A DNA stretch of 64,000 bases, taken from an uncultured Bacteroidota bacterium (GTDB lineage Bacteria; Bacteroidota; Bacteroidia; Flavobacteriales; Flavobacteriaceae). Made by a program: the position numbers and the translations under genes. The stretch's first letter is position 1, and each line of letters begins with the position of its first letter. Below, piece by piece: positions 1-64,000 of this stretch. Under the pieces are notes generated by a model. That model was not told the origin of the DNA. It saw only the letters and a program-made list of their open reading frames with translations, and made no database searches. Location: contig CACCIQ010000002.1 of the NCBI GenBank assembly GCA_902546095.1, positions 49,321 to 113,320 on the forward strand. Direction: 5' to 3'.

Positions 1-201
1 GATAAGAAATCTGATGAAATTCTTGGCGTACACATAATAGGAGCAAGAGCAGCGGACTTAATTGTTGAGGGAGTCACTGCAATGGAGTTTAGGGCTTCAT
101 GTGAAGATATCTCTATAATGAGTCATCCACACCCTACATATTCTGAAGCAATGAAAGAAGCCGCATTATCAGCTTTAGATAACAGACCTTTACATATCTA
201 A
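1..201 (+). CDS. lpdA: Dihydrolipoamide dehydrogenase, C-terminal fragment (5' end outside window)
   Basis: Frame +1 reads DKKSDEILGVHIIGARAADLIVEGVTAMEFRASCEDISIMSHPHPTYSEAMKEAALSALDNRPLHI*, the characteristic C-terminal dimerisation domain (HAHPT/SHPHPT-type motif). Confidence 0.9.
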   Translation, partial: DKKSDEILGVHIIGARAADLIVEGVTAMEFRASCEDISIMSHPHPTYSEAMKEAALSALDNRPLHI

Positions 202-219
202 ATTTATTAATATCCTTTT

Positions 220-1287
220 TTATCTGCTTATAATTGAGTCATACTCATTTAATAAAGCTATATATTTATTTACTCCATCCTCAATTTCACTTAAATAGAT
301 AAACTCATCAGCTGTATGAGATCTTAAAGAATCTCCTGGGCCTAGTTTTATAGATTTAATATTAATTTTAGCTTGATCAGATAAAGTTGGGGATCCATAT
401 TTTTTAAAACCTAAATTATCCGCTGCCTTAATTATATGATGGTTTTCAGGAATGGATGATGGATTTAGATCTAAATTTCTAGGGATAACATCACAATCAA
501 GTTTGTTTTTTAAATGACTAAAAACTTCATTGTTTGAATACATATCATTAATTCTAGCATCCAAAACAATATTCACTTCTGATGGTACAACATTATGCTG
601 AACACCTGCATTTATTTGTGTTACAGTAAGCTTTACGTCACCAAGAATTTTTGATTTTTTAGGAAATTTGATTTTAGAAATTTGTTCTACAATTTTTGAG
701 GCTTTATATATAGGGTTTTCATCATTATGATGTGCAGCATGAGATGATTTTCCCTTTACGATTAAATCAAAAACTATTAATCCTTTTTCAGCGATAGCTA
801 TATCCATTTTTGTAGGCTCTCCAATAATTGCTAAATCAATTTTAGGTAGTTTTGGTATTACACTCTTGATTCCATTTTTTCCAGATCTTTCCTCCTCTGC
901 AGATGCTAACAAAATTAAATTAAAGTTTAAATCATCTTTATCATAAAAATGAATAAAAACCATAATTAAACAACACAGTGAAACACCTGCATCATTACTT
1001 CCTAAACCGTAAAGCTTTTCATCTTTAACGATTGGTTTAAAAGGATCAATTGTATATCCTGAATTTGGTTCAACAGTATCATGATGAGAATTCAATAAAA
1101 TGGATGGTTTATTCTTGTTATAATGCTTATTGATTGCATATATATTATTTACAGATCTAAATGTATCTATATTCTTTTCACAAAGCCATTTTTCTAAATA
1201 ATCAGCTGTTTTATCTTCATAAAATGAAAATGATTTTATAGAAATAAGTTTTTTTAACAAACTTTCAGCTTCATAAGCATATTTCAT
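220..1287 (-). CDS. argE: M20 family metallopeptidase; acetylornithine/N-acetylcitrulline deacetylase-like
   Basis: 355 aa; LLNSHHDTVEP, LYGLGSNDAGVSL, ASAEEERSG, IGEPT metal/active-site motifs of M20/ArgE-DapE. Confidence 0.75.
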   Translation of the reverse strand: MKYAYEAESLLKKLISIKSFSFYEDKTADYLEKWLCEKNIDTFRSVNNIYAINKHYNKNKPSILLNSHHDTVEPNSGYTIDPFKPIVKDEKLYGLGSNDAGVSLCCLIMVFIHFYDKDDLNFNLILLASAEEERSGKNGIKSVIPKLPKIDLAIIGEPTKMDIAIAEKGLIVFDLIVKGKSSHAAHHNDENPIYKASKIVEQISKIKFPKKSKILGDVKLTVTQINAGVQHNVVPSEVNIVLDARINDMYSNNEVFSHLKNKLDCDVIPRNLDLNPSSIPENHHIIKAADNLGFKKYGSPTLSDQAKINIKSIKLGPGDSLRSHTADEFIYLSEIEDGVNKYIALLNEYDSIISR

Positions 1288-1340
1288 GACTCGTTTTTTT
1301 CAAATATACCATATATAAAACGAATTATAAGTAAATTTAA

Positions 1341-2618
1341 ATGTTGGAAAGATTCTCAAAATCATATAGAATAATAAATAAAGAAAAATTTGTTGAAAGA
1401 TTAATTAATTTTTCAGTGGATCAAGACTATTTTATACTATTAAATTCAAATAATAATTCTGATAAATACGATTTATTATGTGGATATGGCGTTAAGTCTT
1501 TCATAAAATCATCTGAAAATTCTCTCACAAAACTTGATAATTTTTTTGAGTTTAAAAAAGATTGGCTTTTTGGATATATGACTTACGATCTAAGAAATGA
1601 GATTGAAGTTTTAAATGACGACAACATAGACTTTATCAATATGCCTAATTTACATTTTTTTCAGCCAGAAATTGTATGGTTTGTTAAAGGTAAAAATGTG
1701 ACCGGATTATCATTTGAAAAAGATTTAATAGATAATGATTGGAAAAAGTTTAATGAAATATCTGAAAAAGAGAAAACAGAAAAATCAAATATTGTAAATC
1801 TAAACTTAAGAAACTCTAAAAGTGAATATATAAATAAGGTAAACAAAATTAAAGAAAGAATTTTTAGAGGTGACTGCTACGAAATGAATTTTTGTTTTGA
1901 CTTATTTAGTGAATATGATGAAATTAATCCTTATGATACTTATGTTAAACTTAATAATTACACGAAGTCTCCAATGAGCAGCTTCCTAAAGGTAAATGAC
2001 TTATTTTTAATTTCATCATCACCTGAAAGATTCTTGAGCAAAAATGGAGAGGATATTATAAGTCAACCTATAAAAGGGACCGCCAAAAGAGGGGATAGTC
2101 CTGAGGAGGATAAGAAAAATATTAATGAATTATTATCAAGTCCAAAAGAATTATCTGAAAATCATATGATTGTTGATTTAGTTAGGAATGATTTGTCAAG
2201 AATTGCAAAAAAAGGTTCAGTAAAAGTTAAGAGTTTAAATACTTTAAAAACATTTAAAAGAGTTCATCAGTTAATTTCAACAATTGAAGCGAAAGTAAGT
2301 TCAAAATTAAAGTTATCGGAAATATTAAAAGGAACTTTTCCTATGGGAAGTATGACAGGTGCTCCAAAGATTGAGTCGATGAATATAATTGATGAATATG
2401 AATCAACGAAAAGAGGACTTTACAGTGGTTCAGTTGGATACATTAATCCGGAAATGGACTTTGACTTTAATGTTGTCATAAGATCCATAGTATATAGTAG
2501 CAGTAATAAAAGACTTTCGGTTAACATAGGAAGTGCAATTACACATAAATCTATTGCTGAAAAAGAATATGAAGAATGTTTAGTTAAGGCTGAACCAATG
2601 ATTCAGTCACTTAAATAG
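1341..2618 (+). CDS. pabB: Aminodeoxychorismate synthase component I / anthranilate synthase I-like
   Basis: 425 aa; chorismate-binding domain motifs (SSSPERFL, PIKGTAKRG, HMIVDLVRNDL, GSMTGAPKIESM, RGLYSGSVGYI). Confidence 0.88.
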   Translation: MLERFSKSYRIINKEKFVERLINFSVDQDYFILLNSNNNSDKYDLLCGYGVKSFIKSSENSLTKLDNFFEFKKDWLFGYMTYDLRNEIEVLNDDNIDFINMPNLHFFQPEIVWFVKGKNVTGLSFEKDLIDNDWKKFNEISEKEKTEKSNIVNLNLRNSKSEYINKVNKIKERIFRGDCYEMNFCFDLFSEYDEINPYDTYVKLNNYTKSPMSSFLKVNDLFLISSSPERFLSKNGEDIISQPIKGTAKRGDSPEEDKKNINELLSSPKELSENHMIVDLVRNDLSRIAKKGSVKVKSLNTLKTFKRVHQLISTIEAKVSSKLKLSEILKGTFPMGSMTGAPKIESMNIIDEYESTKRGLYSGSVGYINPEMDFDFNVVIRSIVYSSSNKRLSVNIGSAITHKSIAEKEYEECLVKAEPMIQSLK

Positions 2619-2630
2619 TAACTTTGAAAT

Positions 2631-3899
2631 ATGCATTCAAAATTTGTTAGTACTATTAAAAAAACCATTCCTTTAAATCACAATGTTATTGTAGCTGTAA
2701 GTGGTGGAGTTGATAGTATGGTATTATGTGATCTTTTACTTAAATCAGAAATTAATTTTTCAATAGCTCATATTAATTATATGCTCAGAGGTTTAGAAAG
2801 CGATAAAGATGAATTGTTTGTAAAAACATATTGTAATAAAAATAAAATAAAATTCTTCTCAAAATCATATAATTTATCAAGTTCAAAGTCTATTCAAAAA
2901 AAAGCAAGAGATATGAGATATGATTTTTTCACTTTTTTAAGTCTAAAACACAATTATACTCACATTATGACTGCTCATCATTTAGATGACAATATCGAAA
3001 CAATTCTGATAAATATTTATAGAGGAAAAAAGCTGAACCCTTTAACAGGAATTAAAGAGATTAACAATACCATAGTTAGACCACTATTATCGTTCACTAA
3101 GGATGATATTGTTAATTATGCGAAGAAAAATAAATTAATGTGGAGAGAGGATAAATCAAACTCTGAAAATAAATATTTAAGAAATAAAATAAGAAATATT
3201 ATTATACCTAAAATCAAATCAGCTGATCCATGCTATAGAACAAATTTTACTAGACTAATAAATGAATCAAATAAAGTAAAAGTTAGTACTGATAAATATT
3301 TAGAAATCATTAATAGTGAGAATTTTATTGAGAGAAAGGATGGAATAATAGAGTCAAAAAAATCTAATTGGAAGGATTGTAATTTAAAATCTGTAGAATT
3401 TATTTCCTTTAGGAAGTATGGTTTTTTTAAAAATTCTGAGATATTAAAAATATTAGTTGCAGAAACTGGTAAAAAAATCACTTCAAAATCACATGAAATT
3501 CTTTCAGACAGAAATAAAATATTGATAAAAAAAATTAGTTATAATAATTTTAATGAATATAACCTCATTTTAGGTATAAATCAGTATCCATTTCAGATTA
3601 AATTGGAAAAATGTAAATTTTCAAAAAAACCCTCCAAAAATATGATTTGTATAGATAATAAAGTTTCAACACCACTGAAAATAAGGAAGTTTCAAAAAGG
3701 TGACATTTTTTACCCTTATGGAATGATTGGGAAAAAAAAGATAAGTAAGTTTTTTAAAGATGAAAAATTATCGATTTTTGAAAAACAAAATAAATGGCTT
3801 TTAACTGATGCCAAAAATCAAGTCTTGTGGATTATTGGTATGAGAGTTGATAGAAGGTTATTAAAAACAAAAGGACAATGTTTGAAAATATCAATTTAA
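2631..3899 (+). CDS. tilS: tRNA(Ile)-lysidine synthase
   Basis: PP-loop AVSGGVDSMVL, TAHHLDDNIETIL, C-terminal TilS domain. Confidence 0.92.
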   Translation: MHSKFVSTIKKTIPLNHNVIVAVSGGVDSMVLCDLLLKSEINFSIAHINYMLRGLESDKDELFVKTYCNKNKIKFFSKSYNLSSSKSIQKKARDMRYDFFTFLSLKHNYTHIMTAHHLDDNIETILINIYRGKKLNPLTGIKEINNTIVRPLLSFTKDDIVNYAKKNKLMWREDKSNSENKYLRNKIRNIIIPKIKSADPCYRTNFTRLINESNKVKVSTDKYLEIINSENFIERKDGIIESKKSNWKDCNLKSVEFISFRKYGFFKNSEILKILVAETGKKITSKSHEILSDRNKILIKKISYNNFNEYNLILGINQYPFQIKLEKCKFSKKPSKNMICIDNKVSTPLKIRKFQKGDIFYPYGMIGKKKISKFFKDEKLSIFEKQNKWLLTDAKNQVLWIIGMRVDRRLLKTKGQCLKISI

Positions 3900-5806
3900 A
3901 ACTATTATTTTTCTTAGTTCCTTTTTTTTGTTTCTCACAAGAGCCAATAAAGTGGTTAACCTCTGTCGAAAAAAAGTCTGATAATTCATTTATATTATAT
4001 ACCACTGCTAAGATTCAGGATAATTGGAGACTTTATTCTCAAAATCTTGAAGAGGGTGGAGCTTTGCCTACTGAATTTGTTTTTGAGGATGAATCGATTT
4101 TTGACTCTTTTTCAATTGTTTCTGAACCAAAACCAATCACTAAATACGATCCAATATTCCAAATGGATCAATCATACTTCATAAATGAAGTTATTTATAG
4201 TCAAGAAGTTGTTTTTAAAGGAAGCTATAAAGATGATATCTTAACTCAAAACTTATATTATCAAGTTTGTGATGATCGAGTGTGTATTTTCCAAGATGTA
4301 AAACTTCAATATAGCCTCTCAAATAAACAAATAATAAATACAACTTCTTTTGACTACTCTACAGTTTCAAGCTCTTTGAATTTAGATTTAAAAAATTCAG
4401 AGCTTTTAGTAAATGAGTATGATAATGAAATGTCAAATAATTTTTCTAGAAGAATTAACATTTTAATATTAGGTTTATTAGGTGGATTTTTAGCTCTATT
4501 GACACCATGTGTATTTCCAATGATACCTCTCACCGTATCCTTTTTTTCAACTAAAAATGAAAAAGCAAAACTATATTCCAGTTCATACGGATTTTTTATA
4601 ATACTTATTTATGTTTCCCTTAGTATTCCATTTTATTTTCTTGAGAATATTAATCCTGAAATCTTAAATCAAATATCAACAAGCCCAGTGCTAAATTTTA
4701 TTTTCTTCGCAATATTTGTTGCTTTTACACTTTCTTTATTTGGACTTTTTGATATTACTCTTCCAAGTTCTTGGTCTAATACCGTTGATTCAAAATCTAA
4801 CTTATATAAAGGCTTAATTTCAACCTTTTTTATGTCACTAACATTATGCTTAGTTTCATTTTCTTGTACTGGACCAATATTAGGCACTTTACTTGTTGGC
4901 ACTTTAACATCAGATGGTGGAGCTATTGATTTAACATATGGTATGTTGGGATTTGGGGTTGCCCTTGCAGTTCCATTTACTCTACTTGCCTTTTTTCCAA
5001 ATGTAATCAATAAACTACCAAAATCAGGTTCTTGGACTAATTCAATCAAAGTTATTTTAGGTTTTGTAGAATTAGCTTTGGCATTTAAGTTTTTATCTAA
5101 TGTCGATCTTATTCTTGAGTGGGGTATTTTAAAAAGAGAAATATTTATTGGAATATGGGTTTTGCTGTTTATTTTGTGTGGTTTATATTTATTGAGAACT
5201 TCAAAGAAGCTATCTTATATGTTATCATCTTCTTTTTTTATTATAGTTGGAATATACATGGGTAGTTCATTATTTTCAACAAACACAAATCTTTCCTTAT
5301 TAAGTGGGCTATTACCACCTGAATTTTATTCAGTATATCAAGATGATAATGACTGTCCTCTTTCATTAAATTGTATAAAAGATTTTGAAGACGGGAAATC
5401 AGAGTCAGTGAGAAATAACAAACCTATCCTTTTGGATTTTACAGGTTGGGCATGTGCAAATTGCAGACGAGTTGAGGAAAATACCTGGTCAGAACCTAAA
5501 GTTTATGAAATGATTAACAATGAATTTATTTTAATTTCACTTTATGTTGATGATAGATCAGATTTGAATCAAGATCAAATTATAATCCTTAAGGACAAGA
5601 ATGGAAATGAAAAAACTTTGAAAAAGGTTGGAGAGAAATGGTCTGCCTTTCAAACAATCAATTTCAAAAATAATTCACAACCTTATTATGTATTGCTTTC
5701 TCCTAATCTTGAAATTCTCAACAAACCAATTCAGTACACAGATACTGAAACCTATCAAAGTTGGCTATCTGAAGGATTAGACAACTTTAACAAAAACTAT
5801 AAATAA
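3878..5806 (+). CDS. dsbD: DsbD-like thiol:disulfide interchange protein with C-terminal thioredoxin domain
   Basis: Signal peptide, N-terminal QVCDDRVCIF, multi-TM region with TPCVFPMIPLTVSFF, C-terminal TGWACANCRRVEE. Confidence 0.88.
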   Translation: MFENINLKLLFFLVPFFCFSQEPIKWLTSVEKKSDNSFILYTTAKIQDNWRLYSQNLEEGGALPTEFVFEDESIFDSFSIVSEPKPITKYDPIFQMDQSYFINEVIYSQEVVFKGSYKDDILTQNLYYQVCDDRVCIFQDVKLQYSLSNKQIINTTSFDYSTVSSSLNLDLKNSELLVNEYDNEMSNNFSRRINILILGLLGGFLALLTPCVFPMIPLTVSFFSTKNEKAKLYSSSYGFFIILIYVSLSIPFYFLENINPEILNQISTSPVLNFIFFAIFVAFTLSLFGLFDITLPSSWSNTVDSKSNLYKGLISTFFMSLTLCLVSFSCTGPILGTLLVGTLTSDGGAIDLTYGMLGFGVALAVPFTLLAFFPNVINKLPKSGSWTNSIKVILGFVELALAFKFLSNVDLILEWGILKREIFIGIWVLLFILCGLYLLRTSKKLSYMLSSSFFIIVGIYMGSSLFSTNTNLSLLSGLLPPEFYSVYQDDNDCPLSLNCIKDFEDGKSESVRNNKPILLDFTGWACANCRRVEENTWSEPKVYEMINNEFILISLYVDDRSDLNQDQIIILKDKNGNEKTLKKVGEKWSAFQTINFKNNSQPYYVLLSPNLEILNKPIQYTDTETYQSWLSEGLDNFNKNYK

Positions 5807-5809
5807 GAT

Positions 5810-6535
5810 TTATCTCTTAAAGTAAACATCATCAAAAGGCACTCTAATTTGTTTTCCGTAAACTCCTTCATCATCTCTAATTCCACAACTTATGACCATA
5901 TTAATTTCCGAAGAATAGGGGAGTGATAAAATTCTTTTTACCCTTAATGAATCGAATCCCTCCATTGGGCATGTATCATATCCTTTAGAGGTCATACTCA
6001 ACATGAAGTTTTGAGCTGCCAATGCACTACTTTTATGAGCTACAACTCGCATATCAGAACTGGTTACTTGTCTATAAATTGGTCTAAATAATCCAATAAT
6101 CATAGCATTTATATATCTAAAATATCCAAGTAAACCAAAAAATTCCTTATATATTGTAGGTATCAGATATTTATAATACTTTAGGGCTAAATTCCTATTT
6201 TTCAAACTCTTATCACTGGTATTAAGACTTTTATTTTTTATTGTATTAATATTAAATATTCTTCTTTTATTCCACAAATCTTTTCTTGTAACAATCACAA
6301 CAAATTGATTAGCTGTTCTAGCAGCAGGTTGATCAAAGCATGCCTTAGAAATTTTATTCTTTAGTTCTTCAGATATTATATGATAAAACTCCCACAATTG
6401 TAAATTACTGCTATTGGGAGCTAATGATGCATGATGAATTGAATCTTTAACATCATCATCATTTATATCTGTTTTTTTATAACGTCTTACAGATCTTCTT
6501 GTTCGAACTATTTTGTCAAACTCCTTCTTCATCAA
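5810..6535 (-). CDS. Nitroreductase family protein
   Basis: 241 aa; RTRRSVRRYK, SSNLQLWEFY, AAQNFMLSMTSKGYDTCPMEGFD. Confidence 0.85.
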   Translation of the reverse strand: MMKKEFDKIVRTRRSVRRYKKTDINDDDVKDSIHHASLAPNSSNLQLWEFYHIISEELKNKISKACFDQPAARTANQFVVIVTRKDLWNKRRIFNINTIKNKSLNTSDKSLKNRNLALKYYKYLIPTIYKEFFGLLGYFRYINAMIIGLFRPIYRQVTSSDMRVVAHKSSALAAQNFMLSMTSKGYDTCPMEGFDSLRVKRILSLPYSSEINMVISCGIRDDEGVYGKQIRVPFDDVYFKR

Positions 6536-7929
6536 ACTGAAATGTGCTTTAATAATCTTTTAGTAATTCTAAAAAGCAAACTATTTTGACTCATCTTGTA
6601 TTTAAATGGCAAATCAAAAATATTTGATTTAATTATATAAGGTTTAAAATGACTGAAAGTTTTGAAGGATGCATAACCATGATATTTACCTATTCCTGAA
6701 TTACCAATCCCCCCAAAAGGTAGGTTTTTATTGACAATTTGCCCAAGAATATCATTGATTGCTCCACCACCAAATGAATAGGTATTAATAATTTTTTTGG
6801 CGTAAGAAAGTCTATTGCTAAAAATGTAAAAAGCTAGTGGATTTTTATATTCAGTCAATATGCTATTTAATTCTTCATCATTTTTATAAGCTATAAGAGG
6901 AAGGATTGGTCCAAAAATTTCATCTTTTAAAATTTTGTCTTTTATAGATTTAACTTCAAGTATTGTTGGTTCAAAATAATTTAATTTTTTATCAAATTTT
7001 CCTCCATGGATTAGATCATAACCTTTAATAAGTTTTGATAATCTTTCAACATGATTTAGATTGATAATATTTGAATAATAATGACTTTTTTTTGGATCTA
7101 ATCCATGAGTTGTAATAATTTCTTTAGTTAAACTTTGTATAAAATTATCCTTTACATCCTCATGAACAGCAATAAAATTGGGGGCAATACATGTTTGACC
7201 GCAGTTTAAAAATTTTCCCCATGCGATTCTTTTTGAAGCTATTTCTATTGAAACATCCTTATCAACAATACAAGGATTATTACCACCTAACTCAAGAGTT
7301 AATGGCGTTAATGTTTTAGCTGCTTCTGATGCTACAATCTTACCGATCTCAGTGCTTCCTGTAAAAAAAATATAATCCCAATTTAATTCTAATAAATTTT
7401 TTCCTGTTTTTGGACCACCCGTTATTACATCAACATGTCCTCTGGAAAATGCTTCATTAATTACAGTTTCTAAAATAGCAGTTGTGTGAGGAGAGTGTTC
7501 TGAAGGTTTTAATACAACTGTATTACCAGCTGAAATAGCTCCGATAATTGGGGAAATTGATAATTGAAATGGATAATTCCATGGTGAAATATTTAATGTA
7601 ACACCATAAGGATTTGGCTGAATGTAATCTGTAGAGAAAAAGTTTAGTAGTGATGATGAAACCTTTTTCCTTTTAGACCATTTTTTTAAATTTTTTAAAA
7701 CATAGTTTATTTCATTGTATATAATAGAAATCTCAGACATGTATGATTCAGCATAACTTTTACCCAAATCAAGTTTTAATGCATCCACAATATCTTTCTC
7801 AAACTTAATAATCGTTGCTTTTAACTTTTTTAAAGATTTAATGCGATAATTTAACTCAAATGATTTTTTTGAATCAAAGAATTCTCTTTGATTTTTATGC
7901 ACTTTCAAACATATGTCATTTTGTGTCAT
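6532..7929 (-). CDS. Aldehyde dehydrogenase family protein
   Basis: 465 aa; NISPWNYPFQLS, LELGGNNPCIV, NCGQTCIAPNF catalytic Cys, FGGIGNSGIGKYHG. Confidence 0.9.
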   Translation of the reverse strand: MTQNDICLKVHKNQREFFDSKKSFELNYRIKSLKKLKATIIKFEKDIVDALKLDLGKSYAESYMSEISIIYNEINYVLKNLKKWSKRKKVSSSLLNFFSTDYIQPNPYGVTLNISPWNYPFQLSISPIIGAISAGNTVVLKPSEHSPHTTAILETVINEAFSRGHVDVITGGPKTGKNLLELNWDYIFFTGSTEIGKIVASEAAKTLTPLTLELGGNNPCIVDKDVSIEIASKRIAWGKFLNCGQTCIAPNFIAVHEDVKDNFIQSLTKEIITTHGLDPKKSHYYSNIINLNHVERLSKLIKGYDLIHGGKFDKKLNYFEPTILEVKSIKDKILKDEIFGPILPLIAYKNDEELNSILTEYKNPLAFYIFSNRLSYAKKIINTYSFGGGAINDILGQIVNKNLPFGGIGNSGIGKYHGYASFKTFSHFKPYIIKSNIFDLPFKYKMSQNSLLFRITKRLLKHISV

Positions 7930-7986
7930 ATTTTAAATCAATTTCGAATATAAGAAGATAATTTCGGCTTTTATTATGATAAACAC

Positions 7987-7994
7987 TATATTTA
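7987..7994 (+). promoter_or_regulatory. Candidate Bacteroidota sigma -7 element (TATATTTA, 7/8 to TAnnTTTG) upstream of ilvD
   Basis: Position and match to TAnnTTTG; places a likely TSS close to the 8001 hairpin. Confidence 0.45.
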
Positions 7995-8000
7995 CAATTC

Positions 8001-8026
8001 ACTCCATTTATATGGAGTTTTTTTTT
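8001..8026 (+). promoter_or_regulatory. Terminator-like hairpin (ACTCCAT-TTAT-ATGGAGT followed by T9) in the ilvD 5' leader; candidate attenuator or translational switch
   Basis: Perfect 7-bp inverted repeat and T9 read directly from sequence; no + strand gene upstream for it to terminate. Confidence 0.6.
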
Positions 8027-8030
8027 AGAA

Positions 8031-9701
8031 ATGGAGCTTAACAAGTACAGCAAAGTAATAACTAAAAAAGGTTCACAACCAGCAGCCCAAGCAATGCTTC
8101 ATGCTATTGGTCTAAAAAAAGGAGATTTTAATAAGCCGTTTATTGGCATAGCAAGTACTGGTTACGAGGGAAATCCTTGTAATATGCATCTCAATCAACT
8201 TTCAATAGAAATTAAAAATAAAATTAACAAAGATGAAGCTGTTCCCTTGATATTTAATACAATCGGAATAAGTGATGGAATTTCAATGGGTACGAATGGT
8301 ATGAAATACTCCCTTCCCTCTAGGGATATAATTGCAGATTCTATAGAATCAGTAGTTAATGGAATGTCATATGATTCATTAATTACTGTTGTTGGATGTG
8401 ATAAGAACATGCCAGGTGCATTAATGGCTATGATAAGATTAAATAGACCTTCAATACTTGTATATGGTGGAACTATTGCGGCAGGTTGTTATAAAGGAAA
8501 AAAATTGGATGTTGTATCAGCTTTTGAAGCATGGGGAGAGAAAGTATCAGGAAAATTATCTAATGAGGATTATGATAAAATTATAAGCAATGCATGTCCG
8601 GGACCGGGGGCATGTGGAGGAATGTATACAGCAAATACGATGTCGTCAGCAATTGAGGCAATGGGAATGGCTCTTCCCTATAATTCCTCTAATCCAGCAA
8701 TTAGTAAAGATAAATTAAATGAAAAAGAATTAATATCTAAATCGATAATTAATCTGATGAAAAAGGACATTAAGCCCAGTGATATAATAACTAAAAAATC
8801 AATTGAAAATGCTGTTCGTTTAATAACTTTGTTGGGTGGATCTACTAATGCCGTTCTACATATTCTTGCTATATGTAAAACTGCAAATATTGATTTTAAT
8901 ATTGATGATTTTCAAAAAATTTCAGATGAAACACCATTCTTAGCTAACTTAAAACCAAGTGGAAAATATCTCATGGAAGATTTACATAATATTGGAGGAA
9001 TTCCATCTGTTATGAAATTCATGCTTGAGAACAAGATGCTTCACAATGATTGCATGACAGTTACTGGAAAAACAATTGAAGAAAATTTAAAAAACGTTAA
9101 ATCCTTAAACTTTAATCAAGATATAATTAGGCCATTAAATAATCCTATTAAATCATCAGGACATATAAGAATTTTATACGGTAACATAGCTTCTGAAGGT
9201 TCAGTGGCAAAAATAACAGGAAAAGAAGGTTTAATTTTTAATGGAAATGCTAAAGTATTTAATTCAGAAAATGAAGCTAATGATGCAATAAAGAATAATC
9301 AAATTTCAAAAGGTGATGTAATTGTAATTAGATATGAAGGGCCGAAAGGTGGTCCTGGGATGCCTGAAATGTTAAAGCCAACATCTGCAATAATGGGTGC
9401 AGGTCTAGGAAATGATGTTGCATTAATTACCGATGGAAGATTTTCAGGAGGTACTCATGGTTTTGTTGTTGGACATATTTCACCCGAGGCAGCAGAAGGT
9501 GGATTAATTTCATTAATTGAAAATGGAGATGAGATAATTATTGATGCTGTTAAAAATGAAATTAATGTTAATGTTTCAAAAGAAAAATTAGATTTAAGAA
9601 AAAAATCATGGAAAAAACCTGATTTAAAATTTAAATCAGGTATTTTGTATAAGTATTCAAAACTTGTTTCAAGTGCGTCAAAAGGATGTGTAACAGATTA
9701 A
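8031..9701 (+). CDS. ilvD: Dihydroxy-acid dehydratase
   Basis: 556 aa; MELNKYS start, [63 protein letters not shown]. Confidence 0.97.
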
Positions 9702-9711
9702 TAGTTAAGTT

Positions 9712-11403
9712 GTGAAGAATATTTCAGGGGCAGAGGCGGTAATTCATTGTTTATTGGAAGAAGGAGTTGATATTCTTTTTGGATATCCTGGAGGTGCAAT
9801 CATGCCCGTATATGACGAACTTTACAAATTTGAAAATAAAATTAATCATATTTTGGTTCGTCATGAACAAGGGGCAACACATGCAGCTCAAGGTTACGCA
9901 AGATCGTCTGGCAAGGTGGGTGTAGCAATTGCTACATCTGGTCCTGGAGCAACAAATCTAGTAACAGGAATTGCTGATGCGCAAATTGATTCTACTCCAA
10001 TGGTATGTATTACTGGACAAGTTGCATCATCTTTATTGGGTTCTGATGCATTTCAAGAAACTGATATCATTGGAATATCAACACCAGTGACTAAATGGAA
10101 TTATCAAATAACAAAAGCTTCAGAAATATCAGAGATTTTTGCAAAAGCATTTTATATTGCAAAATCTGGAAGACCTGGTCCAGTTCTCATAGATATTACA
10201 AAAGATGCTCAGTTTGAAATATTAAAAACTTTTGAATATAAAAAGTGTAAAAAAATCAGAAGTTATTGTTCGGTTCCAGCTATGGATAATAAATCTCTTA
10301 AGAATGCAGCTGACATTATAAATAATGCTAAGAAGCCTTTTGTTGTATGGGGACAAGGAGTAATTCTTGGAAATGCTGAAAATGAATTTAAAGCTTTTCT
10401 TGAAAAATCTGGAATACCTGCTGCTTGGACTATTCTTGGTTTGTCTGCACTTCCCACAGATCATCCATTGAACGTAGGAATGGTTGGAATGCATGGAAAT
10501 TATGGCCCAAATAAATTAACTAATGAATGTGATGTTTTAATTGCAATAGGCATGAGATTTGACGATAGGGTTACAGGAAGTTTAAATACGTATGCAAAAC
10601 AAGCAAAGATTATTCATTTTGAAATTGATCCTGCTGAAGTAAATAAAAATGTCAAGGTTGATGTTGCTGTTTTAGGTGATGTCAAAGAAACAATTAAACA
10701 AATTTTACCTTTAATAAAATCAAATAATCATGACAAATGGATTGATGAATTTCATAATTATTATAAAATTGAATATGACAAGGTAATTGATAATGAATAC
10801 AATAAGAAAAAAGGTGGTCTATCAATGGCTGAAGTAATTAAATCAATCAATAATAATACTGAAGGAGAATCCATTTTAGTCACAGATGTAGGTCAGCATC
10901 AAATGGTTGCATGCAGATATACAAAGTTTAAATTAAGTAAGTCAAACATAACTTCGGGTGGACTTGGGACAATGGGCTTTGCATTACCAGCAGCGTTAGG
11001 TGCTAAGATCGGTGACCCAAAAAGAGAAGTTATTGCTGTAATTGGAGATGGTGGCTTTCAAATGACCATTCAAGAGTTAGGAACAATTTTTCAAACCAAA
11101 GCAGCTGTAAAAATTGTTATTTTAAATAATAATTTTTTAGGCATGGTTAGACAGTGGCAACAATTATTTTTTGACAAAAGATATGCATCTACTGAAATGA
11201 TTAATCCTGATTTTGTTGCAATATCCAAAGGATATTTTATTGAATCTAGCAAGGTCTCTCAAAGAAATAAATTAGATAACGAGGTTAAAAAAATGATTAA
11301 TCATGATGGACCTTATTTACTAGAGGTAATGATTGAAAAAGAAGAAAATGTTTTTCCCATGATTCCATCAGGATCATCAGTGTCAGATATTAGGCTCGAA
11401 TAA
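9712..11403 (+). CDS. ilvB: Acetolactate synthase large subunit (GTG start)
   Basis: 563 aa; LFGYPGGAIMPVYDEL, RHEQGATHAAQGYAR, SGPGATNLVTGIADA, ThDP motif GDGGFQMT..NN. Confidence 0.97.
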   Translation: MKNISGAEAVIHCLLEEGVDILFGYPGGAIMPVYDELYKFENKINHILVRHEQGATHAAQGYARSSGKVGVAIATSGPGATNLVTGIADAQIDSTPMVCITGQVASSLLGSDAFQETDIIGISTPVTKWNYQITKASEISEIFAKAFYIAKSGRPGPVLIDITKDAQFEILKTFEYKKCKKIRSYCSVPAMDNKSLKNAADIINNAKKPFVVWGQGVILGNAENEFKAFLEKSGIPAAWTILGLSALPTDHPLNVGMVGMHGNYGPNKLTNECDVLIAIGMRFDDRVTGSLNTYAKQAKIIHFEIDPAEVNKNVKVDVAVLGDVKETIKQILPLIKSNNHDKWIDEFHNYYKIEYDKVIDNEYNKKKGGLSMAEVIKSINNNTEGESILVTDVGQHQMVACRYTKFKLSKSNITSGGLGTMGFALPAALGAKIGDPKREVIAVIGDGGFQMTIQELGTIFQTKAAVKIVILNNNFLGMVRQWQQLFFDKRYASTEMINPDFVAISKGYFIESSKVSQRNKLDNEVKKMINHDGPYLLEVMIEKEENVFPMIPSGSSVSDIRLE

Positions 11404-11930
11404 TGAAAAAAAGAAATTATACAATATCAATATATACTGAAAATAATGTAGGATTATTAAACAGGATATCCGCTATATTTCTTAAAAGACATATTAATAT
11501 AAGAAGTGTAACATCATCAGAGTCTGAAATTCCAAATATCTATAGGTTCATAATTGTTGTTAAAGTTGATGGTGAACAAATAATTAAGTTAGTTAAGCAG
11601 ATCGAAAAACAAATTGAAGTTATAGCAGCATTTTATCATACTGATGAAGAAACAATTTATCTTGAAACAGCTCTGTATAAAGTTAATTCTAAATTACTTT
11701 TTGAGGAGAGACAAATTCAAAATATAATTAAAAAAAGCAGAGCTAATATAGTTACTGTAAAGCCAGACTATTTCGTAATTGAAAAAACCGGATGGAGAGA
11801 AGAAACAGATGATTTATACCATAAACTTAAAAAATATGGGTTACTACAATTTGTTAGGTCAGGAAGAATTTCAGTTTCAAAAAGTTCAATGGAAATTTCA
11901 AAACATCTAAAAAATAACGAAAATGAGTAA
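11403..11930 (+). CDS. ilvN: Acetolactate synthase small (regulatory) subunit
   Basis: 175 aa ACT-domain protein ([31 protein letters not shown]) overlapping ilvB by 1 nt. Confidence 0.92.
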
Positions 11931-13389
11931 TTATTTTAATTCATTATCTGAAAAAGATAAACTAAATCAATTAGGTAAATGCAGGTTCATGAAATCTGAT
12001 GAATTTTCAGATGGGATAAATATTTTAATTGATAAAAAAATTGTGATTATAGGCTGTGGTGCCCAAGGTCTAAATCAGGGTTTAAATATGAGAGATTCTG
12101 GTTTGAATATTTCGTACGTTTTAAGACAATCTTCAATTGACAACAAGAAAGAGTCTTTTAAAAATGCTTCATCTAATAATTTTAATGTTGGAACATTTAA
12201 TGAATTAATACCAGAAGCAGATATTGTAATTAACCTAACACCAGATAAAAATCATAGCCAAGTTGTCAATCAAGCAATGCCATTGATGAAAGAAAATTCT
12301 GTACTTTCTTATTCACATGGATTTAATATTGTTGAAGAAGGAATTAAGATAAGGAAAGATATTACAGTCATTATGGTTGCTCCAAAATGCCCAGGAACCG
12401 AGGTAAGAGAGGAATATTTAAGAGGTTTTGGTGTTCCAACCCTAATAGCTGTTCATCCAGAGAATGATCCCCACGGTGAAGGTCTTGATTATGCAAAAGC
12501 ATATGCTGTGGCAACTGGAGGTCATAAAGCTGGTGTATTAGAATCATCTTTTGTAGCAGAAGTTAAATCAGATTTGATGGGAGAACAAACAATATTGTGT
12601 GGTGTTTTACAATCTGGATCAATTTTATGCTTTAATAAAATGATTGACTTAGGTTACAATAAAGGTTTTGCTGCAAAATTAATTCAATATGGATGGGAAA
12701 CTATTACTGAAGAACTTAAGCATAATGGAATATCAGGAGTTATTAAAAGACTAGATAATGAATCTAGATATTTAGTTTATAAATTGTCAGACGAATTGAA
12801 AGCTATAATGACACCATTATTTGAAACTCATATGAAAAATATTCTGACTGGAAGCTTTTCCCAAGAAATGATGATTGATTGGAAAAATAATGATGAAAAT
12901 CTTCTTAAGTGGAGAGAAGAAACTGGATTAACAAATTTTGAAAAAACATCTGCAAGTGATGAAATTATTGAAAATCAAGATTATTTCAACAAGGGGATAC
13001 TTATGATTTCATTTGTTAAATCAGGTGTAGAGCTTGCCTTTGAGACAATGGTTAATAACGGAATAATAGATGAATCTGCGTATTATGAATCTTTACATGA
13101 ACTCCCATTGATTGCAAATCTTGTTGCAAGGAAAAAATTATATGAAATGAATAGAATCATCTCTGATACTGCTGAATATGGTTGTTACTTATTTAATCAA
13201 TCATGTTTACCTTTATTATCAGATTTTATGACTAAAATTAATAAAAACCATATTGGATCAAATCCTAGTGGTATAGAAATTGATGAAAATTATTTAGCAA
13301 AAAATGACAACAAAACATTTTCTCATGATATTGAAAAAATTGGCTTAACATTAAGGAAAAACATGAGTAATATGAAAAAATTGAAATAA
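11923..13389 (+). CDS. ilvC: Ketol-acid reductoisomerase, class II
   Basis: 488 aa; [56 protein letters not shown], duplicated C-terminal domain. Confidence 0.96.
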
Positions 13390-13390
13390 A

Positions 13391-14974
13391 ATGAAAACAA
13401 ATATTCCTGAAAAATTTCAACTTAAACTACCTATTCATCACAATACATTCTTAATTGATGGAAAAATTGGTAATTGGAATGGAGAATTTACTGAGGTAAT
13501 CAGTACACTTTTTTCTAACTCTGAAAATGATAAATATACAATCTTAGGTGATTCTCCAAAGATGGACGAAAAACATGCATTATTAGCTCTTAACGCTGCT
13601 GATAAAGCATATGCTAATGGAACAGGGGAGTGGCCAACAATGAAAGTATATGAGAGAATTAATTGTATGCAAAAATTTGTTGATTTAATGATTTTACAGA
13701 GAGATAAGGTTGTAAAATTATTGATGTGGGAAATTGGGAAAAACCTTAAAGATTCTGAAAAGGAATTTGATAGAACAGTTGAATATATACTTGAAACTAT
13801 CAAAGAGTATAAAAAAATAGACAGAGACGGTGCTAACTTTCAAAATAATTCAGGTGTTAGAGCTCTGATTAGAAGAGGCCCTCTCGGGGTTGTATTATGT
13901 CTTGGACCATATAATTATCCATTAAACGAAACTTTTGCATTACTTATTCCTGCAATAATAATGGGAAATACAGCTATTTTTAAACCTGCTAAACACGGAG
14001 TATTATTAATTGCTCCTTTATTAGAAGCCTTTCAAAAATCATTTCCACCAGGTGTGGTTAATATCATTTTCGGAAGGGGAAGAGAAATTGCATCACCAAT
14101 TATGAAGTCAGGAAAAATAAATGTTTTAGCTCTAATAGGACATAGCTCATCAGCAATTTCATTACAAGATCTTCATCCACAAAAAAATAGATTAAGACTA
14201 GTATTAGGATTAGAAGCAAAAAATCCTGCTATTATATTAGACGATGCTGATCTTGAGCTTTCTGTTGAGGAATGTATTTCAGGATCTCTTTCTTATAATG
14301 GGCAAAGATGCACAGCCATTAAAATCATTTATGTTCATGAAAACATAAAAGATAAGTTTTTAAAGAAGTTTTGTGAAAAAGTTGATTCATTAAAATTAGG
14401 TTTACCTTGGGATAATACACTATTAACTCCTCTTCCTGAACCTAATAAGCCAAAATATATTAGTGATTTAATTGATGATGCAACACAAAAAGGTGCCAAA
14501 ATAATTAATAAAAATGGAGGAAAGAAATTTAAGAATTTTGTATTTCCTGCTGTTTTATATCCAGTGAATGATAAAATGAATGTTTATAAAGATGAACAGT
14601 TTGGACCTGTTATCCCTGTAATTTCATTTAAAGACATTAAAACACCAATAAATTATATGGCAAAATCTAATTATGGACAACAAGTAAGTTTGTTTGGCAA
14701 TTCAGAAGAAAAGCTAGGTCCTATAATAGACTCTCTTGTAAATTTAGTATGTAGAGTTAATCTCAATAGCTCATGTCAACGTGGTCCAGATATATATCCT
14801 TTCACTGGAAGAAAAGATTCTGCTGTTGCAACCCTGAGTGTACATGATGCTTTAAGATCATTTTCAATAAGAACATTTGTTGCTTCAAAAGATAATCCAA
14901 CAAATAAAAATATTTTAAGAAAACTAATTGATAATAAAAAATCGAATTTTATAAGGACAGATTATTATCTCTAA
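13391..14974 (+). CDS. gapN: NADP-dependent (non-phosphorylating) glyceraldehyde-3-phosphate dehydrogenase-like ALDH
   Basis: 527 aa; [53 protein letters not shown]. Confidence 0.82.
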
Positions 14975-16087
14975 TTAGTTTAGCATAATTGGCATAACTA
15001 GCATTGTAATCTCTTCATTACTATCCTTTTCATGAAGAGGAGATATTAGTCCGGCTCTATTAGGTGAAGATAATTCAATTTGAACTATTTCTGAGGACAG
15101 GTTATTAAGCATTTCAACTATAAATCTAGAATTAAAACCAATAGCAATATCATCACCATTATAATTGCATTCTAACGTTTCCTCAGCCTTATTATTAAAA
15201 TCTAAATCCTCAGCTGATATTTTAAGGAGATTGCCTTTGATTTCAAATTTTACTTGATTGGTTGTCTTACTAGAAAAAATACTTGCTCTTTTAGTTGAGT
15301 TAAGCAACTGTAACCTATCAATTTCTAAAACATTTGGATTTTCTTTTGGAATTACAGCCTCATAGTTAGGAAATTTACCATCGATTAATCTACAGATCAT
15401 TGTAAAGGTTGAAAAACTAAAAATTGCATTAGTATTATTATATAAAACTCTAACGTCTTCTTTTTTATCTGGCAATATTGATTTGAGGATATTTAGAGGT
15501 TTATTAGGAACTATAAACTCTATTGCATTATCAGAGTTGATATCATTTCTTACATATTTTACAAGTTTATGGGCATCAGTTGCTACAAAACATGATTTAT
15601 CGTTTGATACTTGAAAAAAAACACCAGACATTACTGGTCTTAAATCATCATTTCCAGAGGCAAAAATTGTGGAATTTATAACATTCAATAATACTTTAGA
15701 ACTAAATGAAATTTCTTTAGCGTCTTCAATTATCAGAGATTTTGGAAATTCATCACCATCCATATATGATAAAGCATATTTTCCATTATTAGAATTAATT
15801 TCCAATATATTATCATTCATTGAAAATGTTAAAGGTTGATCTGGTAATGATTTTAAAATATCAATTAGCAACTTTGCAGGTACAGCAATTTTGACATTAA
15901 TTGATGATTCAATCAATATCTTAGATGACAATGAAGTCTCAAGATCAGATGAAGTAATTGTGAGGTCACTTTCTTTAATATCAAACAAAAAGTTGTCTAA
16001 TATTGGCAAAGTATTGTTGGTATTTAATATAGATCCTAAAATCTGTAAATTTCTTAATAGTTCTGAGGATGAGATAATAAATTTCAT
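14975..16087 (-). CDS. dnaN: DNA polymerase III subunit beta (sliding clamp)
   Basis: 370 aa; MKFIISSSELLRNLQILGSILNTNNTLPILDNFLF, ATDAHKLVKY, VMPIMLN C-terminus. Confidence 0.97.
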   Translation of the reverse strand: MKFIISSSELLRNLQILGSILNTNNTLPILDNFLFDIKESDLTITSSDLETSLSSKILIESSINVKIAVPAKLLIDILKSLPDQPLTFSMNDNILEINSNNGKYALSYMDGDEFPKSLIIEDAKEISFSSKVLLNVINSTIFASGNDDLRPVMSGVFFQVSNDKSCFVATDAHKLVKYVRNDINSDNAIEFIVPNKPLNILKSILPDKKEDVRVLYNNTNAIFSFSTFTMICRLIDGKFPNYEAVIPKENPNVLEIDRLQLLNSTKRASIFSSKTTNQVKFEIKGNLLKISAEDLDFNNKAEETLECNYNGDDIAIGFNSRFIVEMLNNLSSEIVQIELSSPNRAGLISPLHEKDSNEEITMLVMPIMLN

Positions 16088-16141
16088 ATTATTTAAAGAT
16101 ATCGTAAATGAAGAAAAATATAAAATTTATTTATTAACATT

Positions 16142-16963
16142 TTAATCATTAAATAAGATAGAAATAACATCACCATAACCCAGACCAAAAAGTGAACTTG
16201 CTCCTCCGCTAGTTTTTGGATTACTCTTGTAAATTGATAATTCTAAGAAATCTGATGAATTAAAAAGAGCTATTTTTTTTCCATCTTCCTCACGGTACTT
16301 TTTTTCTTTGTTAAAATTAATTGACTCAGAGTAGGAGGAGAATATTTGTTTGAATTTTATGTTTCTAGCATTTATAACAAAACTTCTATTTGCCTGAAAT
16401 TTTTCAAAAAAATCTTTTGTAATATTTGTTATTACATTGCCATAGTTATCAATGTAAATAACATTACATATTAATTCATTATTAGATTTTATGATTGGCT
16501 TAAGCTCTGTTAGCTCTTTAATTTCAAATATTTCGGTTCCAATTACATTTAATTGTCCGCCACGTTGTAAATGTGCTGCAACTTTAACAAAATTATTAAT
16601 GGTATTAGCAGAATGTAAGCCTATGTTAATTTTAAAAATTTTTGATGGTTTAATTGTTGATGATATTAATGAAATTATTCCATTATCAGCACAAATAAAA
16701 AAGTGTTCATCCATTTCTATGACAATATGAGATTGATCGGGTGTTTGTTCAGAATCAATATCAACAATGTGAATTGATCCTCTTGGAAAATTTGAATAAG
16801 CGTTTTTAATTACATATGCAGCCTCAATCAAATTAAAAGGAGATATCTCATGAGATATATCAATGATCTTAGGATTTTCTAATTCAACGTTTAATAATCC
16901 TTTAATTTTTGAAACATGGAAGTCTTTAATTCCAAAATCAGTTGTTAAAGTAATTATTGACAT
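16142..16963 (-). CDS. SAM hydroxide adenosyltransferase family (DUF62)
   Basis: 273 aa; ITLTTDFGIKDFHVSKIKG, DISHEISPFNLIEAAYV, IHIVDIDSE, ADNGIISL. Confidence 0.88.
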   Translation of the reverse strand: MSIITLTTDFGIKDFHVSKIKGLLNVELENPKIIDISHEISPFNLIEAAYVIKNAYSNFPRGSIHIVDIDSEQTPDQSHIVIEMDEHFFICADNGIISLISSTIKPSKIFKINIGLHSANTINNFVKVAAHLQRGGQLNVIGTEIFEIKELTELKPIIKSNNELICNVIYIDNYGNVITNITKDFFEKFQANRSFVINARNIKFKQIFSSYSESINFNKEKKYREEDGKKIALFNSSDFLELSIYKSNPKTSGGASSLFGLGYGDVISILFND

Positions 16964-17024
16964 TTTTTAAGCTTAGGGTAACATTTTAATTTATAAATTT
17001 ACTTAAATAAATTATCATTTTTAT

Positions 17025-17969
17025 TTGGAAAAATTTGAATATTACATCAAGGAACTACATCCTTCTGATTTCTTTGATGCTGAAGTTGATGTATTAAAAA
17101 TTCTAAAGAAGGCATTCACAGACACCAAAATTAGAGCTAAAGCTGATAAGATATTGATTGAGGGGGAAAGCTCTAAAATTTTAAATATTTGTGTCATCTT
17201 AGATTCAATCATATATTTTCTTAAAAATAATGATGAATTAAGCGAGTCCTCTGTTAATGAAATTATTAAGGGAAACGGTGATAAACTACTAAAACCAGAA
17301 AATGGTAGGGTTATACTTTATGGAACAAATAAAAAGAAAATTAAAGCTCACACTCTTAATCAAATAAAAATTCTAGAAGCTTTTGAAAAAAATGATATGG
17401 TATTTGCAATTGGACCAGCTGGAACAGGAAAAACGTATACTGGTGTTGCGGTCGCAGTAAAAGCTTTAAAAAATAAAGATGTTAAAAGAATAATTCTAAC
17501 ACGACCAGCGGTTGAAGCTGGAGAAAATCTTGGATTTTTACCTGGAGATTTAAAAGATAAATTAGATCCCTACATGCAGCCACTTTACGATGCACTCAAG
17601 GATATGATACCAGTACAAAAACTTGATGATTATATAAAAAGAGAAATTATTGAGATTGCACCCCTAGCTTACATGAGAGGGAGAACATTAGATAATGCTT
17701 TTGTAATACTAGATGAAGCACAAAACACTACTCAAAATCAAATGAAAATGTTCCTCACTAGAATGGGGAAAAAAGCGAAGTTTATGATAACTGGGGATAC
17801 TGGTCAGATAGATCTTCCAAAGACTGCAAAATCAGGTTTAAAAGAGGCAAATTTAATTCTGCAATCAATAGAAGGTATAGAAATAATATATTTGGATGGG
17901 AGTGATGTGATTAGGCATAAATTAGTTAGAAACATAATTGATGCATATAACTTAGTAAAATCAAAATAA
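17025..17969 (+). CDS. PhoH family ATPase (TTG start)
   Basis: 314 aa; FAIGPAGTGKTYTGVAVAV, LTRPAVEAGENLGFLPGDLKDKLDPYMQP, ILDEAQNTT, TGDTGQIDLP. Confidence 0.92.
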   Translation: MEKFEYYIKELHPSDFFDAEVDVLKILKKAFTDTKIRAKADKILIEGESSKILNICVILDSIIYFLKNNDELSESSVNEIIKGNGDKLLKPENGRVILYGTNKKKIKAHTLNQIKILEAFEKNDMVFAIGPAGTGKTYTGVAVAVKALKNKDVKRIILTRPAVEAGENLGFLPGDLKDKLDPYMQPLYDALKDMIPVQKLDDYIKREIIEIAPLAYMRGRTLDNAFVILDEAQNTTQNQMKMFLTRMGKKAKFMITGDTGQIDLPKTAKSGLKEANLILQSIEGIEIIYLDGSDVIRHKLVRNIIDAYNLVKSK

Positions 17970-18916
17970 TGAGTATTGTATTAAATAAATCAGATTTTCT
18001 TTTTAAAAATCAATTATCCAAATATGAAGGAAAAGTACGTGAAGTTTACACTTTAAAAAATGATATTATGATCATGATAGCTAGTGATAGAATTTCTGCA
18101 TTTGATGTTGTTATGCCACGCGGAATTACTTTTAAAGGACAAGTTCTCAATCAAATTGCTGTTGAAATGTTAAAAAGAACTAAAGATATAGTTCAAAATT
18201 GGTTAATTGAAAATCCAGATCCAAATGTTTCTATAGGAAAAAAATGTGACCCTCTTAAGGTTGAAATGGTAGTCAGAGGTTATCTTTCAGGTCATGCCTA
18301 CAGAGAATATAAAGCAGGGAAAAGAAATTTATGTGGTAATAAAATTCCAAATGACTTGAAGGAAAATGAAAAATTTGAAAATCCCATAATTACCCCAACC
18401 ACTAAAGCTGATAAAGGTTTACACGATCAAGACATTGATCCTGTTGACATAATTAAACAGAATATTGTAAGTAAAAGTGATTATGAAAAAATTCATCAAA
18501 TTTCCTTAGATCTTTACAAAAGAGGATCTAAAATTGCAAATGATAATGGGTTGATATTAGTTGATACCAAATATGAATTTGGATATGATTCAAATGGTGA
18601 TATAACTCTAATTGATGAAATTCACACACCAGATTCCTCTAGATATTTTTATTTAAATACATATGATGAATTATTTAATAAAAATCAAAAGCAAAAACAA
18701 CTTTCAAAAGAGTTCTTTAGAGAATGGCTTATGAAAAATAATTTTAGAGGACTAGAGGGTCAAACTATTCCTGAAATTAGTGATGATGTCGTTGAAATGG
18801 TTTCAAGTAGGTATATTGAGTTGTATGAAAAACTTTTAGGCGAAAAATTTATCAAACCAAAAAGTAATAACGTATTAAATAGGATTAAAGAAAACCTAAA
18901 AGACTATCTTTTCTAG
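17969..18916 (+). CDS. purC: Phosphoribosylaminoimidazole-succinocarboxamide synthase
   Basis: 315 aa; YEGKVREVYTL, ASDRISAFDVVMPRGI, VRGYLSGHAYREY, VDTKYEFG. Confidence 0.96.
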   Translation: MSIVLNKSDFLFKNQLSKYEGKVREVYTLKNDIMIMIASDRISAFDVVMPRGITFKGQVLNQIAVEMLKRTKDIVQNWLIENPDPNVSIGKKCDPLKVEMVVRGYLSGHAYREYKAGKRNLCGNKIPNDLKENEKFENPIITPTTKADKGLHDQDIDPVDIIKQNIVSKSDYEKIHQISLDLYKRGSKIANDNGLILVDTKYEFGYDSNGDITLIDEIHTPDSSRYFYLNTYDELFNKNQKQKQLSKEFFREWLMKNNFRGLEGQTIPEISDDVVEMVSSRYIELYEKLLGEKFIKPKSNNVLNRIKENLKDYLF

Positions 18917-19795
18917 TTTTTTTATATTCTCACTAACACCAATACCAGAATCAAGCCATATATGTTCATCATTATTATTTAACCACGTAAACTGTTTTTT
19001 TGCAAATCTCCTTGAATTCTTTTTGATTTCTTCTATTGCTTGATCAATTTTAAATAAACCATCAAAATGGTTAAATAATTCTTTGTATCCGATTGTGTTT
19101 AGAGGATTTAAATTTTTGTACTTGTATAGGTCTTTAGCCTCTTCGATTAAGCCCATATTTACCATATTATTAACACGTTTATTGATCTTGCTATATAATT
19201 CATTTCTTTCCAAAGTCAAACAAATTGAAGTATGATTGTATTTCTTTTCATCAAATCCATTTAAATAGGATGAAAAAGGTTTGTTTGTGTGTTTACAAAC
19301 CTCGATTGCTCTAATTAATCTTCTATGATTATTTAGATCTACAATATCATAATATTTTGGGTCCAATTCTTTTAATAATTTTCTGAGATAATCAATGCCT
19401 TTGTTATCAAATTCAGTATTTAGGGCATGTCTTACTTCGTTTGGAATTTCTGGAACATTATTAATTCCATAAATAATAGATTTTAAATATAGAAATGAAC
19501 CTCCAACTAAAATTATATACTTGTTTTTCTTAAAAAGTTCATTTATGAGCTTTTTTGCATCAATAGAAAATTGATTAATATTATAAGAATCATGGATAGA
19601 CTTGTGTTGAACAAAATGATGCTTAACTTGAATAAGCTCGTTTTTTTTTGGAACAGCTGTTCCTATTGACATCTCTCTATAGAATTGTCTGGAATCAAAT
19701 GATATAATTTCACAATTAATTTTTTTAGCTAAATCAATTGAGAGCTTAGTCTTTCCGACAGCTGTTGGGCCTGAAATACTGATTAATTTATTCAC
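18896..19795 (-). CDS. miaA: tRNA dimethylallyltransferase
   Basis: 299 aa; SGPTAVGKTKLSIDLA, SFDSRQFYREMSIGTAVP, LNNHRRLIRAIEV. Confidence 0.96.
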   Translation of the reverse strand: MNKLISISGPTAVGKTKLSIDLAKKINCEIISFDSRQFYREMSIGTAVPKKNELIQVKHHFVQHKSIHDSYNINQFSIDAKKLINELFKKNKYIILVGGSFLYLKSIIYGINNVPEIPNEVRHALNTEFDNKGIDYLRKLLKELDPKYYDIVDLNNHRRLIRAIEVCKHTNKPFSSYLNGFDEKKYNHTSICLTLERNELYSKINKRVNNMVNMGLIEEAKDLYKYKNLNPLNTIGYKELFNHFDGLFKIDQAIEEIKKNSRRFAKKQFTWLNNNDEHIWLDSGIGVSENIKKLEKIVF

Positions 19796-20280
19796 TTATT
19801 AAGAATTTTGAAAAGCTCAAATGTAGCAAAGGCGTCATCATAAGCCCTGTGGTGATTCTTCAGCTTGATATTAAAGTAATTACACAAGTAATTTAAATTA
19901 TAATACTTAAGATCATTATATTTCTCTTTGGACATTTTTATTGTACAAATAGTTTCAGAGGAGAATTTAATATTACATGATTCAAGTTCATTTTTTAAAA
20001 TTCTATAGTCATATTCAACATTATGTCCAACAATAATTTTATTGCTTATCATATTTGAAATTAGTTCAGCATAATCTTTAAAAGTTTTTTTATCAACTAA
20101 ATCACTGTTTTTAATTCCAGTTAATTTTTGAACAAAATAATCAACTTTAACATTTGGCTTTATAAGTGTGGTAAATGTGTCAATAATATTTTTACCATCA
20201 TAGATAATTATTGCAATTTCAATAATTTTCTCCTCATTATATTTACCCCCACTTGTTTCTGTATCAATTATAGCATACAT
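19792..20280 (-). CDS. 3'-5' exonuclease, DnaQ/Pol III epsilon-like
   Basis: MYAIIDTETSGGKYNEEKIIEIA, VGHNVEYDYRIL, HRAYDDAFAT (DEDDh motifs); ORF track start at 20298 trimmed to the internal ATG. Confidence 0.87.
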   Translation of the reverse strand: MYAIIDTETSGGKYNEEKIIEIAIIIYDGKNIIDTFTTLIKPNVKVDYFVQKLTGIKNSDLVDKKTFKDYAELISNMISNKIIVGHNVEYDYRILKNELESCNIKFSSETICTIKMSKEKYNDLKYYNLNYLCNYFNIKLKNHHRAYDDAFATFELFKILNK

Positions 20281-20281
20281 T

Positions 20282-20929
20282 TTAATTTCTTTTACCAAAA
20301 ATTACACTTCCTAATCTCAACATATTAGACTTGTTTTTTAAAGCAATCATATAATCACCACTCATACCCATTGATAATATCGAAAAATTTGTTTGCTTTC
20401 TATATTTTAGATAGAATTTTTTTAGTTTTTTAAATTCATCATCAATGACATTTTCATCATTTGTAAATGTTGCCATACCCATTAAACCTTTAACTTCTGT
20501 AAACTCATATTCATCTAAAATTCTATTTTTTATTAAATGCTCAATTTCATCAAAACTAAAACCATACTTAGAGTTATCATTTGATATCTTAATCTGAATT
20601 AAAATATTTACTTTTCTATTTATTTTTTTAGCTTCATAATTAATTTTATTTAGCAATCTAAGAGAATCAACTGAATGTATAAGATGAATGAAAGGTATAA
20701 TTTGCTTCACTTTATTTCTTTGCAGATGACCAATCATGTGCCAATTAATTTCCTTAGGTAAAACACCATGCTTATTTACTAATTCCTGTACTTTATTTTC
20801 TCCAAAATCAACATGGCCGATATCATATAAACTTTTAATTTGCTCAATTGGCTTTGTTTTGGACACAGCAACAAGTATAATATCTTCGTTTAGTGTATTC
20901 TTTATTTTTTCTAATCTATTCTGAATCAA
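20282..20929 (-). CDS. YggS/PLPBP family PLP-dependent protein
   Basis: 215 aa; LVAVSKTKPIEQI, DFGENKVQELVNKH, WHMIGHLQRNK, LSMGMSGDYMIAL. Confidence 0.93.
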   Translation of the reverse strand: MIQNRLEKIKNTLNEDIILVAVSKTKPIEQIKSLYDIGHVDFGENKVQELVNKHGVLPKEINWHMIGHLQRNKVKQIIPFIHLIHSVDSLRLLNKINYEAKKINRKVNILIQIKISNDNSKYGFSFDEIEHLIKNRILDEYEFTEVKGLMGMATFTNDENVIDDEFKKLKKFYLKYRKQTNFSILSMGMSGDYMIALKNKSNMLRLGSVIFGKRN

Positions 20930-21878
20930 TTTTTCTAAGTATTATAAAAGCTAGCTCTAAAGCCATCTTTCCAGTCTCAAAGGTTACTTTTGGCTTTAAT
21001 TTATTATTAATTGCGTATGCGAAATCATTATGTTCCTCAATGATCGAGTTTTTTGATAGATTTTCCAATGATTTAATTTTTATCTCTTTTTCATCACCAT
21101 CAGAATTATGTATTGTCATTGCATACTTATCATTATTATCATAATCAACAATACTAACAATTTCGGATTTACTTTTATCAAAATCAATTGAAACATATGA
21201 GTCAGTTTGAAATATCCTCATCTTTCTCATTTTCTTTAATGAAATTCTACTTGCTGTTAGATTTGCAACACAGCCATTTTCAAACTCAATTCTTGCGTTT
21301 GCTATGTCAGGACTTGAACTTATAATTTTTGTTCCATTCGCAGAAACATTTGATACCTTTGATTTTACAATAGATAGTATAATATCGATATCGTGAATCA
21401 TTAAATCAAGAATAACAGAAACATCAGTTCCTCGAGCTGGATAATTTGACAATCTATGTGCTTCAATAAACATTGGGTTTAAAAGATTTTCAACCTCGGT
21501 AAAAGCCCCATTAAATCTTTCGACATGTCCAACTTGACCAACAAGATTATTATCTTTAGCTAGTTGTACTAACTCATTAGCTTCTTTTACATTTGTAGTT
21601 ATTGGTTTCTCTATAAACACATGAATATTATTCTTAAGAAAAAAAGTAGCTATCTCATGATGATGTATTGTTGGAGTGGAAATAATTACAGCTTGAACAT
21701 TTTCCGATAAATCTTCAAGACTTTTAAAAGATTTGACTTGATATTTATTTGAAATTAAATCTGATTTTTCCTGATTTGTTTCATAAAATCCTATTAAATC
21801 AAAATTAATTGAAGATAATATTAATTTTAAATGAATTTCACCCAAATGACCAACACCAACAATTCCAACTTTAATCAT
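20916..21878 (-). CDS. Gfo/Idh/MocA family oxidoreductase
   Basis: MIKVGIVGVGHLGEIHLK start; VFIEKPITTNVKEANELV, VGQVGHVERFNGAF; start trimmed from 21947 to the internal ATG. Confidence 0.88.
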   Translation of the reverse strand: MIKVGIVGVGHLGEIHLKLILSSINFDLIGFYETNQEKSDLISNKYQVKSFKSLEDLSENVQAVIISTPTIHHHEIATFFLKNNIHVFIEKPITTNVKEANELVQLAKDNNLVGQVGHVERFNGAFTEVENLLNPMFIEAHRLSNYPARGTDVSVILDLMIHDIDIILSIVKSKVSNVSANGTKIISSSPDIANARIEFENGCVANLTASRISLKKMRKMRIFQTDSYVSIDFDKSKSEIVSIVDYDNNDKYAMTIHNSDGDEKEIKIKSLENLSKNSIIEEHNDFAYAINNKLKPKVTFETGKMALELAFIILRKIDSE

Positions 21879-21926
21879 ATTTTCAAATTTACATATATTT
21901 AATTTCCTTTTAAAGTAACATAAATA

Positions 21927-22568
21927 TTGTACGATTCTATAAAACAAAAAGGAAAGAGAAAAAGATTAGTTGAAAAACTTGTTTCTAAAGGAATTAGAGA
22001 CAAGAGAGTTCTTGAAGCGATTCTAAATATTCCAAGACATTTTTTTATGGACAAGGATTTTCACGATTATGCATATGATGACAAAGCTTTTCCAATATCA
22101 AATAATCAAACAATTTCACAACCATATACAGTTGCATTTCAAACGCAGTCATTAGATATCAATCCTGGTGATAAAGTTTTAGAAATAGGAACTGGCTCTG
22201 GATATCAAACTTCAATTTTAATTTATATGAAATCAAGAGTTTACACATTAGAAAGAATCTTTGATCTTCATAGAATGGCAAAAACAACTTTATCTAAATT
22301 AAAAATGCATCCAGAGAAAATAAAATGGTCTGATGGTTATTTAGGATTAAGTGAAAATGCACCATTTGATAAAATCTTAGTTACTGCAGGTTGTCCTAAT
22401 ATTCCAACTGAGCTTCTAAATCAATTAAGTATTAATGGAAAAATGATTATCCCTGTTGGATTGGACGATCAAGAAATGTGTTTAGTAAAAAAATTGGGTA
22501 ATAACGATTATAGTAAAAAGAATCTTGGAAAATTTAACTTTGTTCCAATGTTAAAAGATAAAATTTAA
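21927..22568 (+). CDS. pcm: Protein-L-isoaspartate O-methyltransferase (TTG start)
   Basis: 213 aa; IPRHFFMDKDFHDYAYDDKAFPISNNQTISQPYTVAFQ, VLEIGTGSGYQTSIL. Confidence 0.94.
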   Translation: MYDSIKQKGKRKRLVEKLVSKGIRDKRVLEAILNIPRHFFMDKDFHDYAYDDKAFPISNNQTISQPYTVAFQTQSLDINPGDKVLEIGTGSGYQTSILIYMKSRVYTLERIFDLHRMAKTTLSKLKMHPEKIKWSDGYLGLSENAPFDKILVTAGCPNIPTELLNQLSINGKMIIPVGLDDQEMCLVKKLGNNDYSKKNLGKFNFVPMLKDKI

Positions 22569-23005
22569 CTTTTTTTCATTATTCTGCCAATTTTAACTTT
22601 AGCCTCTCTTTGCTTTATTGACTGACGCTTATCATAATTCTTCTTTCCCTTTGAAATACCAATTTGAATTTTAGCAAATCCGTTTTGTGAAAGAAAAATT
22701 TTAAGAGGAATAATTGTCAAACCTGGAGCCATTGATTCTTTTTTGATTTTATTTAATTCTCTTTTGTTTAATAATAACTTTACCGTATTATTCTTGTTAT
22801 TAGAAGTAGCATTCTCAAAATTTATATTATATAAAAACAATTCATTTAAATCAAATGAACAATAAGCATAATCAATATTCACTTTTTTTAATCGAATTGA
22901 TTTAATTTGTAAACCTGTTAAAACCATGCCAGCAACATATTTTTTTTGAACATGGTACTTAAAACTAGCTTTTTTGTTTTGTATGTTAATATTCTCTTGC
23001 ACCAA
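22565..23005 (-). CDS. smpB: SsrA-binding protein
   Basis: 146 aa; [56 protein letters not shown]. Confidence 0.95.
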
Positions 23006-23046
23006 GCAAAGTTAATAAGTATCTTTATATAAAATATTACTACCTG

Positions 23047-24321
23047 ATGAGTAACACCAAAAAAATTTTTGATTTAATAAAAAAAGAGGAGCAAAGACAG
23101 CTTTCTGGAATTGAATTGATTGCTTCTGAAAATTTTACAAGTCCTGACGTTATGAGCGCCTGCGGCTCAGTATTAACAAATAAGTATGCAGAAGGCTATC
23201 CTGGAAAAAGGTATTATGGAGGATGTGAAGTTGTTGATGAGATTGAAAACATTGCGATTGAAAAAGCAAAAGTATTGTTTGGAGCTGAGTATGCTAATGT
23301 TCAGCCCCACTCAGGAAGCCAAGCCAATGCAGCCGTTTTTCATGCTTTTTTGCAACCAGGTGATAAATTATTAGGTTTTGATCTCGCACATGGTGGACAT
23401 TTAACTCATGGGTCAAGTGTAAATTTTTCAGGTACTTTTTATAAAACATCATTTTATGGAGTAGAGAAAGAAACTGGATTACTTAACTATGATAAAATAA
23501 ATGATATTGCAAAAAAAGAGAAGCCAAATATGATCATAGCAGGAGCATCAGCGTACTCTAGAGATATGGATTTTAAAAAATTTAGAGAAATTGCTGACTC
23601 AGTTGGTGCCTTTTTATTAGCTGATATTTCACATCCATCAGGTTTAATTGCTAAAGGTTTATTAAATAGTCCTATTCCACATTGTCATGTAGTAACAACA
23701 ACCACTCATAAAACTCTGAGAGGACCAAGAGGAGGTCTAATTTTAATAGGAAAAGATTTTGAAAACCCATTTGGTATTAAGTTTAAAAGTGGAAAATTAA
23801 AGATGATGTCAAATCTTGTTGATCTAGCTGTATTTCCTGGAAATCAGGGTGGACCACTCGAACACATTATCGGTGCAAAAGGTATTGCATTCGGTGAAGC
23901 TTTACAGGATTCATTTTTAAACTACATTACTCAAGTTAAAATGAATGCAGATTCAATGTCAAAAGAGCTGGTCAAAAGAGGGTATAATATTATTTCGAAT
24001 GGAACAGACAATCATATGATGCTAATTGATTTGAGAAATAAAAATATTACTGGAAAAGATGCTGAAAAAGCATTGGTTTTAGCTGATATTACTGCAAATA
24101 AAAATATGGTTCCATTTGATGATAAATCTCCTTTTGTAACATCAGGTATTAGGTTTGGAACACCAGCAATCACAACCCGGGGATTAAAGGAGAAAGACAT
24201 GGAAAAAATTGTTGAATTAATTGATAGTGTTATAATTAATTATAACGATACCAAAATGATAAAAAAAATAAAAAATGAGGTTAATGAATTTATGTCAAGT
24301 AGACCTCTTTTTATTGCTTAA
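23047..24321 (+). CDS. glyA: Serine hydroxymethyltransferase
   Basis: 424 aa; [46 protein letters not shown]. Confidence 0.97.
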
Positions 24322-25324
24322 AGATTTCAATCTCAAATATTTTATCCCACTTTTTTCCGGTAACAAAAAAGGTTTTTCTATCCTTGTTGTAAGCTATCCC
24401 ATTTAAAACATCGAGTTCAGGATGTTGTTTTACCCTGTCTCTCAATCCTTTAAAATTAATAACACCATTTACAGCACCTGTATTCTTATCAATAATTAAA
24501 CCTATATCATTATTAAGTTGGTAACTATTTGCATAAATTTTGTTATCAACAATCTCTAATTCATTTATGTCTTTAATTTTTTTATTGTTAGTTACAACTT
24601 CAATAAAATCAATTTCCTCATATGTTTCTGAGTCTAAAATCCATATTCTTTCACTTCCATCAGATTTAAATATATTTTTACCATCATTTGCTAAACCCCA
24701 TCCCTCAATACTATCTTCATAATCAAAAGAACCTAACATTTCTAGAGAATTCAAATCATATATAAAACCAATTTTATTTTTCCATGTTAGTTGTAAAATT
24801 TTATTATTAATTATAGTCAGTCCCTCCCCAAAATACTGATTATCTAAAAATCTTTTTTCTAAAACTTTATTATTGAAGACATCAAGTTTTTTTAGAGAGG
24901 AAAAACCATTTAGACCTGTGGATTCATATAAAAAACCATTATGAAATTCTAGACCTTGTGTATAGGATGAAATATCATGAAAATACTCATTGATAATTTT
25001 GTATGAATAGAGACTAGGGTTAGTGGAGGTGTAAACATCTATTTTTTTTGATACTGTGAAATTAGATTTTGAATTAATAATTTCAGCCACTATCTCATTT
25101 GTTCCTAGTTTAGCGCTCTTCAAATTTATGTTGGACTCGATAGGTTTATCATTTAAAAAAAAACTTACTGAGGATTCACTTTCATTGATAACTTCACTTA
25201 ATGAAAGTTTAATATTAGAATTTTTAGTTAGAATTTGATCATTAGAATCAATAATAATCTTGTAATCTATTGGATTTTGACCACATGAAAAAAAAAGAAT
25301 TGAAAGTAAAATTATCAGTCTCAT
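24311..25324 (-). CDS. Glutaminyl-peptide cyclotransferase, lipoprotein
   Basis: [16 protein letters not shown] lipobox; [44 protein letters not shown]-track N-terminus beyond 25324 overlaps the SRP RNA and is rejected. Confidence 0.88.
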
Positions 25325-25374
25325 AATTTGATTTGATAAAATTAAATAATAATAAACATTTATTAAAACATAAC

Positions 25375-25382
25375 TATATTTG
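25375..25382 (+). promoter_or_regulatory. Bacteroidota -7 element TATATTTG upstream of SRP RNA
   Basis: Exact TAnnTTTG match ending about 5 nt before the predicted RNA 5' end at 25387. Confidence 0.65.
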
Positions 25383-25386
25383 TATT

Positions 25387-25482
25387 GGGCAGGGCTTATG
25401 CAACCAGCTCCCATTGAATCCCCCAGGGTGGGAACGCAGCAAGGGTATATGGTCGTAGCGGTGTGATATAAGTTACTTGCCC
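25387..25482 (+). ncRNA. ffs: Signal recognition particle RNA, small bacterial type (4.5S)
   Basis: GGGCA...UGCCC closing helix with CUUAU/AUAAG continuation, apical CCCCCAGGGUGGGAACGCAGCAAGGGUA (GUG-GGAA-CGC tetraloop hairpin plus AGCA internal loop of domain IV). Confidence 0.93.
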
Positions 25483-25489
25483 TTTTTTT
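25483..25489 (+). terminator. U7 tract following the SRP RNA closing helix
   Basis: TTTTTTT immediately 3' of CTTGCCC. Confidence 0.6.
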
Positions 25490-26296
25490 ATGACAAAAAT
25501 TGTTTTAATTACAGGAGCATCCTCTGGAATCGGTAAGACAATAGGTGAGTATTTAATCCAGAAAAATTATAAAGTTTACGGAACATCAAGAAATCCATCT
25601 AAATATAAAAACAGTACTATTAATTTGATTAAGTCAAACATTAATCTCAAAAATGATATTACTGAATGTCTAAATTATGTATTTCAAAAAGAAGGTAAAA
25701 TAGACATATTAATTAATAATGCTGGTATTGGATTCACAGGACCAATTGAAGAATCAAACTTATCAGATGTAGAGAGTTTATTTAAAACAAATTTTTTTGG
25801 CCCCCTTGAAATGATAAAAAAGGTTTTACCAATTATGAGAAAGAATGGGGGAGGATTAATAATAAACATAACATCAATAGCTGCATACATCGGACTACCC
25901 TTTAGAGGAATTTATTGTGCATCAAAAAGTGCATTAGAAATTATAACAGAATCTTTGCGAATGGAAGTTAAAGATTTTAATATAAATATTGTAAATATTG
26001 CTCCTGGTGATTTTAAGACTGATATAGTTAAAAGAAGGATAGATTCATTTAATGATAAAAATTCTTTATACTTCAACAAATACTATAGATTATGGAAAAA
26101 AATGAATGATCATGTTGAAAAAGCTGGAAGTGATCCAAAAATGATTGCTAAATTGGTTTATAAAATTATTAACAAGAAAAAACCAAAAATACATTATGTC
26201 ATAGGTACAAGATTCCAAAAGTTTTCTATAATTTTAAAAAGATTATTACCTGACCTTATTTTTGAAAAAATATTAATTAAATACAACAAACTATAA
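25490..26296 (+). CDS. Short-chain dehydrogenase/reductase
   Basis: 268 aa; VLITGASSGIGKTIGEYL, INNAGIGFTGPIEE, YCASKSALEIITESLRMEV. Confidence 0.93.
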   Translation: MTKIVLITGASSGIGKTIGEYLIQKNYKVYGTSRNPSKYKNSTINLIKSNINLKNDITECLNYVFQKEGKIDILINNAGIGFTGPIEESNLSDVESLFKTNFFGPLEMIKKVLPIMRKNGGGLIINITSIAAYIGLPFRGIYCASKSALEIITESLRMEVKDFNINIVNIAPGDFKTDIVKRRIDSFNDKNSLYFNKYYRLWKKMNDHVEKAGSDPKMIAKLVYKIINKKKPKIHYVIGTRFQKFSIILKRLLPDLIFEKILIKYNKL

Positions 26297-26953
26297 ATGA
26301 AATTTTTTGTCGATACTGCTAATCTAAAAGAAATAGAGGAAGCTCAATCTCTTGGAATTCTTGATGGAGTTACAACGAATCCGTCACTAATGGCAAAGGA
26401 GGGTATTACTGGAAGTAAAAACATAATTAATCATTATAAAAAGATTTGTGAAATTGTAACTGGAGATGTTTCTGCAGAAGTTATTTCAACTGATTTTGAT
26501 GGTATAGTTAAAGAAGGAAAAGAGTTGGTAGCTTTACATGAACAAATTGTAGTAAAAGTTCCAATGATTTCTGAGGGGATAAAAGCAATTAAGTACTTTT
26601 CTGAAAATGGAATCAAAACAAATTGTACTCTCATTTTCTCCGCAGGTCAAGCATTGTTAGCTGCTAAAGCAGGAGCTACTTATATTTCACCTTTTATTGG
26701 AAGAATTGATGATATTTCCTCTAATGGTATAGAATTAATTTCAGAAATAAGAATGATTTTTGATAACTACAATTTTGAAACAGAAATATTAGCAGCTTCG
26801 ATAAGAGGACCAATGCACATTATTGATTGTGCGAAAATTGGTGCTGATGTGGTTACTACACCCCTTAAATCAATTAAAAGCCTATTGAACCACCCTTTGA
26901 CGGATATTGGTTTAGAAAAATTTCTTAATGATTATAAAAAAGGGAATAAATAA
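26297..26953 (+). CDS. Transaldolase / fructose-6-phosphate aldolase-like (short form)
   Basis: 218 aa; MKFFVDTANLKEIEEAQSLGILDGVTTNPSLMAKEG, KVPMISEGIKAIK, NCTLIFSAGQALLAAKAGATYISPFIGRIDD. Confidence 0.94.
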   Translation: MKFFVDTANLKEIEEAQSLGILDGVTTNPSLMAKEGITGSKNIINHYKKICEIVTGDVSAEVISTDFDGIVKEGKELVALHEQIVVKVPMISEGIKAIKYFSENGIKTNCTLIFSAGQALLAAKAGATYISPFIGRIDDISSNGIELISEIRMIFDNYNFETEILAASIRGPMHIIDCAKIGADVVTTPLKSIKSLLNHPLTDIGLEKFLNDYKKGNK

Positions 26954-26954
26954 C

Positions 26955-27890
26955 TTATTCTTTCAAACTTTCGTAAAGATTAAATATCTCTTTATTTATT
27001 GATTCATTTTTAGAAACTTGAGTGAAAGTTTTTAAAAAAGCTCTATTGATAGAATCATGTTGTTTTTGAAGTAAAAAACCTACAGCATGGAATCTAAGAA
27101 CTCTTTCCTTTACTAGATATGAGGTTATAATTTCATCCGTTTTTATCAATCTTTTTTGATTAAACTCTACAAAAGAATTAAACTTTATTTCATTTTTAAC
27201 TCTGTTGTAAATATCTAGATATATAAAATCAATATATGGTTTGAAATATCCAAGAAATTTCAAGTTAAAATCAATATTTGAATTATATGGTTTAAATAAA
27301 ATAAACTGTTCTTCAGGTGAAATATTATTTCGTATAATGAATGAATGAATTTTTGAAAGATATGGGTATAATATTGCAGAAGATATGATATCTTGACTCA
27401 GTATTGATATTTCATTCTCTAATAAATATGTATTGAATGAATTAAATTGATCAGTATATAAAGAATCTACTAATCTTTTAAATTCATCGAATTTTAAATT
27501 CAAATTTGAATTAATAAAATCCTCATCCTGCTCGCTTCTTAAAAAAACATCCATTAAAAAATTATTTTTACCAGATCCAGAGCCTGTATAAACTAAAGAT
27601 TCATCAAAATCCAAAGTATTTAATCTGATTTTTAGGCTATCATTTTTTTCTAAGATTATGTATTGAAACTCAGGGTCATGATAAAAATTAAATAATCCAG
27701 AATTTATTGAATCAATAAAAATTTGAAAATTTCCACTAGAATCTATTATACTTTCATCAATTAAAATATCATTTTTATATAAAGAAATTTTATCAGAAGA
27801 TGGGTTTAAGATTTTTCCTCCAAAGAAAGTGTTTTCATTATTTGTACATGATGTTAAAATAACAATAAGAAAAAAAAATCTAAAAAACAT
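26955..27890 (-). CDS. Hypothetical lipoprotein resembling the N-terminal (DUF4369-type) half of TlpA-like proteins, without a thioredoxin domain
   Basis: FLIVILTSCTNN lipobox; beta-rich ILIDESIIDSSGNFQIFIDS pattern; no CxxC. Confidence 0.6.
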   Translation of the reverse strand: MFFRFFFLIVILTSCTNNENTFFGGKILNPSSDKISLYKNDILIDESIIDSSGNFQIFIDSINSGLFNFYHDPEFQYIILEKNDSLKIRLNTLDFDESLVYTGSGSGKNNFLMDVFLRSEQDEDFINSNLNLKFDEFKRLVDSLYTDQFNSFNTYLLENEISILSQDIISSAILYPYLSKIHSFIIRNNISPEEQFILFKPYNSNIDFNLKFLGYFKPYIDFIYLDIYNRVKNEIKFNSFVEFNQKRLIKTDEIITSYLVKERVLRFHAVGFLLQKQHDSINRAFLKTFTQVSKNESINKEIFNLYESLKE

Positions 27891-27962
27891 ACAATTAAAT
27901 TAAAAATTATTTATACAAAATGTAAATCGCATGCAACCAAATTATTATTTTTGGCAAAAATT

Positions 27963-29564
27963 ATGATTAGCACAACCAACTTATCTGTTCAGTTTGGAAA
28001 AAGAGTACTTTTTGATGAGGTCAATGTAACTTTTAAAAAAGGTAATTGCTATGGAATAATAGGAGCTAATGGATCAGGAAAATCTACTTTTTTAAAAATA
28101 CTTTCTGGAAAAATTAACCCAAACAGTGGAAATGTTTTTATTGAGCCTAATAGAAGGCTCTCTGTGCTAGAACAAAATCAAAATGAATTCGATGAACATG
28201 AAACATTAAAAACCACTATAATGGGTAACAGAGCTTTGTTTGAGATTAAAAAAGAAATGGATGATTTATATTCAAAATCTGATTTTAATGATGATGATGG
28301 TGTCAGAGTGGGTGAATTACAAAATAAATTTGAAGAAATGGATGGGTGGAATGCTGAAAGTGATGCTGCCTCACTTTTATCACAACTTGGTGTTTCAGAA
28401 GATTTACACTACACAAAAATGTCTGAAATTGAGCCTAAAATAAAAGTTAGAGTTCTTCTAGCTCAAGCTTTATTTGGAAATCCTGATATCCTAATCATGG
28501 ATGAACCTACAAATAATCTTGACTTTGAAACCATTAATTGGCTTCAAAATTTTCTTATTAATTACGAAAATACAGTGATTGTTGTATCACACGACAGACA
28601 TTTTCTAGACTCCGTATGTACCCATATTTCAGATATAGATTTTGGTAAAATATCTCACTACACAGGAAATTATTCGTTTTGGTATCAATCAAGTCAACTT
28701 GCTTTAAAGCAAAAAGCCCAACAAAATAAAAAGGCTGAAGAAAAGAAAAAAGAGCTTGAAGACTTTATTGCAAGATTTAGTGCAAACGTGGCAAAGTCTA
28801 AACAAGCCACTTCAAGAAAGAAAATGATTGAAAAATTAAATATCGAAGAAATTAGACCGTCATCAAGAAGATATCCAGGAATTATTTTTGAAAAAGAAAG
28901 GGATTCTGGTGATCAAATTTTAACCATTGAAAATCTAACTATTAACGATGACATTAAAAATCTAAATTTGATTTTAAATAAGGAAGATAAGTTGGTTCTA
29001 TTTTCAAAAGATTCAAAAATAACTTCAAATTTTTATCACACTATATTAAATGACAATAATCACAATTCAATTAAATGGGGTAGTACTATATCTAAATCAT
29101 TTATACCAAATGATAATGATTCATATTTTGATAAAGATATGAATCTAATTGATTGGCTAAGACAATGGACTAATGATGATGAAGAAAGAAAAGAAGACTA
29201 CATTAGAGGTTTTTTAGGTAAAATGATTTTTAGTGGAGATGAAGCTTTAAAATCTTGTAAGGTATTATCTGGTGGTGAAAAAGTTAGGTGTATGTTGTCT
29301 AAAATGATGATGGAAAAGTCTAATTTTTTACTGTTTGATGACCCAACTAATCATCTTGATTTAGAGACAATAACTGCACTAAATAATTCTTTGATTAAGT
29401 TTAAAGGTAATATTGTACTAACAACACAAGACTTTGAATTTGCTAATTCAGTTGGAAATAGAGTTTTTGAAATTGGGACTAAAGGGTATATCGACAAATT
29501 AATGAAATTTGGAGACTACTTAAATGATCCCAAGGTGAATGAACAAAGGGATCTAATTTATTGA
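27963..29564 (+). CDS. ABC-F family ATP-binding protein (YbiT-like)
   Basis: Two NBDs; GANGSGKSTFLKIL, MDEPTNNLDFETINWL, SHDRHFLDSVCTHISDIDFG, SANVAKSKQATSRKK linker, LSGGEKVR, DDPTNHLDLE; start set to ATG 27963 (ORF track uses TTG 27951). Confidence 0.9.
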   Translation: MISTTNLSVQFGKRVLFDEVNVTFKKGNCYGIIGANGSGKSTFLKILSGKINPNSGNVFIEPNRRLSVLEQNQNEFDEHETLKTTIMGNRALFEIKKEMDDLYSKSDFNDDDGVRVGELQNKFEEMDGWNAESDAASLLSQLGVSEDLHYTKMSEIEPKIKVRVLLAQALFGNPDILIMDEPTNNLDFETINWLQNFLINYENTVIVVSHDRHFLDSVCTHISDIDFGKISHYTGNYSFWYQSSQLALKQKAQQNKKAEEKKKELEDFIARFSANVAKSKQATSRKKMIEKLNIEEIRPSSRRYPGIIFEKERDSGDQILTIENLTINDDIKNLNLILNKEDKLVLFSKDSKITSNFYHTILNDNNHNSIKWGSTISKSFIPNDNDSYFDKDMNLIDWLRQWTNDDEERKEDYIRGFLGKMIFSGDEALKSCKVLSGGEKVRCMLSKMMMEKSNFLLFDDPTNHLDLETITALNNSLIKFKGNIVLTTQDFEFANSVGNRVFEIGTKGYIDKLMKFGDYLNDPKVNEQRDLIY

Positions 29565-31954
29565 TCTCTTAAAACTGCATTAAATTCCTTAGAGACACTT
29601 TCAACAATCTTATCACTAATTCTCTTTATTTGTTTGTCGCTAAGTGTTCCTTCAGATGGATTAATAGTAACAGAGAAGGAATATGATTTTTTTCCATTTG
29701 ATTTATCAGGCCTGTATGAGTCACCTAATTTAATATCCCCAATAATATTTGGATCTATTGAGAAAATAGTATTTTTCATTTTAGAAAAAAGTACATCATT
29801 CTCAACTAAAAATGAAAAATCTCGAACTACTTTGGGATATTTTGAAACAGATTTTACATTAAAGAAGTTGGGTTTAATTTTTGAAAATAATAAATCAATA
29901 TGAATCAATGCAAAAAAAACATTTGATTTAATTCCAAAATCCTTTAGCTTGTCAGACGAAACTGATCGGATTTCCGCTATAGTTGAACCACCATTTTTTA
30001 GTGTTAATCTGTCATTATTTAAGTGTTCTGAGTATGATATTTTAAACAATTCAAGAATATTTACAACAACATTTTTTAAATAAAAAATCTGTGCTGGGAA
30101 TGATTTATTTGACCATGATTTTTCAACTATATCTCCATTAATAGCTATACCGAGTCTTTTATTTTCAACATAAGTATTTGATTTATAACTATATACAGAC
30201 CCAAATTCGTAAAAATTATTTTTTACGGACTTTCTGTTAATGTTGTATGAAATAGCCTTTAAAAAACCATCTAACAAGTTTGTTCTCATAATTGAAATAT
30301 CGTTGCTTATGGAGTTTTTCAATTTCACTATTTCAGAACTAGAATTATCAGGGTCATTTTGAACAAGCGAGTTATTCATGATTTCATTAAAACTAATTGA
30401 TGAAAGATAATTTGAAATTAAATTTTGAAACTTATTATTATCATTATTTATTGTAGACAATGAAAACTTGAGAGTTTCATCATTAGGAATATTATTATAT
30501 CCATGAATTCTCAAAATTTCTTCAACAACATCACATTCTCTATTCACATCATGTCTATATTTAGGTATTTCAATACCAACAGAAATATCAGTGACATTAT
30601 TAATTTTAAAATCTAAAAAGTTTAAAATTGATTTAATTTTTAATTTATCAATTTCATATCCTATCAAACTATTGATTTTTTCAAAGTTTAAAACAATATT
30701 TTTTTCTTCAATTTTTGATGGATATTCATCAATAATATCACATATTATTTCTCCATCACAGGAATCTTTTATCAATGAGGCAGCTCTTTTTAAAGCATAG
30801 TCAACCATTTCAATATCAACACCTCTCTCAAATCTATAGGAGGAGTCTGTATTTATACTATGATTTTTTGAAGTTTTTCTAACTGATATGGGATTAAAAT
30901 AAGCACTTTCCAGAAAAATTGTTTTAGTTTGATTATTTACAGAATATTTGTAACCTCCATAAACTCCTGCCAAACACATTGGAATATCACCATCACAAAT
31001 TACTAAATCATTCTTAGATAACTTTATTTCTTGTTCATCTAAAGTTTTAAAGACTGTTTTATCTTTTAATGTTTTAATTTCAATTCTTCCTGATTTTATT
31101 TTATCAAGGTCATATGCGTGGAGTGGTTGTCCAAGTTCATGCATTACCAGATTAGTTATATCAACTACATTATTTATAGGTTTAAGGCCAATTGAAATAA
31201 GTTTATTTTTGATTTCTTCTGATGATGGTTTTATTTTAATTCCTTTAATTACTAATCCGCAAAATCTATTACACAAACTAGAATCTTTAATGTCAACAAT
31301 AACACCTGGAGGTAATTTAAGGTTTGAATAATTTAAAACAGATGGAAGTATCAACTCATATTTTTTATCATTTCTATATGAAAGAGCTGCAGATAAATCT
31401 CTAGCTACACCATAGTGACTTATTGCATCGCAACGATTTGGCGTCAATGCAATTTCAAATATCTTATCTTGATACTTCTTATAAACTTTTGATACTGGAT
31501 CACCAATTTTATATTTTTTATTTAGCACTATGATACCATCATGACTATCGCCAACTCCGATTTCATCCTCAGCACAAAGCATTCCCTCACTTTCAATTCC
31601 TCTGATTTTAGATTTATTAATTTTAAAATATTCATTTGTAGAAGTAATTAAATTTGTTCCGACAGGAGCAACAACAACCTTTTGACCCTCACTCACATTT
31701 GGAGCACCACATACAATTGTAAGATCTTCATTTCCTCCAACATCCACCTTTGTAACTTTTAATCTGTCAGCATTGGGATGTTTTTTAGATTCTTTAACTA
31801 ATCCAATTAATAATTTCGATAAATCTGTAGAGGGAAATTCATAATCATTTACTTTTTCAACTTCTAATCCAATATCTGTTAATAAATCCGAAACATTATT
31901 TACCGAAAGATTAAAATCTAGAAGTTCTTTTAGCCATTTGTATGAAATATTCAT
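29558..31954 (-). CDS. pheT: Phenylalanine--tRNA ligase subunit beta
   Basis: 798 aa; MNISYKWLKELLDFN, tRNA-binding domain, B3/B4, FDX-ACB C-terminus. Confidence 0.97.
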   Translation of the reverse strand: MNISYKWLKELLDFNLSVNNVSDLLTDIGLEVEKVNDYEFPSTDLSKLLIGLVKESKKHPNADRLKVTKVDVGGNEDLTIVCGAPNVSEGQKVVVAPVGTNLITSTNEYFKINKSKIRGIESEGMLCAEDEIGVGDSHDGIIVLNKKYKIGDPVSKVYKKYQDKIFEIALTPNRCDAISHYGVARDLSAALSYRNDKKYELILPSVLNYSNLKLPPGVIVDIKDSSLCNRFCGLVIKGIKIKPSSEEIKNKLISIGLKPINNVVDITNLVMHELGQPLHAYDLDKIKSGRIEIKTLKDKTVFKTLDEQEIKLSKNDLVICDGDIPMCLAGVYGGYKYSVNNQTKTIFLESAYFNPISVRKTSKNHSINTDSSYRFERGVDIEMVDYALKRAASLIKDSCDGEIICDIIDEYPSKIEEKNIVLNFEKINSLIGYEIDKLKIKSILNFLDFKINNVTDISVGIEIPKYRHDVNRECDVVEEILRIHGYNNIPNDETLKFSLSTINNDNNKFQNLISNYLSSISFNEIMNNSLVQNDPDNSSSEIVKLKNSISNDISIMRTNLLDGFLKAISYNINRKSVKNNFYEFGSVYSYKSNTYVENKRLGIAINGDIVEKSWSNKSFPAQIFYLKNVVVNILELFKISYSEHLNNDRLTLKNGGSTIAEIRSVSSDKLKDFGIKSNVFFALIHIDLLFSKIKPNFFNVKSVSKYPKVVRDFSFLVENDVLFSKMKNTIFSIDPNIIGDIKLGDSYRPDKSNGKKSYSFSVTINPSEGTLSDKQIKRISDKIVESVSKEFNAVLRDQ

Positions 31955-31983
31955 TTAAGTAAAGATAAAGTAACAATTATAAT

Positions 31984-34080
31984 TTAACCAATTTCATTCC
32001 ATGATTTATTAATTGGATTATTTAAAATAAAACTTCTAATATTATAGTTTTCATTTAAATTTAGTTTTGGGTCTTTTTTAATCAATAAATCAGCTTCATT
32101 AGAAACAGAAAATAAAATGCTATCATCTTCTATTATATCAGCAATTTTAAAATCTAAAACACCACTTTGTTTTGTTCCCAGAACATCGCCTGGCCCCCTC
32201 AATCTTAAATCAACTTCAGAAATTTTAAAACCATCATTTGAATTAACCATAGCATCTATTCTTATTTTAGCATCTTCAGAAATCTTATCATTTGTCATTA
32301 AAACACAATAACTATCATATTTTCCTCTACCAACTCTCCCTCTCAGCTGATGAAGTTGAGATAAACCAAATCTTTCTGCATTTTCAATTATCATTACAGA
32401 AGCATTAGGTACATTTACACCAACCTCAATTACAGTTGTAGAAATAAGAATGTCAATTTTTCCATTCAAAAAATTATTCATTTCTATGTCTTTATTTGAT
32501 GACCTCATTCTTCCATGCATTACACCAATTGAGTAATTTTCCTTGTCAAACTCTCTTGTTATGCTTTCTAGCCCATCCTCTAAATATTTTAAATCCATTT
32601 TTTTTGATTCTTCAATTAATGGATAAACTATGTAAATTTGTCTTCCTTGTTTAATTTGATCTCTAATAAATCCAAAAACTTTTAATCTATTTTTGTCTTT
32701 TCTATGAACCGTGATAACATCTTTTCTTCCTGGTGGTAGTTCATCAATAATTGATAAATCTAAATCTCCATACAAGCTCATTGTAAGGGTTCGAGGAATT
32801 GGTGTAGCGGTCATTATTAAAACGTGTGGTGGAGGATTATTCTTTTCCCAAATTTTTGATCTTTGTTTAACTCCAAAACGATGTTGCTCATCAATTACCG
32901 CATAACCTAGATTATTAAAAATGACATTTTGTTCAAATATTGCATGAGTTCCAATTAATAAATTAATTGATCCATTCTTTAAATCATTTAGAAGTATTTT
33001 TCTATCTGATGATTTTGTAGATCCAGTTAAAACCTTAACAACTAAACCTAAATTTTCAAATTTATCTTTAAAGTTTTTAAAATGTTGAAATGCTAAAATT
33101 TCTGTTGGAGCAACAAGACATGATTGATAATTGTTATCAATTGAAATTAAAATAGATAATAATGCAACCACTGTTTTACCTGACCCAACGTCACCCTGTA
33201 AAAGTCTTATCATTTGTTGATTTGATGCAAAATCATTTCTAATTTCCTTTAAAACTTTTTTTTGTGGTTTTGTCAATTCAAAGCTTAGATAATTATTATA
33301 AAAATTATTAAAATACTCCCCAACATAAGGGAAGTAATAACCTTTATTTCTTTTTAATTTATTATGAGATAATTTGAATTTTAGTTGATTAAAAAAAAGT
33401 TCCTCAAACTTCAACCTATACCTTGCTTTTTCTAATAAATCGTGGTTTTCAGGGAAATGAATGTTATGATAAGCTTGGTTTGGTGAAATCAATTTAAATT
33501 TCTTGTTTAAATATTCATTTAGATTTTCATCAAACTTATTCTCTAAAAAAACAAAAAGATTTTTTACAATTTTAATCATTGCTTTATTTGAAATACCGAT
33601 TGAGGAAAGCTTTTCAGTCGAAGAGTAAACAGGTTGTAATTTTATTGATTTAGCTTTAAAATTTTCAATTCTTTCAAATTCAGGGTGAACAAGTGAAGGC
33701 AATTTTTCAAACCAACTAATTCTTCCAAAAAGAATATATTTTTGATTAGTTTTAATTGATTTTTCAACCCAACTTAATCCTTTAAACCATAATACTTTGA
33801 TGTTTTTTTCACCATCAAAGAATTTTGCTTCAATTCCATATCGATTTCTATATTTTTTATAAATAATATTTTTAAAAACACCAGAAATTTGTACATATAC
33901 ATCAGAACTATTTATTTCACTTATTTTATAAAATCTTGATCTATCCAAGTATTTGTAGGGGAAGAAGTTTAAAAGGTCGTAACATCTTCTAATACCTAAT
34001 TCTTCTTTAAATAGTTCAGCGCGCATTTTTCCTACACCCTTGACAAATTCTATTGAAGTATTTAGCTTGGTATTATTCAC
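31984..34080 (-). CDS. recG: ATP-dependent DNA helicase RecG
   Basis: 698 aa; RLLQGDVGSGKTVVAL, IDEQHRFGVKQR, MTATPIPRTLTMSLYGDLDLSIIDELPPGRK. Confidence 0.97.
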   Translation of the reverse strand: MNNTKLNTSIEFVKGVGKMRAELFKEELGIRRCYDLLNFFPYKYLDRSRFYKISEINSSDVYVQISGVFKNIIYKKYRNRYGIEAKFFDGEKNIKVLWFKGLSWVEKSIKTNQKYILFGRISWFEKLPSLVHPEFERIENFKAKSIKLQPVYSSTEKLSSIGISNKAMIKIVKNLFVFLENKFDENLNEYLNKKFKLISPNQAYHNIHFPENHDLLEKARYRLKFEELFFNQLKFKLSHNKLKRNKGYYFPYVGEYFNNFYNNYLSFELTKPQKKVLKEIRNDFASNQQMIRLLQGDVGSGKTVVALLSILISIDNNYQSCLVAPTEILAFQHFKNFKDKFENLGLVVKVLTGSTKSSDRKILLNDLKNGSINLLIGTHAIFEQNVIFNNLGYAVIDEQHRFGVKQRSKIWEKNNPPPHVLIMTATPIPRTLTMSLYGDLDLSIIDELPPGRKDVITVHRKDKNRLKVFGFIRDQIKQGRQIYIVYPLIEESKKMDLKYLEDGLESITREFDKENYSIGVMHGRMRSSNKDIEMNNFLNGKIDILISTTVIEVGVNVPNASVMIIENAERFGLSQLHQLRGRVGRGKYDSYCVLMTNDKISEDAKIRIDAMVNSNDGFKISEVDLRLRGPGDVLGTKQSGVLDFKIADIIEDDSILFSVSNEADLLIKKDPKLNLNENYNIRSFILNNPINKSWNEIG

Positions 34081-34132
34081 TTCTCAAATTTAATTTATTA
34101 ACTTTAAAATAATATTCTACCACAAAATTAAA

Positions 34133-36376
34133 TTGAATAATTATCTAGAAAATCTTAATGAAGAGCAAAAACTTCCAGTTCTTCATAAGGATGGTCCACT
34201 CATTGTTATAGCAGGAGCTGGATCCGGTAAAACAAGAGTTTTAACCTACAGGATTATACATTTAATTAATGAAGGGGTTGATCCTTTTAACATACTTGCG
34301 CTTACATTTACTAACAAAGCTGCATTGGAGATGAAAAATAGGATTTCTCTAATTACAAGCGAATCAGTTTCTAGAAGTATTTGGATGGGAACATTTCATT
34401 CAATTTTTGCAAGAATTTTGAGATCAGAAGCACCACTAATTGGATACCCTACAAATTTTACTATATACGATACATACGACTCTGAAAAGCTTATTTCAAA
34501 TATTATTAAAGAAAAGAAACTTGATAAAGATACATATAAGGCTAAATCAATAAAAAATAGGATTTCATCACTAAAAAATAATTTTATCACAGTTGAAAAT
34601 TATTTTAACAATTCTGAGCTAATTGAGGTTGATAAAGCTGCTAAAAGAGATTTATTTGGAGAAATATATCAAGAATATGTAAGAAGATGTTTCAAAGCAA
34701 GTGTTATGGATTTTGATGATCTACTTTTGAAAACAAATGAACTTTTGAATAAAAGCCCAGAGACTCTACTCAAATATCAGCAAAAATTTAAGTATATACT
34801 CGTTGACGAATATCAAGACACAAATTATTCACAATATTTAATAGTAAAAGCTTTAGCTGATAGACATGAAAATTTATGCGTTGTTGGTGATGACTCACAG
34901 AGTATTTACAGTTTCAGAGGAGCAAATATTGATAATATTCTAAATTTTAAAAAACATTATCCGAACTCAATCAGCTATAAACTTGAACAAAATTATAGAT
35001 CTACAAAAAATATAGTTCAAGCAGCAAACTCACTGATAAATCACAATATTTTAAAGTTGGATAAAACAATATGGACAGACAATGATATAGGTGATAAAAT
35101 AATTTTGAATAAATCACTCTCTGACTCTGAGGAGGGCAGATACGTTTCGTCGAATATATTTGAATTAAAAAATAATTTTCAATTGAATAACTCAAGCTTT
35201 GCTGTGCTATATCGAACAAATGCTCAATCAAGATCTATTGAAGATGCTCTGAGGAAGATTAATATTGATTATCAGGTTTTTGGAGGATTATCATTTTATC
35301 AAAGAAAAGAGATAAAAGATGTTTTAGCATATTTAAGAATTATAGAAAACACGAATGACGAGGAGAGCTTGAGGAGAATTATTAATTTCCCCCCGAGGGG
35401 AATTGGTCAAACAACTTTAGACAAGTTGAATATTCTATCAAATGAGCATAATGTTAGCATGTTTGAAGCAATTTCAATTATAAATAAATGCTCAAAATTA
35501 TTTAATCAAAGGACGACACATAAGCTAGAAGATTTTAAGAATTTAATAGAAAGTTTTAAAATCTTTAGTAGTAAAAATAATGCATATGAAACTACAAATC
35601 TAGTTATTCACAAGACTAGACTAATTGATTTTTACAGAAATGAGGGGACTCTTGAGTCAATGAATAGAATTGAAAATATTGAAGAACTTTTGAATGGAGT
35701 TAATGACTTTATTGATCAACAAATAGAAATTTTTGAAGGTGATAATTCTCTGTCAAAATATCTTCAAGATGTTGCATTATATTCTGAGACAGATAAAGAT
35801 ATTCAATCTGAAAAAGTTTCGTTAATGTCAATTCATATGGCAAAAGGCTTAGAATTTCCAATTGTATATGTGGTTGGACTCGAAGAAAATTTATTTCCTT
35901 CAATAATGAGCATTAATTCAAGGGAAGAAATAGAGGAGGAGAGAAGATTATTTTATGTTGCTATGACACGAGCTAAAGAAAAACTCATTTTAAGCCATTG
36001 TGAGCAAAGGTTTAAGTGGGGAAACATTATTGATTGCGAGCCAAGTAGGTTTATAAGTGAAATTGATCCTAAGTTCTTGAATAATGTCAATAGAACAAAT
36101 AATTATATTAAACAAAAGATTGATGAAAGTAAATTTAGATTGAAAAAACTTCCACAAAAAAATTTAAAAAAATTAAGAACAAATCCTATTTCACCTTTAA
36201 AGAACCCAATATTAAATATAAATTTAAATGAAAAGGTTTACCATGAAAGGTTTGGAGAAGGTATTGTTCAAGATATTGAAGGAGAGGGCGATAATATTAG
36301 AGCTAATATTAACTTTAAAATCGGCGGTGAGAAAAAAATTCTACTGAAGTTTGCGAGATTGAAAATTATAAAATAA
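34133..36376 (+). CDS. pcrA: UvrD/PcrA-type ATP-dependent helicase (TTG start)
   Basis: 747 aa; LNEEQKLPVLHKDGPLIVIAGAGSGKTRVLTYRI, VDEYQDTNYSQY, MSIHMAKGLEFPIVYVVGLEE, RRLFYVAMTRAK. Confidence 0.94.
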   Translation: MNNYLENLNEEQKLPVLHKDGPLIVIAGAGSGKTRVLTYRIIHLINEGVDPFNILALTFTNKAALEMKNRISLITSESVSRSIWMGTFHSIFARILRSEAPLIGYPTNFTIYDTYDSEKLISNIIKEKKLDKDTYKAKSIKNRISSLKNNFITVENYFNNSELIEVDKAAKRDLFGEIYQEYVRRCFKASVMDFDDLLLKTNELLNKSPETLLKYQQKFKYILVDEYQDTNYSQYLIVKALADRHENLCVVGDDSQSIYSFRGANIDNILNFKKHYPNSISYKLEQNYRSTKNIVQAANSLINHNILKLDKTIWTDNDIGDKIILNKSLSDSEEGRYVSSNIFELKNNFQLNNSSFAVLYRTNAQSRSIEDALRKINIDYQVFGGLSFYQRKEIKDVLAYLRIIENTNDEESLRRIINFPPRGIGQTTLDKLNILSNEHNVSMFEAISIINKCSKLFNQRTTHKLEDFKNLIESFKIFSSKNNAYETTNLVIHKTRLIDFYRNEGTLESMNRIENIEELLNGVNDFIDQQIEIFEGDNSLSKYLQDVALYSETDKDIQSEKVSLMSIHMAKGLEFPIVYVVGLEENLFPSIMSINSREEIEEERRLFYVAMTRAKEKLILSHCEQRFKWGNIIDCEPSRFISEIDPKFLNNVNRTNNYIKQKIDESKFRLKKLPQKNLKKLRTNPISPLKNPILNINLNEKVYHERFGEGIVQDIEGEGDNIRANINFKIGGEKKILLKFARLKIIK

Positions 36377-36377
36377 A

Positions 36378-36400
36378 AAAGGGGGCAATGCCCCCTTTAT
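36378..36400. terminator. Bidirectional intrinsic terminator between convergent pcrA and ompA-like genes
   Basis: AAAGGGGGC-AAT-GCCCCCTTT hairpin, A/T runs on both sides. Confidence 0.8.
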
Positions 36401-36417
36401 ATTGAACTTAAATGAGT

Positions 36418-37269
36418 TTAATTTACAGCTGCTTGCATACCTTGCTCTATTAAATCATAAAATTGATCTAATTTAGGTAAAACAACTATTCTCGTTCTTC
36501 TATTCTTAGCCTGTCCTTCTGCAGTTTCATTATCAGCAACAGGAATGTAATAACTTCTTCCAGCAGCAGTCATTCTTTCCGGCGGAACGTTAAAGTCATT
36601 TTGAAGAACTCTTACCACAGATGTTGCTCTTTTAACACTTAAATCCCAGTTGTCCTGTAGAACATCATTTTGAATTGGTACATTATCTGTATGACCCTCA
36701 ACCATAAACTCAATTTCAGGCTTATCCAAAACTACTTGTGCAACTTTACCAAGAACTTCTTTAGCTCTGTCAGAAACGTAATAGCTTCCACTGTTGAACA
36801 ATAATTTATCGGAAATTGATATAAATACAACACCTTTTTCTACATTGATTTCAATATCATTATCACTTACATCAATAAAAGCACCCTTTAAGCTAGTAAC
36901 TAATGCTAAGGTAACAGAATCTCTTCTAGTTACTGCATCTTGCATAGTTCTGATAACTAAGTCTTTTTCTTTTAAACTTTCAAGAGATTTCTCTAGATTT
37001 TCAGCCCCCTTTTGTGAAAGGGTGGTTAAATTACCCATGTTATTAATTAAATCTTGATTGTTAGCTTTTAAAAATGCAACTTGCTCCTCAAGAGCTTTAA
37101 AGTTTGCTTCAGCTGTTGCCTTTTCATCAAGGCAAGAATTAAGTTTAACAGTTGCCGAATTTAAAAGATTTAAATTTTTCTGATTTGTTGCCTCAAGTTC
37201 TGCATATTTCTTTTGAGAAACACAAGAACTAAGCAAAATTAAGACAAGTAAAATATAATTGTATTTCAT
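36418..37269 (-). CDS. OmpA family lipoprotein
   Basis: MKYNYILLVLILLSSCVSQKKY lipobox; FMVEGHTDNVPIQN...NWDLSVKRATSVVRVL, KNRRTRIVV; start trimmed from 37296. Confidence 0.88.
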   Translation of the reverse strand: MKYNYILLVLILLSSCVSQKKYAELEATNQKNLNLLNSATVKLNSCLDEKATAEANFKALEEQVAFLKANNQDLINNMGNLTTLSQKGAENLEKSLESLKEKDLVIRTMQDAVTRRDSVTLALVTSLKGAFIDVSDNDIEINVEKGVVFISISDKLLFNSGSYYVSDRAKEVLGKVAQVVLDKPEIEFMVEGHTDNVPIQNDVLQDNWDLSVKRATSVVRVLQNDFNVPPERMTAAGRSYYIPVADNETAEGQAKNRRTRIVVLPKLDQFYDLIEQGMQAAVN

Positions 37270-37314
37270 ATCTAAGTTTTTTTTTAAAAATAGCAAATTT
37301 TATTCCAATTAATA

Positions 37315-38316
37315 TTATTTAATGGAGGAAAAAGTTTTTTTACCAAAAAAATAATAATTAATTAAAATTGAAAAACAAATAAAGTATTTATATGATCCCA
37401 ATCCCTTTTTTCTTTTTGAAAATGATTTTCTAAAATTCAATATATTAAAATAATATGCAGAGAGAATGGAAAAAGATAATCCAAATCTAAATAATAAAAC
37501 AGAAAAAATTAAAATAAATAAATCACAAATAAGCCTTAAAAACATTGAAAAAATAAAATATTTTTTTGGCAAATTTTTAATTAACATAACTAATGAATTT
37601 CTAAAATTCAAATAGTTCTTTCTATTTCCACCGTACTGCATAGTTCCGCCACCAACATGATAAACGTTTGCTTTACCAATAGTGATAATTTTATAACTTG
37701 AGTCAAGATTTTTTAAACGCCAACACAAATCAATTTCTTCCATATGGCAGAAAAAATCTTCATCAAATCCGTTTAACAACTTAAAAATGCTTTTACGTAT
37801 TATAAAACATGATCCAGATGCCCAAAAAATTTCTCTTGTTGTGTTGTATTTATCAGATTTCTCAATATTACCCAAAATTCTTCCCCTACAAAACGGATAA
37901 CCAAGAAAATCTAAATATCCACCAGATGCACCAGCATATTCATATTTATCTTGATTGTTATAATCTAATATTCGCGGCTGAGCAATAGAAATCATTTCAT
38001 TAGATTCAAATGTTTTTTTTATTGTGCTGAACGAATTAGAATCTAAAAATACAGCATCATTATTTAAGAAGATTATTACATCTTCATCAATGTATTTTAC
38101 AGCTTCATTGTATCCCCTTGCATAACCATAATTATTATCTAGCTTTATTGTAATTATATCAGGATAATTCTTATTAATAAATTCAACTGATGAGTCGTTA
38201 GAGTTATTATCAATTAAATAAATTGCAGCATCTGAACAGTTCTTAACTACTTTAGGAATAAATTTTCTAAGTAGAATTGAGCCATTATGGTTTAATATCG
38301 CAACTGCATATGTCAT
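37315..38316 (-). CDS. Glycosyltransferase family 2
   Basis: 333 aa; VAILNHNGSILLRKFIP, IYLIDNNSNDSSVEFI, IFLNNDAVF, GFDEDFFCHMEEIDLCWRL. Confidence 0.92.
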   Translation of the reverse strand: MTYAVAILNHNGSILLRKFIPKVVKNCSDAAIYLIDNNSNDSSVEFINKNYPDIITIKLDNNYGYARGYNEAVKYIDEDVIIFLNNDAVFLDSNSFSTIKKTFESNEMISIAQPRILDYNNQDKYEYAGASGGYLDFLGYPFCRGRILGNIEKSDKYNTTREIFWASGSCFIIRKSIFKLLNGFDEDFFCHMEEIDLCWRLKNLDSSYKIITIGKANVYHVGGGTMQYGGNRKNYLNFRNSLVMLIKNLPKKYFIFSMFLRLICDLFILIFSVLLFRFGLSFSILSAYYFNILNFRKSFSKRKKGLGSYKYFICFSILINYYFFGKKTFSSIK

Positions 38317-38759
38317 ATTTTGCTGTATACTGGAATATTGTCAATTATTTCAAAATTACCATTTTGATATTTTATAAATATATGCTTCAATCCGTTAGAC
38401 AACATTAAATAAGATGCTTTTAACTCCAAATTGTATATTACTAATTGATCAATTGATTTTTGATTTAATTTAATTTTTGGTGATTTGCATTCAATCAAAA
38501 TGATAATATTTCCTTTTTTATCAAAAACAACTATGTCAAATCTTTTACTTAAACCTTTAACTTTAAATCCTTTTTCGACAGCAATGTGAGAGGCTGGAAC
38601 TTTCAGATCATTGTGTAAGAACGAAATAATATTTTGTCTAACCCATTCCTCAGCCGTTAACAATACATTTTTTTTTCGTAAAGGGTCGAAAATATATCTT
38701 TTATTATTGATGAGATTTATCTTATAGTTATATTTAGTTTTGAAATTTAAATCAATCAT
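38313..38759 (-). CDS. Orphan type I restriction HsdR N-terminal-like domain protein (PD-(D/E)XK fold)
   Basis: 148 aa; YIFDPLRKKNVLLTAEEWVRQNIISFL; KRFDIVVFDKKGNIIILIECKSP nuclease motif. Confidence 0.78.
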   Translation of the reverse strand: MIDLNFKTKYNYKINLINNKRYIFDPLRKKNVLLTAEEWVRQNIISFLHNDLKVPASHIAVEKGFKVKGLSKRFDIVVFDKKGNIIILIECKSPKIKLNQKSIDQLVIYNLELKASYLMLSNGLKHIFIKYQNGNFEIIDNIPVYSKI

Positions 38760-39768
38760 GAATGTAATTTCAAATGTAGAAGATTATAAAGAAGTATTGA
38801 ATAAAATTAATAATAATTTTATTCAAAATTTTTATGTCATTAATAGTGAAGAATTTTTTTTTCACAATGATTTTAATTTTCATATAAAAAAAATTATACC
38901 TGAGGAACTCAAAGGAATGAATCAGTATGTTTTTTTTGGAAATGAATCTAATGTTGATGAAATTATTATGTGCGCAAAGAAGTTCCCGATGATGGGGGAT
39001 AAGCAACTAATAATTGTCAAGGATGGTAATAAAATTTTCAAAAATTTAAAAAAACTAATCTCAACTATTCAAAGTATTCCAAAGTCAACTGTATTAGTTT
39101 TTAACCTAAGTGGAACAAAGATAGATCCAAAAAAAGAAGAAATAAATATTTTAAGTAATCATGGTGTTGTATATGATTTTAAAAAAATATATGAAAATAA
39201 AATTTCAGGATGGATTAAATATTTAGGTGAGCGATTAGGTTTTAACTTAGATCATAAAGTGTCTGAACTTATCAAAGAGAGGACAGGAATTAATTTAAGT
39301 AAGATTAATTTAGAGCTTGAAAAAATTAATGTGAACATAATTGATGGCAATATTGATAACGAGGTTGTGTTTGAGCATTTTGGTATTAATAATGATTTTA
39401 ACTTATTTGAACTCCAAAACGAAATTGGTAAGAAGAATTTTTCAAAGGTTTTTAAAATTTCAAATTATTTTACAAATAATTCATCGTATTCAATTCAACA
39501 AATATTAGCTACACTACACAGATATTTTTCTAATATATTTAAAATTCAATCATTAAACACTGATAATCCAAATGTAATTTCAAAATCACTTGGAATAAAT
39601 TATTACTTTGTAAATGATTATATAAATGCCTCAAAAAAATTTTCAATCAAGGAGGTTGTGAAAATCATTAGGATTTTAAACAAATATGATTTAAAAAGTA
39701 AAGGAATTAATTTTGAGGGTAATTCAGATTTATTGATAAATCAATTAATTGCTGAAATTAAAAATTAA
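38758..39768 (+). CDS. holA: DNA polymerase III subunit delta
   Basis: MNVISNVEDYKEVL...; divergent-family HolA with KKFPMMGDKQLIIVKDG and C-terminal collar domain; start set to ATG 38758. Confidence 0.8.
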   Translation: MNVISNVEDYKEVLNKINNNFIQNFYVINSEEFFFHNDFNFHIKKIIPEELKGMNQYVFFGNESNVDEIIMCAKKFPMMGDKQLIIVKDGNKIFKNLKKLISTIQSIPKSTVLVFNLSGTKIDPKKEEINILSNHGVVYDFKKIYENKISGWIKYLGERLGFNLDHKVSELIKERTGINLSKINLELEKINVNIIDGNIDNEVVFEHFGINNDFNLFELQNEIGKKNFSKVFKISNYFTNNSSYSIQQILATLHRYFSNIFKIQSLNTDNPNVISKSLGINYYFVNDYINASKKFSIKEVVKIIRILNKYDLKSKGINFEGNSDLLINQLIAEIKN

Positions 39769-42167
39769 TAATTTCTGGGATATTTTTTTGGATTGTACTC
39801 ATGCATGATACGGTAACATGCCTCAAAGATGTCATCGATGGAAGGCTTAGAGAAATAATCTCCATCCGATCCATATGGTGTTCTGTGTTCTTTAGCAGTT
39901 AGGGTTATTGGTTTTGAATCTAAATATTTGAATCCATTATGATCCTCAATTAAAACTTTAAGAATAAATGATGATGCACCACCAGGATAGTCCTCATCAA
40001 CAATTAAAAGTTTGTTAGTTTTTTTAATACTTTCAACAATATCCTTGTTCAAATCAAAAGGTATTAACGATTGGATATCTATTAGCTCAATATTAATATT
40101 ATTTCTTTCTAATTCAGAAATTGTTTTTTCAACTAACTTTAGAGTTGAGCCATATGAAACCACAGTAATATCAGTACCTGGATTAATAATTTCAATTTTT
40201 CCCAAAGGAACAGTAAATTCTCCTAAATTTAATGGTTCTTTCTCCTTCAATCTGTATGCGTTTAAAGGTTCAATTATGAGAGCTGGGTCTGTACAAGACA
40301 TAAGAGTGTTATACATTCCTGAAGCTTGAACCATATTCCTTGGTGTTAAAACAAGCATTCCTTTTAATGAATTTAAAATCATACCCATGGGAGATCCTGC
40401 ATGCCACATCCCTTCCAATCTATGACCTCTAGTTCTTACTATTAGTGGAGCTAATTGTTTTCCAACAGACCTGTATGAAACAGTCGCTAAATCATCACTT
40501 AATGTTTGCAATGCAAACATTAGGTAATCTAAATATTGAATTTCTGCAATTGGTCTAAGTCCACGCATAGCTAGTCCAATACCCTCTCCAACAATGGTGG
40601 CTTCTCTTATTCCTCTGTCATCAACCCTTTGGTTACCGTATTTGGTTTGAAGTCCCTCCAAACCCTGATTTACATCTCCAATCTTTCCTGAATCCTCCCC
40701 AAATATTACAATATTTGATTTTTTAGTTAGTAGAGAATCAAAATTATTTTTAAGTATAATTCTTCCATCAACCATAGAGCTGTTATCTCCATAGTTAGGG
40801 CTTACATGCTTTACATTTAAAAAGTTATTTGGATATTCATTATACAAAAATGAACTATAAAGGGGTTGGACTTTGTCTCTATATTCATTTATCCAGTTAG
40901 AGAGTTTAATAAAACTTTGTTCACTCAATTTTGATCTTAAAATTTTCCTCGAAACAATCATAAGATCTTTCCTGCCAATTTCCCTTAACCTAATTAAACT
41001 ATTTGTAATCTCAATTAAATCATTTGATTTTTCAACTTGAATTATATTTTTTAAAATCTTCATTAATGAATTTCTTTCAGAGATAATTTGAGATTGAAAC
41101 AAGGTCCAAGCTTTTTCTTTTTCCTTTTTTACAAACTCTTTACATTCATCATAAACCTTATCTAATTCTTTAGATGTAAACAATCCATTTTCTAAAATCC
41201 ATTCTTTCATCTTGAGATTACAGTCATACGATTTTTCCCACTCTAGTCTATCTTTAGATTTATACCTTTCGTGAGATCCTGATGTAGAATGCCCTACAGG
41301 CTGGGTAAGTTCAGTTACATGAATTATTACAGGCACATGCTCATTTCTTGCAATATTATTAGCATGTTCATATGTTGAAATAAGACTAGGATAATCCCAT
41401 CCATTTACCTTCAATATCTCAAATCCTTTTTCTGTCTTGGTTCTTTGAAAGCCTTTTAATACCTCTGAAATACTTGATTTTGTGGTTTGATAAGAATTAT
41501 CCACTGAAATACCATAATCATCGTCCCAGATGCTTATAACTGCTGGAACCTGATGAACACCAATAGCATTGACTGTTTCAAAAAATAAACCTTCACTTGT
41601 ACTGGCATTTCCTATTGTCCCCCATGCTATTTCATTTCCATTATTAGATAGTTTTTTACAATTAAACTTACCAGACCTAAAATGCTTTGATGCCATAGCT
41701 AATCCCAATAATCTTGGCATCTGTCCTGAAGTTGGTGAAATATCGGATGAAATATTATACTGTTTTGTTAAATCAACAAAATCACCTTTATTGTCAACAA
41801 AAATACTACTAAAGTGAGAACCCATTTGTCTACCGCCTGACATGGGCTCTTCCTCAAAGCTTGTATTTGCATATAATCCAGAAAAAAATTGTTTTACAGT
41901 TAATTTATTTATTGCAAACATAAAAGTTTGATCTCTGTAATATCCTGATCTAAAATCCCCCTTGTCAAAAACTTTTGCCATTGCAATTTGGGGAAGCTCC
42001 TTTCCATCACCAAAAATTCCAAATTTTGCTTTTCCACTTAAAACTTCCTTTCTTCCAAGCAAACTTGCCTCTCGGCTAATTACTATGTTTCTGTAATCAT
42101 TTAGTATCTCTTTTTTAAAATCCTTATAGGAAATGGATTTTGTTAAAATTGAGTTTTTCATCGGCAT
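39765..42167 (-). CDS. Fused 2-oxoisovalerate/branched-chain 2-oxoacid dehydrogenase E1 (alpha+beta)
   Basis: 800 aa; E1-alpha GYYRDQTFMFAINK..GSHFSS..GTIGNASTSEG and E1-beta FGEDSGKIGDVNQGLEGLQTKYGNQRVDDRGIREATIVGEGIGLAMRGLRPIAEIQYLDYL. Confidence 0.88.
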   Translation of the reverse strand: MPMKNSILTKSISYKDFKKEILNDYRNIVISREASLLGRKEVLSGKAKFGIFGDGKELPQIAMAKVFDKGDFRSGYYRDQTFMFAINKLTVKQFFSGLYANTSFEEEPMSGGRQMGSHFSSIFVDNKGDFVDLTKQYNISSDISPTSGQMPRLLGLAMASKHFRSGKFNCKKLSNNGNEIAWGTIGNASTSEGLFFETVNAIGVHQVPAVISIWDDDYGISVDNSYQTTKSSISEVLKGFQRTKTEKGFEILKVNGWDYPSLISTYEHANNIARNEHVPVIIHVTELTQPVGHSTSGSHERYKSKDRLEWEKSYDCNLKMKEWILENGLFTSKELDKVYDECKEFVKKEKEKAWTLFQSQIISERNSLMKILKNIIQVEKSNDLIEITNSLIRLREIGRKDLMIVSRKILRSKLSEQSFIKLSNWINEYRDKVQPLYSSFLYNEYPNNFLNVKHVSPNYGDNSSMVDGRIILKNNFDSLLTKKSNIVIFGEDSGKIGDVNQGLEGLQTKYGNQRVDDRGIREATIVGEGIGLAMRGLRPIAEIQYLDYLMFALQTLSDDLATVSYRSVGKQLAPLIVRTRGHRLEGMWHAGSPMGMILNSLKGMLVLTPRNMVQASGMYNTLMSCTDPALIIEPLNAYRLKEKEPLNLGEFTVPLGKIEIINPGTDITVVSYGSTLKLVEKTISELERNNINIELIDIQSLIPFDLNKDIVESIKKTNKLLIVDEDYPGGASSFILKVLIEDHNGFKYLDSKPITLTAKEHRTPYGSDGDYFSKPSIDDIFEACYRIMHEYNPKKYPRNY

Positions 42168-42204
42168 TCAAATGTACTAAAATTATAAGTATATCTAATT
42201 AAAA

Positions 42205-42873
42205 TTAAAACCATCTACGAGTAAATAAATTTGTTAAATTTTCTGGATCAAATGTAAATACAAATCTTATTTTATTTGAGTATGAATTATCATCGAAATG
42301 TGATCCATTTGATGAATAAACTGGAAAAAATACTTCTAAATAATTTTCAATAATATTTATTCTCAAACCAGTATCATATCCAGAAAAAATTGGCTCTTTT
42401 TTATTTTTAAATAGTCCAAAGTCAAAATATGCTTCAAACCATTTCCAAATTGTTATTCCACTGTTTATTGATAAGATAAAATCATTAGGACTAAAATCAT
42501 TAATCTTAGATTTAAATGCACCCTCATATCTTATATACTGTTGAGAATAGAAGCCTGTATTTTCAGATCTGCCAATTAAAAAATTATCAAATAAATAATC
42601 ATTTGGGTTATCAACACTAAAATCGTATGAGCCATTAACATTACTATTCTTAAAAAACTTACCAATAAATAATCTTAGGTTATATTGTCTAAATTCGTTA
42701 AAAAAATTTCTGAAATTTAATGTAATTGAGTTCTTAATTATTTCATTATTTAACTGAATATCGTATGAATAAGAAAAACTTTTTTTTGCTCCTGGATTAG
42801 AATTTATATAACTAATATTTGTTATTCCATAATCATCTTTACTTGAATTTAAATCATCTTTTTTTGTTAACAT
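42205..42873 (-). pseudogene. C-terminal part of a frameshifted outer-membrane-barrel/M1-like protein (second frame)
   Basis: 222 aa beta-strand-rich, ends KIRFVFTFDPENLTNLFTRRWF; continues the 42854..44980 product after a +1 shift at an A7 tract. Confidence 0.6.
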
Positions 42874-44980
42874 TTATATATTTTAATCTAAAATACTGTC
42901 TATAGTTTGAGACTAGATTCTTATCTCTTTTGGTAAACAAAATTGTTGGGCTAATTCTAAAATAACTTTGGTTCGTATCGAAGTGAAACTTAGATAATGA
43001 TAAGTAATAGTTAGATGAAAAAGTTTTTGAATTATAATTTGTATAATTCAAATTGATATTACCAATTAGTTTTTCTGAAACAGTAGAATAAAAAGGAGAA
43101 AACATGTAGGTTAATGTTTTTTTGAATGGAGATTTATTTGTTAGTGTTATCCCAGGTGAGAAGCCATCATAAAGGTTGTATATAAATTGTGGTCTGTAGA
43201 AAATTTGATTTCTTGATGAATCATCTAGATCAGAAAAAAATGTAAAACTTGTTTTTAATCTATTTTTCTCTTGCAAATTGAGTGAATTGTTTTTGTAATT
43301 CCCATCAGAATAAAATTTTTCAGGATCAACAATAATTTCTTTAATATTAGTTAAATCTATAGTATCCAATTCATAATCATTAGTAATCCAAGTTCTAAAG
43401 ATTTCATTATCATTATTTCTTAAACTTAATGGAATTGGTAATGAAAATTCTTTGAATGTTTTATTTTTGACTGAGATTGATGATTTTTTTTTGTGAATCT
43501 TAAAGTCAGTTTGCCCACTGTAATTAATATAGATATCAAAAAACCAATCTAAACTAAATTGACTATTTTTCTCAAAATAATTTTTAATTTCATCATTGCT
43601 TGCAATGATTTTTTCTGAGGAAAAAATATCTGAAAGAGATGACATAAAACTGTCATTACCTATGTAACTTTTTAAAAGTTTTAATGAACTCAATGATTTT
43701 GAAGGGTTTCCCATTTTATAATTAATTCTAGTTAACTCATTGGATGGTTGGGATATCATTTGATTTAAATTTCTTCCTGCGACAAATTTATATCCCAATT
43801 TAAATTGGTCAGTAAATTTCATTAATGATAGATTGTGTTGCTTTATTAAAAAAAAGGTTGATAATTCACCCAATAATGGAAGATTTTTATAGTAAGTATC
43901 TATGTATTTTTCTAGGTAAAATAATTCCAATCCGGATGTAAACCAAAAAAATTCTCTCGTATTAATATTCAAAGATTTTGACAGTAAAATTTTGATGATA
44001 TTTTTAGTAAAATTTATTTCATTTAAAGAATTGTTTTTAAATGGATCTAAAAGTTTCGGTATTTCTGAATAGGGGTAGAGCGAATTTTTTTTAAACTGAT
44101 TTGTTTCAATTATTACTTTTTTTGATTCAACATCGAAATGATAAGAGCTAAAAAAATCATTGATGTTTTTAAAATTAGACTCATCCAATGAGAGTATTTT
44201 TTCTGAGTTGGTAATAATCTTAAAATTATTTAAATCAATAGATTTAAATTCTTCAACTTTTGAAAATATTAAATCAAAATCTTTTACTGATGAATCATAA
44301 AATTTCGATTCGATTTTATCTGCATATTGTTGTCTATTTGATTCAATTAAATTGGTTGCAATAAATAAATTTGAATCGTATTTGAGATTTAAATTTATTT
44401 TAGATTTTAATAAAAACTTATCATCCAATCCAAGATTTGAAAATTTTGTCCTTTTATCATTTAATATTGGTGCAAATCTGAAAAAACAATTTTTTAAATT
44501 AACATAATTGTTATTGGCTAAACCATAATCTAAAATGTAATTCGGAATTATTAAATCATATTCAAAAGTTATTTTAAGATTTTGAAATTGTCCAAGACTC
44601 TCTTTTAATGTAAGTTCAATTAAATCGTGATTATTAGTGACCCTTTTCCATATTACTGGATCGCCATTAATCAAAATAGACTTTATGACAGTTTTTCCTC
44701 TGTTATTATCTTCAGATTTTAGTATTGAAGAGTCATATTCACTATATAGTTTTTTTGCAAGTGGGGTATCCATAGAGGAATATGAATTATTCCAATCATA
44801 AACTATTATATTAGATAAATTATTTGTAAATGAATTATAAAAAATAGATTCTTGGACTACTTTTAGCTTTTTATCCTTAATGATGAATTCTGCATCAATA
44901 TTATGAATATGTTGAGAATTATTTTTAAACGATGCTAATAAAATTACAGCTAAGAAAAATTTAAAAAAAGTATATTTCAA
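42854..44980 (-). pseudogene. N-terminal part of flavobacterial M1-like (gluzincin-fold, no HEXXH) protein with start of a C-terminal beta-barrel; 3' end frameshifted
   Basis: 708 aa, signal peptide, REFFWFTSGLELFYLEKY at the position of the M1 W-x-x-E-G region, terminal barrel strands truncated by TGA directly after AACAAAAAAAGA. Confidence 0.6.
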
Positions 44981-44983
44981 TTT

Positions 44984-45658
44984 TTAGAAATTAGGGGCAA
45001 ATTTCTTCTTATCATAGAATTTTTTAAGTATTTCTATGATTTCATTTTTAGAATCAACAACTTCAAATAAAAACATTTCATCTTCGGAAATATTATTAAA
45101 TTTTTTACAAACAATATTTTTAATCCATTCAATACATCCAGACCAAAATTCAGACCCATATAGAATTACAGGAAATCTTTCAATTTTATGTGTTTGTATT
45201 AAAGTTATAGCCTCAAAGAACTCATCTAACGTGCCAAATCCACCGGGCATTACTACAAATGCTTGTGCATATCTAACAAACATTACTTTTCTAACAAAAA
45301 AATAATCAAAATCAATTACTTTATCCGAGTCAATAAAAGGGTTTGGCATTTGCTCATGAGGCAAATCAATATTTAAGCCAACTGAAACACCTCCAGCTTT
45401 TTGAGCTCCTTTGTTAGCAGCCTCCATTATTCCAGGCCCACCACCTGTAATAATGCCCAATCCTAACTTTACTATAGACTCTGAAATTTCAACTGTTTCT
45501 TTGTAAAATTTATTATCAGGCTTAGTACGTGCTGACCCGAAGATAGAAACGCATGGTCCTAGCTGAGAGAGTTTCTCATAACCCTCAACTAATTCTCCCA
45601 TTATTTTGAAGACAGACCAAGAGTCATGAGATTTTTCAATCCAATTTTCTGATTCCAT
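44984..45658 (-). CDS. LOG family (TIGR00730) protein
   Basis: 224 aa; GGGPGIMEAANKGAQKAGG, MPGGFGTLDEFFEA. Confidence 0.93.
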   Translation of the reverse strand: MESENWIEKSHDSWSVFKIMGELVEGYEKLSQLGPCVSIFGSARTKPDNKFYKETVEISESIVKLGLGIITGGGPGIMEAANKGAQKAGGVSVGLNIDLPHEQMPNPFIDSDKVIDFDYFFVRKVMFVRYAQAFVVMPGGFGTLDEFFEAITLIQTHKIERFPVILYGSEFWSGCIEWIKNIVCKKFNNISEDEMFLFEVVDSKNEIIEILKKFYDKKKFAPNF

Positions 45659-45659
45659 A

Positions 45660-48476
45660 CTATAAATTTAGCTCCTTTTTTATAAACGGACCGGTGACTG
45701 ATTTTTTATTCTTAAATATATCTTGAAGGTACCCTTCAAAAGTAATACTACCTCCATTTTTTCCACCTCCAGGACCTAGCTCAATAATATAATCTGAAAC
45801 TTTTAAAACATCGATATTGTGCTCAATAATTATAATTGAATTACCTTTTTCAGATAATTCAAAAATTATATCAAGTAAAACTTTAATGTCCTCAAAATGC
45901 AACCCAGTTGTTGGTTCATCAAATATATATAAGGTCTTTCCTGTATCTTTCTTTGACAATTCTGATGCTAATTTAATTCTTTGCGATTCACCACCAGACA
46001 ATGTTGTTGATTGCTGACCAAGAGTAATATAACCTAATCCTACTTTATTTAAATAATTTAGTTTTCTAATTATCTTAGGGTAATTCTCAAAAATTTCTGA
46101 TGCATCTTTAATTGTCATGTTTAAAATATCAGAGATTGATTTATTTTTAAACTTTACAGATAATGTTTCCTTATTGAATCTTCTTCCATTGCATGAATCA
46201 CATTCAACAAAAACATCAGGTAAAAAATTCATCTCAATTTTTTTCATTCCCGCACCCATACATTCTTCACATCTACCCCCTTTAACATTAAAACTAAATC
46301 TACCAGGCTTATATCCTCTAATGCTAGATTCAGGTAATTTTGAATATAAATCTCTAATCTCATTATACAAACCAGTATATGTAGCTGGATTACTTCTTGG
46401 TGTTCTACCAATTGGAGATTGGTTTATTTGTATAACCTTATCAATATTTTCAATACCATCTATTTTTTTAAATTCAAGTGGTTCTTTGCTACCATTAAAA
46501 AAATAATTATTTAATATTGGATAAAGTGTCTGATTAATCAATGATGATTTACCACTTCCTGAAACACCACAAACACCAACAATTTTACCCAATGGAATAT
46601 TTAATTTTATATTCTTTAAATTATTGCCATTACAACCATGCAGCGTTAGAAAATTATTATTAACAGGGCAATCGCTAACCTTCTCTATAATTTTTTTCCC
46701 ATTTAAATAATCTGCAGTTATAGAATTTGATTTTAAAATTTTAGAATATGAACCCTGAAACGTAATATTGCCACCATTTTTACCAGCACCTGGTCCAATA
46801 TCAATAATATGATCAGACTGGACCATTATTTCTTTATCATGCTCAACAACGATAACACTGTTATTTAAATCTCTTAATTTCTTTAATGATTTAATTAATT
46901 TATTATTATCTATTTGATGTAAACCAATTGAGGGTTCATCCAAGATGTACAAAACATCTTCAAGTTGTGAACCAATTTGCGTAGCTAATCTAATTCTTTG
47001 AGACTCTCCACCCGAAAGTGATTTTGTTTGACGATTTAAATTTAGATAATCTAATCCAACATCAATAATAAAATCAATCCTCTTTGAGATTTCATTGATA
47101 ATTTCAAAGGCAATTTTTCTCTTTTTTGGATTTAGCTTTTTTTCAAGAGAATCAACCCATATTTTTAGATCTGAGATATCCATCTGATTAACCTCAGAAA
47201 TACTCTTGTTATCAATTAAAAAAAACTGAGACTCTTTTTTTAATCTTGAACCTTTACATAAATCACAGTCTTCATTTTTCATGAATTTTTTAGCCCATGA
47301 TTTTATTTTTCTACTATCAACTTGAAAAAACTGATTCTCAATAAAGTTAACTACACCCTCAAAATCAATAGTGTATTCTCTTGTTAATCCTAATGATTTT
47401 GACAATACTTTAAAACTTTCTTTTCCTCCATAAAGAATAATCTCCAGTGCTTTTTTTGGAATTTTTTTTATGGGATCTTTGATGTCAAAATCATATTTGT
47501 TGGATATATTTTGAATTTGCTTAAAAACCCAATTTTCCTTGAATTCACCAAGAGCAGTAATTCCTCCTTTGTAGATAGATTTTGATTTGTCTGGGATTAA
47601 TTGATCTAAATCTATTGTATAAATATTTCCTAATCCATTACATCTATTACACATTCCAGCAGGTGAGTTAAATGAAAATGTATTCGGCTCCGGTTTATCA
47701 TAAGACACGCCTGTATCAGGACATATCAAGTTTTTACTATAGTATGAAAGCTCATCATCTTTAATTATTAATAAAGAATTATTTCCATTATACAAAGCAG
47801 TTGTTATACTCTCGCGAAGCCTTTGATCTGAATCATAATCATCAATAGTAAACTTATCAATCAAAATTTCAATATTGTGTATTTTGTATCTATCAAGTTC
47901 CATTCCCTCATAGATTTCAATTATTTCATCATCAACTCTCACCTTATTGAATCCCTGTTTTTTTATAGTAACAAATAAATCTTTATAACTTCCTTTTCTG
48001 GATTTAACAACAGGGGAGAAAATTGTTATTTTTTGATTTAAATATTTTTTTCTGATTAAGTCAAAGATTTCATCATCGTTGTAGGTAATCATTTTCTTTT
48101 TGGTTGAATAGCTGTAAGCATCAGATACCCGGGCAAATAATAATCTCAAGAAATCATAAATTTCAGTTGTTGTACCAACAGTAGACCTAGGATTCTTAGA
48201 TGTTGTTTTTTGTTCTATGGCAACAACTGGAGATAAACCACTTATTTTATCAACATCAGGTCTTTTTAAATCACCTATAAATTGTCTAGCGTAAACAGAA
48301 AAGGTTTCTATATATCTTCTTTGGGCTTCAGAGTAGATTGTATCAAATGCAAGGGAAGACTTACCACTTCCAGAAACACCAGTTACAATTACCAACTTAT
48401 TTCTTGGTATATCTAAATCAATATTTTTTAAATTATGAACTTTACAACCCCTGATAGAAATTTTATTACTCATCAA
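45660..48476 (-). CDS. uvrA: Excinuclease ABC subunit UvrA
   Basis: 938 aa; GVSGSGKSSLAFDTIYSEAQRRYIETFSVYARQF, two LSGGESQRI signatures, zinc motifs CxxC. Confidence 0.98.
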   Translation of the reverse strand: MMSNKISIRGCKVHNLKNIDLDIPRNKLVIVTGVSGSGKSSLAFDTIYSEAQRRYIETFSVYARQFIGDLKRPDVDKISGLSPVVAIEQKTTSKNPRSTVGTTTEIYDFLRLLFARVSDAYSYSTKKKMITYNDDEIFDLIRKKYLNQKITIFSPVVKSRKGSYKDLFVTIKKQGFNKVRVDDEIIEIYEGMELDRYKIHNIEILIDKFTIDDYDSDQRLRESITTALYNGNNSLLIIKDDELSYYSKNLICPDTGVSYDKPEPNTFSFNSPAGMCNRCNGLGNIYTIDLDQLIPDKSKSIYKGGITALGEFKENWVFKQIQNISNKYDFDIKDPIKKIPKKALEIILYGGKESFKVLSKSLGLTREYTIDFEGVVNFIENQFFQVDSRKIKSWAKKFMKNEDCDLCKGSRLKKESQFFLIDNKSISEVNQMDISDLKIWVDSLEKKLNPKKRKIAFEIINEISKRIDFIIDVGLDYLNLNRQTKSLSGGESQRIRLATQIGSQLEDVLYILDEPSIGLHQIDNNKLIKSLKKLRDLNNSVIVVEHDKEIMVQSDHIIDIGPGAGKNGGNITFQGSYSKILKSNSITADYLNGKKIIEKVSDCPVNNNFLTLHGCNGNNLKNIKLNIPLGKIVGVCGVSGSGKSSLINQTLYPILNNYFFNGSKEPLEFKKIDGIENIDKVIQINQSPIGRTPRSNPATYTGLYNEIRDLYSKLPESSIRGYKPGRFSFNVKGGRCEECMGAGMKKIEMNFLPDVFVECDSCNGRRFNKETLSVKFKNKSISDILNMTIKDASEIFENYPKIIRKLNYLNKVGLGYITLGQQSTTLSGGESQRIKLASELSKKDTGKTLYIFDEPTTGLHFEDIKVLLDIIFELSEKGNSIIIIEHNIDVLKVSDYIIELGPGGGKNGGSITFEGYLQDIFKNKKSVTGPFIKKELNL

Positions 48477-48512
48477 AAAATAATCTATGAAGATATGAAT
48501 AAATTACATGAT

Positions 48513-50198
48513 TTATTCTCCAGAAGCATAATCATCTCCTCTTGGATCCGCTGCAGCATAAATTTTCTTGTTTTGATCAATATATATTGCATCTACTCTT
48601 CCAATTGAGGAGGTTTTTGTATTAAAATTATAACCTAGAATTTTTAATGAATCTATAATTGTTTGTTTAAAAGCACCTTCCTCAAAATAAATTTTATCAG
48701 GAAGCCACAAATGATGAAATCTAGGATGATTCACTGCCTCTTTTAGATTATCATTAAATAAATAAATATTTAAAATTGTTTGTAAAACTGATGTAATGAT
48801 TGTAGGACCACCAGGACTTCCTAAAATCATTGAAAGCTTTCCATCTTTTTCAATTATAGTTGGCGTCATTGAACTCAACATTCTTTTTTGTGGTTGAACA
48901 GAATTAACTTTACCACCAATCAAACCATATATATTGGGACTTCCAGTCTTAATTGAAAAATCATCCATTTCATTATTCATAAAAAAACCAAGAGACGGAA
49001 TAATAATTTTAGAACCAAAGTTTGAATTCAATGTTGTGGTAACAGAAACTGCATTTCCAAATGAATCTAATATAGAATAGTGGGTTGTTTCATTAGATTC
49101 CTTGAATGAAATGTTACCAGGATAAATTTCACTTGATGGTTTTGGATTGGAAAAATCAATGGATTTAATTCTTTTGTTTAAATAATCAGTACTCACTAAA
49201 GAATTTATAATGTTTGTATCATAAAAATCTGGATCTCCCAAAAATCTACTTCTGTCAGCAAATGAAATCTTTTCAAGTTCAATTAAAGTTTTAATATAAT
49301 TTATATCTCTTGTCTTATAATTATCTAGTGAAATAAGTTCAATTGATTTTAAAATTTGGGACAAAACTATTCCACCTGACGATGGCAAGCCCATAGTAAT
49401 GATTTTTAAATCATCGAATTCAAAAATAAAGGGTTGCCTCCAGACTGGTTTGTAAAGCAAAAAATCTTCCTTTGTTAATATTCCTCCTTTTTTTGATACA
49501 TAATTAATTATCTCTTTTGAAATATCACCATTATAAAAACCTTCAACACCATTTTTAAGCAAATACTTTAGAGTTTTGTAAAGTTTATCATTAGAAAAGA
49601 TCATGTCTTTTTTGAAATCTTTATTAAAAAGACTTAGACTATCGCTATTAATCAGAATTTTACTTTTTGATGAGTTAAATAAATCTGCTTGTTTTTTTGT
49701 TAGTTTAAAACCATCTTTAGCCAATTCTAATGCTGGCTTAAAAATTGAATCTAACGGCAATGTTCCAAACTTTTCATAAACCTCAAATAAACCAGCTACA
49801 GTTCCTGGAACTCCAATTGATAAAGAACCTTCTCTACTTAAATTTTTAATGATATTTCCATTTTTATCCAAATACATATTCTCAGTTGAAAGTAATGGAG
49901 CTTTTTCTCTGTAATCAATACTGCCATATTGAGAATTACTAGTTCTGTATACCATAAATCCTCCACCTCCCAAATTACCGGCATTAGGATAAACAACAGA
50001 AAGAGCCAAATCAGTAGCTATCATAGCATCAAATGCATTTCCACCCATCTTTAATATCTTATGGCCAGCTTTTGTAGCCTCATATTTAGCTGTAACAATA
50101 GCAAAATTCTTGTAGTGATTTTCATAGTTATAATTTTTACAGGAAAAGGTTATAGATAATAATATAACTAGAAGAGTTTTTTCAAAATTATATAACAT
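48513..50198 (-). CDS. ggt: Gamma-glutamyltransferase
   Basis: GGNAFDAMIATDLALSVVYPNAGNLGGGGFMVY, ETTHYSILDSFGNAVSVTTTLNSNFGS; start trimmed from 50249 to the internal ATG. Confidence 0.93.
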   Translation of the reverse strand: MLYNFEKTLLVILLSITFSCKNYNYENHYKNFAIVTAKYEATKAGHKILKMGGNAFDAMIATDLALSVVYPNAGNLGGGGFMVYRTSNSQYGSIDYREKAPLLSTENMYLDKNGNIIKNLSREGSLSIGVPGTVAGLFEVYEKFGTLPLDSIFKPALELAKDGFKLTKKQADLFNSSKSKILINSDSLSLFNKDFKKDMIFSNDKLYKTLKYLLKNGVEGFYNGDISKEIINYVSKKGGILTKEDFLLYKPVWRQPFIFEFDDLKIITMGLPSSGGIVLSQILKSIELISLDNYKTRDINYIKTLIELEKISFADRSRFLGDPDFYDTNIINSLVSTDYLNKRIKSIDFSNPKPSSEIYPGNISFKESNETTHYSILDSFGNAVSVTTTLNSNFGSKIIIPSLGFFMNNEMDDFSIKTGSPNIYGLIGGKVNSVQPQKRMLSSMTPTIIEKDGKLSMILGSPGGPTIITSVLQTILNIYLFNDNLKEAVNHPRFHHLWLPDKIYFEEGAFKQTIIDSLKILGYNFNTKTSSIGRVDAIYIDQNKKIYAAADPRGDDYASGE

Positions 50199-50242
50199 AT
50201 GATTGATAAATATATAATATTCGAATTGTATATTTGAAAAAA

Positions 50243-51610
50243 ATGACACTAATAAGCTCTATTTCAGGAATCAGAGGCACAGTGAATGGTACAAATCAGA
50301 CAAGTTTGACGCCAATAGATGTAGTTAGATATGTAAGTGCATATGGAACATGGATTAATACCAAAAAAAAGAGCAGTACTGTTGTTGTTGGTCGTGATGG
50401 TAGAATATCAGGAAAAAGTCTTTTAGAACTAGTTAAATCAACTTTAGTTAGCTTAGGAATTAATGTCATTGATACAGGCTTATCAACAACACCCACAACA
50501 CAAATCATTATAAAAGAAAAAAATGCTGATGGAGGAATAATTTTAACTGCTAGCCATAATCCAAAAAATTGGAATGCATTAAAATTATTCAACTCACAGG
50601 GTGAATTTATTATACAAAATGATGCTGAAGAAATTTTTAATCTAGTAAAAAAAGATATTTTCTCATTTAATAGTGAAGATAATTATGGACAAGTATTTCA
50701 TGAGAAGGATGCATTTAAAATTCACATAAATAATGTAATAAACCTTAGCTTAGTTAATGAAAAATTAATTAAAAATAATTCATTCAAAATTGTAGTTGAT
50801 GGGATTAATTCAAGCGGTGGTGTAATCATTCCTAAATTGCTTGAGGATTTAGGTGCAGAAGTTATAAAAATAAATTGTAAACCTGATGGTAACTTTTCTC
50901 ACAACCCTGAACCTTTGGATAAGAATTTATCTCAGTTAAAAGATGCAGTTCTTGCCGAAAAAGCTGATCTAGGTATAGCTGTTGATCCAGATGTGGATAG
51001 ACTTGTTTTTGTATGTGATGACGGAGTTTTATTTGGAGAAGAAAATACTATAGTAGCCTGTTGTGACTTTGTACTATCCAAAACACCTGGGATTACTGTC
51101 TCAAACATGTCATCTTCAATGTCCCTGCAAATAATAACAAATAAATATGGTTGTAAATATTACAGCTCAAAAGTAGGAGAGGTTAATGTTGTTGAAAAAA
51201 TGAAAGAAGTCAAAGCTGTTATAGGAGGAGAAGGCAATGGGGGAGTAATATATCCAGAAAGCCATTACGGAAGGGATGCTTTAGTTGGAATTGTACTGTT
51301 TTTAACTCATTTATCTGAGCTTAATATAAAAGCTTCTGATCTATTAAAATTATATCCAAAATTTTTCATGACAAAAGATAAGATAAACCTCAATGACGAT
51401 TTTGATTATGAAGGATTAAAGAAAAAGATGAAAAAATATTACAATCATCAAGATATTGATGAGAGAGATGGAGTCAAAATTAAATTTGAAGAATCATGGT
51501 TACATATAAGAAAATCTAATACTGAACCAATCATTAGGATTTACACCGAAGCTAAATCAGAATCAGATTGCAATAAAATTATTGATGATTTTAAGGCTTT
51601 AATTACTTAA
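50243..51610 (+). CDS. glmM: Phosphoglucosamine mutase
   Basis: SGIRGTVNG, LTASHNPKNWNALKLF, VDPDVDRLVFV, RKSNTEPIIRIYTEA; ATG 50243 preferred over ORF-track TTG 50234. Confidence 0.9.
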   Translation: MTLISSISGIRGTVNGTNQTSLTPIDVVRYVSAYGTWINTKKKSSTVVVGRDGRISGKSLLELVKSTLVSLGINVIDTGLSTTPTTQIIIKEKNADGGIILTASHNPKNWNALKLFNSQGEFIIQNDAEEIFNLVKKDIFSFNSEDNYGQVFHEKDAFKIHINNVINLSLVNEKLIKNNSFKIVVDGINSSGGVIIPKLLEDLGAEVIKINCKPDGNFSHNPEPLDKNLSQLKDAVLAEKADLGIAVDPDVDRLVFVCDDGVLFGEENTIVACCDFVLSKTPGITVSNMSSSMSLQIITNKYGCKYYSSKVGEVNVVEKMKEVKAVIGGEGNGGVIYPESHYGRDALVGIVLFLTHLSELNIKASDLLKLYPKFFMTKDKINLNDDFDYEGLKKKMKKYYNHQDIDERDGVKIKFEESWLHIRKSNTEPIIRIYTEAKSESDCNKIIDDFKALIT

Positions 51611-52478
51611 TTCTTCTATGCTTAAATCTCTTATGGGTCCAGAAATAATAATTAGGGTCTTCATGGATCTGATTTTCAACTAACCTTAGGTATTTTTCAG
51701 TAATTTCAAAATCTTTATGAGAATTAGGTCTGTCAGTAATTAACTCTAATTTCATTTCATACTTTCCTCTGCTAATTTTGGACATTTTTCCAAAAATAAC
51801 AGGAATATCCAATTCCTTTGCCATTCTTTCTGCACCTGTAAAAACTGGAACCTCAACTCCTAAAAAATTTGACCAATAGTTAATTTTTCTTATCTGAGGA
51901 GATTGATCAGCCACGAACCCATACATGAATTTATTTCCTGACTTTTCAAGATTCCTAATTTCATCAAGCGCATTATATCTAGGTATTAATTTAATTCCAT
52001 GCCTTTTCCTAGATTTAAGAATTAATTTCTCAAATTCTTCATCCTTTAAGGGAGTATAAATTGCTGCAACTTGATGATCAAAATAATTATCTAAAGTTGT
52101 GCACCATTCATAACCGCCGTAATGAGAAACCATAATTATAACACTTTTTCCTTTTGAAAAAAAACTATTTGCCAATTCAGGATTTAAAACCTTAAATCTA
52201 TTTTTTATTTGATTTTTATTTAAGTAATCTAGTTTGATCATTTCTAAATAAATATCACAGAAATGAGTATAAAACTTAGTTTTTAAAACTTTAATCTGGT
52301 TTGAGGATAAGTTTAGATTTGACAATTTTATATTATTGTCAACAACATCAACCCTGTATTTTACAAGATTGTAAAGGAAAAAACTCAAAAAATTTGATAT
52401 TTGATAGAGTATAAAAAAAGGAAGATTTCCGATTATAAAAAATATGAACTTTATAAAAAATATTTTTATTTTTTTCAA
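51603..52478 (-). CDS. Lysophospholipid/lipid A acyltransferase (LpxL/HtrB-like)
   Basis: 291 aa; VSHYGGYEWC, FVADQSPQ, FTGAERMAKELDIPVIFGKM, YFWTHKRFKHR. Confidence 0.9.
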   Translation of the reverse strand: MKKIKIFFIKFIFFIIGNLPFFILYQISNFLSFFLYNLVKYRVDVVDNNIKLSNLNLSSNQIKVLKTKFYTHFCDIYLEMIKLDYLNKNQIKNRFKVLNPELANSFFSKGKSVIIMVSHYGGYEWCTTLDNYFDHQVAAIYTPLKDEEFEKLILKSRKRHGIKLIPRYNALDEIRNLEKSGNKFMYGFVADQSPQIRKINYWSNFLGVEVPVFTGAERMAKELDIPVIFGKMSKISRGKYEMKLELITDRPNSHKDFEITEKYLRLVENQIHEDPNYYFWTHKRFKHRRIK

Positions 52479-52492
52479 TACTAGAAAAATTA

Positions 52493-53617
52493 CTATTCGT
52501 TATACTTTAGCTCAGCATTTAAAACGAATTCCAAGTCTTCACCTTTAATATTTCTAGCAATTATTTTTCTTTCAGGATTGATTAAAAAAGATGATGGAAT
52601 TCCCTCTTTACTTAAATCATAAAGTTTAGCTATAGGGTCATTGAAATATTTAAGATTAGAAATATGAATCCAACTTTCAATTTTATCAACCTCTATAGCT
52701 CTTTTCCAACTCTCCATATTCATATCCAGGGATACCCCTAAAATTGTAAAGTCTTCATCAGAATATTTACTTTGAAGTTCAGCTAAACCAGGATTTTCAA
52801 CTCTACATGGAGCACACCATGATGCCCAAAAATCAATTAGTATATATTTTGATTTGATGGAATAGAGAGAAATAACTTCACCATTTAAACCAGGACCAGA
52901 AAATTTTGGAGCAAAAGAACCAATTCTAGGAGCCTCAGTATTTGACATTTTATAATTGTCTATTATACCTCTAACCGCAATAAAAGGAGATGTTTTTGCG
53001 AGTGATTTATCAAAATTTACAAGTATTGAATCAGCTATATCATAATCAATCGACCTCTCAAAAACCATTCTTTGCAAAATTAAAGCAGAAACGTATGAAT
53101 CATTCTTATTGCTCATAAAATCATACTCATAGTCTGTAAGTTTTTTTCTCATCTCGATAAATTGTTCTTCAAGATCAAGTTTAATAAGCGAGTCATTTAT
53201 AGCAATATTATAATTTATCTCATTTTGGATGCTGTTTAATTCATTGATAAATGAAGAGGATTCATCAATATATTGCTTAAAATCATCATTTGATTTTGTT
53301 CCTTTAATAATTGTTGACCTTAACGAGTCTTTGTAAACAGTCATTTCTATATTTCCTGGTTCCAAAACAACTGGTACATTTCCTCTAATATTTTTAAAAA
53401 ATAAATAATACATCTCTGGAACAACAATCGAGTCTGAAAAACTAAAATTTCCCCCTAATACATTAATAGAGTCTTTTAAAACTGGGACGTTCTCTTTGTA
53501 TTGGACCAAATAAACCATCTCACCATCAGGAATATCCGAATTCGCTGAAAGATTATATTCATTCTTTTTAGAGCAGGATGCTAAAATTAAAAATGATAGA
53601 AATAATAGATTTTTCAT
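52493..53617 (-). CDS. TlpA-family disulfide reductase, lipoprotein with DUF4369-type N-terminus
   Basis: 374 aa; LILASCSKK lipobox; LIDFWASWCAPCRVENP, GVSLDMNMESWKRAI. Confidence 0.93.
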   Translation of the reverse strand: MKNLLFLSFLILASCSKKNEYNLSANSDIPDGEMVYLVQYKENVPVLKDSINVLGGNFSFSDSIVVPEMYYLFFKNIRGNVPVVLEPGNIEMTVYKDSLRSTIIKGTKSNDDFKQYIDESSSFINELNSIQNEINYNIAINDSLIKLDLEEQFIEMRKKLTDYEYDFMSNKNDSYVSALILQRMVFERSIDYDIADSILVNFDKSLAKTSPFIAVRGIIDNYKMSNTEAPRIGSFAPKFSGPGLNGEVISLYSIKSKYILIDFWASWCAPCRVENPGLAELQSKYSDEDFTILGVSLDMNMESWKRAIEVDKIESWIHISNLKYFNDPIAKLYDLSKEGIPSSFLINPERKIIARNIKGEDLEFVLNAELKYNE

Positions 53618-53672
53618 TTGGATGCAAATTTAGAAATATTGAGCAAAAGTAATAACTTTATTCTTTATTCTT

Positions 53673-55364
53673 ATGGTTGATAAATTAAGATTTATTAAGC
53701 AACTTCAGAATGTTGTTGGTAAAAAATATGTTTTTACTGATAAACTAAATAAGGAGCCCTTTTCCAAAGGATGGAGATATGGTGAGGGTAGTGCGTTAGC
53801 CGTGGTAAAACCCGGTAAACTAACTGAGATGTGGAAAACCCTTGAAATTTGTGTTGAAAATGATTTAATCATTATAATGCAAGCTGCGAATACAGGACTC
53901 ACTGGTGGATCAACACCATTTGGAGAGGATTATGATCGTCCGATAGTAATAATAAATACAATGAGAATGAGTGATATCCATTTAATTAATGATGGAAATC
54001 AAATCATTGGCTTTTCAGGAAGCACTTTATATGATCTTGAAAAAAAACTTAAACCATTAAAAAAAGAACCACACTCAGTGATAGGATCAACATCAATTGG
54101 AGCATCTATTGTTGGAGGTGTTTGTAATAATTCTGGTGGATCACTTGTCAAGAGAGGCCCAGCTTACACACAACTTGCTTTATATGCAAAAGTTAATGCA
54201 AAAGGAAAGTTGGAATTAATCAATGAATTGGATATTAATCTTGGAAAAACACCTGAAGAAATACTTCGAAATTTAGAAGAAAAAAAATACGAAAAATCTG
54301 ACATAATTAACTCCAATAAATTAGCATCAGATGATCAATATTCAAAAATTATAAGGGAAATAGATTCTAGTAAACCTGCAAGATTTAATGCTGATCCAAG
54401 ACTCCTTTATGGGGTTTCGGGAAGTGCTGGAAAAATTGCTGTATTTGCTGTAAGACTAGATACATATCCGGCACCAAGTAAAAATCAAGTATTTTATGTT
54501 GGCTCAAACGATCCAGATGTTTTTTGGAAAATCAGAAGAGACATTCTTTCAAATTTTAAAACTTTACCAACCTCTGGAGATTATTTACATAAAGACTGTT
54601 ATGATGCTGCAAAAAAATATAGTAAGGATACATTTGTAATAATAGAAAAACTAGGCACCAAATTCCTTCCAACGCTTTTCGAGCTTAAAAGGAAGGTTGA
54701 TCATATTTCTAAAAAAACTTCTTTACTTCCAAATAATTTATCTGACAAGTTGATGCAATTTTTTAGTAATTTCTTACCCAATCACCTACCAAAAAGAATT
54801 GAAAATTTTAGAAATCTATATGATCATCATTGGATTATTGAAATGTCAGATGAGGGGATAGATGAAGCTAATAAATATTTTATAGAATTTTTTAAAGAAA
54901 ATAATGGAGATTTTTTTAAATGTTCTGAAAAAGAAGGAAATAAAGCAATATTACATAGATTTACCGCAGCTAGTGCATTTGGAAGATATTCAGCCATTAA
55001 TGCGGATAAAATAGGTGGAACAATGTCCATGGATATAGCATTTCCAAGAAATGAGAGGAATTGGTTTGAAAAATTACCAAAAGATATAGATGAAATGTTT
55101 GATATGAAATTGTATTACGGACATTTATTTTGTCACGTCTTACATCAGAACTATATCATAAAAAAGGGTGTTGACCCTGAAAAGCTAAAGGAAAAACTTT
55201 TTAAAAATTACGATTCACGAGGAGCAGAATACCCGTCTGAACACAATGTTGGTCATGAATATGAAGCAAAAGATATATTAAAGAAATTTTATAAAGATCT
55301 TGATCCAACAAATACTTTCAACCCCGGTATAGGCTTCACCAGTAAACTAAAAAACTGGAAATAG
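53673..55364 (+). CDS. dld: Quinone-dependent D-lactate dehydrogenase
   Basis: 563 aa; FIKQLQNVVGKKYVFTD...GWRYGEGSALAVVKPG, NTGLTGGSTPFG, SIGASIVGGVCNNSGGSLVKRGPAYTQLALYA. Confidence 0.92.
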   Translation: MVDKLRFIKQLQNVVGKKYVFTDKLNKEPFSKGWRYGEGSALAVVKPGKLTEMWKTLEICVENDLIIIMQAANTGLTGGSTPFGEDYDRPIVIINTMRMSDIHLINDGNQIIGFSGSTLYDLEKKLKPLKKEPHSVIGSTSIGASIVGGVCNNSGGSLVKRGPAYTQLALYAKVNAKGKLELINELDINLGKTPEEILRNLEEKKYEKSDIINSNKLASDDQYSKIIREIDSSKPARFNADPRLLYGVSGSAGKIAVFAVRLDTYPAPSKNQVFYVGSNDPDVFWKIRRDILSNFKTLPTSGDYLHKDCYDAAKKYSKDTFVIIEKLGTKFLPTLFELKRKVDHISKKTSLLPNNLSDKLMQFFSNFLPNHLPKRIENFRNLYDHHWIIEMSDEGIDEANKYFIEFFKENNGDFFKCSEKEGNKAILHRFTAASAFGRYSAINADKIGGTMSMDIAFPRNERNWFEKLPKDIDEMFDMKLYYGHLFCHVLHQNYIIKKGVDPEKLKEKLFKNYDSRGAEYPSEHNVGHEYEAKDILKKFYKDLDPTNTFNPGIGFTSKLKNWK

Positions 55365-55400
55365 ATTTAATTTAAATTTTAAACTTATTTTTGCAATGCA

Positions 55401-56462
55401 ATGAAGAGTAATACTTTTGGCAATCTTTTTACAGTAACAACATTTGGTGAATCTCATGGAAATAGTATTGGTGGAATAATTGATGGTTGTCCATCTGGAA
55501 AAAAAATAAACATTGAATTAATTCAAAAAGATTTAGACAGAAGGAAACCAGGACAATCAAAAATTGTTACTCAAAGAAAGGAAAATGATAAACTAGAAAT
55601 TTTATCAGGATTATTCGAGGGAAAAACTACAGGAACACCAATTGGATTTATCATAAAAAATAAGGATCAAAAATCGAAAGATTACACTCATCTAAAAGAA
55701 TCATATAGACCCTCTCACGCTGATTATGTTTATGAAAAAAAGTATGGTAATAGAGATTACAGAGGAGGAGGTAGAAGTTCTGCTAGAGAAACTGCTTGTA
55801 GAGTAGTTGCTGGGTCAATTGCTAAACAAATTCTGGGAAATATTAAAATTAACGCATTTGTTTCGTCTGTTGGAAATATTTCATTGAATACTTCATATTC
55901 AAAACTAGATTTTGAAAAAATTGAGAAAAATAATGTAAGATGTCCAGACAATGAAACAGCTCAAAAAATGGAAGAGCTAATATTAAAGGTTAGGAAAGAT
56001 GGTGATACTGTTGGTGGAGTTGTAAGCTGTGTTATTCAAAATGCGCCCATTGGAATTGGAGAACCTGTTTTCAAAAAACTTCATTCTGAGTTAGGTGCAG
56101 CAATGCTTTCTATAAATGCAGTTAAGGGATTTGAGTATGGAAGCGGATTTGATGGAACTAAAATGAGGGGAAGCGAACATAATGATATTATAAATTCTGA
56201 TGGAACAACAAAAACTAATAACTCAGGTGGTATACAAGGTGGTATAAGTAATGGAATGGATATTTATTTTAATGTAGCTTTTAAGCCAGTTGCTACAATA
56301 ATGAGGGATCAAGCGAGTATAAACTCTGATGGTAAGAAAACAACAATCAAAGGAAAAGGTAGACATGACCCATGTGTTGTACCCAGAGCAGTACCAATTG
56401 TTGAGGCTATGGCTGCCTTAGTAATATTGGATTATATTTTAATTAATAATTCAAAAAAATAA
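55401..56462 (+). CDS. aroC: Chorismate synthase
   Basis: 353 aa; [47 protein letters not shown]. Confidence 0.97.
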
Positions 56463-57724
56463 TGAAAAAAATATCATTACACTGGAAAATTTTGATTGGA
56501 ATGGCATTAGGTGTTTTATTTGGTTTTATACTTAGTAACTTAAATGGAGGAGGAATATTTATCTCTAATTGGATAAAGCCATTTGGCACAATATTTATAA
56601 ATTCTTTAAAGCTTATAGCAATCCCGCTAATCTTAGCCTCACTAATTAAAGGAATTTCTGACCTAAAAGATATTTCAAAACTATCTTCAATGGGAGGTGT
56701 TACAATCTTAACTTATTTGTCAACTACAGTAATTGCAGTCTCTGTTGGTTTACTTTTAGTAAATATTATAAAACCAGGTGATTCAATCTCTGAAAAAACA
56801 AGAACAGAATTAATCGAAGCTTATGATTCAGATGCTGAGGAGAAAAGAATGGCTGCTGCTGAAAATAAAGATTCTGGTCCACTTCAACCACTGGTAGATC
56901 TTGTGCCTTCAAATTTTGTTTCTGCAGCTTCTGATAATAAGAACATGCTACAAGTAATATTTTTTTCAATATTATTTGGAGTATCTATGATTTTAATTCC
57001 ACCTGATAAAGCAAAACCCATAAAAGATTTTTTTGACTCATTTAATGAGGTTGTTTTAAAAATAATTGACATAATCATGATGTTTGCACCATATGGTGTA
57101 TTTGCATTGCTTGCAGCACTAATCGTTGAGGCACCAAATCCTGATTTATTGATGAGTCTTCTCATGTACTCAATAACATTATTATTAGGCTTAATATCAA
57201 TGATCATTATTTACGTTATGATTGTAAAATTAATAACTGGAAGAAACCCTGTTTCATTTCTAAAAGGAATTTTACCTGCACAGTTAGTTGCATTTTCTAC
57301 GAGCTCAAGTGCAGCGACTCTTCCTGTAACAATGGATAGAGTACAAAATCATCTGAATGTAGAAAAGGAAGTTTCAAGTTTTGTACTTCCTATAGGAGCC
57401 ACAATAAATATGGACGGTACTGCAGTATATCAAGCTGTAGCTGCTGTTTTTATTGCTCAAACTTTTGGTCTGGATTTAAGTTTTACAGCTCAGCTTGGAA
57501 TTATATCTACAGCCACATTAGCATCAATTGGTGCTGCTGCTGTACCAAGTGCAGGAATCATTGTTTTAGTTATTGTCTTAGCACAGGCTGGAATTCCTGA
57601 GGCTGGATTAGCACTAATTTTTGCAGTAGACCGTCCATTAGATATGTGTAGAACAGTTGTAAATATTACAGGAGATGCAACAGTTTCAACCATAGTTTCA
57701 AAATTTCAAAAAAATCAAAGTTGA
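56462..57724 (+). CDS. Dicarboxylate/amino acid:cation symporter (DAACS)
   Basis: 420 aa; AFSTSSSAATLPVTMD, LPIGATINMDGTAVYQAV, AVDRPLDMCRTVVNITGDA. Confidence 0.95.
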   Translation: MKKISLHWKILIGMALGVLFGFILSNLNGGGIFISNWIKPFGTIFINSLKLIAIPLILASLIKGISDLKDISKLSSMGGVTILTYLSTTVIAVSVGLLLVNIIKPGDSISEKTRTELIEAYDSDAEEKRMAAAENKDSGPLQPLVDLVPSNFVSAASDNKNMLQVIFFSILFGVSMILIPPDKAKPIKDFFDSFNEVVLKIIDIIMMFAPYGVFALLAALIVEAPNPDLLMSLLMYSITLLLGLISMIIIYVMIVKLITGRNPVSFLKGILPAQLVAFSTSSSAATLPVTMDRVQNHLNVEKEVSSFVLPIGATINMDGTAVYQAVAAVFIAQTFGLDLSFTAQLGIISTATLASIGAAAVPSAGIIVLVIVLAQAGIPEAGLALIFAVDRPLDMCRTVVNITGDATVSTIVSKFQKNQS

Positions 57725-58386
57725 GTATTCGAATATCTGAATCTTGGAAAAAAGTTTTAGAAAAAGAATTTGAGTCTGATTATTTTAAGGAGATAGTACA
57801 AAAAACAAAGGAAGAATATTTAAAATTTATTTGTTATCCCCCAGGTGCTAAAATTTTTAGGGCTTTTGATGAATGCTCATTTGAAAATCTTAAAGTGGTG
57901 ATAATAGGACAAGATCCATACCATGGAGAAAAACAAGCAAATGGTTTATGCTTTTCAGTAAATAACGGGATTGAAAATCCACCTTCATTAAACAATATTT
58001 TCAAAGAACTAAAAGAAAATTATAACATTACCAGACTTAATAGTGACTTAAGTGATTGGTCAAATCAAGGGGTTCTTTTACTAAACTCAATCCTTTCGGT
58101 AAGAAGAAAGTTTCCAGGATCTCATCGACATATTGGATGGGAAACTTTTACCGACAATGTAATTAAAATTATATCAAACGAAAAAAGTAATCTCATTTTC
58201 ATGCTTTGGGGAAATTATGCAAAAAATAAAGAAAAATTTATTCATGACAATAACCATCTTATATTAAAAAGTGGACATCCTTCACCGCTAAGTGCTAATA
58301 AAGGCTACTGGTTTGGTAATAAACATTTTTTAAAATGTAATGATTTTTTAATTAAGCAAAATATGAGGCCAATAAAATGGGTATAA
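57721..58386 (+). CDS. ung: Uracil-DNA glycosylase (TTG start)
   Basis: 221 aa; VVIIGQDPYHGEKQANGLCFSV, LLLNSILSVR, LWGNYA, GHPSPLSANKGYWFGNKHF. Confidence 0.97.
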   Translation: MSIRISESWKKVLEKEFESDYFKEIVQKTKEEYLKFICYPPGAKIFRAFDECSFENLKVVIIGQDPYHGEKQANGLCFSVNNGIENPPSLNNIFKELKENYNITRLNSDLSDWSNQGVLLLNSILSVRRKFPGSHRHIGWETFTDNVIKIISNEKSNLIFMLWGNYAKNKEKFIHDNNHLILKSGHPSPLSANKGYWFGNKHFLKCNDFLIKQNMRPIKWV

Positions 58387-58403
58387 TTTTGTACTTTTAA
58401 AGT

Positions 58404-58718
58404 ATGATATTATCAACCTGTGAATTTATTGCAAATAAAAAAATAACTGAAAACCTTGGGATAGCAAGAGGTTCTACTGTTAGAGCCAGAAATGCCATAA
58501 GGGACTTAATGGCTGGCATAAAAAGCGTTGTTGGTGGAGAAATTGAAGAATATACTAAACTGCAAGCTTATGCTAGAGAACAAGCAGTAGAACGTATGAT
58601 TGAAGATGCCAAAAATTTAGGCGCTGACGCTGTTATAAATGTTAGAATGACGACATCTGTAGTTATGCAGGGTGCTTGTGAAATTTTAGCATACGGAACA
58701 GCAGTTAAAATTTCATAA
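58404..58718 (+). CDS. YbjQ (DUF74) family protein
   Basis: 104 aa; LGIARGSTVRARNAIRDLMAGIKSVVGGEIEEYTKLQAYAREQAVERM..AKNLGADAVINVRMTT. Confidence 0.92.
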   Translation: MILSTCEFIANKKITENLGIARGSTVRARNAIRDLMAGIKSVVGGEIEEYTKLQAYAREQAVERMIEDAKNLGADAVINVRMTTSVVMQGACEILAYGTAVKIS

Positions 58719-58722
58719 CAAA

Positions 58723-58839
58723 ATGTGGTCAGCTATAATTTTAATTCCAATTCTAATAGGTGTTTGCGCATTTATCTATGTTCTATTTAACAGATTAGAT
58801 AAATACGATAAAGAAAAATTTAATAAAAGAAATAATTAA
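58723..58839 (+). CDS. Small single-TM protein (38 aa), not in ORF track
   Basis: ATG at 58723: MWSAIILIPILIGVCAFIYVLFNRLDKYDKEKFNKRNN*; 4 nt after YbjQ stop and 1 nt before the next ATG. Confidence 0.55.
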   Translation: MWSAIILIPILIGVCAFIYVLFNRLDKYDKEKFNKRNN

Positions 58840-58840
58840 T

Positions 58841-59374
58841 ATGAGACGATTCTTCTCATTTAGTGGTACAATCAGTGGATCAACATTCATTCTTAGAAGC
58901 TTATTTACAATAGTGTTGTCTATACCATTTATAGTTATTGTCTCTGCAATGCTAGGTACAATAGTTTTTAGTTACATGGATATTGACCTTGCTAGTGCAG
59001 AAGGAATGACTATGGCTGAGTCAAATGCTATAGGTGAGGATGCAGGTCTTAAAATTGCTGAGGAAATGATGGAAATTGGACCAATGGCGTGGTTTTCTCA
59101 AAAGATCTCCTCATTCTGGATTATTGCTTCTATCATCTCATTAATTCCTGTTTTATGGTTTGGGTTGGCTACATATTATAAAAGAGTATCTGCACTTTTT
59201 TACTCGAACAGAGTGAAAGCTTTTATAGCATTTTTTGTAGCTGAAGCCACTCTTGATATAGTAGCACTAACGTCTGGAAACAATATAGTCTACTGGATCT
59301 GTGCATTAATTGGTTTAGGAATATTTGGTTTCCTACTATTTAGTAATTCACCAATTGGTGAGCATGATGGTTAA
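58841..59374 (+). CDS. DUF805-like membrane protein
   Basis: 177 aa; FFSFSGTISGSTFILRSLF N-terminus, multi-TM, C-terminal LLFSNSPIGEHDG. Confidence 0.55.
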   Translation: MRRFFSFSGTISGSTFILRSLFTIVLSIPFIVIVSAMLGTIVFSYMDIDLASAEGMTMAESNAIGEDAGLKIAEEMMEIGPMAWFSQKISSFWIIASIISLIPVLWFGLATYYKRVSALFYSNRVKAFIAFFVAEATLDIVALTSGNNIVYWICALIGLGIFGFLLFSNSPIGEHDG

Positions 59375-59386
59375 AAAAATTAAATT

Positions 59387-59722
59387 TTAACCCCCAATTC
59401 TTTTCACTGAATGTCCTTCTGACTCTAGTATTGATATGATTTTATCTCTCTTATCACCTTGAAAATAAATTTCATTATTTTTAATAGTTCCTCCTATACC
59501 CAGCTTATTTTTTATTGGTTTAGCAAGGCTTTTTAAATCTTCTTTATTTAAATTTGAGAAGCCTTTTAAAATTATTACTGGAGTACCTGCTCTGCCTTTA
59601 ACAGAGAAATGTGCTTCCAAAGTTTGTTTTTTAATACTAGACTTTAGTTTGATTATGTTTTGAGATTTGTAGTCATCTGGCATTAGTGCCTTTAAATCCT
59701 TGAGAGAAGTTAATTTCTTCAT
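59387..59722 (-). CDS. SUI1/YciH-like translation initiation factor
   Basis: 111 aa; GRAGTPVIILKGFSNLNKEDLKSLAKPIKNKLGIGGTIKNNEIYFQGDKRDKIISILESEGHSVKRIGG. Confidence 0.93.
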   Translation of the reverse strand: MKKLTSLKDLKALMPDDYKSQNIIKLKSSIKKQTLEAHFSVKGRAGTPVIILKGFSNLNKEDLKSLAKPIKNKLGIGGTIKNNEIYFQGDKRDKIISILESEGHSVKRIGG

Positions 59723-60667
59723 TTACAATACACCTATATCTTTAAGTCTTTGAATTAAGAATTCATGTGCGGTAATATCATCATACTTTTTTGGATTTTG
59801 ATCATCAACACAAGAATCTAATACATTTAGTTTCATAGTTCCAACTGGATGAAGAAAGAAAGGAATTGAATATCTTGACTTTTTCCATAATTCCTTTGGA
59901 GGATTAATAACCTTATGAATTGTAGATTTTAATTTGTTGTTGGTATATCTTGAAAGCATATCACCAACATTTATAACTATTTCATCCTTTTCAGCTATTG
60001 CGTCAATCCATTCACCATCGTTAGTTAAAACTTGTAATCCGCGTCCATGAGCACCCATTAAAAGAGTAATAAGGTTGATATCACCATGAGCGGCAGCTCG
60101 TTCAGCTCCAAGGGGTTTTGATTTAATAGGAGGGTAGTGGATAGGTCTTAAAATACTATTTCCCTTTTGAACGAATTTATCAAAATGATCTTCTTCAAGA
60201 TCTAAAAACAAAGAAATGGCTCTCAAAACATAAATAGCTGTTTTTTCTAATGATTGGTATACAGTTTTACCAATTTGATTAAACTCTGGAACTTCATCTA
60301 CAATAAGGTTTTTTGGATATCCAAGCTTAGAATATTCAGAATCATCGAGATATTGACCAAAATGCCAAAATTCTTTTAAATCTCCGTGTTTCTTTCCTTT
60401 TGCATGTTCTTTACCAAATGAGGTGTACCCTCTCTGACCAGCAAAGCCATCAAGCTCATATTTACACTTTACTTCATCAGGAAGATCAAAAAATACTTTT
60501 ATGTATTTGTATATATTTTCGATGTCTGAGTCTTTTAAGAAATGTCCTTTCAAGGCTACAAATCCGATATCTTGATAAGCTTTACCTAATTTATTTACAA
60601 ATTCCTGCTTAAGCGATTGATCATCTGAAAGAAAATTATTTAAATCAACAGATGGGATATTGGGCAT
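59723..60667 (-). CDS. Isopenicillin N synthase-like 2-oxoglutarate/Fe(II) oxygenase
   Basis: 314 aa; PSVDLNNFLS, RGYTSFGKEHAKGKKHGDLKEFWHFG, HGD...TIHKV iron ligands, RYSIPFF. Confidence 0.88.
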   Translation of the reverse strand: MPNIPSVDLNNFLSDDQSLKQEFVNKLGKAYQDIGFVALKGHFLKDSDIENIYKYIKVFFDLPDEVKCKYELDGFAGQRGYTSFGKEHAKGKKHGDLKEFWHFGQYLDDSEYSKLGYPKNLIVDEVPEFNQIGKTVYQSLEKTAIYVLRAISLFLDLEEDHFDKFVQKGNSILRPIHYPPIKSKPLGAERAAAHGDINLITLLMGAHGRGLQVLTNDGEWIDAIAEKDEIVINVGDMLSRYTNNKLKSTIHKVINPPKELWKKSRYSIPFFLHPVGTMKLNVLDSCVDDQNPKKYDDITAHEFLIQRLKDIGVL

Positions 60668-60669
60668 TA

Positions 60670-61776
60670 TTATATATTTAGTTCAGTGTAGTTAAGATCA
60701 AATGCGTCTGCAACAGCCTTGTACACAATATCACCATCAACAATGTTTAGCCCTTTCCTTAATGGTTCATTTTCGTTACACGCTTTTTTCCATCCCTTAT
60801 TAGCTAATTCAATAGCATAAGAAACAGTAGCATTAGTCAAAGCTTCAGTTGAGGTCATAGGAACAGCACCTGGCATATTTGCTACAGAATAATGTAAAAC
60901 ATCATCAATAATGTAGGTAGGAGAGTTGTGAGTAGTTGGCTTTGTAGTTTCGAAGCAGCCACCCTGATCGACTGCAACATCAACTAAGACAGTCCCTTTT
61001 TTCAAATCCCTTAGCATTGACCTAGTGATTAGGCTAGGTGCTTTAGCTCCAGCAATAAGAACTGCTCCGATAACAAGATGAGCATTTTGAATTTCCTTTT
61101 CAATATTATACTGGTTAGAAAACTTAGTTTTAACATTTTTAGGCAAAATATCATCAAGCGTTCTAAGTCTTTCAAGATTTATATCTAAAATAGTGACATC
61201 AGCACCCAAACCAGCTAACATTTTAGCAGACTGTGTTCCAACGACACCTCCTCCTAAAACAACAGCTTTAGCTGGACTAACACCAGGAACTCCTCCTAAT
61301 AAAATTCCACAACCTTTTTGATGTTTTTCAAGAAATTTAGCACCCTGTTGAGCTGCCATTCTTCCAGCTACTTCAGACATTGGAGTTAAGAGTGGGAGTG
61401 ACCCGTCTGAATTTTCAACTGTTTCGTAAGCAATACAAACTGATTTACTGTCGATCATAGCTTTTGTTAGATCTAATGATGAAGCAAAATGAAAATATGT
61501 ATATATGATTTGACCTTCTTTTATTAATGAATACTCTTTTTTTAAAGGTTCTTTTACCTTAATTATCATTTCAGAAATATCATATACTTCTTCAATAGTT
61601 TCAATAAGCTTAGCACCAACATTTGAATAATCTTCATCTGAATGTCCACTTCCTTGACCTGCGGAATTTTGAACATAAACATCATGACCGTTTTGAATTA
61701 GAGTTTGAACACCAGAGGGAGTCATACCAACTCTATGTTCACTTTCTTTAATTTCTTTGGGAATTCCTATAATCAT
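60670..61776 (-). CDS. ald: Alanine dehydrogenase
   Basis: 368 aa; MIIGIPKEIKESEHRVGMTPSGVQTLIQNGHDVYVQ, VLGGGVVGTQSAKMLAGLGADVTILD. Confidence 0.96.
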   Translation of the reverse strand: MIIGIPKEIKESEHRVGMTPSGVQTLIQNGHDVYVQNSAGQGSGHSDEDYSNVGAKLIETIEEVYDISEMIIKVKEPLKKEYSLIKEGQIIYTYFHFASSLDLTKAMIDSKSVCIAYETVENSDGSLPLLTPMSEVAGRMAAQQGAKFLEKHQKGCGILLGGVPGVSPAKAVVLGGGVVGTQSAKMLAGLGADVTILDINLERLRTLDDILPKNVKTKFSNQYNIEKEIQNAHLVIGAVLIAGAKAPSLITRSMLRDLKKGTVLVDVAVDQGGCFETTKPTTHNSPTYIIDDVLHYSVANMPGAVPMTSTEALTNATVSYAIELANKGWKKACNENEPLRKGLNIVDGDIVYKAVADAFDLNYTELNI

Positions 61777-61792
61777 GGGCTAAAAATAAAAC

Positions 61793-62962
61793 TTATTTGA
61801 AAAGATTTGGGTTAATATTTGGAAAAATTTTAAGTGCATTTTGATAATAAACTTTTTTTAATATTTCATCAGATAGATTCAAACCATACAGTCTCCACAG
61901 ACCATGTCTTTTTCTATAGTATTCAATATACTCATCGTCTGTTTCTAGAACTTGAAAATAGATGTAATATTCATCCATTTTATATATATCCTTTCCAAAA
62001 AGAATTCTATCCTGATAATCCTCAAAAAATCTTCTTGCAGTACTAGGTTGTCTTCCAAGCTCATTAATTACAGCTCCAAATTCTACATACACATTAGTCA
62101 ATTCAGAAAGTTGTTTGGATAGTCTTCCTAAATCATTCCCGTACCAACCAAAATGGGCATTTATAAATGTTGTTGTTGGATGTTTTTTAAATAATTGCTC
62201 CTGTTCATACATAACTTGATCAAAAGTGGGGTATTTATCACTCGGTCTAAAACTTCTAGGCTTTTCTCTAGCATGCAACCATCGTTCATTGAATTTATCA
62301 ACTGGATCAAAAAAAGCTTTCGGTTCACCTGAATGAATTAATACAGGGATGTTAAATTTCGCGCAAGTTTCCCATATGTGAGATAATCTATCATCATCTA
62401 CAGGGACACGAATATTTCTGGAATCCCTTAAGGTCAATCCAAGATTTTTATAAATTTTTAGTCCAATAACTCCCTGATTTACAGCATTTTCTATCTGCAT
62501 TATATTGTTTTTTTCAAAATCAGGCTTATCAATTTTTGCCAAATCTAAGTTTAGGAAAACTCCAAAACGGTCTGGATAATTTTCGTTTATGTTCTCTAAT
62601 GACTTAGTTAAATTTAAATCCATCAATTCCTGCTTTCCAGAGAAAGCTCCAAATCCAGAACCACTTAAATTGATTAAATAAGCCATATTCAAACTATCCA
62701 TTTCGGTTACAAGTTTTGAAAGATCTTTAACTGGCATATCCCAATGGTGACTATGTACATCTACAAATGGAAATTTTGATTTGTATGTTGGAGTTTCAGG
62801 TACAACTAAAGTGGAAATAGGGGAGTAATCTCCAATATCCATTACATTACTTTTCTTATTTATACCATCAATAATTAGGTAAGAAATCCCAGATAAAATT
62901 AAAACAGTAATAAAAATGCCTAAAATGTAGGAAAGGGTCTTTAAAAATCCTCTAAAAGTCAT
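61793..62962 (-). CDS. Membrane-anchored amidohydrolase family protein
   Basis: 389 aa; N-terminal TM, FPFVDVHSHHWDMP, PVLIHSGEP, TFINAHFGWYGNDL, ILFGKDIY. Confidence 0.8.
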   Translation of the reverse strand: MTFRGFLKTLSYILGIFITVLILSGISYLIIDGINKKSNVMDIGDYSPISTLVVPETPTYKSKFPFVDVHSHHWDMPVKDLSKLVTEMDSLNMAYLINLSGSGFGAFSGKQELMDLNLTKSLENINENYPDRFGVFLNLDLAKIDKPDFEKNNIMQIENAVNQGVIGLKIYKNLGLTLRDSRNIRVPVDDDRLSHIWETCAKFNIPVLIHSGEPKAFFDPVDKFNERWLHAREKPRSFRPSDKYPTFDQVMYEQEQLFKKHPTTTFINAHFGWYGNDLGRLSKQLSELTNVYVEFGAVINELGRQPSTARRFFEDYQDRILFGKDIYKMDEYYIYFQVLETDDEYIEYYRKRHGLWRLYGLNLSDEILKKVYYQNALKIFPNINPNLFK

Positions 62963-62963
62963 T

Positions 62964-63494
62964 TTATTTGAAAGGAATCATAACCTTGGTTAAATCCCAT
63001 TTTAAAGATATGTAGTTAAAAATTGAATCATTTTCAAATTCAATGGTAAATTGTTCTATTTCGTTTAGAAGCTTTATTACTGGAACTTTAATTGAGAGCA
63101 CATCATCAGACTCATTTGGTCTTGAAACTCCAAAATAATTAACATTTGTATTAAAATAAACTTCCCATTCATTTTCTCTAGGTATTGTATAGATAGAATA
63201 TTTTCCAGGAAATAGGGTATTCCCATCAATATTAAGATCTTTATTATTTTCTATATATGTATGTCTATTAGCTCCAGTTCTCCAGTAGTTTTCATATGGA
63301 ACTAAAGCTTCATCAGATGCATTTCCAAAGATTAATCTATCATTCTTAAAAGGACGACTGTATGTGATAGATACCTCAGAATCATCTGAACTAACTGTTT
63401 CTAATGGACTTACAGGGTTGTTAATCACATATGCTGTGTATGCTACAAATACAGCAAGAATTATGAGTAGGGAATATAATATCTTTTTCTTCAT
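62964..63494 (-). CDS. DUF2911 domain protein
   Basis: 176 aa; N-terminal TM, SVEITYSRPFKNDRLIFG-type start, WRTGANRHTYIE, LFPGKYSIYTIPRENEWEVYFN. Confidence 0.85.
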   Translation of the reverse strand: MKKKILYSLLIILAVFVAYTAYVINNPVSPLETVSSDDSEVSITYSRPFKNDRLIFGNASDEALVPYENYWRTGANRHTYIENNKDLNIDGNTLFPGKYSIYTIPRENEWEVYFNTNVNYFGVSRPNESDDVLSIKVPVIKLLNEIEQFTIEFENDSIFNYISLKWDLTKVMIPFK

Positions 63495-63527
63495 CTATAA
63501 TTTAACATAATATATATTATGATTCAT

Positions 63528-63971
63528 TTATTGTTTTATTATCTTAACAGCATTCATACCTTTTTCTCCTTTGATCAATTCAAATTCAACTTTATCTCCC
63601 ACAGCTAATTGATCAGGACACTCACTAAAATGAAAGAAGTATGAATCTTGGTTCAAAGGATTTTTAATAAAACCGAAACCTTTTTCATCATCATAAAAAG
63701 TTACTTTTCCGTTGATTCGGTCATCAACATCATCTTTCTTAGTAGGACTTATGACTATTGAATCTAAACTAATTTGTTCTTTTTCAGCAGGATCAGGCGG
63801 TGTGTCAGTAAAATTTCCATTAAAATCAACATATACAAATTCATCTTGTTTGTATTCACCACGTGCTTTAGCTTCTCTTCGAGCAGCCATTTTCTTTCTT
63901 TTTTCTTCTCTTTTCTTTGCTTTATTCTTTTCTCTTTCGAGCTTATTGAATGTTTGTTGTGATTTTGCCAA
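63528..63971 (-). CDS. Cold-shock domain protein with lysine/arginine-rich N-terminal extension
   Basis: 147 aa; C-terminal GKVTFYDDEKGFGFIKNPLNQDSYFFHFSEC; N-terminal REKNKAKKREEKRKKMAARREAKARGEY. Confidence 0.88.
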   Translation of the reverse strand: MAKSQQTFNKLEREKNKAKKREEKRKKMAARREAKARGEYKQDEFVYVDFNGNFTDTPPDPAEKEQISLDSIVISPTKKDDVDDRINGKVTFYDDEKGFGFIKNPLNQDSYFFHFSECPDQLAVGDKVEFELIKGEKGMNAVKIIKQ

Positions 63972-64000
63972 TTATAAATTTTTTGTAAATATAATAAAAT

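Follow-up and report, generated by a model that had tools for sequence, protein, structure and literature searches.

The SRP RNA gene (ffs) of this uncultured member of the Flavobacteriaceae runs straight into the start codon of a short-chain dehydrogenase/reductase (SDR) gene on the same strand, which raises the question of how the SDR gene is transcribed. We addressed this question in a 64 kb window, the whole stretch of DNA analysed, and by comparing ffs loci within the genus and across the family.

Organization of the ffs-SDR junction

The SRP RNA occupies 25387..25482 (+ strand) from helix to helix, as placed by an MFE fold with its closing helix and by Rfam model RF04183 (Bacteroidales_small_SRP), which matches 25380-25486 over model positions 1-107 with 99.9 bits (E 1e-19; gathering cut-off 55.2), identifying a small SRP RNA of the Bacteroidales type. 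It is single copy, with one match in its own assembly (1.07 Mb, ~60% complete). The -7 promoter box of ffs, TATATTTG, an exact match that the first-pass annotation had pointed out, lies at 25376..25383 (+), and TAnnTTTG is found 3-5 nt upstream of the ffs helix in 128/129 family loci. Downstream, the closing helix ends in CCC at 25482 and gives way to a T7 tract (25483..25489, +), so that a stable stem and a T run form an intrinsic terminator whose U-tract is at the same time the entire ffs-SDR spacer: the SDR ATG begins at 25490. The direct contact of helix, T7 and ATG without intergenic space had been claimed from the sequence at the outset, and its coordinates proved exact. Consensus scans for sigma-70 promoters and terminators returned nothing beyond what shuffled sequences gave; the generic terminator scan misses this one, being restricted to loops of 3-8 nt. 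The eighth pair of the closing helix (25387-25394 / 25475-25482) is broken, a G/A that is also non-standard in the Rfam alignment. The 3' end of ffs reads TTACTTGCCC in 18/18 loci of the genus, the usual family form being TAGCTTGCC.

The SDR ORF (25490..26296, +) matches adh_short (PF00106, E 1.3e-44) and carries TGASSGIG at residues 8-15, the TGxxxGIG motif of a classical SDR. Its N-terminus, MTKIVLITGASSGIG, bears out the earlier argument that the Rossmann motif fixes the start, and the equivalent start residue is found in all members of the genus. The best NCBIfam match is KdsR (3-ketodihydrosphingosine reductase, NF049977), at 235.5 bits against a curated cut-off of 400; we therefore describe the protein as KdsR-like, under the family cut-off, and do not assign it to sphingolipid/sulfonolipid synthesis. 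A transaldolase-like gene (26297..26953, +) starts 0 nt behind the SDR stop, as had been noted; its product matches PF00923 (E 4.8e-60) and scores 300.2 bits against the curated cut-off of 245.95 for fructose-6-phosphate aldolase/TalC (TIGR00875; TalC/FSA). A candidate promoter box for this gene is occasionally present inside the SDR gene and is not conserved.

To the left of ffs lies a divergent glutamine cyclotransferase gene (24311..25324, - strand; PF05096, E 1.6e-82), a conserved neighbour. Its longest ORF (24311-25414, -) begins inside ffs, and relatives favour the start at 25324; at its other end it is convergent with a serine hydroxymethyltransferase gene, the two 3' ends sharing 11 nt (24311-24321). 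No tRNA or tmRNA genes were found in the window (1-64000).

Conservation of the junction within the genus

The closest named records are uncultured marine Bacteroidetes single cells and MAGs (AG-916-G20, AG-349-C04, MED-G61 and MED-G118), and the SDR of AG-916-G20 is identical at the protein level. Genomes of the genus are small, at 0.9-1.5 Mb assembled. We compared 19 same-genus ffs loci, one of which ends at a contig edge, leaving 18 informative. In every one of the 18, the distance from ffs helix to SDR ATG is 7-8 nt, made up of T6-T8 and one extra base at most; the T run behind ffs thus varies in length from 6 to 8. The junction between the SDR and transaldolase-like genes is 0 or -1 nt. 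The abutment of ffs and SDR is therefore not a chance event, and the conserved spacing that the first-pass annotation had hoped for in relatives holds at genus level.

The SDR gene is intact throughout the genus (267-268 aa), and six pairwise comparisons, five of which had synonymous sites below saturation, gave dN/dS of ~0.05-0.13. These values indicate purifying selection, from which we infer that the gene is still transcribed, expressed and used. Because intergenic DNA is absent and the SDR gene is clearly functional, its transcription in the genus comes down to the two options first put forward, a promoter inside ffs or read-through of the ffs terminator.

Spacer length and promoter-like boxes across the family

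Outside the genus we collected 110 Flavobacteriaceae ffs loci, drawn from the best-scoring matches, 109 of which entered the size statistics. The SDR gene lies behind ffs on the same strand and within 300 nt in 99/109 of these best-scoring loci, and the usual order is divergent glutamine cyclotransferase, ffs, SDR, transaldolase-like gene. Two loci from wider searches, both from genus g129 (L074 and L083), have an ffs-SDR gap of >1 kb. In some loci from other families of the order and from other orders of the class, a transaldolase-like gene stands directly behind ffs without an SDR gene (L054, L055, L058, L073, L077, L085, L096), and the linkage of ffs to this gene therefore looks the older one. 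This distribution suggests that in Flavobacteriaceae the SDR gene sits between two partners whose linkage is old in the class.

Spacer length rises with genome size (Spearman 0.57, p 6e-10, where species are non-independent and the p value is indicative only). The median spacer is 15 nt in genomes below 2.0 Mb, 54 nt at 2.0-2.6 Mb, 72 nt at 2.6-3.5 Mb and 88.5 nt above 3.5 Mb, and most larger-genome relatives have 40-200 nt between ffs and SDR. Bizionia paragorgiae and Zeaxanthinibacter sp. PT1, for example, have the same SDR gene behind ffs on the same strand, but with spacers of 77 and 182 nt that hold TAnnTTTG or T[AT]nnTTTG boxes before the SDR gene (L187 and L191, respectively). Elsewhere in the family, one genome of 1.9 Mb (L159) and one of 4.9 Mb (L037) have zero spacing too, and this layout thus probably arose more than once.

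To score promoter-like elements of the sigma-A type we used T[AT]nnTTTG or ATnTTTG, a relaxed form picked after viewing the spacers. Such a box is present in 29/33 spacers of 70-110 nt (10.2 +/- 2.7 in shuffles), 17/23 spacers longer than 110 nt (10.4 +/- 2.4), 10/25 of 40-70 nt (5.3 +/- 2.0) and 1/5 of 20-40 nt; it was found in none of 13 spacers shorter than 20 nt. The strict TAnnTTTG alone is mildly enriched (13/81 against 6.7 +/- 2.3). The last TTTG mostly lies 5-10 or 15-20 nt upstream of the SDR ATG and, since the box-to-start distance in F. johnsoniae is 4-5 nt (PMC6847099), mRNAs of the first group would be near-leaderless and those of the second would have leaders of ~10-16 nt. A TTATTTGTTAATTTGCA-like element ending 5-10 nt before the SDR ATG recurs in one set of larger-genome relatives (L041, L043, L035, L103, L113 and others), and predicts near-leaderless SDR mRNAs in that group.

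Because most larger-genome relatives have long spacers, many with a promoter-like element, zero spacing is a derived state that results from genome reduction. The idea that it is a conserved device does not survive the comparison, as the spacer tracks genome size. The choice between a promoter in ffs and read-through stands within the genus. Further out, the circumstance that the first-pass annotation itself had named as refuting does occur, since most larger-genome relatives have 40-200 nt spacers and many of these hold a promoter-like element of their own. An SDR promoter present in the ancestor was probably lost by deletion as the genome became streamlined.

Search for a promoter inside ffs

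With a promoter within ffs, SDR transcription could begin in the T-tract whether or not ffs terminates, and the mRNA would be leaderless or nearly so. We searched for one as TTTG, A..TTTG, T[AT]..TTTG, TA...TTG and TAnnTTGY, the last being SM5, a second motif of F. psychrophilum found at -12 to -5 (PMC9723704), and none of these forms was supported. In none of 117 loci do the final 90 nt of ffs contain A..TTTG or T[AT]..TTTG; no sigma-A type box lies within any ffs body, or where a leaderless SDR mRNA would need one.

The SM5-like form requires closer attention. The genus has TTACTTGC at the ffs 3' end, which differs from the F. psychrophilum SM5 motif (PMC9723704) at a single base and whose position would set the start ~5 nt before the SDR ATG; the near-leaderless SDR mRNAs implied in some larger-genome relatives, where the last TTTG falls 5-10 nt before the ATG, lend this arrangement some plausibility. 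However, an exact TAnnTTGY at the ffs 3' end is found in 74/81 long-spacer loci, where it is unneeded, in 9/18 other short-spacer loci and in 0/18 loci of the genus, the reverse of what is expected of a replacement for a lost promoter. This match to SM5 is probably incidental to the SRP stem. Leaderless mRNAs also make up only 5.5% in F. psychrophilum (PMC9723704), and in B. thetaiotaomicron ~3.7% of leaders are shorter than 10 nt (PMC7366714). We consider a promoter inside ffs unlikely, though it is the strongest competitor to read-through. A genus-specific TTACTTG in ffs (TTA.TTG in 18/18 genus, 0/18 other short-spacer and 1/81 long-spacer loci) was also considered as an evolved promoter and rejected, as it reflects one ancestral event in a near-invariant stretch beside the non-standard helix pair.

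Proposed expression of the SDR gene by read-through

With the spacer promoter gone and no box in ffs supported, what remains is the ffs promoter, the exact box of which is kept in 128/129 loci, and read-through. We therefore favour read-through, alone or with cleavage, over a promoter in ffs, a preference drawn from comparative sequence data. The further suggestion at the outset, that ffs dosage is coupled to the SDR and transaldolase-like genes, found no support. Two observations speak against it: the ffs terminator is unweakened and the initiation context of the SDR gene is poor. Weakening was sought in the short-spacer lineages and not found; the closing helix of the other short-spacer lineages is equally strong or stronger, with a median of -13.6 versus -11.9 kcal/mol and a value of -12.3 kcal/mol for the genus, and T-runs are equally long. 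In a read-through RNA a stable helix would end 7 nt upstream of the SDR AUG. Positions -3 and -6 are U in 18/18 genus loci, whereas long-spacer loci have A there in 47% and 40%, respectively. Work on F. johnsoniae found A to be favourable at -3, -6, -12 and -13, and U to be rarer at -3 in well-translated genes (Baez et al., PMC6847099). This poor AUG context is the chief argument for the leaderless alternative; it also makes it plausible that translation is low or that cleavage leaves a very short leader.

Taken together, we assign a probability of roughly 0.58 to loss of the spacer promoter by genome reduction followed by SDR transcription through ffs read-through, possibly with cleavage. The ancestral state would be an old co-directional neighbourhood of ffs, SDR and transaldolase-like genes in Flavobacteriaceae, in which the SDR gene was probably transcribed from a sigma-A type promoter of its own, located in the spacer downstream of the ffs terminator. 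Deletion in this streamlined marine genus, and independently in a small number of others, would have taken the spacer together with this promoter and spared only what is indispensable, the U-tract of ffs and the ATG of the SDR gene. The SDR gene would now most likely be driven by the ffs promoter through partial read-through of the terminator, giving an RNA that starts with ffs; a cut at the junction may then separate mature ffs from an SDR-transaldolase mRNA whose predicted leader is ~7 U or less. A more demanding version, in which ffs of streamlined marine Flavobacteriaceae is the obligatory 5' part of all SDR mRNA and much of the transaldolase mRNA, with cleavage in the U-tract and a fixed ratio of SRP RNA to SDR, is one we would put forward only tentatively.

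A simpler account holds that ffs, SDR and transaldolase-like genes are merely co-transcribed as a single primary RNA, that nothing functional follows from this, and that their abutment is neutral compaction. The scaling of spacer with genome size, the similarly tight SDR-transaldolase junction of the genus (0 or -1 nt) and the dense packing of the 64 kb window all agree with it. It departs from the read-through explanation only by denying coupling or processing and is otherwise nearly indistinguishable from it; as a separate account we think it rather improbable, somewhat more so than a promoter in ffs. Expression from another, unrecognised promoter type or from an internal start codon is very improbable: three non-sigma-A motifs do serve 7% of F. 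psychrophilum TSSs (PMC9723704), but an internal start would be expected to destroy the fold, as the domain match places the Rossmann strand from residue 3, and the SDR start is conserved in 18/18 genus loci.

Relation to known systems and implications

A protein operon co-directional behind an SRP RNA gene is also found in Borrelia burgdorferi, where the promoter of dnaX-ebfC was mapped by fusions to just within the end of the SRP RNA gene (PMC9879097). That locus differs in its unrelated genes and its leader of ~179 nt, as compared to 7 nt and no recognisable promoter here. In F. psychrophilum, partial termination at predicted intrinsic terminators was described for 67 transcribed regions (PMC9723704); these 3'-PT regions resemble our proposal in that leaky termination feeds downstream transcription, but the available part of that report names no SRP RNA example among them. 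Our literature search found no direct precedent for read-through from an SRP RNA into a downstream gene. The arrangement is thus a product of genome shrinkage acting on a very common neighbourhood, a compact form of known arrangements and not a new kind of system.

In practice, ffs ends and SDR starts in such genomes need to be annotated jointly. If read-through is correct, the family would offer a natural series of promoter loss through genome reduction, with spacers from ~200 nt down to 7 nt, and a test case for translation initiation right behind a stable RNA in bacteria without Shine-Dalgarno pairing. In the streamlined genus itself, a gene that lost its own promoter would have been left dependent on a housekeeping RNA gene.
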